Source: Marchantia polymorpha subsp. ruderalis (Eukaryota > Streptophyta > Marchantiopsida > Marchantiales > Marchantiaceae). From it: DNA of 64,000 nucleotides. Positions 1-64,000 of the stretch are shown here, in pieces (position 1 is the stretch's first letter; the number at the start of each line of letters is the position of its first letter). The stretch lies in the NCBI GenBank assembly GCA_037833965.1, contig AP031353.1, forward strand, positions 1,862,501 to 1,926,500. The letters run 5' to 3'. A model generated the notes under the pieces. The model ran no database searches. It was not told the DNA's origin and was given only the letters and a program-made list of their open reading frames with translations. The translations under genes were made by a program, and so were the position numbers.

Positions 1-330
1 TTGAATACACAAGAAGTTGGAGGTAGTAGTTCCTCCTAACACAAGTCATATTTCACTGTCACAATGAATCAAATTAGGTCTTTGAGTTCCATCATTTTGG
101 AGAACGCATTGTTGGATTGAGTATGAAGAAGCAAAGCAAATTTGACGGCTTGACAATTCAGATTGGCACTATATTTCAGCAATTTGAGCTCCATGGCAAC
201 AACAGCTTTTTTGACTATCAAAGTGGTGAATCTTGTGTCTAATTGTAATCATCTTTAGTTAGTTAGAACTAAAGTAGAGGTTATTTTAAATGTTGGTATA
301 GATACTTTAGCGTGCACTAGTCATAGTTGC

Positions 331-520
331 CACGTCAGCGATCCACGCGCGTGGTAAGTAGAGAGTAGGTGTGTGAGTTGACAGTATCACGTTATCGATC
401 CGTGTGCTTGTTAGGTAAGGATTGAGTGTGTTAGTTGGGAGCACCACGTCATCGATCTGTGTGCTTATTAGAGTTATCCGCCACGTCATACATCCACTAG
501 GTGTGGGATAAATGGTGGGT
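331..520. repeat. 57-bp imperfect tandem repeat with ACGT cores
   Basis: Units begin at 331, 388, 445 and 482. The first three are 57 bp apart and the last is partial. Each starts with CACGT followed by a variant of (C/T)A(G/T)CGATCC. A 72-residue open frame on the minus strand crosses the array, but its repetitive sequence only reflects the DNA repeat, so I do not call it a gene. A TATATAAGG-like motif lies about 40 bp after the array (near 555), so this could be the promoter part of a decayed mobile element. That is speculation. Confidence 0.6.
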
Positions 521-1597
521 ATCAAATATTATCTCATTGTACTTGTTGGTGAGAGTTATATAAGGAAGAATAGAGCTATTGTTTGTTTCTGTCATCTTTA
601 GAGTTTATGTTTACATCTTCGAGTGAACTTCTATCTAAACCCTAATGTTACACAAATTGTGTAGAATAGGTTTTTTTGCACAGAATAAGGAGATGCTTGT
701 AGATCAGAGTTGGATGGATAAATTAGGTCTCATGTGACGAAATGAAAGTAGGTTAAATCAGACCGATGGTTTAACGCTAGTCAGACAAGTGAGTGGCCAA
801 GCCTAATTTTAAGAGTAGGTTATAAGAATACTACATTGGTCAATTAAGAAAATTTTTAATGCTTGAATATTTATACATCGTTATTGATAAATTAAAGCAA
901 GTTATAGTGATACTTTTATTAATATTTTGATAAATTAATAATTATTAAGATTTATAGTCATCATTAAAATTTTGAAGCCATTTATATTTTTTGATTCATA
1001 ATATTTATGTTATGAGTTAATAATGTGATCAAGTTAAATTTAATTTAAATCTATATCATTTTACTAGATATCAAGGTAACATTTTTCATTTTCATTGGTG
1101 GATCACTGTAATTTAACGATAGCTTTTAGACAAACGTATAATGACTTTGTGTAAATTTGATTCTTTGATGAGTAAACATTAAAAAATAAAAATTTTAAAT
1201 TTTTTTAAATAATTTGAGCTGAAAAAGATCTGTAAGTTAAGAAGAGTGAATTTATTTTATTAAAATAATTTAAATTTCTTCTTTAAGGTTTTTTTAGATA
1301 TCAACAATATTGAAAATCATATTGGTTTAAATTGAAATTTGATAGTAAAACTATTTTTTTCCAGAAAAAACATATTTGGAAAAATTCATAAAAGTGGAAG
1401 TGATTTATATATCGATATTACACACATATGTTAATATATGAAATAAAATCTATCAAATTGAATTACACTCTACTGTATTATATTCTTTAAATTATTGAAA
1501 TTTCAGATATTCACTTGATAATAAATGATAGAATGCATGAAATGTGATCTTCTTAATATACCTTGAAAGCTATGAGAACATGAACTGAGAGCTCGTT

Positions 1598-1691
1598 CAT
1601 CATCTTGCCATTAGCTGGATCTATATGAAGGTGAGAGCTCATACTCTTACTCCATCATCATCTTGCCATTCGCTGGATCTATATGAAGGTG
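1598..1691. repeat. 36-bp direct duplication
   Basis: Two copies (1598-1633 and 1656-1691) start with CATCATCTTGCCATT and end with GGATCTATATGAAGGTG. They differ at one base and are separated by 22 bp. I see no coding sense in them. Confidence 0.7.
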
Positions 1692-3465
1692 TTTATATCG
1701 CGTTAGTGTATCTGTTGAAAGATAGGTAGACTACTTGTTTTGCTCTGTACATCTCCTAAATATCAGCAAGTCAACTGACTGTTGTATTTTACCAGCTCTA
1801 ACTTCTAGGGTTTAGTCCATAGTTTCCTGTGTAATTAACTGCTTTTACTGCTTGGCTTTTAACAATTTTTTTTCTGTCGTACTTGAGTGCATCAGTATTG
1901 ACGTGATGATTTACTTTGATAAGCATACATAACGGGGAGAAACTACTGTTTTGAAGCGTTCAAACTTTTAGTTTCTTGAGACAGCCTGTCAGGGTTACTG
2001 AAGTTTGTTCATGCCCTTGTCGGCCATGACAATCTCGCACATTTGTTATAAAATTGTCAACAAGTCTCAAAAGTATATCTTTTAAGGCTTTCGGAAACTT
2101 TGTGAACTATTGAGTTAATAATATAAAGAAACTTCTTACAAAATTGAACTTTCACAATCTGTAAGTAGCTTGAACCGATGATAAGGAGGAAACTATTGAG
2201 GTTAGTATTTCGTGGACAGGTATACACTCCTAGGATTACTCAACGAAGCTTCTGTACCTCCGATCAGCATGCATTTGTTTGTGCTCTGCGTGTGATGAAT
2301 GAAATTTGAGAACACGACCAGGAGTGTGATACACATTACTTGAGCAGTAATTCAATATACATTGATTAGAAAACTGATGTAATAAAGTCTTTCCACACGA
2401 TGTACGGTTACATCATATGAATGTTTCACAGGCATAACCAAAGTCTGCTAGTCCAAGATTTACTACCGGCTATGATAACTCTTCACATCAGGCATTTGCA
2501 TTACTACACATAGTCAGCTTTCAACAGTTCACGTGCTTTGAAACTTATCTAACTGACCAAGTCTAGAAACAGGAGGTTGTCAAGCTTCCCGTTTTAATGA
2601 CAGGAGGCGACAACCGTACAATGGCTACAAGTCATGCAACGCCATCTTGGTTGTGAATGTCCTGCCTACAAAAGTGCTGGGTGAAAACCTTTAACTACAT
2701 CACAACCCGAACATTAAGTACTAACCCTCAAATCCTGCGGAGACCGTGCTCGTAAATGGGTAGGCGCACTTGTCGCAAGCGCTCAGAGCTTATGATATCT
2801 TCTCTCTTCAGATGTGATATATTCTGCATCTATCTAGATTTATCCCAATCTGTGCCAGGCAACGTGTACTATCGGCCTGAATCAACTTACATTACTAGGG
2901 CGTGCACGCACTAAAACGCGCCAGAACCCGCACACATGTCTCTGTTAACATCCCAGACACAGACATTAAGACAGAAACAGGAAGCTTTTCATGCCCAGCG
3001 ATGAAAGACAACAGACCAGTGTTTAATTGTGGTTTATATACCGAAAGAAGCGACCTCCCTCTCGCGACTTCATACGATATGATTTGTGTGTAGAGATGAA
3101 GGTTTCACAACTTTACTCAGGGAGTTGAGCGGTCTGTGAGGAATGGTGGTCAGTACAAACAGTTTCAATTCGGCATAGGAAATTTACACAGCACCTCTGC
3201 GGGTACCCAAAGCCTTCCAGTTGGGAGTTTAAAAACGTAAAAATGGAACATTATGGCCTCGATAGCCAGAGTGTGACTACCACATGACCCGCACGAACTA
3301 CGTATGCGCAGGGTACCAGCAAAAATATGGCTGCCGAAGCCACGACCCAAAATGAATTTTGTGACACTTATACGGAGAACTCATAGTACAAAATGAGGCA
3401 CATGAACAAACACTCGTCGATGCAGAGCAAATCACAGCGTGTACTCCTAATGTCACCCAGCTCAA

Positions 3466-6400
3466 TTATTTCCGGGCATCTGCTTTCTTGGCCTCTTTAG
3501 CTGTGGATTCAAAACGAAGACAGAGAAGTAAACGGTCAGAGTCTATTTAAAGACTATTTAATGAAGCGCTATTTTATCACTTAGCTCATTACTCATTAGC
3601 CAGATGTATGAGGGAGGGTCAGGACATGAGAGGTTGAATGCGAAGAGAAAGATGCTCTTTGTTTGAACAGGATGCTGAAGAACCACTCCCAGCGACTGCT
3701 ACTGTCCCTATTACTCCATGGCATTGAGGGATAAATGATTTGAATCGAAAGTCGCGTCTCGAACATGACATGCGTGACAAATCTACACTGGTTAACTTAT
3801 GCGCTGCTAAACGAAAGATTCATGTTACCCGATACAGTTCGTTAACGGCAGCCATTTTTGAAAGTTACCTCACTGCTATTTGAGGTTCATTCACAAGCAT
3901 TTCCCTGACTGACAAAATGACGATTATCGAGAGCTCGGTTACCTGCTTTCTCCTCTTCGCGCTTTTTAGCAGCTTCCAGTCGTTGTTGCCTAATAAGGGC
4001 AAGGCGTTCTGCACCAGGAATGAATTATCTAAATCAGAAACTTGGAAATAAAAAACGGAAAAGAATGTGGAGAAGATGATCGAGGAATAGCATCTTCACG
4101 AATTTCACAAGCTCTGCTGAATATCTACATGATTGGTCATTGATTTGAGAGACGGTAAGTAACGATTCAGATACATATTTTGCATGTCCCTATTCATCGA
4201 TAGTCTTCATCGAGAATAGAAACTACATTGTTGACCTGTAATGCCACAATCTCCACTTTGTCATACCTCGGCTTCTTTTCGTGCTTCGTAACCAAGCCTA
4301 CATGTTCTCCACTCCCTATTGCATATATCCCATATCGATTGAACTCACCTAAATCCTTCTTAGATTGCTCGGTTTTGCCCTGTTCCTGGAGCTTCAAATA
4401 ACGCTCATGAGCGCGTTGTTTTTCCAGCTCCTCTCTACAATATTACAGACGTCAGATGCCCATCGTTGTTAGATCCTCATCCATCGCAGCTTCTCGAGTG
4501 TAAAACGAGAAAAACTAGCTCACTTCAATCGCTACTGTTGTGTTGTAATGATTCCCTCCAAGAGAAACCCAAGCATCACTAAAAGATTTCAACAAAATCT
4601 GTACTGACCTCTCTCGTCTCGAAAGCTCCGCTGGTCTGTCAAGCTGCCACAACCACATAATCAAAGAGAAGAAAGAGTTTAGCATCTTCATGACCCAAAT
4701 CAACGAACCCCAACGAGTACAAATGCAACTGAACCAGAAGAGAAAACAAAAAGCATGCAGAAATCCTTGGCAGAAAAAAAGAACTGAGGTTCGAGGCTTT
4801 ACTAAGAAAAGACAGTCAATCAATCTATCGTGCTCTCCAACCGTATCCTAGAGAGTAGAACCTGGATCGGATAGGTTTGTACAACGACAGGAGTATTTGT
4901 AAAGAACACACGACAGTTTTCACTACACGAACAACTTACATCCACATCTTTAGCCTTGATGTTCTTCGCTTTCACTAAGTTAGGATTCTCAATCTCAATG
5001 ACACCTTGTGCTCCCTTCTTCTTCTGCAAAATGCCGCAATGAACGAAACCTTCAGAAAGAGTACACAAATCTAATACTTCAGCTCGATAAAGCCACGTCT
5101 ACCTACATGTGAAGGCAATATCATACGAGGCAGTGCAGGTTAGGCAAGTTTTACCGCACTCTCGTCCTCAGACGACTCCTCCTCCTCTTCTGATTCTTCC
5201 TCTTCTTCTTCCTCTTCCTTGGCGTCCTGTATTGGCAGAAGTACAACGAAGTGTAAATTGACATCACTTTTCCTCCAGCAAGTACGGAGAATCAGATAAG
5301 AAAACACAGTCCAACGTCATCTGATCATCAAGTCTAAAACTTGAACTCCAATGGGTGTGGAATACCAAAAGATGAAATGAAGGAAAAAGAGAGCATTGTA
5401 TTTGATTTAGGTGACAATCGACATGAAAGTGTGAACTATTAACAGGAGAAAGCAGACGGTGTGAAAGTAAAAGTTTGAACTAGGCGTAAAAGACTTACTC
5501 TTTTGAAACTCCGAGGTTTTCCAGACGTCCCGGCAGCTGTGGAAAAAAAACACTGACATCAGTTCTCGCATCCATTTACTGAGTCAAAAACTTTACGAGG
5601 CTGAAAAGAAAGCGTTCTTCCCAAAGAAGTTGGAGAAGCTGAAAGGAAAGGCCCGCGCTGTGGAAAGAAGGGTATATTATGAACGTTCCACACTTCTTGA
5701 GTGTCGTATGACGAGACTCAAGAAGTGTGGAACGTTGAAACAGTAATTCCACGTTTGGGGTTAAAAAAAGATGTCAAAATGACGATTCGTGAGCCTGACA
5801 ATTGGAGACAATCTTATCCCAGTTATGGAGAAACAACAGTTGAGACGATGAATTACATGCGACCGTATAATAAAAAGAGCTATGCTTTTGAAGTCAAAGT
5901 AGCAAGTTACGGGGCGTTCAATAACTGATGAGGCCAGTGGTAAAAGAGAAACTACTTCTACATCGTATGATCCAACCGTGATGATCACTAGGTACATTCA
6001 TTTCACACACAGTTCAACACTGACCCAACGTGAACGCACGCTATCAATGAACAGCCCATGCGTACAGTCAGATGCTTCAGAGGTACTGACAAGTATGCGA
6101 CCTCCAGAGAGGCTTGGCTCAGGAATGTCCCAAAAAAGGGACAGCCAGGCTAATGAACCCACCAAAATAGTAGGCATTAGACAGTTCAGCTATGAGATCA
6201 CAATAGGCAGAAGAAATAAAACACTGATCACACATTAACAATACCGCTAGTAAGCACGAAAAAATACCTGAGACGTAGAACACTGTAAAGGTTTGTGGCA
6301 GCGTCAAAGATGCAGCATAGGCGAGATGTGGAAACCAAGTACAAGGAACTACGAACTGTAAACAACCGTACCGTACATCCTGAATTACAACCGCTCACAA

Positions 6401-7821
6401 CTATATTCATTGGCGCGGTTAATTACCTGCCTAATGACCTGGACAAAAACGTACTTAGCGTCCGGGCTTTTATCACATCCATTCTACGTGTACTCCACCT
6501 GATACTTCAGGAGGCTCCAGTATGTAATGCACTATGCAAATGCCACCACTACTTGACAACCCGTCAAATTTGGTAATATGAACTTTCGTGACATCGTACT
6601 GAGAACAAAAACTACTTTTACTCAGGAACCAATTGAGAATACTTATACTTAGAACATGCAGTTCACCTGTTGACCTTGAGAAAAGATTTTCTATCAGGTA
6701 TTTCTACCGGACAATCAGAACAAGTTTGTGTAAAGTGATCTTCACAAATCCTTCATAGCAAGTGTACAGGACAGTGTCTTGTAGAAATCAATTCACTTAC
6801 AGAATCCAGCTGTCATGTAAACTCTAATACTTAACAGTGAACCGTTAAGTCAAATTTTCTCGATGCGTCAAAAGAATTAGTACCAAAATGATCCTCGTCC
6901 TGGGTTTAAGATCCAACCGGTCTTACAGTGTGTTTGGTGTAATTTGCTTAGACTGTAACGGTAGATAACATGGTTCCTATTCCGAGTGCTTGTTACTGCT
7001 TCCATGACCAGATACTGCTCTTGACCTCACTATATTCTAAATACAAAAATTCAATGAGTACAGAGTGCCTGTCAAAATTGGAGCACTCGTTGGAGAAGAA
7101 GCCTCTCGGCAACTCCGCTTGGAAGTGTCAGGTACGGAAATTGCACCAGCAGTAATATTAAATCATGGTCTGAAAAGCAGTGAGGGGAAAGTTCAAATAC
7201 CACACGCCGGTATGAACGAAGATTTTCAGATACAGGTAGATAAATTTAAAAGTCAAGTAGAGAAATTGGTTAACAATCATTTTTGGAGAGACTGAAGCTG
7301 ACTTGTGTCAAGTTCCAGCTTGCCGAGTACAGTGAGAAAATCAGCGTGTAGTGACTTCCATAAGAAGTAATAAATGAGAAACCAACGTGGCCCAAAAAAA
7401 TATCATTTTCTTTGAAATTCCTCCCGGGACCTAAACATGACATGCAGAGAACACTGCGTTGCTGTGGTTTCTGATTCCAGCAAGAAACTCATATAAACAT
7501 GTACTACGCTACCAAGAAACTCTCAAGGAAAAGATCACAACATAAACACAGGCTAAAATTCCACTTCAAAGTTCTTCAATCTTAGACCGGAACATCACTT
7601 CGAGCCAAGGACGATGAGAGCACTCAAGCTAGTGCACACATCGTCCTCGAGTCGAAGTGAAAGAGTGAGATAGTGAAAGGGGGGCACGAACGAAAGAAGA
7701 AATTGACAAATCCCTCTGGTAGGGTTTGCAGAGCACTCTTACCCATTTCCTCGGGGGTCGAGAAGTGGCGACGGCCCGTAGGCTTGCCCTTGAACTTCCC
7801 TCTGCCCGCCCCGCCTCCCAT
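3466..7821 (-). CDS. PDAP1/PP28-type 28 kDa heat- and acid-stable phosphoprotein homologue
   Basis: Eight coding exons on the minus strand: 7821-7743, 5536-5499, 5226-5155, 5023-4940, 4643-4609, 4434-4349, 4008-3943 and 3500-3466. All junctions have GT/AG borders and compatible phases, giving 164 aa, close to plant relatives. The N-terminus is MGGGAGRGKFKGKPTGRR, followed by FSTPEEM. An acidic serine tract (residues 40-63) is a likely casein-kinase-2 target. IEIENPN comes next (about 72-78), then the PP28 signature SRRERE, KQRAHERY and LQEQGKTEQ (about 99-125). The C-terminal helix LALIRQQRLEAAKKREEEKAAKEAKKADARK is basic and alanine-rich. In animals the family is known as PDGF-associated or casein-kinase-substrate protein; the plant role is little known. 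The start is supported by the family-typical GRGKFKGKPTGRR just after it. Intron 1 is 2.2 kb and contains a perfect hairpin (5682-5736). Confidence 0.93.
5682..5736. ncRNA. Perfect 21-bp hairpin inside intron 1 of the phosphoprotein gene
   Basis: The left arm 5682-5702 (AACGTTCCACACTTCTTGAGT) and right arm 5716-5736 are exact reverse complements. A second 4-bp stem TCGT/ACGA sits inside with an ATG loop and one G-G mismatch between the stems. The whole fold is about 55 nt, short for a classic plant microRNA precursor. It could be a young microRNA, a mirtron-like element or a mobile-element relic. The perfect arms suggest a recent inverted duplication. Confidence 0.6.
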
Positions 7822-7959
7822 GGCTCTAGACCGTCAAACCCTTCGCTACGATTTCAGAGGCTCAAAGCGACTCCAATTCCGGACGCACGCACCGCTACCA
7901 AATCCCCTCCTGCCCCTCGTCCTCTGATTCTACCGTTCGCTCGAATCCTGCGCGCATCC

Positions 7960-8280
7960 GATTCCAGACGTTCAGCCCAAACCCTACGCCCGGCCCAGTC
8001 CGTCCCCTTGAGCCCGTTGGCTGCCAATCGACAACAACGGCAACGATGATTGCACTCGTACTAACCCCAAGCCCTGGCTCCCGGCAAACAGCAAGAGGTG
8101 ATCGGCGAATCCCGCATTGGAGGTCTGATGGAGGCGACCGAATTTCCTGACTCGCAGACGCAGCGCAGTTTATGGCCCCGACTGTCAGGCTCGAGAGCAC
8201 GAAGGAGTTCGTCGCGCGCTGTCGATCCCCTTGCGCTGACCCGCTCGCTCGCTCGCTCGCAACAAACCCTAAGCTCCTCT
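7960..8280. promoter_or_regulatory. Telo-box / site II promoter of the phosphoprotein gene, possibly bidirectional
   Basis: Upstream of the minus-strand start codon (7821) the DNA becomes GC-rich. It carries telo-boxes AAACCCTA at 7979-7986 and 8264-8271 and a site-II-like GGCCCA at 7992-7997. In plants these motifs often occur together in promoters of translation and growth genes. The second telo-box lies just upstream of a plus-strand leader-like segment ending in the donor-like AAT/GTAAGT at about 8512, so a divergent transcript is possible. Confidence 0.4.
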
Positions 8281-8599
8281 GCCTCTGCGTCTGTCTGTCA
8301 CAGGGGCCAACAACAGAGACGCCCTCCTCCTCTCTCCCGTCGCGCCCTCGAATCCCTGGACCCCCTAAAGTGCGCTTATATTTGTGCTTACGACCTCTAT
8401 TCCTCTCTAATATTAGTCTTAATACACAATCTCATCGCCTGCAAATCGCCATCCTTAATCTTTCAACTAGGGTTGAACACAATCTCAAGGTTTGTGATTT
8501 TGTCTCGACAATGTAAGTTCGGCAAGTGAGTGTGATTTTTTTCTATAATTTTGATTACCAGCTATGAAAGTCGTCGTTTTCCATCATTAATTATAAGTT

Positions 8600-11500
8600 T
8601 GTATATGGTACTCTTGGCCACCTTCTTTCGTTCCTATAAGGATTGAGATTTAAATCCATATCCTTATTTTCAGAACATTTTAAGGCTGAGTGATTTCATA
8701 GATACTTGCACAAACCTAAAGAATCATGCACATCTTTTATTCTTGTTAATATGAAATATTCCGTTTTAGGTTTGGTAAGTTAATATGTTTCAGAGATGTA
8801 ATCATGGATCATCAGATTTACCATAAGTCGTCACAACAATGTTCTTGTATCATTTTAGCTATTAGGATGCAGAAGTAATTCTAGACTATCAATTTAAAGA
8901 GTCATCAATTAATAGCTTGCGTCTTTATACCAATGAGTTGACATCGAGGTAGTATATACAAATCTTCATCCGTTAGCATAAGACTATCCAGTAAGTGGAT
9001 ACCAGTTCTATGTACATTTTTTAAGTGATCAATATATCGTACATCCAACTCTCTACAACACAATATGCACAAATGATGATGATTTTGTCTTATTTAGATC
9101 CAATTCAAACCAAGGTATCAATCTAAACACATATATAAAACAACTTCTCATGAACTCTCTATATATTCGGATAATCATTTGTCTTGATTTTATACATTCA
9201 TCATTAAGTTTGAATAATATGTATCAACTTTAGTATTTTTAAAAATTTTAAAAATAAAAAATATGAATTTTGGTTTATAATAATATTATTAATATACAGT
9301 CTATTATTGATTATATATTTTTTCTGACAAAATGTTTCAGTACTTTGTATTGATGTTAAAATAACTAATCAAACTGTATAAATGCAACATCCCGTGAAAT
9401 ATTTCTCAAAAATAAGCTTAAATATTTTTTAACTCGATTTGATATTATCACAATTATATCACTGTTTTCATTTTCTTGTTTGATCAAATTTCTACATCTG
9501 TTTATTTCATATCAACATTATAGAGATAAAATGTTCAAAATGACACTATAGAAACTTTGAATACAGTATATTTACCAAATTTAAAAATATGTAAGTTTTC
9601 ACTTTTATCTTTGATAAATTGAACTATGAACAAAAATATGACCACAATATATTTTTTATTTCATCAAAAATGCTGAAAATCTCAAAAAAAAATTGCTTAT
9701 TATTCATCGCTAAAATTTTATTAAAACCTCATGTACATATTTAATTTTTCAAATACAATTTTGTAATTTTTTGGATTTTTTGTTTTTATTTTAATTATAG
9801 TAGAAAAAATTATTCCTTAAAGAATCTTTGGATCAATTGTGATTGTGATATGTAGATTTTTATGTTACTTGAAACATAATCCATCAAAAACACTGATTAC
9901 AATAAAAAAATTTGCCACTATAATCGTGATGCATTTATTTCAATGTAATTTAAGATAAAAAAATAAAATGAATTTTGTTTTTAATATTATTTTGATGTTG
10001 AAAATTGAAATCGACAATTAAAAAAATTAATTAATAAAGAAGAAAATATATATACAAAATTTGATGTTGATAAATATTTTTAAAAAATTTCAATCAAATT
10101 TAATAATACAAAAATATAGAATTTGTTGATTTTAACTATTCTTTCATGAATTCCATGCAATTGGAATTTGAAATACATTTTCCAGGCTCCTATTTTCACA
10201 TTTTTCATAAAAATAAAATTTTATCAATATTGAATCAATATTTTTTAATTAAATTTTAGCGAAAATTATAAAAATATTGCAGGAAAAATTGCATTTATAA
10301 TTTTCTTTTTATCATTTTTTACTTTCATGATCTTAGATTTAACCTGGATATATATCTATATGAGTAATAAATTAACTTCATGCATTTTTTTACTAAGAAC
10401 TCAAATTATTCATATCAAATTAATGAAGTTTTTTTGGATAAGATCAATGATTTTATTGTCATGAATACATTAAAGTTTGTTTGTTGCAAGAAAATTCATC
10501 AACATTGGACAATATTTGTAATTTATTATGAAAATGATGCACATATCACAAGATAATTATTCTTAAATTTTCACTTTGTATGAATTTTAATTTTTGGAAA
10601 AAATATTTATTTTCATTTTTAATTTCATAATTATGTCTCAAATCTCCCAAAATGTGAAGAAGTTTAAATTTAGTTTTATTATTTGCTTGATGATTTAAGA
10701 TATGTAATTTCAAACCATAGTATCAAATGATTGAATAATTGAAGTTAAATTAGCATATAAATATGTTTTCACAATTTATTATATATCATGAGACAATTTT
10801 CTGATTTTTGAATAAAAAAATAATTGCAAGAAGTTTTTTTAGATTCGATAATCAAGCGAGACAAAATCATAGAATAGAAGCCATGACATATTGCTCGCAT
10901 GAAAAATTTTAAAAACTATTCAATGATAAATGCATAATCCAATAGACAACTACATCTTTGATGATTTGTGTTAGTACACTCTTAGTAGCCGTTTATTGGC
11001 AGAAATTACATAGATGCAATTCAAACAACTCGTGACAACACAGCGAAGTTTAAAGTCAAATAAAAATTCAAGCACTTGTAGGTTGAAATGATGATTAAAA
11101 TATATTTTTCACTTGTTTGAAAGAGATTGTGTATCTTTTGATGGTGAATCACATGAGACTGAGCTGTCCAGTGAACTTTGTGCACGATGAGAGAAAAGTA
11201 AGAAGCAAAGAGATTAGAAAACTTTTCGAAGGAGATTTTTGTTGACGTGAGATAGTGGAGCCGCCTGATCCAAACGACTAGAAAAAATCTTCAAGAATCA
11301 GAAGAGAAGAAACGAATATATGATTGAACGCACTTGATAGGGAATGCAAATATCGTGTTCGAAGTGAAAGAGAAGTTTTTAAAATTGATAGTACTGAGGT
11401 CAACCTCATAGGTTAAATAGAGTCCTTTGTATATAATGGTTTTAATGATCACATATCATGAGGAGCTTAAGTCTCACACTTCACGCGAAGAGATTAAGCG

Positions 11501-11640
11501 CTAGTGTTGAGAATGTTAAGACGGAAAATAATAAATATTAACTAATATAACAATGTATTAGACTCCTGCATAATCAAGCACTGTGTCAACAACTCAGAAC
11601 AAATTAATCTGACTAGATGCGTTAATCTTGTCTTGACATG
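8600..11640. other. AT-rich gene-free block
   Basis: Very A/T-rich sequence with many homopolymer runs and no open frame of note on either strand. There is an abrupt change from the GC-rich promoter at 7.7-8.5 kb. No terminal repeats or transposase remains were found. Its texture matches the larger block at 34.4-43.6 kb. Confidence 0.6.
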
Positions 11641-14600
11641 TAACTTTATCTTCTATCAGGCCACCACTATCAATTACTTGCCCAGATCAAGTGGGTGAGT
11701 TATTGACAATATGTCCAAAAGCTTAAGGTAGCAATCTACTTGAGCTTCAAAGTAGTTCAGTGTATTTCAAATTACAAAAAAAATGATGAATTTTTTTTAC
11801 TCTATTGAACAGGTCAGAACAAAATAGGTATTTAATTAACTAATTTCGGAAAGAACAGTTGTTAACCATTTTTCAAAGCGAGCTTTAATAGATTGCGTAG
11901 CAAGGTGCATCTGCGCTATTAGTGCTAAACAGAGAGGTTCATATTCTGCATACGCTACCCTCCCACATGGAAAAATGTATTGATATTTACGAAGGGTTTG
12001 CTCATTCCTGTACCACTTCGAATTTTATTTGGCATAATGCTTTAGGTGACAATGCCTTGATTGAAAGGTAACAAAGATTTAGCATTTAAAACTGAAACTT
12101 TTGAGCGTCACACGACAGAATGTTGAGCACATGTCAAGCTCAAGCAGAGGCACCTAAGGACTTGTCATAGTTATCAATGGGAGAGTGTGTGATGAGTTCT
12201 GAACGGTGCAACGAACGAGGGATGAATGAAACTAAGCAGGACCTTTTCAACGAGTAAGGGCCAAGTGGATAGAAAAACGAGGGAAGGTCCCATAAAGCTT
12301 AAAAAAGAAGAGACCGAACTTTTAAGAGTGAGTAATTTCAGAAAATATCGTGATGAGAAATATATCCAACGACATCCTATTTTCACATGAATAAAACACT
12401 TTCTTGTGGTTCGGATAGCAGGGCTAGATAAAACACTCTGGTTTTGATTTCCCACATTTTCAGTTTATTAATTATTTCCTTTTTTCAAAAAAGTCGAAAT
12501 TCGAATGGAAGATATAGAGAGATGATGGTGGAGTGTACTTTATACGGACGACACACTATCACAAGATCTCAACTTAGTACAAACTGCGTACCTGTTTCAA
12601 ATGTGTCTGCTCGGCAAAGTAATATCTTTTTGAATTTTTATAAGAAGATAAATGGAACTGGCTGAAAATTTTTTTTCTTCTTGTTTTCAAAGCTTTATAT
12701 TTTCATTGTAGATGAGGTAATTTTAGGAGAGCCGCTGACTCTAACTATCGTCCATGCACGCTTCACATTGGATCTCGCCCACTACCCATCCTTCAATATT
12801 TGTTTTAGCAGCTCAGGTTCCAGCCCTCTTTCTCATTCCTAAGAAAAGGTTACATTTGGAAATAGTTCGAGACCACGTGGTCAGCCACGAGGTCGCTCAT
12901 GTTTGTGGGACGAGGCGTCGTGACTAATGAGCTCTGCTGGCCGACTACCATGGACTTCCACGTTGTCCAACCCTGATCTTTGCAGCATGCTGTCCACTCT
13001 GGATTTAAAAGCCTCCTTCTCATTCTTCCTTCCCATTTGCTTTTGCTTCAGACATATCTGGACAAGTAGCCATTGAATATCCACGCCAGCACACAATAGG
13101 TTCCCGAGTTAGAGACAAACCCTCTCCTCACCTTTCTATCAAGAGACTCTTCATATTTTTAACAATAGCTAGCATTTGAAAGGGGCCAAGTGGATAGAAA
13201 AAATAACTAGTCGCTGGGAGTCTCCTAATAATAGGTACGTTCCAAATTACCAGTGCTTGATTTACGAGGAAATATTATTAAACAAGTAAAATGAATGCTG
13301 TATTATTTCATATGATTGATATATTTTTTATATCATATATTAGTCTTTTGTGGAATGAAAATCATTAGAATAAAATCTAATCAATATTATTTAGATAAAT
13401 GATAAAATATCCAGTTAAATATAGGTGAATAACTTCATATAATGTGGCATTCTGTCTTGTTGCTCAGTAAAACTTCAAAAATAAAGTAACTCAAATTTGC
13501 CACTACACTCTTTCATGCTTACAATATAGGTTGGTAAAAAATACTACAATTTTAAATCAACATTGAAATATCTGGATTTAAATTTGTGTTAAGATTCATT
13601 CAATTTGTGTTGACATATTATATTCCCGGGAACGCATCATTGCCGAGCAACAGAACGTGTCCAGTCACAGCTCAAGAGCATGAGTCATGTTCCCCACGTA
13701 TTAATCTTATGGGTAGAGATGGGTCGAAGGCAGGACAAAAGCTCATGTCAATCCACGTAGTCCTAAACAAGAGAAATTGATAAGAACACTCCCGTCGCTG
13801 CTGTGCTATCTAGCGTTTGCTCAAGTCACACATCGGCTCGTGGAAAAGGAGATGGCCCATCAGTAATCTGATCATCAATTACCCCACCCCATCAGCAATG
13901 GGGGAAACTTTATCACCCACCTTTGGTGCTTCAAAACACCCATCGCGTAGATGCCCATTTCACCTGTAGATTAGAATTCCATCCTTCTCGTTTATTTAGG
14001 CCCTGCTCGGCTGCTTCAGAAAAGCCAGCCCACTTTTCCACAAGGAAGAAGTGTCCATAACCTCGCTCTTTATAATTGTTCTGACAAAAGATCTGGATTT
14101 CATGCGGATTGATTCACGTGCAACAGTCTAATACACCAGGAGCTGGGGTCTAATAAACATAAAACTGGATCAAAGCACTGGAGCTTTCCCAATTACAGCT
14201 CTTACTTACAGCATCATAATGCTGAGGCTGAGCAGAGAACCGGCTACAATGATCAGCACGAACCACAGCCCCCACACTCCATGAACACTCCATCACGAGC
14301 ACCAGTGTGTACTCACTGCCAGTAGGTAGCCGCTCAGAGTGGCCAAACTTCTGACGACAGGACAGTAGTAGAGCTGTGAATCTCAGCTCCAGATGTCAAG
14401 TCATAAGCTAGAAAGCATTTCAGGATTCGCTCCAGCGGCAGCATTTTAATACCTGTAAGATTAGCTACACCCATACAGAAACCCAGCACAAGGAAAATTC
14501 ACAACCTGTACCTCAGCTTTTCTGGTTACTTTGCATTGATACTACAGAAATTCAGTTTCTTCATGATTGTAGAGCAATCTATGTTGATCCTTCCAACGAT

Positions 14601-16700
14601 TCGAGTGCTCACAAACGAGCCATTGATCAGTTCTGCGTCAAGTGGAAAGCTTCACCTCGATTTCAACGTGGTAAACAGCGATGGTGGCGTGAACAGTGGC
14701 AAACCTTTTCCAACTTACAAGCATCGAAACTCAAAAGTTGCGCTACCACTTGATCAGACCACCAACGGCACAACTTTTCGTATTGAGCACCTAATTTAGT
14801 GAGGTACAGTAGATTGGCCCTCACAGCAAAATGAAGTCCCATAGACTTTTATCACAAATTGCTCACAATACTTGGTTATCTTCTACTGTGTAGATAGATT
14901 CGACCCTAGTGGCTTCCTTTCGTGGCTCGAAAATCTGTCATAGTTAACAGTCTGTATCTATTCTAAAAGTTTGAACATCTGAATAATTGACGGATCCCCC
15001 TGATACGTTGATAATACGTTAACCCCTAAACACTTTATAGAGGACCAGTCGATGAACTTTTGTCTAGACATGGAACAAAATCGCATACAGGTGTTAACAT
15101 AGAAACAATGCGAGCTTGGTCAAGGCGATCTGCCAGAGAAGAATATATGTTTGGACTGGTTCCTCAGTCAACATACTGCTGCGAAAAGTGACGAAGGAAA
15201 GTAAGTAGTACGCATTCATCCCATTTGTATGCTTTCCGAGCATTTCCCTCATTTGACAGTGAATAATTTCAAACAGAAAGCTGGATCTGCAAAGCACAAG
15301 AGTTCGCTGCTCACGTACTGCTGTCTTCTCGGAGACACCAACTTCCGCGGGCCTGGATCTGATTAATTGTCTGCATCCTGCATACGGTAATGAAATGTAA
15401 CACGACGAGCAGAAGTTATTCAAGCAAACAGAGGCAACAAGTAGTAACTACGAAACAACGCCGGTTGAAGATCCAAAGGGTGGAAATTTCAAGCCAAAAG
15501 CTCCATGGTCAAGCCGAACACGGATAAATCAAACGTCCAGTCTCAAGTACTAAATCTTAGTCGGTATATATATGTGACCATCGATTAGGTGTAAACGCTT
15601 GGTGAGTGGAACTTGTAGCCACTTTTCAGGTGCCAACGTAGTGAATACCAACAGCCTCATGAGGTCGATCCGGGGGACAAATTCATAGATGGATCACATT
15701 AGAACTTTGCGAGGCTGCAAACCCCATAAACTGAGTATGTTATTTCGGTAAATATGTCATTGAGCAGATCACAAGAACCAAATGGCTATGAGTGGTGAAA
15801 ACGAGGGGATGATGAGCACAATGGAGATCAGATACTTGCTCCGAGAATTACCCGCAATGATACTCACACGTGTGCTCGACTGAGATTTCAACTTCTGGAA
15901 GTCAACTCTGATCGATGTGATTTTCCACAACTAAATGATATCAGATAAATGTGCTAGCTTGGGCTGGGGCGGTCATGAACTTGCTCTGATCCAAATCCTC
16001 ATACGTTTGATTTGCACGAGATCCCGGCTACATAAAATTATGGTCTTCCTCGAGGGCTCGAAGGTGAAATCCTGTCACAAATCTAAGCGTGAAGCAGTTT
16101 AGGTGATCTTACTCTTCGTAGGTTTAGCATCGAGAAACCTCAAAATATCCATGGGATGACCAGTCAGACTTTGGGAGAGCAAACAGTGTCATCGATCGGT
16201 GCCTTTTTTCGGCCTGAACCCAAACCGATTCCACTTTCGACTTCGAGTTGATGCGTTGAAGCATGCAGTTTCTCTTTCACCTTTGCATCTGTGTACTCAC
16301 TGCAGCCCTCGAGATTAGCGTAGACTTCAGCAGGTCACCTCACAATAACACGATGATAGCTCTGTGCACAAGCAATAGCTGAGACTTGGGTGGGATCACT
16401 CGGTCATGTTTAAATCAGAAGACTCCTCGCCAGCGTCGACTTTGAAGCTCTCCTCAGACATTCATTAAGCGACACGTGCACGTACTCTAGCTTTTTGCCT
16501 CCACAGCATTGATTAGATTGTAACTTGTGTCCGTGGACATAAAGAAGACAGGTAAGTAAGTTACTCTCACCTGATAATATGTACTGAGAGTCTCGAGCAG
16601 CAGCGAGCAAGAAGCTCCATATTCCACATCCCCATGACGATCATGATACGACAGTATCCGCAATCCGGACTCCAGAGAGTTGACTTTGAAACCTCATCAT
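11640..16700. other. Intergenic region, no gene recognised
   Basis: Composition is mixed and all open frames are short and unfamiliar. One minus-strand frame around 14212-14290 would encode a hydrophobic tail with WFVLIIVAG, ending in a stop. It has no convincing acceptor and an in-frame stop just upstream, so it is not annotated as a gene. The sequence approaching 16.7 kb probably belongs to the transcribed flank of the hairpin cluster. Confidence 0.4.
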
Positions 16701-16702
16701 TG

Positions 16703-16828
16703 TTCAAACTGAGCCTGGATTGACCCTAGCGGCATGAGCTTTATGTTTCATGCTGACAGATTGCCCCCGATCAAGAGACCATGACATACAGCACATGCCG
16801 ACTATGGCCTGTCCCGGACCAGTTTGAA
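16703..16828 (+). ncRNA. MicroRNA-like hairpin, cluster member 1
   Basis: The arms TTCAAACT (16703-16710) and AGTTTGAA (16821-16828) close a stem that continues inward. The 5' segment CCTAGCGGCATGAGCT (16725-16740) pairs with AGCACATGCCGACTATGG (16790-16807) with a few bulges. The terminal loop is about 50 nt. Outer stem and arm pairing extend over nearly 40 nt, as expected for a plant MIRNA foldback. Its arms are related to the four other hairpins downstream. The strand is given as plus because all five share one orientation; transcription from the minus strand would also fold. Confidence 0.72.
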
Positions 16829-17165
16829 GCTACAGATTTTGGGACCAGAAAAGTCTGAGTCAGGTCGCTCAGATCCATACTGTCGATGTGAACGAAGCTA
16901 GTGCCTCGTTCGGTTTAAGGCAACTGGGCTGCGCTTGCGAAACTCCCAGGCTTCCACAAGGACGTCCCGCCTTTTCAGTTCCAAGTATCGTCCCTCGGGT
17001 GCACCTTATCTTTCCATAAGTCTGGGATCTCAGACTAGTCTAATGCAACCGGAGCTAAAATGGATAGCCATCAATCAGGCATTAGAATAGTCGGAGGTCT
17101 CAGAGCTCAGTAGCCAGCTAGCTCAGCCTTCTCCACGCTCTCGAATAACCTGAATAATGGAAACA

Positions 17166-17184
17166 CTTCTCTCTCTCTCTCTCT
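17166..17184. repeat. (CT)n microsatellite
   Basis: An uninterrupted run of alternating C and T between the first two cluster hairpins. CT runs are common in plant 5' leaders and near promoters. Confidence 0.85.
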
Positions 17185-17298
17185 TGCCAGACGATTGAAA
17201 GTTCATTTTTGGGCGAGCACAATTACCGAGAGCAGGTACAGAAGGCATACTTGAGCAACTGGTGGTGATGCCGATCATCGTCGTTGACACTGTGTCTC

Positions 17299-17393
17299 GG
17301 TCGAGCATCCTAGCGGCATGAGGGGCGTCTCTACTACCAAATTGAGAGTGAACTTGCAGTGGACCTGCTGCACATGCCTGCCATGGCCCACCC
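17299..17393 (+). ncRNA. MicroRNA-like hairpin, cluster member 2 (diverged)
   Basis: The 5' arm CCTAGCGGCATGAGG (17309-17323) is nearly identical to the matching part of member 1. The 3' arm GCACATGCCTGCCATGGCC (17370-17388) has the family CACATGCC core. Pairing has more bulges than in the other members and the outer stem is weak, so this copy may be decayed. Confidence 0.5.
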
Positions 17394-18013
17394 TGCACCT
17401 ATCCCACCCATCTGACACATCGAGAGTATAGTTAACGATGAGCGCTGCCGGTGGAAGCGGCGAGCTCTCCTCCCTCGTATCTTGAATACCAGCACACCAG
17501 AAAATTGCAAGGCAAGTGCAAAGTACACCATTACACAGTCCTACTCGTGGCATTATGGCATCACGTGTACATTACAGCAACAATCTTCAGTCAGATTGCA
17601 TCTGTAAATTTTCATGTTGGACGAAATTATTGGCACATGAAAAGTATTTTGCATATTTCCTGGACTTCTTTTTGTATGATTTGCGAGGGAGTATGGCACC
17701 ACGAGAATGCATGTCGTTAATGTCGCTCGCCACCGCAGACGAAGGAAGATCCTCCATAGCTGGCACTGATTACAAATCTCATTTCTTCTCCTTCTCCTTC
17801 TCCTTCTTCTTCCTCCTCCTCCTCCTCCTCTTCAATTGATCGATTGGTACTAGATCTGAGTTTGTAAAGTCCACCAGTCGAACGTGACGATCACGAGTCG
17901 CATGCAGTTTCAGATCTCAAGCAGAAGAAGCGGCTTACCTTCAGAGATTTCCATGTCGAGCTAGGCAGACGTACACATTCGTGACAGCAATTTGACGATC
18001 TGCGATCGAGAGC

Positions 18014-18130
18014 GCGCCGAGGCTGGCCCAAGTTGGCATGAGCAATATCATGATCCATGAATCGTGTAGGCCGTAAGCACAGCGGACCAAGAAATCAAAT
18101 GCACATGCCAACTGGAGTCCGCCTTGGCGC
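18014..18130 (+). ncRNA. MicroRNA-like hairpin, cluster member 3
   Basis: The base stem GCGCCGAGGC (18014-18023) pairs with GCCTTGGCGC (18121-18130). The 5' arm 18021-18046, with core CAAGTTGGCATGAGCA, pairs with the 3' arm TGCACATGCCAACTG (18100-18114) and flanks, with a few mismatches. The 26 nt at 18021-18046 are identical to 21139-21164 in member 5, while the loops differ. Selective preservation of the arms over the loop is the hallmark of a processed microRNA duplex. Confidence 0.75.
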
Positions 18131-19307
18131 ATTCTTGAAACCCCGGCCCGCCCCTTGAAGACGTGACCTGCTGCTGCCGCTTCTGCTTCTTCGGATGAGG
18201 CTCTGACCTCGTCCCGTTCCTGCGACCACAACGATTGATTTTCCTCGTTCTGTTTTCTCGAGAGCCAGACAATTGGCAAGCTGAAGGAGTCAGCCCTGCC
18301 CTGCCCTGCCCTGCCGCCAGAAGCAACAGATCGAATCCATACCGACCTGGAAGTTGAAACAGACCTAAAGAAATTTCAGTTCCAGCAAAGTACCCAAATT
18401 TTGGTGTCCGCAATTCACGATCAAGTCGTCGCAAAGTCAAAGTGACCTCATCCTGTTTCGCAGCTTGATATATCCGATCCGGCACCTGAAGCGTAGAGAT
18501 GAGCTAGCTAAAGCTAGTGATGCCGACGTTGATCATTGACCTACAGAATCTGGTAGCTCGGCCGTGGACCTGACTGACGGTGCAGTACATGATCTTCTGT
18601 GCTACTCGAGTGCTGCCTCATGTCTCCAGTAGAGTAGTCGAGGCCAGTCAACGCCTCGTACGTCCCCATCGTCGCACGAGCCAAACCAGGTCAACGCCCA
18701 CACACCACCGGGAGTCCTTCGACTCTTTGTAATCTGACTCGTGCTGATCTCACGTCATCACAGAAGCGCACCTCATCATCCCGTCGAGGTCAGTGACACG
18801 AGAGCAACCATGCTCGGTGGAAAGTTTCGATGCGGTGGTGGTTTGAGTCTCAGAGTTTCTTCGAAGGGCTTGATCTGTGGGCAGATGAACGAACTTAGCG
18901 ATGCTGATTACTATCGAGCCTTTCAATTTCTCGAAGATTTTTATCTTTTGTGCAACTTGCTGGACGGGCAGCCAGATTTCTCCCCCAAGCTCGCCTCGCA
19001 CGGATCGATAGTACCTCCGCCCACTGGCTCAACCTCTACTGGTTCCTGCACCTGGACAAGAAGATGCTTCAAGAGGGAAACAAAATTAGACGACAAATCG
19101 ATCCTACTTGTAAGATTTACTTAACGTAATGCACGATCAGCGATTCTCGATCTGATGAGATGAGATAAAATGAGAAGAGATGTTCTGTAGTGGTCCAGTG
19201 CGCTGAGTCAGAGTTCTGGCATCCATCCATGCAAACGCTGGTGCAGGGGGGCATCTTGACTCGCGAGCTCCAGCAAGGTCTTGATTCTTCTCGTCTTGTC
19301 CTTTCTT

Positions 19308-19423
19308 TTGCAAGTGCGCCCGGATTGCCCATAGGTGGCATGAACGGATGCTCAGAGTTCACGTTCACCGAGTGTCTGAAGAGCTGTACATGCCCACTAT
19401 GGTCCAACCGGGCACACTTGCAA
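19308..19423 (+). ncRNA. MicroRNA-like hairpin, cluster member 4
   Basis: TTGCAAGTG (19308-19316) pairs with CACTTGCAA (19415-19423). The stem runs almost unbroken through GCCCGGATTGCCCATAG and GTGGCATGAAC (to about 19345), against GTACATGCCCACTATGG (19386-19402) and CCAACCGGGC. About 36 nt of near-continuous pairing with a loop of roughly 40 nt. The arm cores (GGCATGA, CATGCCCACTATGG) resemble members 1 and 5. Confidence 0.78.
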
Positions 19424-19572
19424 GTAATGCTTGTGCCCTGCGAGCAGAATCAATTGCCAGTTCGAATTTCGATGGCCTCGAATATCCATCGAAAGCTCAG
19501 CTTCGAAGGTCGCCTCCTCTAGCTGGACCCCTGTGAACATCAAGACATCGGAGAAGGTATCGGTCATCTTGT

Positions 19573-19611
19573 GCACGGCATCTTAGCCCACGGTGGGCTA
19601 AGATGCCGTGC
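19573..19611. ncRNA. Perfect 19-bp inverted repeat with one-base centre
   Basis: GCACGGCATCTTAGCCCAC (19573-19591) is followed after one G by its exact reverse complement (19593-19611). It lies 150 bp after cluster member 4 but has no arm similarity to that family. It may be a cruciform or small-RNA hairpin, a termination structure, or a recent inverted duplication. Confidence 0.55.
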
Positions 19612-21132
19612 TTCAATCGATCGGGTTGCTGTAACTACTGTAATCGGCAGTGTTGCTATTTGGAACCTCCGTTCTCGACGACATTTGCTGGGCTGTCAGT
19701 GGCCGAGTGACCTACCAGCGGAGGTACTCGATTGCTCGTCGCTCCTTGCTAATCAAATTCTTTCCGTGCAACTACACGATGGACGTGACCTGCGAGGCAA
19801 ATGGCATACGTAAACATTACTTCGTCTTTTTCCGCCGTACTTGCGCATACTTCTCTCGGACATATTTTTCTCCGATCTCGTTCCACCGTACGCGTCGTGC
19901 ATAAATGCACGTGTCGTGATGATGATAAAATCCGGGCTCCCATTCACCCATCTCTTGGCCTCTGCTGGCCCCTTTTATTGCACATGTCGGAGTGCCACCC
20001 GTGCGCACCGTGAAGTCAGGATCCAAGCCTCGAATCATTGCCACAGTAGCCAACATGGTCGTTCATTCAGCAATGAAGTAAACCAGCTGCTTTCAAGTGC
20101 ACACTACCGACCGACAAACTGACGCCCTGAAAGCTTCTGTGAGCTTTTCAATTCCAACTCTAGGGTCTGAGATCCGAACACTATCACGATGGATTCAAAA
20201 TTGAAAAGTGAGGTTCATGTATCATTGAACATCAAACTTGCCTGAGTGCCAAACAAAAAGTCAGATCAATTCAGGTCAGAGCTGGTCAGATGAAGGTCAC
20301 AGTGTTCCTCGATTCTTGGGACTGATTCCTCTAAGCTCAGCATACGTCAGAAACAGATGTTTGCTTACAAAACAAGTGCAAGCAAGCAAGAAAGTCAGTA
20401 ATCTAAGATGGTTAACCTGCTCTAGATGAACCTGCCTGTGCCAAAATTTGGCCAAAATTTAAACCATCAAAAAGCTTACGGGTTCGTACCGGGGTCGATA
20501 TGATCTGACATTCCTAGACCTGGTCAAGCTGTCCACGAATTACAAACGGCATCCGTAGACTGTCATGATTTTTCCATGATTACTTCAGAGATGAAGGACG
20601 ATGGTAAAGACCAACTTGTGAAGAGTTGTAGTACATTAGTAGTACACCACGACGTCAGTATGACATGGATACTGAAGGCGTCAAATTGGGATATCAATTC
20701 CGCAACGAGTCCTACACCTTTCGTTGGCGTGAAGGTGGTGGTAAGCATCCTTCTACTCTTCTGTAGACTTCAATGTGATGATCAGAATACGCACCTTGCG
20801 AGTTTAACCTTATGAACTGAAATAGTATCCGCATGCCAATGTCATGGATATGATATTGCGCATGTGCTCGATATCTTCAAGGTACACACGAATTGTAATT
20901 TGTTCCTAGTCGACTCTGTCAGCCCTCTATCCGTGCGGACCTCCTCCTTGCATCCCGGATTGTAGCAAATGCTGAATATTGGCATGAGAAAAAATCGAAG
21001 CTCTCATCCAGTCCGACAAATGATCTCAAGCAGAGCCCGGCAGCTCTCGACGCGATGTTATTCCATCGTCATGAGTACAGAGCTCTGAGAACGAGATATT
21101 TTGTATTCGAACGGACGTGTCGTTCAAGAACG

Positions 21133-21230
21133 TGCTACGGCTGGCCCAAGTTGGCATGAGCAATTTCGAGCTCATTCATGAACAGAATGTGACATTGTGT
21201 TGCACATGCCAACTGAGGTCCGCCGTAGCA
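21133..21230 (+). ncRNA. MicroRNA-like hairpin, cluster member 5
   Basis: TGCTACGGC (21133-21141) pairs with GCCGTAGCA (21222-21230). The 5' arm 21139-21164 pairs with TTGCACATGCCAACTGAG (21200-21217) and the following bases. About 31 nt of stem with four or five mismatches, and a loop of about 35 nt. The 5' arm is identical to member 3 over 26 nt. A plausible mature strand is the 21-mer at 21200-21220, which starts with T and is opposite a well-paired 5' arm. Confidence 0.78.
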
Positions 21231-21239
21231 AATTGTTGA

Positions 21240-22800
21240 GATAAAAGGTCCAGAACTCCCGTAGATGCTCGCTGTAAGAATATACGATCGCTCGCCTCGC
21301 CTTCCATCTGATTCATGAAATGCAAGTGTTTCAATAAAACAACGTTGTGCACTTGGTTCTCACAAGAGCGAGTAGACCAGGCAGAATAGGCACGAGCAGC
21401 CTTCAACAACGAGGAGAACTACATTCCACTCTTCAGAAAGTGCAGTTCATGCAAGAAGCGCCTTTCCTTGACGCACTTATGGGGTCTATGCATACATTAC
21501 GAGTACAGAAGCTCGTCGGGTAAATGCAGCTGACATGTGACAAAATTCTCAGTCCAGCTGGGAATCTATGGAAATGGCCCTTTGGCCGCTTACCAGCGTG
21601 ATGCAGCAGCCGACACCAAGCAATGAGTCCACTCGTCAGATTATAAAGCTGAAAAGAACTTACAGCGATAGAGAAGGGGGGAAGCATTTCCTCGTACACT
21701 CCTCAGTGACAGAGAAGGGCTCGAAAGACCAGCCATCTTGCAGACTGAGTATGAATGCGAAGCTGCGTAATGTGATGCAAGAAGAGCAGTAATTATACTG
21801 GAGGCACACGAGGAGCAGCAGAGTTCTGAGAAGGCGTCCAGAGTATGACGTAGTATGATGAATTCACATCACTGCCACTTGTGCTCATTTCAAACCTCGT
21901 AACCTCTCCAGGAAATTCACTCATTCGTTCAAACGCTGAATCCGAAACTTGAGGTCGGTTGAGCTTTGAAGAAGTCAGCGTTCCTGCTCAAAGGTTTCAG
22001 TTAGGAATGTTTCATCAAGTCAACTTTGATCACTCTCTTAGTCAAAGACTGAAGGTGTCCACCATTGGTCCATTGTCAGAAGATAATGGGTGGGCGACCG
22101 AAGGGTTGACTAAGGTAATAGGACGCTACGAGGAACAAGTAAAGGCCATCAAAACTATCTGCCGTAGCGTGGATACGACTGGATCTCCAACTAATGGCCA
22201 CACCGGAACACCATCGTCGAAAGCCAAAAAATCAGGAAATAGTGGAAAGCTAATAATGACGAACGTGGACTTTGCTGCAGCTACGATCCCATCCTCTTCT
22301 CGCTTATGTAAGCTCGGAGAGTCTGCCCGTGGGGATCGGGCCTCACGCACGCAGTGCTCAATTTCCACTGATCCTCGTGTTAAGCTGGATTTGACGCCGT
22401 ACTTGGCCGAAGAATGCATGAGCTGCTGCACAATTCCCGATCAGTCCAAGCTCCATCATTCTCGCATAGGGAGCGCTTTGTCACAAAGCTTTGTCTCAAG
22501 TGCGCCGCACAGCGATATTGATTGTTGAGGCTGGCTAGCAATTGTCGTAGAACCCGAGTGCGGTGCAGTGCAATGCCAGTCTCCTAAGCCAAGACAAAGA
22601 GGAAAATGTGAAACAACTGTACGAACACCTCTGGCTGGACTCGTGCTCAGAGCCTTCGTATATTCGACATTCGACCTACTCGTATGTCACGTGCCACGGA
22701 TTATCACCAGTACGATCGCACACATGTGTAGCAGCCCGTGTCCAGACGGTGAGCTCTGAAAACCGTGCGTAGCATTGGCTCCCTTCTATCTTCTCCCTTC
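21240..22800. other. Flank of the hairpin cluster with an unassigned 189-aa open frame
   Basis: A plus-strand frame at 21959-22528 is 189 codons long, serine-rich and not recognised. It begins MSFEEVSVPAQRFQLGMF and ends APHSDIDC. No splice partners or domains were seen. It may be a chance frame in a long non-coding transcript carrying the hairpins, or a small lineage-specific gene. Confidence 0.3.
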
Positions 22801-23650
22801 CACTATGCACTGTAACCTTTTCTATCAACCATAAAGAAGAAGAAGAAGAAGAGAGAAAGTCTGTACGTCATCAGAGCTGAAGATTGAGTGCAACGGACCC
22901 AGCTCTCGCACGCAGAGCGTATGAACTCAAGGCAAGACAAGAGAATCGAGAAGGAAAAGATGGAAGATCAGAAGATAGGAAGGGGAGTAGAGGTTGGAAG
23001 TTGGAAGATTTCTAGCTCGATTTCGATATACCAACGTAGAGGGCCGCCAGAAGTTAACCCGGGGTATCCTCCTGCCCATTCGCATACAATGTTAGAAAAG
23101 TCAGATTCTGACAGAGGAGCAAAGGATAATGATGATGATGCGATGCACGTTGGTTGCCATTGATGATGATGATGTTGTCCTAACGAAGAAGTATCGTGAA
23201 GGCCCCCCTCGATTCGACGACCTACACAGGTCTACAAATCAGGCCAATTTAGTGCCCCCATGTGTGCAGGAAGCATCCTTGCTCGGGAGAGGCACTCTAC
23301 ACAACCAGAGTACAAACAAACCACTGGCATTGAGAGAGGGAGTGGGGGAGGGAAGACATTCTTCTTCTTCTTCGGCCTCACTCGCGAGCTCCATTTGCAA
23401 ACGCCCAAGAGAAAGTAGCAAACGTGATCCCCAGCTGAAGAGATCCGCACTCACTAGAAAGAAAAGTGGAGGGGGATTTAAGGAGCATTGAAGCAAAGCG
23501 CAAGGCAAGGCAAAGCAAAGCAAAGCCGGCCGGATGAGCAGCGAGGGATGGAGGAAGGGAGGCAGCAGACGTAGGCCATGCAGGGAGGAGGTGTGCGGCT
23601 CGACTCAGCTCATGATCAGCTCAGCTCAGATCAGATCAGCTGTAGATGTT

Positions 23651-23674
23651 GGGAGGGAGGGAGGGAGGGAGGGG
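23651..23674. repeat. (GGGA)n tract with quadruplex potential
   Basis: Five or more GGG runs separated by single A residues, directly after a run of CAGCTC/CAGATC repeats. Such tracts can form a G-quadruplex. Confidence 0.7.
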
Positions 23675-23859
23675 AGTCGAGTGGTGAGTGGTGAGTGGGT
23701 GGGTTCCTCTCAAAATCCTCGACGCTTTATGTTTTTTTTTCGTTTTGACTTTTCCTTCTCATGCGCTTCTGCTACGACGGAGTCAAACTTCGTCCGCATC
23801 GTGTAGCGCGGGTCAAAGGGGGCTTTTTCTTCGACCCTCCTACTTCTATGGCTGACACC

Positions 23860-23946
23860 AGCAGCAGCAGCAGCAGCAATCCCACGGCCCGAGCCAGAGC
23901 GCGCTTTTGTTCGCTGCTGCTGCTGCTTCTGCTGCTGCTGCTGCTT
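23860..23946. repeat. CAG and CTG trinucleotide runs
   Basis: A CAG run (23868-23879) is followed by an interrupted GCT/CTG run (23913-23946). The two are complementary and could pair with each other. Confidence 0.7.
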
Positions 23947-25049
23947 AGTCAGTCGTGTCCGTCGTTCTCGAGTCTAGATCTGGCGCCACATCCACCGGCA
24001 ACGTAGGCCACAGTCCCTCACTCTCACTCCCCGACCGCCTCTCTCGGACGGGGCAATCGGGCCCAATAGCCCCGCTCGTCGCTCCCAGTGGCTGACGCTG
24101 GAATGCGAGGAGTGCAACTGGGCCAGATTCTATTCTCGAACGCGCGCAAGAGTCCACGGACAGACTCGCGGGGAGTGGGGGGTGGGGTTGGGGTTGCAAG
24201 GGGGCGAGGTTCTCCGGCATGGTTCGGACAAATTTGGGGCGAGGTTCGGAGAATTTTCCGCGAGCCGATTCGCGATTACGTTAGCGCTTTTCTGTCTTAT
24301 CGCGGGTGGATTAGCGCGTGCGTGCCTCCATCCGTCCGTGTGTCCATCCCCTCCTCCATTCCTCTGGGCCTCGCCCGCTCTGGCGGTTCGGACGGTGGCC
24401 CCGAAACGCAAGCAAAGTAAGCCCCGGCCTTGACTAGTTCCGCGCGGTTCTAGGCCCAGCCCCCATCGGCTCCCGGGCGCTTGTTATTGGCTTGTGCTAC
24501 ACTCTTCCGTGGGCGCCGTGTGTCCTTGTTGACAATGCTTAGCCCACTCTTGTCTCACGCTCTGGCACGACAGAAGCCCCTCGCGCTCTCGAGCCGTCCG
24601 TCCCCCTTTCGACGGCCTTCCTGCCTGCCGTCTCGAATATTCGTCGAATGTCGAGACGGCCGTCTTCTTCCTACTCTTCCTCTTCTTCTTCGTCTTCCTG
24701 GCCAATCCCCTCCTGCGGTTCGATTTGCGTGCGGGGTTAGTCATGCTTTGCCGGGGGGCTTGGGCTTGGGCTTGTTCAAGATCGCCTCTGTGGCTAAGGC
24801 GGTGCTTGCCGGCTAGACAACCGACTCATCCATCAGCCATGACAAGTGCAGAAGAGTGCGTGCTTTCCCGGCACAAGTTACTACAGACTTGGCTTCAGAC
24901 AGCCCCCCGCCTTCTCTCCCTTTCCCCGCCCCCCATTACAGCCCCATGGCGTGCAAAGTCCGGTCAACATTACTAACCCCAACCCCACCCCCCCACCGAT
25001 TGATCGATTCTGCACACCATGAGTTCGCTTAATCTGCTTTCGGTGAATT

Positions 25050-28000
25050 TGCCACCTAAATTAACCCCACTGGCGTTCTCTCGTCACCTACCATCGGAAG
25101 AGATAAGCCCCAAGCATGATCTACCACCAGCCTACTGCCGGTTGTGACTGCCAAATACTGCGGCGAGCTCGCTCAGGCATAGGATAATGGTATTCTTGCA
25201 CGCGAGCTGTCGATGACGGACGGTAAGAGAGCTCACTACGTCTTTGAATCGTTCTTGATCAGCGAGCGCGAAAGCAAACGGCGAGGAAATGGTAAAATAG
25301 TGAGAGAAATAGACCGCGAGGCCGACCTATTCTGGGAATTTGGAACGTCTGCGGGGCAAATTGGGGCTTGACTGGAGGCAGCCGCTAGCGATCATCATAG
25401 CTGATGCTGTGATTTTCGGCTCGTCAAAATGCAAGGGATTTGACTGGTTTGCTTCGGGGCTGCCGATTGCCGATTGCCGATTGCCGCGATTCGTAAAATT
25501 CAAAGTTTGACGTGGGAAAGGTGGGCGATGGGAACTTTAAGTCAGGGAGGCATCTATCTGCCTCTAGATTCGCCCCCTCCCTCCACTTTCACGTCCGGGG
25601 CTCTTGACTTTTCCCCTCCCGGACGATCTGACCATGGCTGACCGGAGTCAAGTCTGGTCAAGGAGGTGAATATGTCCTTGCTCCAAACATGGCATCCGTC
25701 CAGACACCTGTACTGAATCTGCCATCGTTCTGATTGACAGTGCAAGCGTAGCTTCATGGTCTGTCTGTGCGTCTGGACAGTGCATTCATTCATGCATTGA
25801 CCTTCTGCTGCTGATTTACTCACTCGCAGAAGGCCTAGCAGTATCCCAACTACTGCACGTAGCGTAGTGTCATGGAGCTTGTGATTGGGGTTGTGTCTTG
25901 ATTCTGATCCACTTCCCCTCCTGGTTTCTGGCCGCAACGATGCTAGTACAGAACACGGTACTTGCTGCTGCTGCTGCTGCCGTCGTTCATCCGATCGATC
26001 GATCCATCTATCCATCTCCATCTGACAAGAAATCTTCTCTAGCTCCGCTTTTCTTCTCTTCATTGCCGCAGTTTGTCGCGTCGTGTTGTCCTTTTGGGGC
26101 TGTGAGTTGGTTCCATCCATCCATCCATGATCCATCCCAACCACCGAGCTCAGAAACTTCCAGCCTTTTCCTTTCGAGCTGTACCTCTTTCTGTCTCCCT
26201 TAACAATCAATCATGTGCTGCCGATGAGGTGCATTTCAAACTAGCTGTGCAACAACTTCATGCAATTTTTTATCTGCGAAATTGCCCGAGATCGAGACTA
26301 GGCCGAGGCCGTCCTGTCTGACGGCTGAGCCCAGATTTTGCACTGCTGTATATGTTTGCGATGGTTGGGTAACAAATAAGATTCACTGAAATAATACCGT
26401 GAAGTAATTCGTCGCCATTCCATTCTATTCATTCATTGCGTTCATGCGAAGGAATGCATCTGAAATCCAAAATTTATCCCACATTTGATCAGAATAATGC
26501 CTGCTGATAGGATCCATTCAGGGCACCTTACTCGTAATTAAGTAGGACCAGTCGAGCGGTGCTAGCGAGATCTCATCGCCGTTATACGACATACACTGAG
26601 GAGAGCCTCATCTATATACGTAATAAATGTGGAGCTTTCGTCTTTGGAAAAGCAGTTCACGAGTTCAAGCGTTCGACCCTCGTTGGAAGGGCACACAGGA
26701 ACATCGGTTAGTGCATTCTTGCGTGGGTGCATCCCTGTGCATGAGCCAGACTGCGAGAGAAGTGAGACGGGCACAAGACGGTGCAAATTATGAGAGACAG
26801 TATGCGGTCACGTCAAGTCAACGCAAGATCGTGGTGTAATGAGCATGGACCGACTGTTCAGAACTGTGCTCGATGACTCTTCAAATCTGTCATGAGGTGA
26901 ACGATAAATCTAAAGGTGTATATTTTGAGCTCGGGCTGAAGTCAATTCACAACATGTGAAGTCTTTTCAGATTTGATTCATAGCTTGTGGTAGCTTTCGT
27001 TGTCAGAAAAGTTGAGGAATCATAGTAGGATGGTTGACATCGACGAGCATGTGACTATCCGAGTCGACTCCTGTTGGGAGATCTCAGAGATAGGACAAAA
27101 TGCACGAGAATTTTGAGTGGCCCACGAAACACTGTGCAATCCTCGATATCAGGATCGGTGATTCCAAATATCCCGCAGAATAAATTCACAAGATTTAGCA
27201 AGGAATTCTTGACAAAGAAGACAAATGGCTGCTTCGCTTCTACGTCTCTTGTGTTTCTGGGAAACAGCAGTCTGTGCTGCAGATCGGACACTGAAAGATC
27301 CTGACTGGTCCAGCAAAACCAAAGTCTGAGCATTGTCACATTGTCTTCAGGTGGACAAACGATGGAATCCAACTCTACCCATCTGTTTGAGCTCGATGAG
27401 CGTGGTGAGGGTGATTCTTTTCTGCCTAGCTTCCCGAGATGAAAACTCCTCAGTACATCAAAAGATCAAGTAACAAGCACAGCTGCTAACAGAGTCCCGG
27501 ACCTCGTCACATCCAGAATGAGAATTTCTAGAATTACAGACTTGTCAAAACCTCACTCGGATGATTCTCACTGATGTCTTTCTTGACTCGACCGTGCACT
27601 AACTGTTCTTATCGCTTATCCTTCTTCTGCCTTCTTGGGCAGCCGTCGACTTTGGCGACCACGAAGTTGCTTCGTCATTCAGTCTTCTTTGTTCCAGTTT
27701 CGGAGGGTTCGTCTACCAATTTCAGCTCCACCATCTGCTTCTCCACGCTCACCAGTCCGATTTGAGATACGTACCTGACATGACATGACATACGTCACAT
27801 GAGAGAAAAGCTTTTCATCGACGACGACGTGCAGGCAGGCAGGCAGGCAGACATAGCCTACAGGTACCGACTAATCAACATGCCTAACTACGTTTGGCGT
27901 GTCCAGCATGCATGGCAACTCGAACACCTTACGCTAGCCATCACTCACTCGGTCAATCCGACATGGAATCTCACCCCCTCCAACACCAAACCAACCTTCC

Positions 28001-28874
28001 CTTCCCCTTCCCTAAGGGGCCCCCACCCCCAATGCCAAGGCCCCCAATCTCAAGCTTCTCATGGCCCAAGCTTGCTAGCTTGTGCTACCTGAACATACGC
28101 CACTAGATTTATATTCGACAATAAACATTCTCATTCCCCCATACGCCTCTCAAGGCTTAAAAGTAGGTGCTTTGTTCTGGCAATTCGATCGGTGCAAGGT
28201 TTGCATGGCCACTGGGGACACTGCACGCAGTGAATCGAGACACTTTCTCAAAACGACATTACTTATCGTGTCGAAGAAGCTGCAGGAGGTTAGGGCGACT
28301 ACCATTGAAGTCCGATCTATGGCACCGTCCAGGGGACGAAAACCTCCTCCGAGAAGAAAGCAGGTCAGAGCAAAGAGTGCACATTATGAGCAAGTCACAT
28401 TACACAGTCGTGCAAGAGAGATATTGTTTAATCAGATTATTGAGGGAATATATAAATCAGCTGTGCCTGGCAACATTCTTTCACACGAGACCTTCACTCG
28501 TTGGGATCATGGAAATTGCAGATTCCAAATGCCTAGCAAATGCAGGGGGGGGGGGCCGGCAATCTGAGATGATGAGGACATGAAATTCGAGATGACAGGC
28601 ACCAGCTCCCATGAGGTACAAGTTAATCTATCCCCCACCCTCGTCTTTCCTTGTGCCAGAAGCTGCAGAGGGGGAAATGTGTATTCATCTCCCCCCGCCA
28701 CGAGTTCCTGTGCTGGATGAGCCATGTCCAGGCCCGGCCGTGGGGGGGAAGGAGATACTTGTTGACTAACGAGGCAGAGGGGTTGGGCTACATGTCCCGA
28801 TTGTAAGATAAGGTCCCGTGCAGAAGTCAACTTTGAGGGAGGGGGGGAGGGACGGACGGAAGGCCATCGGAAGC
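25050..28874. other. Intergenic region, no gene recognised
   Basis: Contains one copy of a dispersed 86-95-bp repeat (26398-26483). A possible last exon on the minus strand (27774-27675) has a CAG acceptor and an open frame ending ELKLVDEPSETGTKKTE before a TGA, but no upstream exon was found. Other open frames look random. Confidence 0.4.
26398..26483 (+). repeat. Dispersed repeat, copy 1
   Basis: Starts CGTGAAGTAATTCGTCGCCA, contains an ATTC run and TTCATGCGAAGGAATGCATC, and ends AAATTTATCCCACA. A second copy in the same orientation is at 47122-47216. The two copies differ by a few substitutions, extra ATTC units and a short insertion. Confidence 0.8.
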
Positions 28875-29830
28875 TTACCAGCTCAGAAGCAGCGCCAGAC
28901 CGCCTGCGATGACGATGAGAAACACAACGTTCAACAGCACCATCCAGCTCGAGCTTTGAATGGCAACGTGCAGAAGCAGCACCAGAGACGCGGCTAAAGC
29001 CACTAGCACGGCCTTGATCACGAACCAAGTGGGTCCCTGGAGGCAAAATCGGAATCTCTCGACATCAGCATTTTATTCCGTGCATGCAATAGATAGCACG
29101 ATAGAATTCACCAGGACAGACGATCCGATATCTCTCACAAATTCTGCGTAACGAACATCTTCAATCCTACTCTGCAATCCTTCTCTGCTCTGCTGGACGA
29201 TGATGCTGATGACGATGAAGATCAAATCTTCAACGCACCAGCTTGCAGCAAATTAGGTCTAACTATTTCTAACATCCGTTTCATTGCATTTCAATCCTGG
29301 CTCGTACACATTCCAACTGGTCGAGGAAAATTCGCATTTTATGGTGAGATTGAGGAGATTTTGCAACAGAGGTAACTCATCATGCAACAGAGACAAGTAA
29401 TTGAAATTCTAAGATCATTTGGGCTAAGATTGTGAATCGATTAAAAGATGTACATTCAAATGAAAGAACGTACATTGACTCCGGTTGCCAAAGCACCCAG
29501 TAAGACAGCCTCACCGGCTCCAGGTTTCTTCGCCTTCGATTCTTGTTGATCTTCCGCTGATGGCTCTGCCTCTGCCTCTGCCTCTGCCCTGATTTCGTTT
29601 GGTCGATCCGTCCTGCTCTCATCTTCGTCTTCCGTTTGAGGGAGGACCTGTTCTAGATCTGAAATCCGTCTCAGTACCTCATCCAGTGGCGATTGGTTGG
29701 ACCCTGGATTGCTGTCGGGGATCCCATCGTCGTCCTCATCATCGTTTCGATCTGCTTGCCTATTGCCGAGCGCCTTGCTCCCCAAAATCTCTGCCGCCTG
29801 CGAATCTGAAATTTCCTCTATGATGGCCAT
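28875..29830 (-). CDS. Small membrane protein with acidic disordered N-terminus and two C-terminal transmembrane segments
   Basis: Two exons on the minus strand: 29830-29474 (119 codons, donor GTACGT) and 29036-28875 (acceptor CCAG, stop TAA), giving 172 aa. The N-terminus MAIIEEISDSQAAEILGSKAL is followed by a charged, probably disordered stretch with DDEDDD and a run of Ala-Glu repeats (about residues 20-110). A short segment GAGEAVLLGALATGVN comes next. Exon 2 encodes two hydrophobic helices, WFVIKAVLVALAASLVLLL and WMVLLNVVFLIVIAGGLALLL, and ends in SW. The topology suggests a tail-inserted endomembrane protein. I do not recognise the family. An in-frame upstream ATG (29896) exists, but the downstream start has the cleaner N-terminus. 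The stop overlaps a possible splice donor (CTG/GTAAGC), so another 3' exon cannot be ruled out. Confidence 0.7.
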
Positions 29831-32578
29831 CGATCGATCGCCCGATGCAAATTGTTCAAGGTCAGCTTTTGAATAGCGAGCATAGACTCGCAGCATCCGT
29901 CAGATTCAGCGCACGAGTCTCCTCGACCTTCTCGCACATCCGGTCTCTCACTCGTTCGTTCTTTCAATCATGAGAAGGACGAGTGTCTTGCTGCTGTATG
30001 TGCATCTGTCTCCTACGCTTCCTTCATCTCATCGTGCATCATAATCATCACCATCGCCCTTCTCCTCCGTCTTATTCTTTCCTCTCGCCGGTTCCGACTA
30101 AAGGCTTGAAGGCAGTGGGAATTCTGGCTGACCTTTCTTCACCAAACGCACAATGTACCCACGGCCTTCGTAACCCAGATGCGCTTATCAGTCAGGAACA
30201 GTCGTGTTCTTTTACGTTTACATCCACCATCTCGGTTCCTCGATCCTGATTGCCCAATCTGCTCATGAGTTTGGGAGTTTGCACACTCGTTTAGAGATGA
30301 ATGTTGAGTTTAAGACTCCCCAGCGACTTTTGCGATGTACCAGATCTGATGGATTTGGTACCAGTCAATAGCAATTAGATGTGAGCATTTTCAGATGTTC
30401 TTTCTCAGGTTCACAAACAGAGTCGCCGGTTGAATGTACGACTTCAGCTTCTCATGTTTGAAGTTCTCGGCCATTATGAATATACAGAAGACCGAAGGAG
30501 AAGAGCAGGAAAGAGTACAGCTGTAGACAGGGTAACCAGGTTCTCCTCTCTCCATCAAGCATCACATGCGTCTGTCTGATGGGACCGGTCTCAAATAACA
30601 GTCGCATTTCGTGCTTGATGTTTCTATTTGTCGTCATGAGCCCCCAATCAGATACAAAGAATTTTTATTGTAGGCCAATATCGGGTTGCTTAGAGCAGAT
30701 TGCTTCCCTGATTCACTCCGCTTTCGCTGTCATACGTTTGCATTCGGAAACGTCGAGGATTACGTACCGCCAGTCTTTGATATGATAAGACATATCTTAC
30801 TACGAAGGCAATATCCAAAAGTTAAACGCTGCTGCTATTGATGGGTAGAGACAGTTGAAACACTTTTCTTGATCAGGAAGAGGTGCAAATCTTTTCGAGA
30901 AGACATTTGTTCTCGTTCTTGGCCTTTCATTATCCAAGGTTTAACTCAACTTCCATGTCAGTCGGAGAACGTAGGAGACGATTCCATTCAGCAGCTGAGA
31001 ATTTTGAAAATCTTGACACCGTCATGGGTGGTGTATGTCCCAGTACTGGAGAAGACCGACATCCGAAAATGAGGTGGCCAGGAAATCAATTGGAGAGAAA
31101 AACAACAGTCCTCGCCAAAGCGATTTTATTTCTGTAATTGGCCAACAGAAACTCAGAAGCCGGCAACTGACCTCGCAATCCGCCTGTGGGTTCAGATTCA
31201 ACCACACCAAGATTTGATCGGATAAAATGGCCGACGGAGAGTAAACTCGCAGTGGTCAAAGTGTAGCACAAAATGTAGAGCTCCGTTACATGAGACTGTA
31301 CATATATGAAATCGAAATGCAATCGAGAAGATGAGAACAGGATGCGATACCGAAGCAGAGTCGACAGTGCCCTTAAGGCCAGAGGATTTTGTTCGTCAGA
31401 GAAAAAGAGCAAAAGACTTTAAATTAGATATAGGACAGTAAGAAAGCTAGGAGCCAATCCTAAACCCTTCGCCAGGTTGCTGTATTTCTCCTTCGACGTT
31501 TGAGCCACATCCTGCACGTGATCTGCCAGGCTATGAAATAGATAAACTGATCCCCGTGAAAACCCATGTTGCTGGCATCGCAATGATTTCTTAAACCCGT
31601 TGGTAAGGCTTGCAAGGTACTTCTAAAATCTGTCCATTAAGTCAAATGCTGTGGAAGATTGATGGTTACTCACTCACAGTAAACTAGGACCTCGACATGC
31701 TCAAAAGTTTCAACAACTTTCAAACTCTTCACGATAACTACGGCACAGACGCATTCATCCCAAGACTGATAATGTATACAATGGGCTTCAACTCTATAGA
31801 CAACATACTTCTAAGATCATTTGCAACAGCAAAGGACCATGGAGGCAAGTTTTCGAGGGCAATTTCAAGCCCATCGACGTGAAAATTCACTTTAATTCAC
31901 ACAGAGATCTACTAGCTGCGGCACTTCGACAAAGATGAAAATGAGATAGTGCAACAATAAAAGTATCGTCCATGATGAACATTTTAACATTTCATCGACC
32001 TTCAATATTGTTTACCAGTCCATCACAAAGAATGCCCGAATAGATAGCCATCTAGGAGACAATACACAGAGACTACTGGGAATCAATATATTATACAGGA
32101 TTCAACGTGAGCAAAGGAAACAGAAAAGATATTCAACATTTCGACTTGTGACGGTCTCCGTCTAGGATAAGTACAACAGATCACATTTACCATGTCATGG
32201 CGAGAGAAAGAACGCAATAGACATTCAATAAGCAGGTTTAGGTCGAGGCACCACTCCGTGTACAACATTTCTAACCCCAACATGGTTGACAACGACACCT
32301 CAACAGCACCATGATACACATGCAGATATTGGATACAAACCACACTAGGTACTCATTACACACACAGTGATGCTCCAGGCCTAGCTTAAGGAATATATTG
32401 AAAGTAACTCATTCAGAGCCTGAAAGAGATACGCTTGAACATGTGTGAAATTAAAGAAGACGATTGCCTTGGAACAAAAATCAGTTTCTTGGGTGAAACG
32501 TTTCATCAGGGTTTGGATACCATGACCTAGTTAATTCATAAGCTAACAAACTACAATGAATAAAGCTCTGTAATGTAC
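29831..32578. other. Intergenic region, no gene recognised
   Basis: Lies between two minus-strand genes: the promoter side of the membrane protein gene and the 3' flank of the plastid ribosomal protein gene. It includes a candidate hairpin at 30553-30620. No coding exon was recognised. Confidence 0.45.
30553..30620. ncRNA. Candidate hairpin, small-RNA-like
   Basis: CATCAAGCA (30553-30561) pairs with TGCTTGATG at the right end. After a symmetrical 4-base internal loop, ATGCG pairs with CGCAT, followed by CTGT against ACAG. Total length is 68 nt. No relation to the clustered family at 16.7-21.2 kb was seen. Confidence 0.4.
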
Positions 32579-33785
32579 CTAACGCTTGGAGAATTGAGGT
32601 GCCTTACGGGCCTTCTTCAATCCGTATTTCTTCCTCTCCACCACTCTCGAGTCTCGGGTGAGCAGACCTTGCTTCTTCAGGGGTTCCCTGTTAGCTTGGT
32701 TGGCAACAATCAGAGCACGGGCAATTCCTAGCAGGATAGCTTGTGCTTGGGCGGAGAGACCACCACCCTCGGCCCTGACAATGGTGTCGTACTTTTGCTC
32801 GTACCCGAGACTGGCAAGGGGATACTTCACGGCTTGCAGCCACAAGGGATTTCCTTGTAGGTAGTCCTGCAGGTCATGACCAAATATGATTGAATGCATT
32901 AGTTCAATTGCCGCACAAGGGGTGCGTGGACATCCCATTTCAAGTCACGGTTCATGGAGCAATCACGGACAAAGAATTCTTAATATGGTGACGTTTCCCC
33001 ATCCATTTGTTCAATTTCGACGTGCCTTCCTATATGAAACCGTATAAATGTTAAGTAGGTGTAAGTAGTAGGTCACGCACAGAGGTTTTAAACTGGCAGC
33101 CCTATTAGTGGCAATGGAGTGGCAACGGAGTGGCAGAGGACGGGAGAGAACAATAGAAAATACAAGAAAGAGAATGCACCGAAGAAAACTGAGACGCATT
33201 TTGTAAACATTCAACTACGATAAATGATTCCGCAGGAACCAGCGTTTGAAAATTACAGCTCGCGAATGGACCACCAAAGACTGAAAATGGTGAATTGAGG
33301 GCGGGCAGGAAAATTTTCACGAAGCGACAACCCTTTAGACTATCGAAAATAAATTTGAAAGAATGAAAATGAAAAGCGTAGAAGAGAGTACATACTTGTG
33401 CAGTGCGGTTGTTGATGATAATCTGACCGGTTCCATCGACAAGCACCACACGGGCCACGGCAGTCTTCCTCCTGCCGGTACCCCACAACCTGGCGGCAGC
33501 AAATCCTCCGGGCAAAACGCTCTTCACGTAAGCCTCCAAATCAACCTCGTTGTCCTCAGACACAGCCGCTCCCACGGCGCACACCTTCACGGCGGCAGAA
33601 GCAGAAGAAGAAGAACTGGCCTTCAGAGAGGCAATTCTCAATGCAGGCCTCAAACTGACTCCATTTTGAACCGAGAATCGAGAACCCAGGGAAGCAGCGG
33701 TGGCCTTGTCGGAGCAGCTGCAGCTGCTCGCAATCCCGAGCTGCAGCGATCCCAGCGACGACGTGAGTGCTGCCATCGTCGCCAT
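32579..33785 (-). CDS. RPS9: Plastid 30S ribosomal protein S9 (uS9c), nuclear-encoded
   Basis: Two exons on the minus strand: 33785-33396 (130 codons, donor GTATGT) and 32866-32579 (acceptor GCAG, stop TAG), giving 225 aa. Residues 1 to about 60 are Ser/Ala-rich with few acidic residues, as in a chloroplast transit peptide. The uS9 domain follows, with [12 protein letters not shown], the family hallmark. Exon 2 covers [36 protein letters not shown] and the terminal [27 protein letters not shown]. The basic tail matches uS9, which in bacteria reaches the decoding site of the small subunit. The product should act in the chloroplast stroma as part of the 30S subunit. Length is near that of other plant homologues. 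A 529-bp intron interrupts the domain. Confidence 0.97.
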
Positions 33786-34010
33786 AGCTCGTGAGTTCCG
33801 AACTGTCTCTCTGCTCCCTATCTTCCGAAGCCCGAGCTAAAGTTGCGGACTGTCTGCACCGGAACGTCGCAAGGTACCCCTCGCCTCAGCCTCGATACTC
33901 TGGGCCCCCAGCAGAAGTGTTCGCCTGATCGACTCGGGTGATTACGTGGCAGTGTGCCACGTTGGCCTCGAATAGCGCGCTATTGGATAGGCCAGCGCCT
34001 AATCCTTACA
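33786..34010 (-). promoter_or_regulatory. Promoter of RPS9 with G-box palindrome, site II and CCAAT motifs
   Basis: On the upstream side of the start codon are TGGGCC (33901-33906, site II type), an inverted repeat ACGTGGCA-GTG-TGCCACGT (33944-33962) and ATTGG (33982-33986, CCAAT on the minus strand). ACGTGGC is a G-box/ABRE core bound by bZIP and bHLH factors. Site II motifs are common in plant ribosomal protein promoters. Light-linked control of a plastid protein would be expected but is inferred only. Confidence 0.5.
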
Positions 34011-35497
34011 AAAGGAGGTGGTGGTGGTGGTGAATCGGGACCACGAAATAATTAGGACACTGGAAACTCGAGAACTCCATGGCTGCCCCCACCATGATCG
34101 ACGCTTCTGCTTTTGGGTCTTCGGAGCCACCGCAAACGAATGGAAGTTATCTTTAATTGAAAGCGAGGGGCTTTCGATTAAAAAAAAAAAATCATTTATC
34201 CGAGTTCCACTTAGGCATGAAACAATGTCTAACCGGGCAAGAACTCAAATAGCTCTCGCTAAATTGACAGATTGTATTGTAGAAGTGATTGAATTACACT
34301 TAACGTATTTTTTTCAAAATTTAAGGTGGACTGGTTCGTTTCTTCTAGGATTCTTTCTTCTAGACTTTAACCGAAGCCATTCGCTGGGTATTATCGTCGT
34401 CTTTGCTTTCCTTTCTATTCGTAATTTAGTATGTTTTTATCCTTAGATGATATATTTGAGGGCTCTTTATGCTTAGGTGTACCACATGAAATATATGCTT
34501 TATATCCACAAGCACAGCTCCCGTCTTTCCTCCCTTTTTTCTATGCCAATACCTATTTTCTATCATATAAATTACATTCTCAAAAGTATATATACTCTCT
34601 AAATCTATCTGATCAAACCTCATTATAGGGAGTATTTTCTCCATGCTTTAATATCATATAAATTTAACATGTTCAATTTTCTGTCAAAAATGAAATTTTA
34701 TTCTAACTTTATATGTACATGTAGTTAAGTTACTCACTAGTGAACAGTATATCATAATAATTGAAAAATATTTGAAAGCCATAGAATAAAGGATTAAAAA
34801 AAGAATCGGCAAAAATTAAGTCAAAAAATTAGAAACTAATTTTATTTAGATTTTGAGTGTTTGTCGTATTTAAAGTAAAAATAAATAATAATAAATTCTC
34901 AATACGATATGTAGTTGATTGATTCAAATCAAAACCAACAAAATATGATTAAGAATTTAAAAAAATGATATTTCACTTGCCAAAAGTTGCAATAAGTAAG
35001 AAATTTGAATTTTTAATGGTTTTTTTGAACAAAAGTCAGATTATATTTTTCAAACTTCTATTTTTTTTTAATTTGGATAATTGTAACATTTGAGATTTCA
35101 TATATATTTCAATAAAAAATATGTAATATGTCATTTTTATAGTTTTCTTATACAAAGTTGAATGAACATCAATCTAAGTTAATTGACAAGAAAATAGCCA
35201 AAAAAACACATAGATCATAACGACGACAAATTCATGATTCTCAAATTTTATATTAATTTAAGGTATGTTTCAATCTGATATTTTTTTTATCTTATCAGCC
35301 TTGCAAAAAGTTATGTATCCTCTAGAATGTCATCTTCATGTCAATATATTCTAAGATTAATTATCTTACTTTATTTTTAACATGCTAGTAAGAAAATATC
35401 TTTGTCGCAACTAATGTTTTGATAAAAAAAGTTTAAACGAAATTAGAACAAATATTTTTTTAAACGATTAAAGATAATTAAATATAAGAATAGTATA

Positions 35498-36871
35498 CAG
35501 TAGAACCTCCGCTACCTAATACTCCAGTAGGAAATAACCTCCAATACCAAATGAGATTCTATCAGTAGAGACCTCGGATAAATGCAGCTTAGGGAATAAC
35601 CTCCATTCTCTAATAGTGAACTAAATCGGGACAGTCCCGATTTTTTTCTTAATAAATATGACAGCAAAGATCTATCACATGTGGCATATTTCTTGGCAAA
35701 AAACCTATCTAATGTGATTTGCTTCAACTTTTCAATTTGAATCCTGCGAGCAGCGTCCATCATGCTTCTTATCGACGAAAGATTTTCCGTATGGGATACC
35801 TCTTGCCGAAGATAAAATTGTTGAAGCTTCTCAAGCCTGGAAATGACATCGTCGAGGCTAATTTTTGGAAGCTCTTCCCTGTTGTACTCTTCCTCAAGGC
35901 CAAGAATCTCGACAGGATAGTTCAGTAGGTTTCGAATGTTCATGGAATTCTCATAGCAGAACCGATGAATCTAGCTATTCAGTTCACTGCTGACTTCAGC
36001 TGTTGGCTCTACTATGTCTTCCATTACATGGGCAGCCCGATGTACTCCAAACGGATTTGACAATGGTGAAAGCAGTTGGAAATTGTTTTCGGCTTAACAT
36101 CTGAAGTCCATGTTGCAACGGCCATTTTAATGTCTTCAAGAATGTCAATTTTTTCTGGATTCGAAATGTTTGAATCCAAATGAAGAAGTACTTTCTCGTT
36201 GAATCGACGACAATAATAAGCTTTTAAGTTCCGAATTATAATTGCATCGCAAGGCTGGATTTTTGACATTGTGTTTGGCGGAAGTTACATGACGGTTGTG
36301 TTACGCAGCTCGGAGACTATCAACAATAATATGAGCACTACACTTGTCAAGGATCAGCAGGACTTTACTCTTCGCCATCTGGAGATTGAACCTCTTGATC
36401 CACTCGAGGAAAATGACTTGGGTCATCCATGACTTCAAGTTTCGACGGTACCTATGGCCCTGTTCAAGGTTTGCGTGCGTCATATACGGCTCATTCTGTT
36501 TTTGTTTGAAAAAAGCGATACTTTGTTTGTCCGTCATCATAGTGTAGGTAGGCTTCTTCGGAAACATGATGCTCAAAGTACTTTGTGAAGCAAAAGCAGC
36601 GGAGAAGTTGCCTGACATAGCTGATGTTGCGCCACAGTAAATGTTCCGATGGGGAAGATGACTTGGCAGAGATGTGGACGATTTTACGAATGTGTCCGCG
36701 CACTACCGAGTAGACGTACCAGCATCGCAAATTTTGAGATCCATTTGCCTCTCAAAACGTTACCATGGCCGCGAACAACTTTTCAAGCATTACTCCTGCT
36801 AGGTAATAACCTCTGATACTTAATATCTGTTGTGCGTTTCCAAGGGTATTCGCTATTTTGAGGTTCTACTG
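35498..36871 (-). mobile_element. Degenerate pogo/Tigger-like DNA transposon
   Basis: Flanked by the target duplication TA (35496-35497 and 36872-36873). The terminal inverted repeats are CAGTAGAACCTC (35498-35509) and GAGGTTCTACTG (36860-36871). Subterminal copies of an AATAACCTC motif occur at both ends. Total length is 1374 bp. A TA duplication and CAGT-type termini are typical of Tc1/mariner elements of the pogo branch. The minus strand carries transposase remains. Confidence 0.85.
35512..36730 (-). pseudogene. Broken pogo/Tigger-like DDE transposase
   Basis: Fragments in different minus-strand frames line up with the DDE_1 domain of pogo/Tigger/CENP-B-like transposases. MTQVIFLEWIKRFN followed by VLLILDKCSAH holds one catalytic Asp. 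LPPNTMSKIQPCDAIIIRNLKAYYCRRF holds the later conserved PCD motif. A frameshift after LRAA and an in-frame TAA just before LPPN disrupt the sequence, and the N-terminal part with its helix-turn-helix is missing or unreadable. A 143-aa tail frame (35943-35512) continues to the left end. It is not expected to make active transposase. Confidence 0.8.
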
Positions 36872-39800
36872 TATCTGTTATTGATTTATTTTCAAACTTC
36901 TTATTCGTTGATTTTTTAAAGAATCTATATTTTTTTGAAATTTTTGTCTCTTCATACAGATAATTGATTTTTCTAAATCTCAAAAAAAAAAATCAATTTT
37001 GTTTTAATGTTTGAACATACACATTAAACTATGTTGTTTTTTTCTTACAAAAACAATCGTATGATACAAAATTTGTTTAAGTTTTATCAAGAATTCAAAT
37101 TTAAAAAATACTGGTGTATCTTGAATTTTTTTATGTCTGTCATTTCAATTCAATTATGAAAACGAGGAATATGAGGAATTTTTTTGATCAAAAAAATCAT
37201 AAAATATAGAGATATTTCATTAATATTAATTTGATTGACGTGTTTAAGTAAAAAATAACTTTGTTCAAATTAACATTAACATATTCATGTCACTTATGAA
37301 CTCTTACATTTTGATTACTAGTTTTCTTAGAAAATATTTATCTCAACACCATGTTTGGTTTTTTCAAAAAAAAATTATTAATGTGTTGTTGATCAATTGC
37401 ACAACAAATGTAATACTTTTTTTCCATTTGCAGCATATGAACGTGTGTTTTCAATACTGTAGAAAATTTGTTTCCAAGTTGTTGATTGCATTTATAAATA
37501 TGAAAATAAGATGAGTGTTGATTGATGTAGTAAGGTCATTTCCATATTTTTAATCTTTCTAATATATATTACACATATACTTCAAATATAATTGATCTGC
37601 ATAACCATATTTTTAAGATGGTAAATTGAACATAATCCTTGTAAACAATTTAAGATGTTTTTTTACTTTTTATAATAAATTCTTCAATAATAATGTCAAT
37701 GAATGACAAATAGATTCCATATCCATAGATATCCTAGGTTTATAGTTGTAAATAAAATAAAAAACATCTTACTTGTTTCAAATAAAATAAATATAGAATA
37801 CAAAATATAATGAAACCAAATGATACATAAATTCCATATCACTATTATTTTGTGATTCTTACTAACAAATATGTACTATGTTTTTAAAATATACAATTTT
37901 ATATGAATTTAGTCAATTCTTATAAATGTTTGCATTATTTTAATATTTATTTTTTAATGAACTTATATTGTTATTTAAAGCTTCTTTTTTTATTGAGAAG
38001 TTAGATTGAAATTTTTAGAAATATTTAATCTAGAATTTAATATAAAAAAAAAATTTATATTAAATTTGTAAACAAATATTTTAAAAATTTTGATGGCATT
38101 AATTTTTGTTCAAGTCGATAAAGTATCAAATCATGTTCATAATTCTTAAAAAAACCAAGATTGTTAGAAAAAAAAATAGAAAAATTTAAGTTATTAATTA
38201 TTGGATTATATGATTCTAAGTATAATAATTTTTCATTTAAATTAGTCACAATATAATATTGAATGGTTTGTAGATTTTAAATGTCATAGTATAATTGTAA
38301 ATAAATTCTATTTAAAAGTTATAGAATTATACTTTGATTTACAAAATAATTTTTTATTTTTTAAAAATAAAGTATTTAAGTTTTAAATAAGGTATTAGTT
38401 TTCAAATTTTCAACAATTATAAACGAAAAGCTTCAACTGGGGTTGAACTTATTTTCAATACATATTTTTACAAATGAAACAATATAAAATTCATATATAA
38501 TTTGTCACTTTGAATAATGGGCAATTTAACACTATAATATATTAGATTATGAAATATTTGAATTAACTTGTTTTATTAAGTGGCTCTTTATTTTGAATCA
38601 AGAGATCAGTTATTGCAACAATATTTTCGATACAATAGATTTTGTTGGTAAATTTAGAACAATGATTAGTATTTAAGATGTATTTGAATCAAAGTATTAA
38701 ATGCTGATGCATTCAGCATGACTACTTCTAAGAATATCATGTAACACTGATCATAATATTTTGAGTCTAACAGCTTTGTTTTCAATCATAAATATGTTTA
38801 TCGATTTTATATATATACTACTAAACAAACGAAATATAGATTTTATATTTAATACATATGCCATACATATTAAATAAAGTAAAAACGATTAAATCATTTC
38901 ATATGGCTTGCAAAGCTCAAAACGATTATAAGTTGAAATGTTGAAACTTATAAAGCAACATTGTTGAAATTTGTTGGTGTAAATGTCTTGATATATATGT
39001 ATTGAAGTTTATACAAAATTCTCGATATAGCGGAAATCTTGTAAACCTCCATTTTTATAATTGAATATTAAAATCCGAAAAAAATCAATTGCAAAGAATT
39101 CACAATACTTGAAATTTAGTGTTTTAATTTAATATAAATTAATATTATTTTATTAAAATTGTTTTTATATATAAAATTTTATTATTTTTCCACCAACTTG
39201 ATAAATTATGGTTATTATTGATGACGTGATTCAAAAATTTGGTAATTTTCCGCATTTTTTATTTTTATTAATCTTTCCGAAAAAAAAGTCTTGAATTTTA
39301 ATATGTGTATTTATAATCGTAAAATCTCTTGGAATTGCCAAAAATATTTGAATTAAATTTAGCTTTGCTCACTCTTACTTGTTGGTTTACTGAACGATAT
39401 CCATAGTATTGACATTTCTATTAAAATGTTGAAGATTAATCATGTAGGTTGTATTTATATTTTAATAATTTATATAAATAATAAATACATGATTTTTACA
39501 GCAATTAATGAACAAATCAAAATCAATTATTCATCTTAACAAATACATTTTCTTTGATTTAACAAATAAAAAATTCAAAAAATTGTACGTATGAATTGCA
39601 GATTTTTTAAATTTTTTTTTGAGATAATTATCTTGGTTTTCCATTTAAAGAAATGTTCAGAATTTCATTATAAAATGGTGGACAGAAAATATTTCATTTC
39701 TTATCAAAATATAAGGTATAGGATGAAACATTCGATGATTTTTCAAATAACGTGTTTCATTTTTTTAAATTTTGTATTTTCTAACTTTTCTTTGTATGAT

Positions 39801-42484
39801 CAATATGTTATGATCTAGAGCAATATAATTACCTAGACGATTATATTTTACGAACTCACATTATTTGCATATACATGCAGATAACGAGAAAATAGTTGTG
39901 AAAAAATAAAATCTTGTTGTAAACAATGAACCAAATTTACTATTGTATTATAAATCAATTAATGACTTGATAAAATTATTTTTTTAAATTTTTTTCTTAA
40001 TGATGATAAATCCTTTACTTATAATCATAATTTTGTGATCTTTGTGATAAATTATTTATTTATTTGTATTTTTTTATATTTAAAAATATTCAGAAGTGTT
40101 TACTATGATGTGGAATAAATTGCAGAAACTTTTCATAAATGAATAATTATTGAATTTCAAATATTTGAACCACATGAGCTCTAATTATATATTTTGTAGT
40201 GAAAAGCTTATTATATCTGATTCCTTCAACCGTTAGTTTCTTCCATATATACATATTAAAAAAATATAAAATAATAATTCATAATTTACAAATTATTTTT
40301 TTCAAATGTACAATATTGTACCAAATCAATGTGCTTTTGCTTATCTTGATAAGTTAGATTAGTTTTAGTTTTGTGAAGGACATTGAATTTGAACCAAAAT
40401 ATACACTTAAATTTCAGTATATATGAACAAATTAAAAATTAAAAATATTTCTATTTAAACAAATTAGTGCATAATTGTATTGAAAAATTATAGATTTGAC
40501 TGAAAATTTTAAAATCATTAAAAAAATTTACTGAAATAAAAGAACTCAATTATAGTATTTTGTTTCTCATATTTTGTATTCATATTGCAGTCAAACTTTG
40601 TTTTTCGTTCTTAGCTTCTTGAACTTGCACATATATTTGTTTAGTTGAACAATAATATTTAGAAAGAAAATTAAAAGTATTTAAGATTTCTTTATATCAC
40701 TTGACTAACTTATTATTATAATATTGCTTTTATCTTTTCATACAAATCATATGGAGTAAATTAGTAAATTCATTGGAATTTTCAATGAGATTGAAGATTC
40801 ATAATTTGATTATATTTTTAGCTAAGATAAATCTTAATCATTTTGAATCAACATTTTTTTTTTATTTAAAGAATATATCTTAAGCCTGAATATTATATAA
40901 TATATGCGTTTATAAGAAATAAGTTTATTTTTTATTACATTCCATATTGTCTTTCAGCAGTTTTTGATATTTTTTAGTTTGATATTGTTTATTATGAATC
41001 ATTAATCATATATTTAGTTTTCCATATTTGACCACAGAGAAATAAAATCCATGTTTTCATCATTCAGTTGTTTTTTATTTCCAATCACGCACAAAATAGT
41101 GTAAACATCAAATATAAAGATGTTTTCATGTCAATATGTATTTACTTAGTTAAATATAAAATCATGATTCATAATTATTTCATTTTTTGTTTTTCAATCC
41201 AACCTTTATGAGCTTATGCAAAAGTGCATGAGTAAACTTTGTAATTGACATGTATTTACAACATGTACATACACATAGGATCTAAAAATTGAAACAAATA
41301 CTTGAAATATGCTATAGAATTTAGGGGATGAGGTCTTAATATATACCACAGAGTTTGCAAAAACCAATAGTGAATAAAGTTCGAAATATGAATTTTATTT
41401 TCACAAAAACATAATCTACTGAAATTATCTATTCTCGCTGATAGTGATAGGTTGTGATTTGATTCAAGATTTGGAGCATAATTTATAAAGCCATTATCTA
41501 TTTTTAAAAAGTCAACTCAATACTATATTTTATTATTGTGTGAATAAATAAACAACTTTACATTGAACATTAACTTGTTGTTCTAAAGATATATCCTTCA
41601 AAACAAACAATGTATCAATTTGAACTTCAAATGAATACATATTCAATAGTAGGTTTTTTCAAGAGATAAAAAAAGTCATATCAAGTTGTTGTATAGTATG
41701 AGCATTGCATGTTTGAATTTCTTTTTCACTAGTATATTTTTTACATATCAAACATGAATCTTTTAGCCAAAAAATATCAAATATTTGGTCATGAGTTTAT
41801 TTTTTGTATTCTTAAGTCAACTCACAATTATTTTATCTTGCTTTTTAATTTGGTTTATATATATTTCAATATAATCACATCATATATCATGTAGTTCAAA
41901 ATTAACATATTACATGTATTATGTTTTATGATCTGTTGCACATATAGATACATATAAATTTACATAAAGTAATTAAGTTATCATTTATTACTATGTACAT
42001 ATTTGAATGCATTGATAACATAATATCGTATGTTACTTTATGAAAAAAAAACGAATTTATTATATGAAATGTTTAATTAATAATATCAGATTTTTTGAAT
42101 TGTTAATAGAAAATTATAAAATATGATATTAAGGGTTTATATATAATACAAAAATTATCAAATATATTTCATGATCTTACACAAATTTGTAGAAAATATA
42201 TCTATATGTTAATTTGTTTCCATTTTTTTAATTAATTTTTAAAATTTAATAGTTTTGTTTATTAAAACATGAAAATTATCATTCCAATCTATCTACTCTT
42301 CATATTTTGATATAAAATTGTAGAAAGTGCATAATTCAAGGTTAATGAATCAATTTTGATGTAAATTATACATAAATACCGTACTAAAATAAGTTTTGTC
42401 ACTAAAATATTTTAAAAGAGACTTTCACTTGGTTAATTATTTCATTTATGAGGAAAAACTACTTGAGTAGATTCTCTGAAACAC

Positions 42485-42726
42485 AGATAGCTTATTGGAA
42501 TCCTTACGTATCATTTTGTTTGATGAGATTATACTAATGGTGTGCTGCTACGAATAGTCTAGTATTGATTAACACAAGTGATTTCTTACATAGAGTGCGG
42601 TATTGAGAGATAGCTTATTGGAATCCATCAAATATCATTTTGTCCGATGAGATTTTATTAATGATGTGCTGCTACCCATAGTCTAGTATTGATTAATACA
42701 AGTGATTTCTTACGTGCGGTGTTGAG
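42485..42726. repeat. Tandem duplication of about 120 bp
   Basis: Unit 1 (42485-42607, 123 bp) and unit 2 (42608-42726, 119 bp) both begin AGATAGCTTATTGGAATCC and end close to TGCGGT(A/G)TTGAG. A third copy is truncated after AGATAGCGAG. The array ends just before the orphan mannosidase-like exon. Confidence 0.8.
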
Positions 42727-42755
42727 AGATAGCGAGTCATGCCAAAAATGCCTGC

Positions 42756-43013
42756 CTAGGTAAAATCAAACGTATTTAACCATCCCACATCTTGGTGTGT
42801 GTGAGTGAGAATATGCACATTGAGCTTATCAAAAACTGTGCCAACGTCGTTGTTGCATGGAGTTTCATCTTCGTCATCATTAGACTTGTTAGAGTATCGA
42901 CTAACCTTATGTTGATGAGAATCCGCTGCACTTTCAATTAGAGACAAAGAAAGAACGAAAAGAACAACAATCCACCATATCAATGCTCTTATCATAACAA
43001 CAATGAGTCTCAA
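42756..43013 (-). pseudogene. Orphan first exon resembling a class II (GH38) alpha-mannosidase
   Basis: An 85-codon frame starts with a strong signal-anchor-like segment (MRLIVVMIRALIWWIVVLFVLSLSL). It ends with DKLNVHILTHTHQDVGWLNTFDFT and a stop. The LNVHxxxHTHxDVGWL motif is the start of the GH38 catalytic domain. The second His and the Asp of HQD correspond to zinc ligands; relatives usually have HDD or HND. No further exons were found on the minus strand in the AT-rich DNA beyond it, so only the N-terminus remains. It is probably a truncated copy. A functional gene with distant or tiny exons is less likely. Confidence 0.6.
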
Positions 43014-45782
43014 GTAGACATTAGGACACGTGTAAAATGATACTTGATCAATCCTAGTAAGTTATGTGTATTTAATAAAGGTCCCATCAAACAATTTTCT
43101 TCATTTTGAGTTATTTTTTGTAAGAAAAATGTGGTTGATTTTTGCAAAAGTTAAAAAATGTTGTTGATCAATCATTTGGTTGGTCAGGATTATCCATGAA
43201 TGCATTTTAAATCTGTACATAAATTCTATTTGATGTAGTTCTTTCAGATGCTAATACTTCTCTTGAATGGCAGTATGATGCACATGAAGTGTTGTTTGCG
43301 ACAAGTAATTTAGGAACATAAAGGAAATCGGTGAGTTATATATTCTTACTAGGATAATGCATTCTCGTGTTGTTTATTCCATTCTAAAGTGTCTGAAGGT
43401 GGGTAAATGTTGGCTTTGCGATTCTTGTTATGAACTGAAGCTACGTTGGCAAACTCTGGGTTTATGATGTTGATGACTGAATTATATACATATGCGGACA
43501 AAATTATGATTGCGGGCAACATACTCACCGTTGCAATTAAGGTATAGCATGTCACAAATACGGAAAAACAATTATAGAAAATTTGCGATACTTCTGAAAG
43601 CTTGAAGATGCAGAGCAATAAATACGGAAAAAACTGTGCAGTTGGATCGGTTGAGGATCATGTCGAGAACTGATTTCACGCGATGGCGATCGCCAAGAAA
43701 TGGCAAGTGCGCGGGCTTCTCATTCGCAGTGAGCTGGTGCCTGGCCCTCGAGCCATTGGCCCTCGGCAGCAGCCGCAGAGGGTAGATCGCACAGTAACGT
43801 GGTGCCCTTGATGGCGCATCACCAAACATGCGGACCGATGGATACATTTACATGACCTGGTCTGACCGGCCACTCTGCGCATGTACCCCAGAGGCGAATC
43901 TAATTTGCCGTCCCGTTGCGTTCTGACTGTCCGTTGGTGCACGGTCTTGACCGGCAGTTCCTGTCGCACGCCTTCCCGTGCGTTCCAAGAGGGCTCGCGA
44001 CCATGAAACGCGACCGCGATCAAGACCGCGAACGCGAAAGTGAAATCGAAAGCGAAGCCGGCTCGAGCGTCCGCACTCGGTTCGAAAGCGACCGACCGGG
44101 GCGAGATTTGAATTGGGAGCGTGTCAGCCCGCTCCTCCCTGAGGAGCGTCCGTTGACGCGGCGGACCATCGCGCCGAGAGCGTCCGCGACAGGGAGGCGC
44201 TGTACCGTTGCAGCGCAGCGCAGCGCTTGTGGCCAGTACAGTACGAGCCGGTCGCCGACCGACGGCGATCGCCTCCGAGTGACCGCCGGACCAACATTCG
44301 AACCAGCGTATCCGTCTGTCGAATCAAGTGAAGCATATGAATGCCATGTCCTTGCCCCTGCGGGCCTATGTCGAGTCTATGCTATCTCCAAATATCGCTC
44401 CATATCATTTCGGGGCCGATTTATATTATTATTTTCGAGTTATATTTTTTTAATCGCCGGCCTATCCGCTTTACAAAATGAATGTGCCTAAATATGAACG
44501 TTACGCAGGGGCCTGGGCCTACTATAACATTCATGCATGGACGTCGGGGCAATGGCTCACGCGGTGTAGTCCCCGCTAACGGTACTCTGGCCTCGAACGG
44601 GAAGTGGGGACGGGGACGGAGCGGAGGCAGGGTAGGGGGTTTTGGGCTCGTTCTCTTCGTCCGGGGGGTTTGAAAAAATCGGGCCGCTTTGACCGGCGGT
44701 GGGGACTTCCCTGGCCCGGCTCGCCACGTGGCGCGGGGGAACGAGTGGACGCTGGCCGAAGTCCAACGAGCCCAGCGGCTAATCATGTGATCAAGCGAGC
44801 ATACAGGCTGCCAAACCCCCTAATATGCTTTGCTCGCTGCTCGCTTTCTCGCTTTATTCATGTCTTCGAGCTCGGAGTGGGCCAGGGGCTCCGATGGGTT
44901 ACAGCGTGTGCAGCGAGACATGGAGCTGTAATCAAATCATCACCCAGCGAGAGAGAGAGAGACAGAGAGAGAGAAGAGGAAGAAAAGATGAAAAGATGAA
45001 GAGGAAGAGTTAAAGAGGTAGGGAGAGAGAGAGAGAGAAGAAAGTGGGAAGGGGAAGAGTTAAAGTTGTAGGTGGAGTGCCGGTCATAAATTGCTGAGAT
45101 CACCATCTCTTCAAGCAAGAGAACATGGCGGGGTTGACACTGCAATTTATCATGGCAGCAGCGGCAATTAGTGCGAGGAGTGAAGGAAGAAATACGAAGT
45201 AGGTCGTCGGGACTCTCTGCCATAGCTGTGCTTGTATGCTGCTGCTCACACCTGAAATCAGAGAGAGGGAGAGAGAGGGAGAGGGCAACGAATTCGAGAC
45301 GATCGTCTATGATTTCATAGAAGGCGACTGGATAAATCGTACCCCACATAAGAAGCATCAGCAACAACAAACCGGAGCATGAACGATCTTCATTGATTTC
45401 TGTTGTTGAGGAGGAAATCACACTCCACCGATCGGCGCTAAATCCGGGTTGTGGTAACTTGTACTCCATGGCAAATGGCACGATCATGTGGAAACCAGCC
45501 TGACGTGAACAGGGAAGGGGATGGGGCCCGCCCGCCCGCCCGCCCAGCGGGAGCAGCAGTGGCGTTGTAGTAAGACGAGGGCATGGACGGATGCCAGTCG
45601 AAGAGATGCCTTGCAAGCAGATGAATGACGATGAAATATGAGCGTAATGTGTGTCATCATGTGCCGGGGAGAAGATTTCCAGCCTGAGGACCAGCCGGTG
45701 CCATTGACGAAATGTCAACCTCCGGGTTTGGCTGGACACCTGGGAGCAAATGGCTTGGGTACTGCTGCGTACAGACGGGGCT

Positions 45783-45809
45783 GGGAGGGAGGGAGGGAGG
45801 GAGGGAGGG
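45783..45809. repeat. (GGGA)n tract with quadruplex potential
   Basis: Six or more GGG runs spaced by single A residues. Complementary in type to the nearby CCCG run at 45529-45545. Confidence 0.75.
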
Positions 45810-47121
45810 CAGCAGGGCGGCCCTGCTGCGAGCATAGACGATGAACCAAAGTTGGAGCTCGGTCATAGTGATGTAACACTGCAGATCCAACATTCCCTTA
45901 ACAACCTTATCACTACTATATCATATTCACAATCTCTTGAGAGCGCAAGTACAGAGCCAGCAAAAGCTCCAGCTTGTTTGTTTGGTCGCACACGGTACCA
46001 TACCACTCTCCTCACTCCACCACCTCACGACCGAACCGGCGCCATGCCATGCCCTTCCCTTCCCTGCCCTTCCCTGCCCTGCCTCCCCCCTGCCCTGCCC
46101 CAGACGACGTTTGGAGAGAACGAATAGCTTGCCCTTGCACAGCTAATGGATGAGGAAGAGAGGTAGCTGAGCTGAGCTGAGCTGAACTCTACCGTAGGCG
46201 ACGCAGGGACGAGAGGCTCCATACTGTACTTCTTTCATTCAACCATGGACGACAGACAGCACGTGTGTCCGGAAGGGTCCATGGGTTCTGCGTTGGCTGC
46301 CGAAAGCACCACGATGGTGCACGAAATGCGAGCCGAATGCAACCCCGATGGATGATTGATTATAAGAAAATCTGCATAAAGCACACCTCTGGACACATTT
46401 GCCGACTGGGTTTCGTGCGTTCGAGCCAAGCCAAGTGGTCATCCCTCCATCCATCTCTTTCATATTCTCAACATTTGCCCGTCCTTCCCGATTCGGCAAT
46501 GTCCCTCGGGCTCTGAAGGACGAGCGGAGACGAGACGCGCAAAAGTCCAGACTCCATGCTCGTGTTGACCGAACACGGAGCGCTGGGGGGGGGGGGGAAT
46601 GCGTGCGAGCGTGTGCTTCCTTTGTCGATGGACGATGATCAGTTGACAAAGGGGCGAGACGAGGTGCTATTCCATGGACCAGTTCTTCTCCTCCTAAAGC
46701 CAAGGAGGATGGATTACTGTGCGAGTCTATGATTGAGAGAGTGTGCGAGAGAGGGGAGGGGGGGAGGGGGGAGGGGGGAGGGGAATATACATCGCTGCTT
46801 TAAAGGGGCGCGAGGAAAGGAAAGGTGGAATAAAGGGGGAGGAGGGGGGGGAGGGGAGGGGGAGGGGAGAATGTACGCCTTTAAGAGCGGCACCGACCCC
46901 AGACGTAATAACTGGTCGGTCCCGCGGGCGCGTTCGCCACCATCGAAAATGATGATCGGACGGTGGGAGGGCATAAAATAGCGCGCAAATATTGAGCAGC
47001 AAAAACAAAGAAATAGTAATGTTCGAAAAGGAAGGCATGGAAACTTCTGAATCCGATTCTTCGCGGCACGAGGTAGCGTCCAGGGCGATCGCTTTTGGAG
47101 TGTTTTGTTGCGCTCGCGCGG

Positions 47122-47216
47122 CGTGAAGTAATTCGTCGCCATTCCATTCCATTCCATTCATTCATTGAGTTCATGCGAAGGAATGCATCACCCTGAAATC
47201 CAAAATTTGTCCCACA
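47122..47216 (+). repeat. Dispersed repeat, copy 2
   Basis: Same start (CGTGAAGTAATTCGTCGCCA), ATTC run, TTCATGCGAAGGAATGCATC and CCCACA end as 26398-26483. It has extra ATTC units and a 3-4 base insertion (ACCC) before TGAAATCC. Confidence 0.8.
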
Positions 47217-49192
47217 GGCTCGGCATGGATCGATCGATCCGTCCCCATGCCCCGAGCTTTGACTCGTTCTCGGCAGCCACAGACCTACCGGATTATATAG
47301 CCAAATAATTGAGAACGGATCGAGCGAAAGCGCGCAAAGAATATCTAGCACGAAACCGAGCCCCCGACCCCCCCTCCCGGGGGCCTTCACGGGCGTTGTT
47401 AGAAATCGGACGTGGCGGACGACGGAGGCCGAGCCCCCCCGCCCACAGTTGTCGGTCGGTCGCTCCAGGGGTGCTAACCGCGGTTACGGGCGAGCGCGGC
47501 CGGGGAGAGGAAAAGACGGCGCCGCCAAGTTCCCACACGGTATTCGGGAAGCACTTGACCGGCGACGTTGACCGGTGTCCGTCGAGGAGGAGACGAGGGC
47601 GAGAGACCCGCGGGCCGGGCGAGTGACCGGTCCAGACTTCCCGGGCGGGCGGGCGGGATTATCTCGCCACGTGGTGCGCGTCGCGGGGGAGGGAAGATCG
47701 TCGAGATCGGACGGTGCGCGGTGGATCGCGATAATAATTCCGGCTGCATTATTCGGCCCGGATTTGCGGCGCGGGGCGTCCTCCGTCTCGGGCCTGCTCG
47801 CCACGCCGAGCACGAGCGTGGACCCTCGGCCTCAGAAGACCCGACGCGGATCGGCGGGTTCCCGACGATGCACGGAATATGCCCTCGATGCTGCGCGGAT
47901 GGGGGCGGGGCGCGGGTGGCCCGCGATGGCTGCGGAAAGCCTGAGGCACGCCCGCGGCGCAAACGACGCTAGAGCGAAGGTTCCGACGCCTCGTCGCCCT
48001 CCTCCTTTCTGGGAACGGGGCTGTGGGGCTGGGGTTGGGGTTGGGACTGGGGCAGCGAAGGCACGTTTTACTATTCCGCAACCCCAGGCTGGAAGAAGTT
48101 ACCGCGCTGTGGGGGAGGGAGGGGGCAACCCAAACTTCCCGTTAATCGTACAGATTAGAATTTCAAACGCTGGGAGGCCGGGGCTTAATGAATGACGTGC
48201 GGGGCTCGGAGGCGGAACGTGGTGCCGCCCGCGCTGCGCAGCGGGCGGGGCGACGGTAGCTGGCCCCCGCTGGGCGAGCGGCGCAGGCGTTGGCGATGGC
48301 GACATGGGGCTGGCGGGAGCAGAAGGCGCTCGCAGGTCGTGACGGGGGCTCACGAATTGGCGGAGCGAAGTCAGCGATGGCGGGAGGTGATTACGGGCGC
48401 TGTTAGGGTTGATTGATTGATTGATTGACTCCCCGCGCGCGGGGTAAGCGAGTTGGCCGGTGGGGGGTTGGGGCTGGGGCTGGGGGTGGGGGAAAAAAAA
48501 AAGGTGGCTCGCGCTCGTTGCGATGGAGTGTCCGGGAGTGGCGGTATGACCCTGTTGTGATTGAAGAAGGGCGAGGGGCTGAGTCGAGGCAGGGCGGGGG
48601 AGGGGGAGCGGAAGGGGGGAGGGGGCGATGGTCGAAGAGGAGGAGGAGGAGGAGGTATGTTGATGAAGAAGAAGGCGGGGGGCTGGCAGGGACGAGGAGG
48701 TCGGGGTCGAGGACGAGGAGGTGGTGGAGAAGAAAAGAGAGGCGAGGCCGCGAGAGAATGTGGGAGAGTTGTAGTAGTAGTAGACGTAGCTGTAGGAGGA
48801 GCCGAGTGAGGGAGCGCGAGTGTGAGGGAGGGAGCGAGCGAGAGGATTGGAGTGCGAGTTGTGGAGGGATTGGGAGTGGAGGGAGCGCGAGCGAGGGCGG
48901 AGAGATGAGGAGGAGGCGAGGCCGCGAGAAGAGAGGGAGGATGAAGGCAGGGCCGCGCAGAGGCGAGGATCGCACAGGGAAGTGAAAAACGACGGGGGAA
49001 AGGGCGAGGCGAGGGCCGGAGGTCGAACGAGGAAGTCGAGAATTGGGATTCCCCCGAACGAATCAGAAGCAGCACCGTAGCGGAAATCGCAATCGCGAGG
49101 CGCGAGACGCTTGACGGTACGAGATGGTGTTCTGAGAAATTTGAGGAGAACGCGAGGAGGGAGGGAGGGAGCGAAGGGGCAAGCGGGAGGAG

Positions 49193-52100
49193 ATGGCTCA
49201 ATCGGCCAGCTCCTGCGCTTCTTCTCACTCTCGACCTTCGTTCTCTGCTTCGTCGTCGGACAGCAACCCTGCCTCTCCCCGGACCCCGTCAATTTGTAAA
49301 GAGGGACGACTGGATTCTGCGGTTGAGGAGTGTTGTTGCGCGACATCGCCTCCGCTCTCGCCGTTCGCCGCACCGGTGGAGAAGGAGCGATCGTCGCGAG
49401 AACATGACGCGGCCTTGTCGCTCATCGAGAGGTTGGACGATGGCTGGTTTTGGGATAATGTGGTGAGCTGCCGCTGGGGCCAAGCCGCCTCGTCCCTGCC
49501 CGCCATCGCCGAAGGTTCCGGTTCAGCAGCAGCAGCAGCAGCTAGAGATAGATTGGCGGGAGACTCCGCATCCGCGCATGGAATTCGACCCCCTGATGCG
49601 GCGGGACACAGCGCCAGCCAGCGGGATGTCCTCAAGGCTCCCTTCCGGAGCATCGAGATGGTGCAGCCTTTCGTCACGTCGCGGAGCTTTTCCGGTGCCA
49701 GGGATGCGCGAGATCATCAAGGTCTTCCTAGGTCCAGATTGAGGCCGCTCACTCGGCGGACCGGAAGTATGGACGAAAAGCAATGGAAAGACATTAGCTT
49801 CAGCGACAGCGAGCAGAAGCATTTCACCCGGGCGCCGCAAGATTACTCTATCCCCCTTGTCGGAGATAAGCGAATTGAGGTGAGTTCTCTCCTTCTCGTT
49901 CACACCTCACGTTGCACCTCGATGCACACGAATTGGTCTCCCAGATCTCGCTGCAATTGTCGAGTTGCGCATCCCGCATCCCGGAACTAGTCTTCCTTCC
50001 TGCACCATTGAACTCCGTGATTATGAGCTTCACGAATCCTGCCGCTGGGCCTCGCTGACTGATTTTGATGTCGTCTTGGCGTGCAGCCCTCCAATTTGGG
50101 CCTGGGCCAGGTGAGGAGAAGGAGGAACACGATGTTGGACGTTGTTGTACCGTCCAGACGCTTTTCTGATGGCGACGAGACCGCAGACGAAGTGAGCGCA
50201 CCTCTGGCAAACGTCCGCGAGGAAGGCGAGAGCGCTCCTGAGGACAAGTCCTCAAACAAGGTGAGCGCCGGAGAAGTGTGAGCTTATGTCTCTCTCTGTG
50301 TCTCTGTGTGTGATTATGGCTTCTCCGAAATCTAGCGAGCTCTGGTTAGCGGGACGGCAGCACCTCGTAGCCATGGGAAGAGTGCGCAAGCTTGGACTGA
50401 AGCTGGTTTCGAAGGCTCTTAGGGACTCGAGGGTGGGGCGAAGTTGACGAGCGCAGGCAGTGACAGACATCGAAGCGCACAGGGCCCATCGAGAACCAGT
50501 GTGGTCGATTAAGAGTAATCCGACAGAATGTCTGAGCATTCAATTGAGGCAGTTTGTTCGTCGGCTCTCCTTTTTCCTACGTTCGTTTCGGTGTGACAAG
50601 GTTCCTTCGTTTCCCGGAGGCTGGGGTAGCATGGGCTTCGAACTCGAGCTCAAATACGGCGTAGAGGCAACATAACCGAGAAAATTATGAGCGGTGCTTT
50701 GCCAAGATATCTGGCCGTCAAATTGACAACTCGAGCAGAAATGCTGGAGAAGGACCAAGGTATTACCTTGGCCCTTCTCGAGTTCGAAGCCTGACGGCCA
50801 GATGTCACAACAGCGCTCATCGTTCGCCCGGTCATGTACCTCTACGCCGTGCGTGTGTTTACATCAACGAGGCTTTCGGCTAGTATACGCGCTTCTCTCG
50901 TATATTCGATGTGTGCTGAGAAATTGCTCTGGTTTGTTCTGAAATCGGCTTGCCCAAGGTGCTCGGAATGCTTCTCTACATCTCCTAGCGACATGTGATG
51001 ACTGGACCACTGTAGGCCTGTCTGGAGTGCTGACTACCACTCAGTTGTGGAGTCGCGCAAGTGTTTTTCCTCTCTTGCTTTTCCACCACATCGGATTCAC
51101 TCTTGCGGGAGATAGATTGACAGTCTCGTACTGTTATCATTTGAAAGTACCACTTGAAAGGCTTCAGCTATTGATACGGTCCCAGAGATTTGAGCTCGGA
51201 AAGTACTGTGACAACTACGGGATCCTCGAGGGACTGACTGTACGTATCTCGTGGCTCCGCTTCGGGCCATGAGGTACACGTCTCGAAACCAGGTCCCGAT
51301 ACTGACGGTCCTGGAAAGCTCTCCCGGGGCAGGCGTGTACTGCAAGGCTCTCGTACGAGCAAAAGACGATGCATTTTTTGTCGTACACTCTCGCCGAGAA
51401 TCGTTCCAAATGCACGTGGATTGATTCGGGATCTACTTATTCAGATTTTTAGGACCCAACCCGCGTCGAATTACGCAGGTGGTGAGAAGGACGCCACATA
51501 TAACGTGTCCTGATTACATCACGGTTGTGTTCTTGCATATTCTTCATCGTTGTCGTTATCACTCTGTCCCGGTGGAATATGCATTTTTCTCAGAGCTCGT
51601 CTAGTGTCAAGCTCTGCGCTTCAATTGCATTCTCCTTTTCGCGACATTGTGCGTCTGTTGATTACTACATGATCTTAGTCCTTCTGCCGGAGAGGCTTCT
51701 GCATTTACATGATGAGTTGATGAATCGATTGAGTCGTATAAAGAGCTAACCAAAGTCCGTTGAATTGTTCAGAACCAGGTTCCACCAAAGCTGGTGCTGC
51801 CAGGCAAGTTGGGAGGCATCATAACAGGCAGAGATTTGCGGAATGATCAGACAGATAGCAATACGAAGTGGACGCCCCCTCAGAGGCGTGGAGGCAAAAG
51901 GGGAAGAAGAAAAAGTTCAAAAAGTTTAACAGAGATCGAGTATGATGAAATGCGGGGCTGCATGGACCTTGGTTTCAGTATCAACAAAGACGACCTCACT
52001 CCCCGGGTTGTCAATGTGTTTCCTGGCGTGAAGGATGCCTACAAGGGCGGAGATGATCCATTTTTAAATTCTCCTCGAGATAGAGCCAATTCTCCAAAGG

Positions 52101-52234
52101 GCTGGCACCGACGGCCAGAGTCGCCTCTGCTCAAGTGGCAGTTGCCTACACCGAATGGCAACAAAGTGGATATGAAAGCTCAACTGAAGTTCTGGGCCCA
52201 TGCCGTTGCATCTACAGTGGCTGCGGAGTGCTGA
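49193..52234 (+). CDS. DUF1685 family protein
   Basis: Three exons: 49193-49879, 50087-50260 and 51773-52234. All introns are phase 0 with GTGAG donors and CAG acceptors, giving 440 aa. The N-terminal 229 residues are Ser/Ala-rich and largely disordered, with a six-alanine run. Exon 3 holds a basic stretch RRGGKRGRRKSS (possible nuclear signal) and the family core LTEIEYDEMRGCMDLGF (about residues 330-346). The typical end is PNGNKVDMKAQLKFWAHAVASTV. DUF1685 proteins are plant proteins of unknown function with this split signature: an acidic LT-x-x-E-x-x-E-L-x-G-C-x-x-L-G-F block and a K-x-x-L-x-x-W-A-x-A-V-A tail. The ATG is the first after a stop-containing leader and gives the longest consistent frame. 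Intron 2 (50261-51772) is unusually long and holds two hairpins. Confidence 0.85.
50656..50850 (+). ncRNA. Long microRNA-like hairpin in intron 2 of the DUF1685 gene
   Basis: ACGGCGTAGAGG (50656-50667) pairs exactly with CCTCTACGCCGT (50839-50850). Further in, ATGAGCG pairs with CGCTCAT, ATCTGGCCGTCA (50708-50719) with TGACGGCCAGAT (50791-50802), and near the loop GAGAAGG/CCAAGG with CCTTGG/CCTTCTC. The 195-nt foldback with a 12-bp perfect inner duplex flanked by paired segments fits a plant MIRNA precursor. The ATCTGGCCGTCA duplex is the best candidate for the mature pair. The strand is that of the host gene. Confidence 0.72.
51165..51345 (+). ncRNA. Second, weaker foldback in the same intron
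   Basis: TCTCGTGGC (51247-51255) pairs with GCCATGAGG (51266-51274). GTAC and GGGATCC/AGGTCCC segments pair farther out, and GAGCT pairs with AGCTC at the base. There are many bulges. It could be a decayed or imperfect microRNA precursor or a chance structure. Confidence 0.35.
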
Positions 52235-55200
52235 TCTCTTCTCAGTGTTCTGCTCCCAATCAGTTTCAATTGTCCTACATCAAATCAGGTCTTTAGAAAT
52301 ATGTCATCCTGCAAGGCAATCCGCAAACATGGAACATGGAAGGCTGCCGAGTGGAGGAAGTGGTAACCAGCGCTTTGACATCTTATATTTGAGGGCTGGG
52401 TAGTTCGTGTAATTATGAAAAGCTGTGGCGTGCCGAGGAACTGCAGTCTATTGAGTTTGTGCTCAATTCTTTACAGTGAAGAGCCCATAGCTGTATGGAA
52501 AGCAAGCTTGCTTCATATGGTGCTGTTTGCAAGGTTTAGTATTAAGAAATAAGGTATCTGGTAATTGTAAGGCTTTCGGGTTGCTGTGAGCTTCCGAGAT
52601 GGCCACGATTGTCCTTCCAAGGCCCCCTGACTTTGGGGGGCCTTGTTACAAGCTCAAAAGGTCCGTCCCCTGGTCTACCAGACAGGTTGTTCTCCAAAAG
52701 CAGTGTATCTACGTAGTAGTCGGTAATAGGTTGTTTTCATGCGTTTAGTTTAGGGAAAACAGGGGGATAATAGCAAGGGTTGGATTGTAAACTACAGGTC
52801 TCATTGATTTTGGTTCCATTCCCTTTTCCTTCACAATAAGACAGCCCAATATGTCACTGCCTTGCTACCTACCAGCTTCCTCTGCTGCCGTAGTTCAGGA
52901 TTCTGCTCCCTGTCCTGACTTCCCATGATCCGTCTTATCTCTGGGCACCATGGAACCCCCAGCACGACCTCGTGTCGGTAGGTCCTACAAAAGAGCCCTC
53001 TCTCATCTCCTCTTTGCTACATCGTCTCTTAGAGTGTGAATCTGCTGTGCAATTGGGTCTCACCAGGCAGATTCACGTCTACACAGGTCTGTCTACTGTG
53101 CCGAAATCACGGGAAGCTCCCACGCTGTTCCCAATTCTGCTCATCCACTAGTTTGTTTGTAGGAAGGTGTGCTCATAGGAGTGGGCGAAGGTTGCCTTTC
53201 ACAGCTTGTAATATTAGGCTTGGCAAGCTGGGAAGGGGAGCCTGCAGACCCGAAGTGGACGTGCTACCGGTGCCCTGTTTCCCGAGCAAAAGATTATCCA
53301 AGTCATTCCCTCAGTCTTCTTACAGTGTGTATGTGATTAGTAGAGACCCCAATGTATCTCTCCCTACATGGGTCTCCTCCTTTCCTCTGCAAGAATTTCT
53401 CTTCCCCCTCCTTCTGCTCTGCTATGTCCTTCCAGGACTGAGGGTCCATGGCTCCTCTGGCCATGGCAGGCAACCTCAATGAAGATATTCCTCTAACCTC
53501 TATCTTCCTCCCTCTATTTTCCTCCCCATCTTCCCATCTTCCCCTCTTTCCCTCTCCCCCTCTCCTCATCTTCTTTCTCATCTGGACAAGACTGTCCTCT
53601 GACTCAGGAAACGGGCCCAAGCACTGCCTACTTCTCCCAAGAAGTATAGACTCCGGAAATTTGAAAATTTGTAGGTTGTTTGTAAGTTATGAAGTAGGTT
53701 AGGAAATTGTATCTTTAGAGTTGGAAGAGCAGAAGCGGTGGACTCTGTGGACTCTTGAATTCAATAGACTGCAGCAAAGTAGGCCTTTATATACGACTAC
53801 GCCCCATCAGTCTTGCTCATGGATTGGATATTACTTGTGTACTGATGTTTATTCTGATTCTCCTGCCTTTGGCCGAGGACCTGACCAATGCTGTTCTCGC
53901 TTTCAAAGAATTGAGTGCATGTCGCTATAAGTACTGTACTGTGTCTTTGCCGCAAGTGTGTTGTTGTTGGTCGTACAGTGGCTGATCTTTGTCGGTTTTG
54001 TCATATCTCGGTTTCTGTTATGAGAGCTTAAGGCCAGGATGAAAAGCTTCGTGCATTTGGTCATTCTCTCTTTCTCTTTCATGGTGTGCAATGGTACGGC
54101 AGGGACGTGTGCGTATCTTGTCTTCTGTCAAATCTGGAATGTATAAAAATGTGTTTTCTAAATTTTTATGGATTGGAGCTATGCTGTCGTTTAGAGGGTA
54201 AGAAGGTCAAATCCTACCAGAATGATAGGAAACACTGAGTTTATCGTTTCGGAAGCTTCTGAAGCAGTGAAGTTCCACAGTGAAAAATCTGATATCATTC
54301 TACGAAATTTTGATTCCTGAACCAAGGTTCAATGTGTATAATGTATCGAACTATCATTATATCCGCATTGAGAAATTTGTCAAATGAAACATTGAACTCT
54401 AGCCTGACTTTTCATTTTCCACACTTCAACAGTGCAAGATAAGCATTCACAATGGCCTACTACTGATGACGATTGGTCGAGAACTATGACTCAGGAGAGC
54501 GCATAATGTGGTACTCATTCTGTGTCTATTAGGCAAGTGGTGGATTTGGCCGCAGTTGGAAACAGGAGTTTTAAGAATCACATATTTCGAATAGCCTCAA
54601 TCTTGTGGCTTACACTTTCCCGTCTGTATTGAAAACTTTGTTCTCAAGGGAGAGCTCTTGTAACCTTTCAGGTGAGAAGAAGAACACGGACACTATTTCG
54701 GACAGAAGGTATTCGAACGAGCAGATGGGCCCGAAGCAGCTATGGAGCCACACCTGATAGAAAACTTACGTAACTCGCTTTCCCACACATTGACTAGGTT
54801 CTATGAAAAGTTCATAGACTTTCTCCACCCAGGTCATAGAAAATCCAGGTCAGAAGGAAACACCGCTGTGTGCTCAATTATTCGTCCCGAGCTTCGCGTG
54901 CATCAAAGCCGAACATGCGAGGGACGAAAAAGGCACTGCCGCTGTACATCTGCAGGTGTTGATGTTCCACAGTGGAATGCAGTCAAGGTCAACAGAGTGG
55001 CAACGAGAACAATCTAGCGAGTACACAGAAGACTGTGGGAAACACCAATTTACCTCAAATCGCAATACTCGTGCCTTGTTTGATCGTTTCTTCCTGCTTG
55101 TGCAACAAGCAACCATCCTGACTCGTCATACCGGAATTCACCCAGCAGTCGGATATGATCAGATCAGGATCACCGGTAAACCTCTTAAAGATCTCTGGCA

Positions 55201-58200
55201 TTTGTCGATGAAGATGGATCTCAGACCTCTGTCTGTTTCGGAAAGACGAATTCCGACACCGTTCCATGGAAAACCAGGCTGGATAGACATGAGATCGAAT
55301 GTGCCACTTGTGTTCCCGGCAATGAAGATAAATCAGCAGAAATTGTGGACTGTGGATAATTCCGACTTAATGACAGGCAGCTCCAGGGACTTTGTCCCCT
55401 CCCGTGGGCTTCTGGCTTTCTCCATCTCTGCACTTTCCATCTACTCCACTCCAGTGTGGGGTCTGGGGTCTTGCGACCTCTTTCACCTCGAGCACTTTTT
55501 TCTTGTCTGACAGCTCGGACAATGCATTGGCTCTCTGGAATCAAGTTGCGCTTTTCGTCGACGCTAACGACAGATTCTCCTACCATGTCCAGTGCCGCGT
55601 CAGACTGCATTTTATAATCCCAATTCCTGCGATTCTGCACCACACAACCACGAGCAAATTCTCGCCGTTTGACTTGATCGGCCTCTTCGCTGTGTGCTGT
55701 GAAATCTATGTTGTTGAACGGGTAGATGTGACTAAAATGTCGAGACGCAATCGCGAGTTAGTGGCAGCTTGGTCCATGGAGTCACAGGCGACCGAGTGCA
55801 TGGAAGGATTGCGAGGAATTTTGCTCATCCGTCATTCTCGAATGCTCGATCGGTTTCTGGAACATGACGCTCGCAGAATGCGTGACATCATGCTGCAGTG
55901 CTCGATGTCCGTCTTAAAAGCTGGACTGTAAAAGGTCAGCACAATCTCGTAGTTTGTCGCCCCATGATCCAAGTGGATGTACTAAAGCACGTCGAGGCAT
56001 GGAGGAGAAACCATATCCAAGAAGCAGAGTTCTACTGCAGCTCGGAATCACAGCTCTCACGTAAATTGCTCACTTCAAATTCGGAATCTTTTTGGTGCTG
56101 ACAGACTTCCCATGGCCCAGAATATACTCTGTTGTTATTCGCCATCTTCTCCCTGTTCTGTGAAACTTGGCTCCTGACAAGTTCGCCAAATCTGTTCTAT
56201 GACTGACGTCGATTCCATCCAACTTCATCGTGCACCCAACAGCTCATCGACCAGTCTCACGAATCACCATTTGCTTCGAGAGTTTAGACCTCGAATTAGT
56301 GTTTGATTTGATTGCTTTTACATAGATGATATATGAAGTCCAGAAAATGGGAAATTTGTCGAAGTGAAGGATGATTTATCTCTCAATTCCATGATAGTGG
56401 AGCCCAAGTTTCCTTATTTTTGCTATATTGCTTCGCCCCTTTGATAATCAAAATTGAATTGCTAACATGGAATTCACGGTGTTCAATTCACAGCCTCTTA
56501 TTAAATTTACAAATTAAGTGTGATGGATTTTTTTGTAAATCAACATATTAATGTGCTCTATTGAGTACACATCGTTTGGACGACTCAACTTAATAAATAA
56601 AAATGTCTCAGGTTTCTAATGAAAATTTAAATGAGCACTTTTAGAATAATACTGATCGATGCATTAAGAGCAAATGGTACAAAAATGTGTTATAAACTTA
56701 GAAAGCATGTTGTGAATTTATGGAGTTGATTTTGATGCGGTAGTTGGTTCAAGCTTATGTAAACTCTTCTGAGCATTATTGAAACTCTCAAATTCAGATT
56801 CTAAAGTCAAATTTGCAAAATATGAAATAATATACCATCTTCAAGTGCTTGAAAAGTTTTTTTCCGTTTGAATTAGAATCATGTTGTTCAGCTTGATCAC
56901 TCAAAGCGACCCCAAGATATTGAATGAAAAAATTAAGCCTTGAAAATGATCATCATTACAGAATTGTAAGTAGAGAAGAGATGAAAAAATCATTCGTTAT
57001 AAATTTTTTTTTGGGTGTATTTTCTTATCTGGTTTTTGACCTTCTTTACCATACACTAATTTTTTTTGGAAGGAAAATAATTTATTCATAAATGAAATAT
57101 TTCTAAAGATTGAAATAGTCATATAGAATTATAAATGATATCAAAATTAAAATTGTTCGGAACATTTTTCTTGCTCCATAACGAATCAATCTGCACGATT
57201 TAAGTTTGACTGACCAACCAGCATTTTTTATAACGATCAAGACACTATTCCCACTGGAACTTGCGTTATAATGTAGTAAATGGATCCATGGAATAAATGA
57301 CAAGGAAAATTTTAGTCTCAACAATCGGAGATGGCAGCAAGGAGGACTTGAGGAATTGGCCACTCTACCATACTCCATTCGAGTGAGGGCCGTGCACGAC
57401 GTGTTCAATGCTTTCTCCATAGCTGGCAATCCATCGCTCATGTTTTCATTCTGTCAGGAGACGGGAGGTGGTGATTTTGACAGTAGACGTCATAATTCAA
57501 TTCCCTGCAGGGTCAGGCCGCAAGCGTGGATCTGTACTCGTGATCGCGATGAGATTCCTCCATGGGAACGAAGTTCGTGGCAGAACGACGGTCGAATTTC
57601 GCAGTGCAGCCTCGTTCGCAACACAGATAGAGAAGTGGTCGCCGGTCACCCACCACCGGCGGTAGCCGGTCATCCTTTGCCATGAGAGCGCATGAAGGCC
57701 AATCGCCGCTGCCGCAAATGCGAGATAAGCTAGGGGGGCTATTAATAGACGCTAGCACGAAACTGCGCATCGTCCAGCGTCGATCCAGCCTGCCACCAAT
57801 TTTTTTTTAAAAAAACGCCACTCGCTTCGATCGATCGTCTATTATAATGCTCTTCGAGCGCATCTTCCACGACATTGAATGAATGAATGTCGATGGCGGA
57901 GGACCTGCGGGACCGAATGAACAGTCATTCTTCTCCTCCCCATCTCTGGCCTGGTCTCCCAAGCGATGCGGGATTTAGTCCATCCCCTCCCTTCCCCTCG
58001 TTATGTGTTAAGCTTTAGGGGGCAATTTTTCCTTCACCATTTCAAAACAGGCCCTTTTGCGTATCCATGAATAAAAATTACTGGCGGGCACATATCTCAA
58101 CACGTAACTCGACACCAGCTTGTTGCAACGACCAACGAGGCTTTTATATCCATCGGCATATCAAAAAACAGCTCATCATTGAAATTAAATTGGTATTCTG

Positions 58201-58355
58201 ACCAACAGCAACAGGTAAAGATAAAATTGATAATAATACAATCATCTCTTCATTCTTCTCTTTTCTCGCTACTCTGCAATATATACATTTACGAATTTCC
58301 CCGATAAATATCTGTCAAGAAGAATGAAGATAAAATAAAACGATATAAAAATTCC
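52235..58355. other. Intergenic region, no gene recognised
   Basis: Begins with the 3' flank of the DUF1685 gene. Open frames of up to 184 codons (for example 54956-55510) show no known domain and cannot be joined by splice sites into a recognisable protein. 56.3-57.3 kb is AT-rich. A transcribed non-coding locus is possible but unsupported. Confidence 0.4.
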
Positions 58356-58585
58356 AATGAAGGGCAAAAGAGATTGATTTGACGTGAGATGAATAAAAAG
58401 TCTACTGAAGGGCAAAAGAAGTGGATTTGAAGTCAAATAAAGTAATTATTTTAATGAATGGCAAAAGAGATTGATTTGAAGTCATATAAGTAAAAATTGT
58501 AATGAAGGGCTAGATAGTTAGATTTGAAGTCAAATATACTATTTATTCAAATGAAGGGCAAAAGAGTTAGATTTGAAGTCAAGCA
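58356..58585. repeat. 49-bp tandem array upstream of the PLAC8-like gene
   Basis: Five units start at 58356, 58404, 58453, 58501 and 58550 (48-49 bp spacing). Each has AATGAAGGGCAAAAGAG or a variant, then a near-palindrome ATTTGAAGTCAAAT. The spacers are AT-rich. The array ends about 30 bp before the GC-rich leader of the downstream gene, so it lies in the promoter-proximal region. Confidence 0.85.
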
Positions 58586-58599
58586 TGGAAGTGGTCGTT

Positions 58600-59265
58600 A
58601 TTGACTTTGGGGACGCGTGAATTATGACGCGGGAGGCGTGAGAAATAAGGAAATTGGATATGGGAGCTGGGATGCACAGATATGGGGGGGGGAAGGAGCA
58701 CCGTAGCGCCGCTAACGCGGATCCGCCAAGGACGGCACGAGGCCGCCGCGGGGGAAGAGGGGGAAGAGGGGGAATTGGGAACTGCGGGGGCGATCTGGTG
58801 GTCTTGGCAGGTAGACCTGTGGCGGTGATCGGACCAAGGCCCCCCCACCCCCCAAGGCTTCCAAGGTCTCTCTCGTCCCTCGTCCCTCGTCCCCCGTCGC
58901 GCAGAAAGAGCCCACGATTCCAGAGCTCTCTGCCAACTCCAGGACGGCGGGCTGTGCCAATCTGACGCTTTGTTGTCGAAGGAAGCTGGAGCAGATCGAT
59001 CGCTCGCTCGATCACAGCGGATTGCATTCGGCGCAACGTCGCATTGGAGTTCCTTCTGTTTGGTTTCTTGTGCCGCTCGACTTCGGAGCCCGGAGATCGA
59101 TCGTCGGAGTTCCTCGCAAGATCGACTGTTGACCTGCACGTCTCTGCGGCTTCTCTTCCTCTTCCTCTTTGCAGTGAGCGGCAGGCGGGCTGTTTGCTGG
59201 AAATTGGAGACCGGTGCTCTTCGCTTCCTGTGGAACTTATTTTTATAAATTTTTGCTGAGACCAG
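58600..59265 (+). promoter_or_regulatory. GC-rich leader and promoter region of the PLAC8-like gene
   Basis: The composition changes sharply at 58.6 kb to G/C-rich with GGGGGAA and CGATCGAT-type runs. A spliceable exon end ACCAG/GTAATT occurs at 59265. Open frames here on both strands (up to 246 codons on the minus) are unlike any known protein. I read this as promoter plus first non-coding exon. The transcription start cannot be placed. Confidence 0.5.
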
Positions 59266-59684
59266 GTAATTGCCATCACGACAATCTGTCTAGTGTCGAT
59301 TCTGGGAGTGAGGCGAAGGAGATTGCTTTGTGGTGGGTTTAAGTCAGTCTCTGAGCAATGTTACTCTGTTACAGCTTCTAACAGTCAGTCTAGTTTTTGT
59401 GGTGAGGAGTATGGTGAAGATGAGAACATTGTCGAAACTCTGGAGTTCTTTGTCGCAGCAAGTGGAATTTTACTGGATTTTTCTTCCATAGAAAGTTGGA
59501 CTTCTCAGCCCTCGCCTATGAAAGTGGCGGTTTTTCTGAAAATTTTAAGAGCAGAAAATTTTGGAATTTGTAAGGATAGCTCTGGAGTTCTGCAGGTCAC
59601 GACCTCAGATTTTCCAGCATTTGTGATGTCGAACTTTTGTGTGAGCCGACGTACTTGATGCACTCTCAGGTCAGGCTAGCGAAG

Positions 59685-61909
59685 ATGTCGAACCAAGCGT
59701 TGTTGATCGAGAAGATGCAGTCGCGGCAGTCATACCGCAATGTGTGGCACACAGATCTTATGCACACCGCACAAGCAGATTGTCCATGTACGTCGCTCTA
59801 TTAATCCGAATTCGTTTTTGCATTATGAAATTGTTAAGCTTGTACGGTGGAACTGAACGAATTGTTCTCGTTTACATATGGTGATGCCTTTGACTTTGTG
59901 ATCTCTCAGCTCCGAGTTTTGCTCTCCTTTTGTTCTCAGCTCCTCACGAGCATTTCCACTATACTGTCGCAGAGATTTTGTGCAACATACCGCTTTATTT
60001 AAGAAATTCGTTCCTTGTAGATTGAAATTAAGATTTCCGTAGGTAATCCTGACCTGTACTTGAAATACTGCGGAGGTCTGAATAACCTACTAACTGTACT
60101 TTTGTTTCTTTCCTGTTTTGCAAAAACTGCACCATCTTCAGATTTCTGCTTCGCTTTGTGGTGGTAAGCATCTGTGTGAGATTTGTGCTCCAACCGGAGA
60201 ATCAATTTTGGCAGCAGACAGTATATTTCTTCTCACGAATGTATCATAGGGAACTCCATGTCAGCTTCAGTTCTGTTGAACTGATTGTGTTATAATTCTT
60301 ATCCGATGATATGTAAGGAATCAAATGTATAAGGGTTTAACCTTTTTGACACTCGAGGTCATACAGGGCATAATTCTTTTTCTGCTTGTCCTGCAGCGCT
60401 CCCTGTGCCTCGTATCTGCTGCGGAAACGTGCTCTGCGCAATGACATGAACCAGTAAGTTCGTTGCTAAACATCTACTCCCCGCCTCCCTCGCATATCGG
60501 GTCAAGGTTGTAGTCGGGTTGTTGATTCCAGATCCATTTTGAAGCATAATTTGATAATAATTTATTAATTATAAAAAAATTATTGCAGATACGTTTGCTG
60601 CGCTGGATATATGCCATGCAGCGGTAAATGTGGAGAAAGGAAGGCGCCAGAGTTTTGCTTGTGTGCCGAGGTTAGTCCCGCTCTGATTTGCCACACTTTG
60701 GACGCTCCATTTCACTTATAGTTGTAAGGTGCTATAAATGAGACCTCTGCATACTAAAAGCTATACAGACTTTAAAATCTTCAAAATAATAAACTAATAT
60801 CCTGAAGTTTTTGTGGGTTTACGGTCTTCTAATAAGCATTTAGGTTGAGCTCTTGTTGATAATGTTCCACATTCTGACGGGAGGGTTTGCATGTGTAGGC
60901 GTGGTGCTGTTTCTCAATCTCCGTGCAGTCAACTCGGTTTTTATTGCAAGACGAATTCAACATCCAAACCACAAAATGCGATAATTGTATCATCGTATGT
61001 ATAATTTCTCTCCTCAGTGATTACCACGGGCTTTTTTTTTGCATTATCTATCTTACATATTATCTTATATCTATCTGGGTCGTTGCACACAAACCTTGTT
61101 GTCCTATTGGTTCATATCTCCTTCTCGACGTCGTACCGCTGTCTTAAAAATAGGGTCGTTTTCGAAGAATTGTAATGAAACTATCTGACAATAAGTGCAT
61201 GTGTAGGGTTTCATGGTTGTCTTACAACAACTCGCATGTATATGCTCCATCATCGCATGTCTCGTCGGAAATGACGAGCTCAGTGCTGCCTCCAACGCAC
61301 TAAATTGCGCCGCAGACTTAGTGTTCTGCACGTAAGTACTCAAAGCAGATCACATGACCCCGATTATCTTACAACAGCAATGTGTCGAGACGTTGGTTGC
61401 TTGTTCAGAATCGTCTTTGTATGCTTTACAAACAGCTTTCGTCCTGAATTCTGACAATCGTTTCTGTGTTGGTCTCTTTCATTGGTCGTGCAGGGTCTGT
61501 GGGTGCATGCAGGTAATATACTCTCCAATTACTCGCATTTTGTTTGCCGTTGCCATGAAATGAGCTCTGTTGTAAATAATCAGAACATGACTTGCAAGTT
61601 CTGACTCATGGTTTTACAAATCCGCAGACTCAACACAAAGTCGAGATGGACAAGAGAGATGGAATGTTCGGAGACGTAACAATGCAACCACCGGCCCAAG
61701 TAGTCATGTCTCGATTCGATCAGCCAACTCCACCCGCCGTGGGATATCCTCCACACTATCCCAATCAATATCCCAATCAAGCTCCTTACCCCAACGTACC
61801 TCCTGGATACCCCAACCAAGCTCCATATCCAGGCCAAGCTCCAGGATATCCAGTGTATGGTGCTCCTCCGCCACCAGCCTATGGCCAACAATATCCCCAC
61901 TATGGCTGA
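59685..61909 (+). CDS. PLAC8-like cysteine-rich family protein
   Basis: Eight coding exons: 59685-59787, 60142-60163 (22 nt), 60397-60453, 60589-60670, 60899-60994, 61207-61331, 61494-61512 (19 nt) and 61628-61909. All junctions are in phase, giving 261 aa. The cysteine-rich domain reads YFCFALWCAPCASYLLRKRAL (35-55), then YVCCAGYMPCSGKCGERKAPEFCLCAE (62-88) and STRFLLQDEFNIQTTKCDNCI (98-118). A hydrophobic helix follows (about 122-141), then CAADLVFCTVCGCMQTQHKVEMDKRDG (154-180). The tail is a Pro/Tyr/Gly-rich PYPNQAP repeat ending YPHYG. The sequence closely follows the plant PLAC8-motif proteins represented by Arabidopsis At5g41390 and At1g63830. Function is unknown; a membrane-associated role is likely. 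A 5' UTR intron (59266-59669, donor GTAATT, acceptor CTCTCAG) precedes the start codon. Confidence 0.92.
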
Positions 61910-64000
61910 ACAGAATCGATGGTCAAACGCTGATTAGTGTTCGACCTGAAATCTGTTGGAGGGACATTTACTTGTTGTTTGAAAATAGAGTACCTTTCGT
62001 TGGCAGGATTTGCAGTTTTCATCTTATCGGGAGGGTTCAGACCCTGACCCAGCTCAAAGTGTGTAGAGGTCAAACAAACACATGCTGCCGAGTAGATCCG
62101 TGACCTCGTGCACACCATAGGATAGGTTCGTTAGATTCTGGGTGAGCCAGGTGCGGACTTTCAGATCAGGACCTTTCCTCATACAATGATTGTGAAGGCG
62201 TCGGCCTTTACCAAGGTATGCTTTTCAAATGCAATGTGATCCTACGCTTTTGGGGCAGGCCGGAGCTGCACCTGATCAGGAAAGAATCCAGGAATCATCC
62301 GAATTTCGTTGCGACCGGAGAATTCATCGCCGTATGGCGATAGGTAGACTCTTTCCGATAAGAGATATGGTCGATTCTAGTTCACATGCGATTTCTTAGA
62401 CTCTGCTCCCGGGTAAGTCTCCACTACCCAGTATCGTCCCGTAAAAATAAATTATGTGATGGCTGCGTTATTGTAGGAGAAAGGACAGCTCTTCTTAGCT
62501 TTGCTTCACCATCGTGGAAGGTAGTGCCGAAATTTCTGCACGCCGATGCCGAAATTTCGGTAATTATTTATACAGCACTCTTGTCGATGAGTATATTGTG
62601 TATAGCTTCTGACCTGCGTCGAATGACGAAGTAAACTACAATTTTCCGCTCAGATTGGAATGATGGCTCCTTCGTTCGGGCTTCTTGGGTGTAGTGGGAT
62701 TTCAAGACGGATCCACGTGTTCCAAAATCATGCCCGGAGTTTCGCTGTTATGACAGAATTCATGCTCATCGCCACAGGATTGTCTTGTACTCTTGTATGT
62801 AGTTCACATGGGCGGAGATAATTTTCGTACCCGTTTTGTCGTTCAGCTATAGATTTGATTCTTTTGGGGAGAAAAAGGGTGAGGGTTGACGACCAGTGTG
62901 TCGCTGTGTCTACTGTCGTGAATCACATGCATGCTCTGTGGCCCGAGTTTACTGTCAGGCAATTCTCATCTCACAATATGGTAATATATCAGAAGATTTG
63001 ATTCTTCTCATCACTTTGCGGCAAAGCTGAATACTGAACGGCACACTCCGGAAGCTTATCCATTGGCATGAGAGACTTACAGACTGCTCCAGATAGAGTT
63101 GCACAGAATGTTGGAAGTGCTGTTCATTCCAGACGTTAGTTTCTGAGGATGGTCGCTTGAGGATGTTATCGGTGACCAGGAAAAGAATCCTTCCTTCGTA
63201 CCGTTTCCAAATTCAAACACGCGCTGGTGACCGCTACTCAGCTCTAGACGTAGTGTATCCGATGTTGTTCTCACTGAATACTCTGAGAAGACAAAGCCAA
63301 CTCAATCCCGGTTAACAGGAACTTCGACCCTGAAAAAATAAGAAGACACAGGACGAGAAACACGACCAAAATTCACACGTTAGCATTCACATGAACTGGA
63401 CCATGATGAGTGGAAGTAATCGACTAGAGCAATTGAGTGCACGTGATCACCATTCGAAACAAAGACCGGGAATAAAGGCTATTAAAATTTGGCGACTAAA
63501 TTTTTTGAAAATAATCAAAAGCCGCGAATCACGTCACTCCAATCCATGCGCATGATTCATACGCCACTGCATCGAATTGATCTTCTTCTGGTCTCGGCCA
63601 GTACGGAGGTCACAACGTGAGACGAATACACCTTCCAACAAAACCGGGATCGCTCCACAGAAGACATGTAAGCGAAATAAATGCATTTTCGCTTTCCTAC
63701 CTCATTCGACAGGAGATGAAAGGGAGACTGTTGAAAGGGAGAATGTTGCTCGGCACAAGAACAAAAAGCTATACGTGACACGGTGGACCTTCCGTTCGAA
63801 GTTCCTTGAAGCACTTTGAAGTCTTTTCACATTTCGATTGCAAGTGTAAATGGGACTTGACTCGATAAAAAGCCGAGAATACCATTCTGATCCTCGACAA
63901 TGACTGACCCTGTAATTCTGGTCTTGAGACCAATGTGGTAAAAGGGCAAAGAAGGCTGGGGCACTATGTGCAGGCTCGAAACAATAAAGAACTCGCAGAG
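61910..64000. other. 3' flank, no gene recognised
   Basis: Starts with the 3' UTR of the PLAC8-like gene. The remaining frames are short and unfamiliar. No RNA gene or repeat stood out. Confidence 0.45.

Follow-up and report, generated by a model that had tools for sequence, protein, structure and literature searches.

Layout and folding of the hairpin cluster

The window analyzed in this study is the whole 64,000-nucleotide stretch of Marchantia polymorpha subsp. ruderalis DNA. Five related foldbacks in one orientation form a putative tandem MIRNA cluster at positions 16700 to 21240, for which the plus strand is preferred, with mixed strand evidence. On this strand, hairpin h1 (16703-16828) has a predicted 5p strand at 16719-16739 and a predicted 3p strand at 16793-16813. 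The corresponding predicted strands are at 18023-18043 and 18103-18123 in h3 (18006-18138), which is the sister copy of h5, at 19325-19345 and 19388-19408 in h4 (19308-19423), and at 21141-21161 and 21204-21224 in h5 (21124-21239). The remaining copy, h2 (17299-17393), keeps the conserved cores in a 5p-like strand at 17303-17323 and a 3p-like strand at 17372-17392. The initial annotation had described five same-orientation foldbacks with a GGCATGA core in the 5' arm and a CATGCC core in the 3' arm; all five were found at the places it gave, and both cores were present in each of them. GGCATGA by itself is unremarkable (12 occurrences in the window versus 9.0 expected), and it is the paired arrangement that is unusual. 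The A-A mismatch that follows GGCATG was kept in all five hairpins.

The same annotation had reported no protein gene in the region, which holds for the frames searched and for these only. Between 14.5 and 23.5 kb there are 27 open frames of at least 85 aa, of which 11 were searched: 10 had no Pfam match at E 0.01, and another, the frame running across h3, had none at 0.001.

Folding of each locus had been proposed as a check, and the outcome supported four of the five hairpins (z from -6.4 to -8.0). The z values of h1, h3, h4, and h5 folded alone were -6.85, -6.42, -6.91, and -7.98, respectively, and none of 200 shuffles was as good in any of the four, whereas h2 had a z value of +0.96, with 165 of 200 shuffles folding as well. 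Plant MIRNA annotation calls for exact reads of 20-22 nt from the two arms in replicated libraries and, as to structure, for a stable hairpin shorter than 300 nt and a miRNA/miRNA* duplex with no more than about five mismatched positions. Hairpins of this length and stability (z below -6) were found in four of the five copies, h2 being the exception. Counted over the 19 nt at the start of the 5p and of the 3p strand, the unpaired bases numbered 4 and 5 in h1, 3 and 3 in h3, 4 and 5 in h4, and 4 and 4 in h5, all inside that mismatch limit, while the two strands of h2 had 8 and 7 unpaired bases of 19 and exceeded it. The arms of h4 were 78% complementary over 49 nt. h2 looks like a weak or decayed copy.

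In a GC-corrected scan of folding energy over 3194 plus-strand segments of 126 nt, separate places were ranked, with h5 at rank 1, h4 at rank 3, and h1 at rank 17; ranks 2 and 4-16 were taken by strong foldbacks outside the family. Neither h2 nor h3 was among the 20 best; h3, which is longer than 126 nt, was cut by the scan segment.

Conservation among the copies and search for further members

The arms of the five copies were reported to be conserved while the loops and the outside DNA differ, and our measurements agree. The mean pairwise identity was 0.72 for the 5p duplex strand and 0.73 for the 3p strand (shuffled, 0.46-0.47), compared with 0.50 for the loops (shuffled, 0.47) and 0.50-0.52 for the 100-nt flanks (shuffled, 0.49); thus, the arms are 72-73% identical, and loops and flanks are near random. 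Conservation of arms relative to loops across copies (0.72-0.73 versus 0.50) is a supporting feature of MIRNA genes. h3 and h5 share an identical 5p strand and 19 of 21 positions of the 3p strand, and the 3p strands of the cluster as a whole have 13-19 identities of 21 with one another.

Changes on both sides of a pair were found in 17 of the 36 consensus stem pairs, against a shuffled mean of 7.3, and none of 500 shuffles reached this number. The count of cells paired leans upward because the structure was derived from the same alignment; when the partner was slid by 1-3 columns, pairing fell from 85% to 29-42%. The compensatory changes fall in the lower stems.

A model built from the five hairpins found no sixth copy within the window. 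The core pattern AGN{1,2}GGCATGAN{35,65}ACATGCC, searched over 241 Mb of the genome, gave 8 places against 1 for the reversed control, namely, the five hairpins and three others; none of the three folds into a family hairpin, so no sixth copy was found genome-wide by this pattern. A DNA search with h1 matched only h1 itself. When the whole window was compared with the 4227 families of Rfam, there was no match above the gathering threshold. At E 10, nine matches were obtained over 16500-21600, all below threshold; of these, mir-3145 alone falls on a hairpin (h5, 18.8 bits versus a threshold of 98), and the match to NPPA-AS1_3 overlaps the six initial bases of h4. These weak matches, which include mir-6644 at 19565-19622 and snoRNAs, are far below their gathering scores and were rejected.

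Two known miRNAs were also compared with the cluster. We take the miR408 3p sequence to be of the form UGCAC...UGCC...UGGC; it can be aligned to the 3p strand of h2 if gaps are allowed, but the insertion then falls in the seed. miR408 was absent from the Rfam matches over 16500-21600 even at E 10. The exact 21-mer of the Marchantia miRNA FRH1 is present in this genome, where a hairpin carries it on its 3' side, and it marks the genome as that of a liverwort. According to the available text of Honkanen et al. (2018, PMC6141232), mpo-MIR11861/MpFRH1 is a MIRNA gene with an intron-less transcript of 1.2 kb. Like the putative genes of the cluster, it is a liverwort MIRNA gene, but it is a single gene with one hairpin that targets MpRSL1 (PMC6141232), and its sequence is unrelated to the cluster. 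No clustered miRNA genes are described in the available portions of PMC10721683 and PMC10841014, and among the matches listed in other literature searches nothing concerned this cluster.

The initial annotation had interpreted the region as a duplicated MIRNA family. This remains the best fit to the kept paired arms, the near-random loops and flanks, the covarying lower stems, and the lack of a sixth copy by pattern, with the reservation that h2 fails. We are therefore largely confident that a liverwort MIRNA family is arranged here as a tandem cluster, in which h1, h3, h4, and h5 are sound copies, h2 is decayed, and miRNAs would be produced from the sound ones.

Likeness to two small RNAs of Pellia

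The annotation had further supposed a lineage-specific family outside the deeply conserved ones. The Rfam result at gathering score is in line with this, and the supposition can be refined, since the relatives we found are two small RNAs of another liverwort. Literature searches by mature sequence gave an unrelated mouse paper and, among the matches listed for 12-mers, one relevant paper, that on Pellia. The mature sequences of 42 Pellia endiviifolia miRNAs (PMC4368373) were compared with the arm profiles of the five hairpins. pen-miR8167 ranked first and pen-miR8175 second against the 3p profile, in one shared register; both are sequenced 21-nt small RNAs of that species (Alaba et al. 2014, PMC4368373). 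Like the predicted 21-mers of the cluster 3p arm, they carry CATGCC at positions 2-7, but they start with C, whereas the cluster 3p starts with A.

Over all registers of both plus-strand arms, the own shuffles of pen-miR8167 and pen-miR8175 were as good at rates of 5e-5 and 2.4e-4, respectively (200,000 shuffles each); in smaller runs the counts were 1 of 20,000 and 2 of 2000 for pen-miR8167 and 5 of 20,000 and 0 of 2000 for pen-miR8175. When all 42 miRNAs were shuffled together, the best of them reached the top score on the plus arms in 82 of 20,000 sets, and in 2 of the 20,000 sets two of the 42 attained the second score; including the antisense arms raised these numbers to 164 and 7. The mature similarity is thus above chance in one register. 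pen-miR8167 and pen-miR8175 are related to each other and count as one piece of evidence rather than two. The best matches are 15 of 21, and such a match also occurs once in the window outside the hairpins (position 18459, pen-miR8175); therefore, the case rests on profile, rank, and register. pen-miR408-5p ranked third of the 42 against the profiles. In the register predicted by the 2-nt overhang, pen-miR8179 is a fit to the 5p arm (8e-4 there, 0.025 over all registers), and its reverse complement agrees with pen-miR8167 at 14 of 19 positions (6e-4), but it is only fifth of 42 on the plus arms, behind pen-miR408-5p and level with pen-miR8180.

The hairpins could also be real MIRNA genes of a family confined to Marchantia or its near kin, with the likeness to pen-miR8167 and pen-miR8175 arising by chance. 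We consider this unlikely, while giving it more weight than any other alternative. The two Pellia RNAs share only 14-15 identities of 21 with the best copies here, the joint shuffles do occasionally reach the top score, and the family is missing from the published comparison of Marchantia and Pellia, as far as its available text goes; Pellia was compared by mature sequences alone. However, the first and second of the 42 fall in one register, and the copies of the cluster differ among themselves almost as much as they differ from the Pellia RNAs. Moreover, a search of this genome with pen-miR8167 and pen-miR8175 at up to 3 mismatches gave 12 places versus 4 for the reversed control, and no family-like hairpin, and hence no nearer relative, was recognised among the 3 of the 12 that were folded.

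That the opposite strand is the active one, with miRNA and star roles exchanged and the 21-mers being reverse complements of those given here, appears rather improbable to us. The antisense foldbacks are about as stable as those of the plus strand (antisense/plus: h1, -56.3/-51.8; h2, -36.7/-31.4; h3, -60.3/-67.2; h4, -60.9/-61.4; h5, -54.7/-58.3), the h4 5p arm, read in antisense, agrees with both pen-miR8167 and pen-miR8175 at 15 of 21, and for pen-miR8179 the 5p profile gives a higher score in antisense (8.7 versus 6.1). In contrast, pen-miR8167 and pen-miR8175 score 14.5 and 12.9 on the plus 3p arm and only 11.0 and 11.0 on the minus 3p arm.

We have little belief that these tandem foldbacks stem from an inactivated transposon or from duplicated DNA and yield siRNAs rather than miRNAs. 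Foldbacks and tandem duplication are common in transposon remains, and two snap-back repeats lie in the same window (5682-5736 and 19573-19611). However, the DNA search with h1 and the pattern search revealed no other family-like hairpin, and the arms were kept through compensatory changes while the loops diverged.

Target searches and possible meaning of the cluster

The miR482/2118 superfamily of seed plants forms tandem clusters of paralogous hairpins and targets the P-loops of NLR genes. The CATGCC core suggested miR2118/482 identity, which was rejected on the Rfam result and on the failure of P-loop targeting described here. A family that regulates NLRs in this way, aimed at the NB-ARC P-loop, had some appeal: by manual reading, the reverse complements of the five 3p strands and the two Pellia RNAs read x-I/V/A-G-M in one frame, the P-loop codons GGCATG match positions 2-7, and position 8 of the miRNA, which takes all four bases, falls at a third codon position. 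P-loop testing covered 50 of the 66 NB-ARC matches, the other 16 beginning beyond the P-loop in the profile; 39 P-loops were found, many of them near-identical copies, and 11 matches (L014-L024) had no P-loop of the motif used. A usual limit for a miRNA target is a penalty of about 4 or less. The best penalty was 8.5 (a window miRNA at L083), followed by 10.0 (L035; 8.5 with pen-miR8167), the other 37 P-loops had at least 12, and a full scan of 24 distinct loci gave a best score of 6.0, equal to that of codon-shuffled controls, which makes NLR regulation highly improbable. The cluster resembles miR482/2118 in its tandem paralogous hairpins and a variable position like a third codon position, but miR482/2118 addresses the P-loop in another register, and no such target was found for this cluster.

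Other targets were searched at up to 3 mismatches with four queries: the 3p strand of h5, which was set two bases earlier in register than the rest and also finds h3, the 3p strands of h1 and of h4, and the 5p strand of h3/h5; the 3p strand of h2 and the 5p strands of h1, h2, and h4 were left out of these individual searches. Beyond the cluster, the places found were 1, 2, 1, and 1, respectively, against 2, 0, 2, and 0 for the reversed-pattern controls. Outside the cluster, 8 places matched a degenerate pattern for 3p targets when one mismatch was allowed; the control gave 1, and about 10 would be expected by our own count. Neither the individual nor the degenerate-pattern searches gave a target above chance, 3 of the 8 degenerate places having been inspected (C3:27103077, C2:24877900, and C6:15870384). 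The best of these, C3:27103077, scored 3.5 with h1. It falls within a retrotransposon-like repeat, the copy being damaged; a gag-type zinc knuckle was recognised in the repeat by eye, with no such Pfam match. Of the 29 other copies of this repeat, 14 are unreadable at the site and the 15 readable ones score 17 or worse, so the match was taken as chance. At C2:24877900 the DNA is rich in A+T and no long frame runs across the site, and C4:12000758 (about 3.5 with the 5p strand of h5, by our own count) lacks both a recognisable gene and a second arm; the two were set aside.

Returning to the MIRNA cluster, we propose that the hairpins would be transcribed and that DCL1, working upward from the base of the stem, would release a 21-nt duplex from each precursor. 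The 3p strand would start at ACAUGCC or one or two bases before it and the 5p strand would end at GGCAUGANN; the duplex would enclose the conserved A-A mismatch and have 3' overhangs of 2 nt, and the product would silence mRNAs by cleavage. The main product is probably the 3p strand, since the Pellia relatives of this strand are sequenced 21-nt small RNAs.

Given its resemblance to the two Pellia RNAs, the cluster may be an old liverwort gene-silencing family. In the available text of a 2022 review, three liverwort-specific miRNAs are common to Marchantia and Pellia, with pen-miR8167 and pen-miR8175 not among them, and the Marchantia-like and Pellia liverworts are about 350 million years apart. 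We tentatively propose, at somewhat less than even confidence, an unrecognised miRNA family common to both groups and represented here by four sound tandem copies; with an invariant seed but a diversifying position 8 and 3' half, the cluster as a unit would cover related targets as miR482/2118 does, for another gene family. If the locus is already named in miRBase under separate numbers, the gain would be that these are joined into one family with a Pellia relative. If the proposal is true, this would be a fourth miRNA common to Marchantia and Pellia, and a multi-copy one, so that the shared liverwort set would be larger than listed, and it would provide an example, from outside the seed plants, of MIRNA genes amplified in tandem with their arms conserved.

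Structure and conservation of the tandem hairpins

Five foldbacks lie on the + strand between positions 16703 and 21239 (h1, 16703-16828; h2, 17299-17393; h3, 18006-18138; h4, 19308-19423; h5, 21124-21239). GGCATGA is common to the 5' arms and ACATGCC to the 3' arms, in agreement with the cores reported in the initial annotation, and all five carry an A-A mismatch immediately 3' of GGCATG. Compared with 200 dinucleotide shuffles, the folding z-scores of h1, h3, h4 and h5 were -6.85, -6.42, -6.91 and -7.98, respectively, all far better than the shuffles, and 3-5 of the first 19 bases of each predicted 21-nt duplex strand were unpaired. h2 folded no better than its 200 shuffles (z +0.96), and its strands had 8 and 7 unpaired bases among the first 19; it is best read as a decayed copy. 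The description of five microRNA-like hairpins thus holds for four of them but fails for h2.

The mean pairwise identities of the duplex strands were 0.72 and 0.73, against 0.46-0.47 with shuffled letters, while those of the loops (0.50; shuffled, 0.47) and of the 100-nt flanks (0.50-0.52; shuffled, 0.49) were near the shuffled values, as expected from the earlier claim that the paired arms are conserved and the loops and outside DNA differ. The identity of the lower stems was low (0.50-0.54; shuffled, 0.42-0.45), yet pairing was maintained by two-sided changes. Such changes were found in 17 of the 36 pairs of the whole structure, 11 of them in the lower helix, compared with a mean of 7.3 in the shuffles, none of 500 being equally high. 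The closest pair, h3 and h5, had identical 5p strands (from the 5' arm) and 3p strands (from the 3' arm) matching at 19/21 positions, and this likeness was lost in their flanks (identity 0.48-0.56). Conserved arms, diverged loops and covarying stems are the look of paralogous MIRNA genes, and chance foldbacks would hardly produce such a pattern. With the arm conservation, the covariation and four stable copies, the proposal of a duplicated MIRNA family was supported: the tandem cluster is real and MIRNA-like, and four of its copies are sound.

Further copies and other features

A genome of 241 Mb in 9 contigs was searched. The two-arm pattern returned h1-h5 and 3 further places (reversed control, 1). 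On the matched strand, none of these 3 formed a family-like hairpin (z -0.03, -1.64 and 0.92; shuffles folding at least as well, 92, 13 and 164 of 200). The pattern requires invariant cores, so diverged copies may escape detection. The DNA search of the genome with h1 matched only h1, and the model built from h1-h5 recovered no additional copy from the window; the 4 minus-strand matches of this model are four of the hairpins in reverse reading. The lack of copies beyond five in these searches therefore argues against a dispersed transposon origin.

Other foldbacks were also observed. Between h4 and h5, a 19-bp perfect inverted repeat with a 1-nt spacer (19573-19611; fold of 19555-19630, z -7.0) is outside the family and is perhaps a young snap-back hairpin. 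A strong lone hairpin with long paired arms at 50706-50806 (fold of 50675-50810, -60.2 kcal/mol, z -7.8) is a possible separate MIRNA-like locus, and a snap-back at 5682-5736 has 21 paired bases per arm and a short hairpin inside (fold of 5675-5810, z -8.15). The mpo-MIR11861/MpFRH1 21-mer, as printed in PMC6141232, had a single genomic match at ≤2 mismatches; this match was exact and forms part of the 3' arm of a long hairpin, in a stretch that folds at -67.2 kcal/mol. Its presence identifies the host as a liverwort. Pfam matches were found in 2 of 8 frames tested: the open frame at 33105-33836 (-) matches the start of a Ribosomal_S9 domain and is probably a plastid S9 protein, and that at 51764-52234 (+) matches DUF1685.

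Candidate targets

In one frame, the reverse complement of the 3p strands reads much like x-I/V/A-G-M, a hint at NLR P-loops, the targets of miR482/2118. Unlike these miRNAs of seed plants, the 3p strands of the cluster have no acceptable site among the P-loops scored in the host genome. Among 66 NB-ARC matches, 50 were taken into the scoring and yielded 39 P-loops, with penalty scores of 8.5 at best (window miRNA), 10.0 next and at least 12 for the remaining 37, all too poor for a plant target, so P-loop targeting was rejected for this genome. In the full scan of 24 distinct loci, the best score was the same as in codon-shuffled controls. Two dense clusters, on contigs C4 (9.65-9.84 Mb) and C5 (30.48-30.89 Mb), hold many of the NB-ARC genes (L014-L043); in the C4 cluster (L014-L023), the open frames span 1022-1118 aa and do not contain the P-loop motif used in scoring. 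Genome-wide target-site searches gave counts near those of controls or near the expected number, and the inspected sites were all outside convincing genes. As for plant MIRNA genes in general, the hairpins would be processed by DCL1 and mRNAs cleaved via AGO1.

Probable relatives in Pellia and the putative acting strand

Rfam gave no family at or above the gathering score. The 42 miRNAs of the liverwort Pellia endiviifolia tabulated in PMC4368373 were scored against profiles of both + strand arms of h1-h5. pen-miR8167 ranked 1st and pen-miR8175 2nd, in a shared register on the 3p profile, and their own shuffles matched them at 5e-5 and 2.4e-4, respectively (all registers, both arms; 200,000 each). 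Joint shuffling of all 42 gave a best score at least equal to the observed top in 82 of 20,000 sets, and a pair of shuffled RNAs at or above the second score in 2 of 20,000 (+ arms); with antisense arms included, these counts were 164 and 7. The two RNAs are related to each other and therefore count as one piece of evidence. In the register predicted by the 2-nt overhang, pen-miR8179 matched the 5p arm at 8e-4 (0.025 over all registers), and its reverse complement matched pen-miR8167 at 14/19 (6e-4), as would the opposite duplex strand from a third Pellia copy; pen-miR8179 ranked only 5th of 42 on + arms and scored higher with the antisense profile. The best identity of the Pellia RNAs to the hairpin arms was only 15/21, a value also found once in the window outside the hairpins. 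A genome search for closer relatives of pen-miR8167/8175 gave 12 places with ≤3 mismatches (reversed control, 4), and none of the 3 places that were folded formed a family-like hairpin. According to a 2022 review (PMC9291395), Pellia and Marchantia share three liverwort-specific miRNAs; the numbers "8167" and "8175" each turn up a single time in the text searched, apparently within reference identifiers.

Foldbacks of the antisense strand have about the same stability as those of the + strand, and a match of 15/21 to pen-miR8167 and pen-miR8175 is also present in the antisense of the h4 5p arm. Because the + 3p arm gives both RNAs a higher score than the - 3p arm does (14.5 vs 11.0 and 12.9 vs 11.0, respectively), the + strand is preferred as the putative acting strand. 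The cluster probably represents an old family of liverworts that has relatives in Pellia, and in Marchantia it may be partly annotated already under miRBase numbers.
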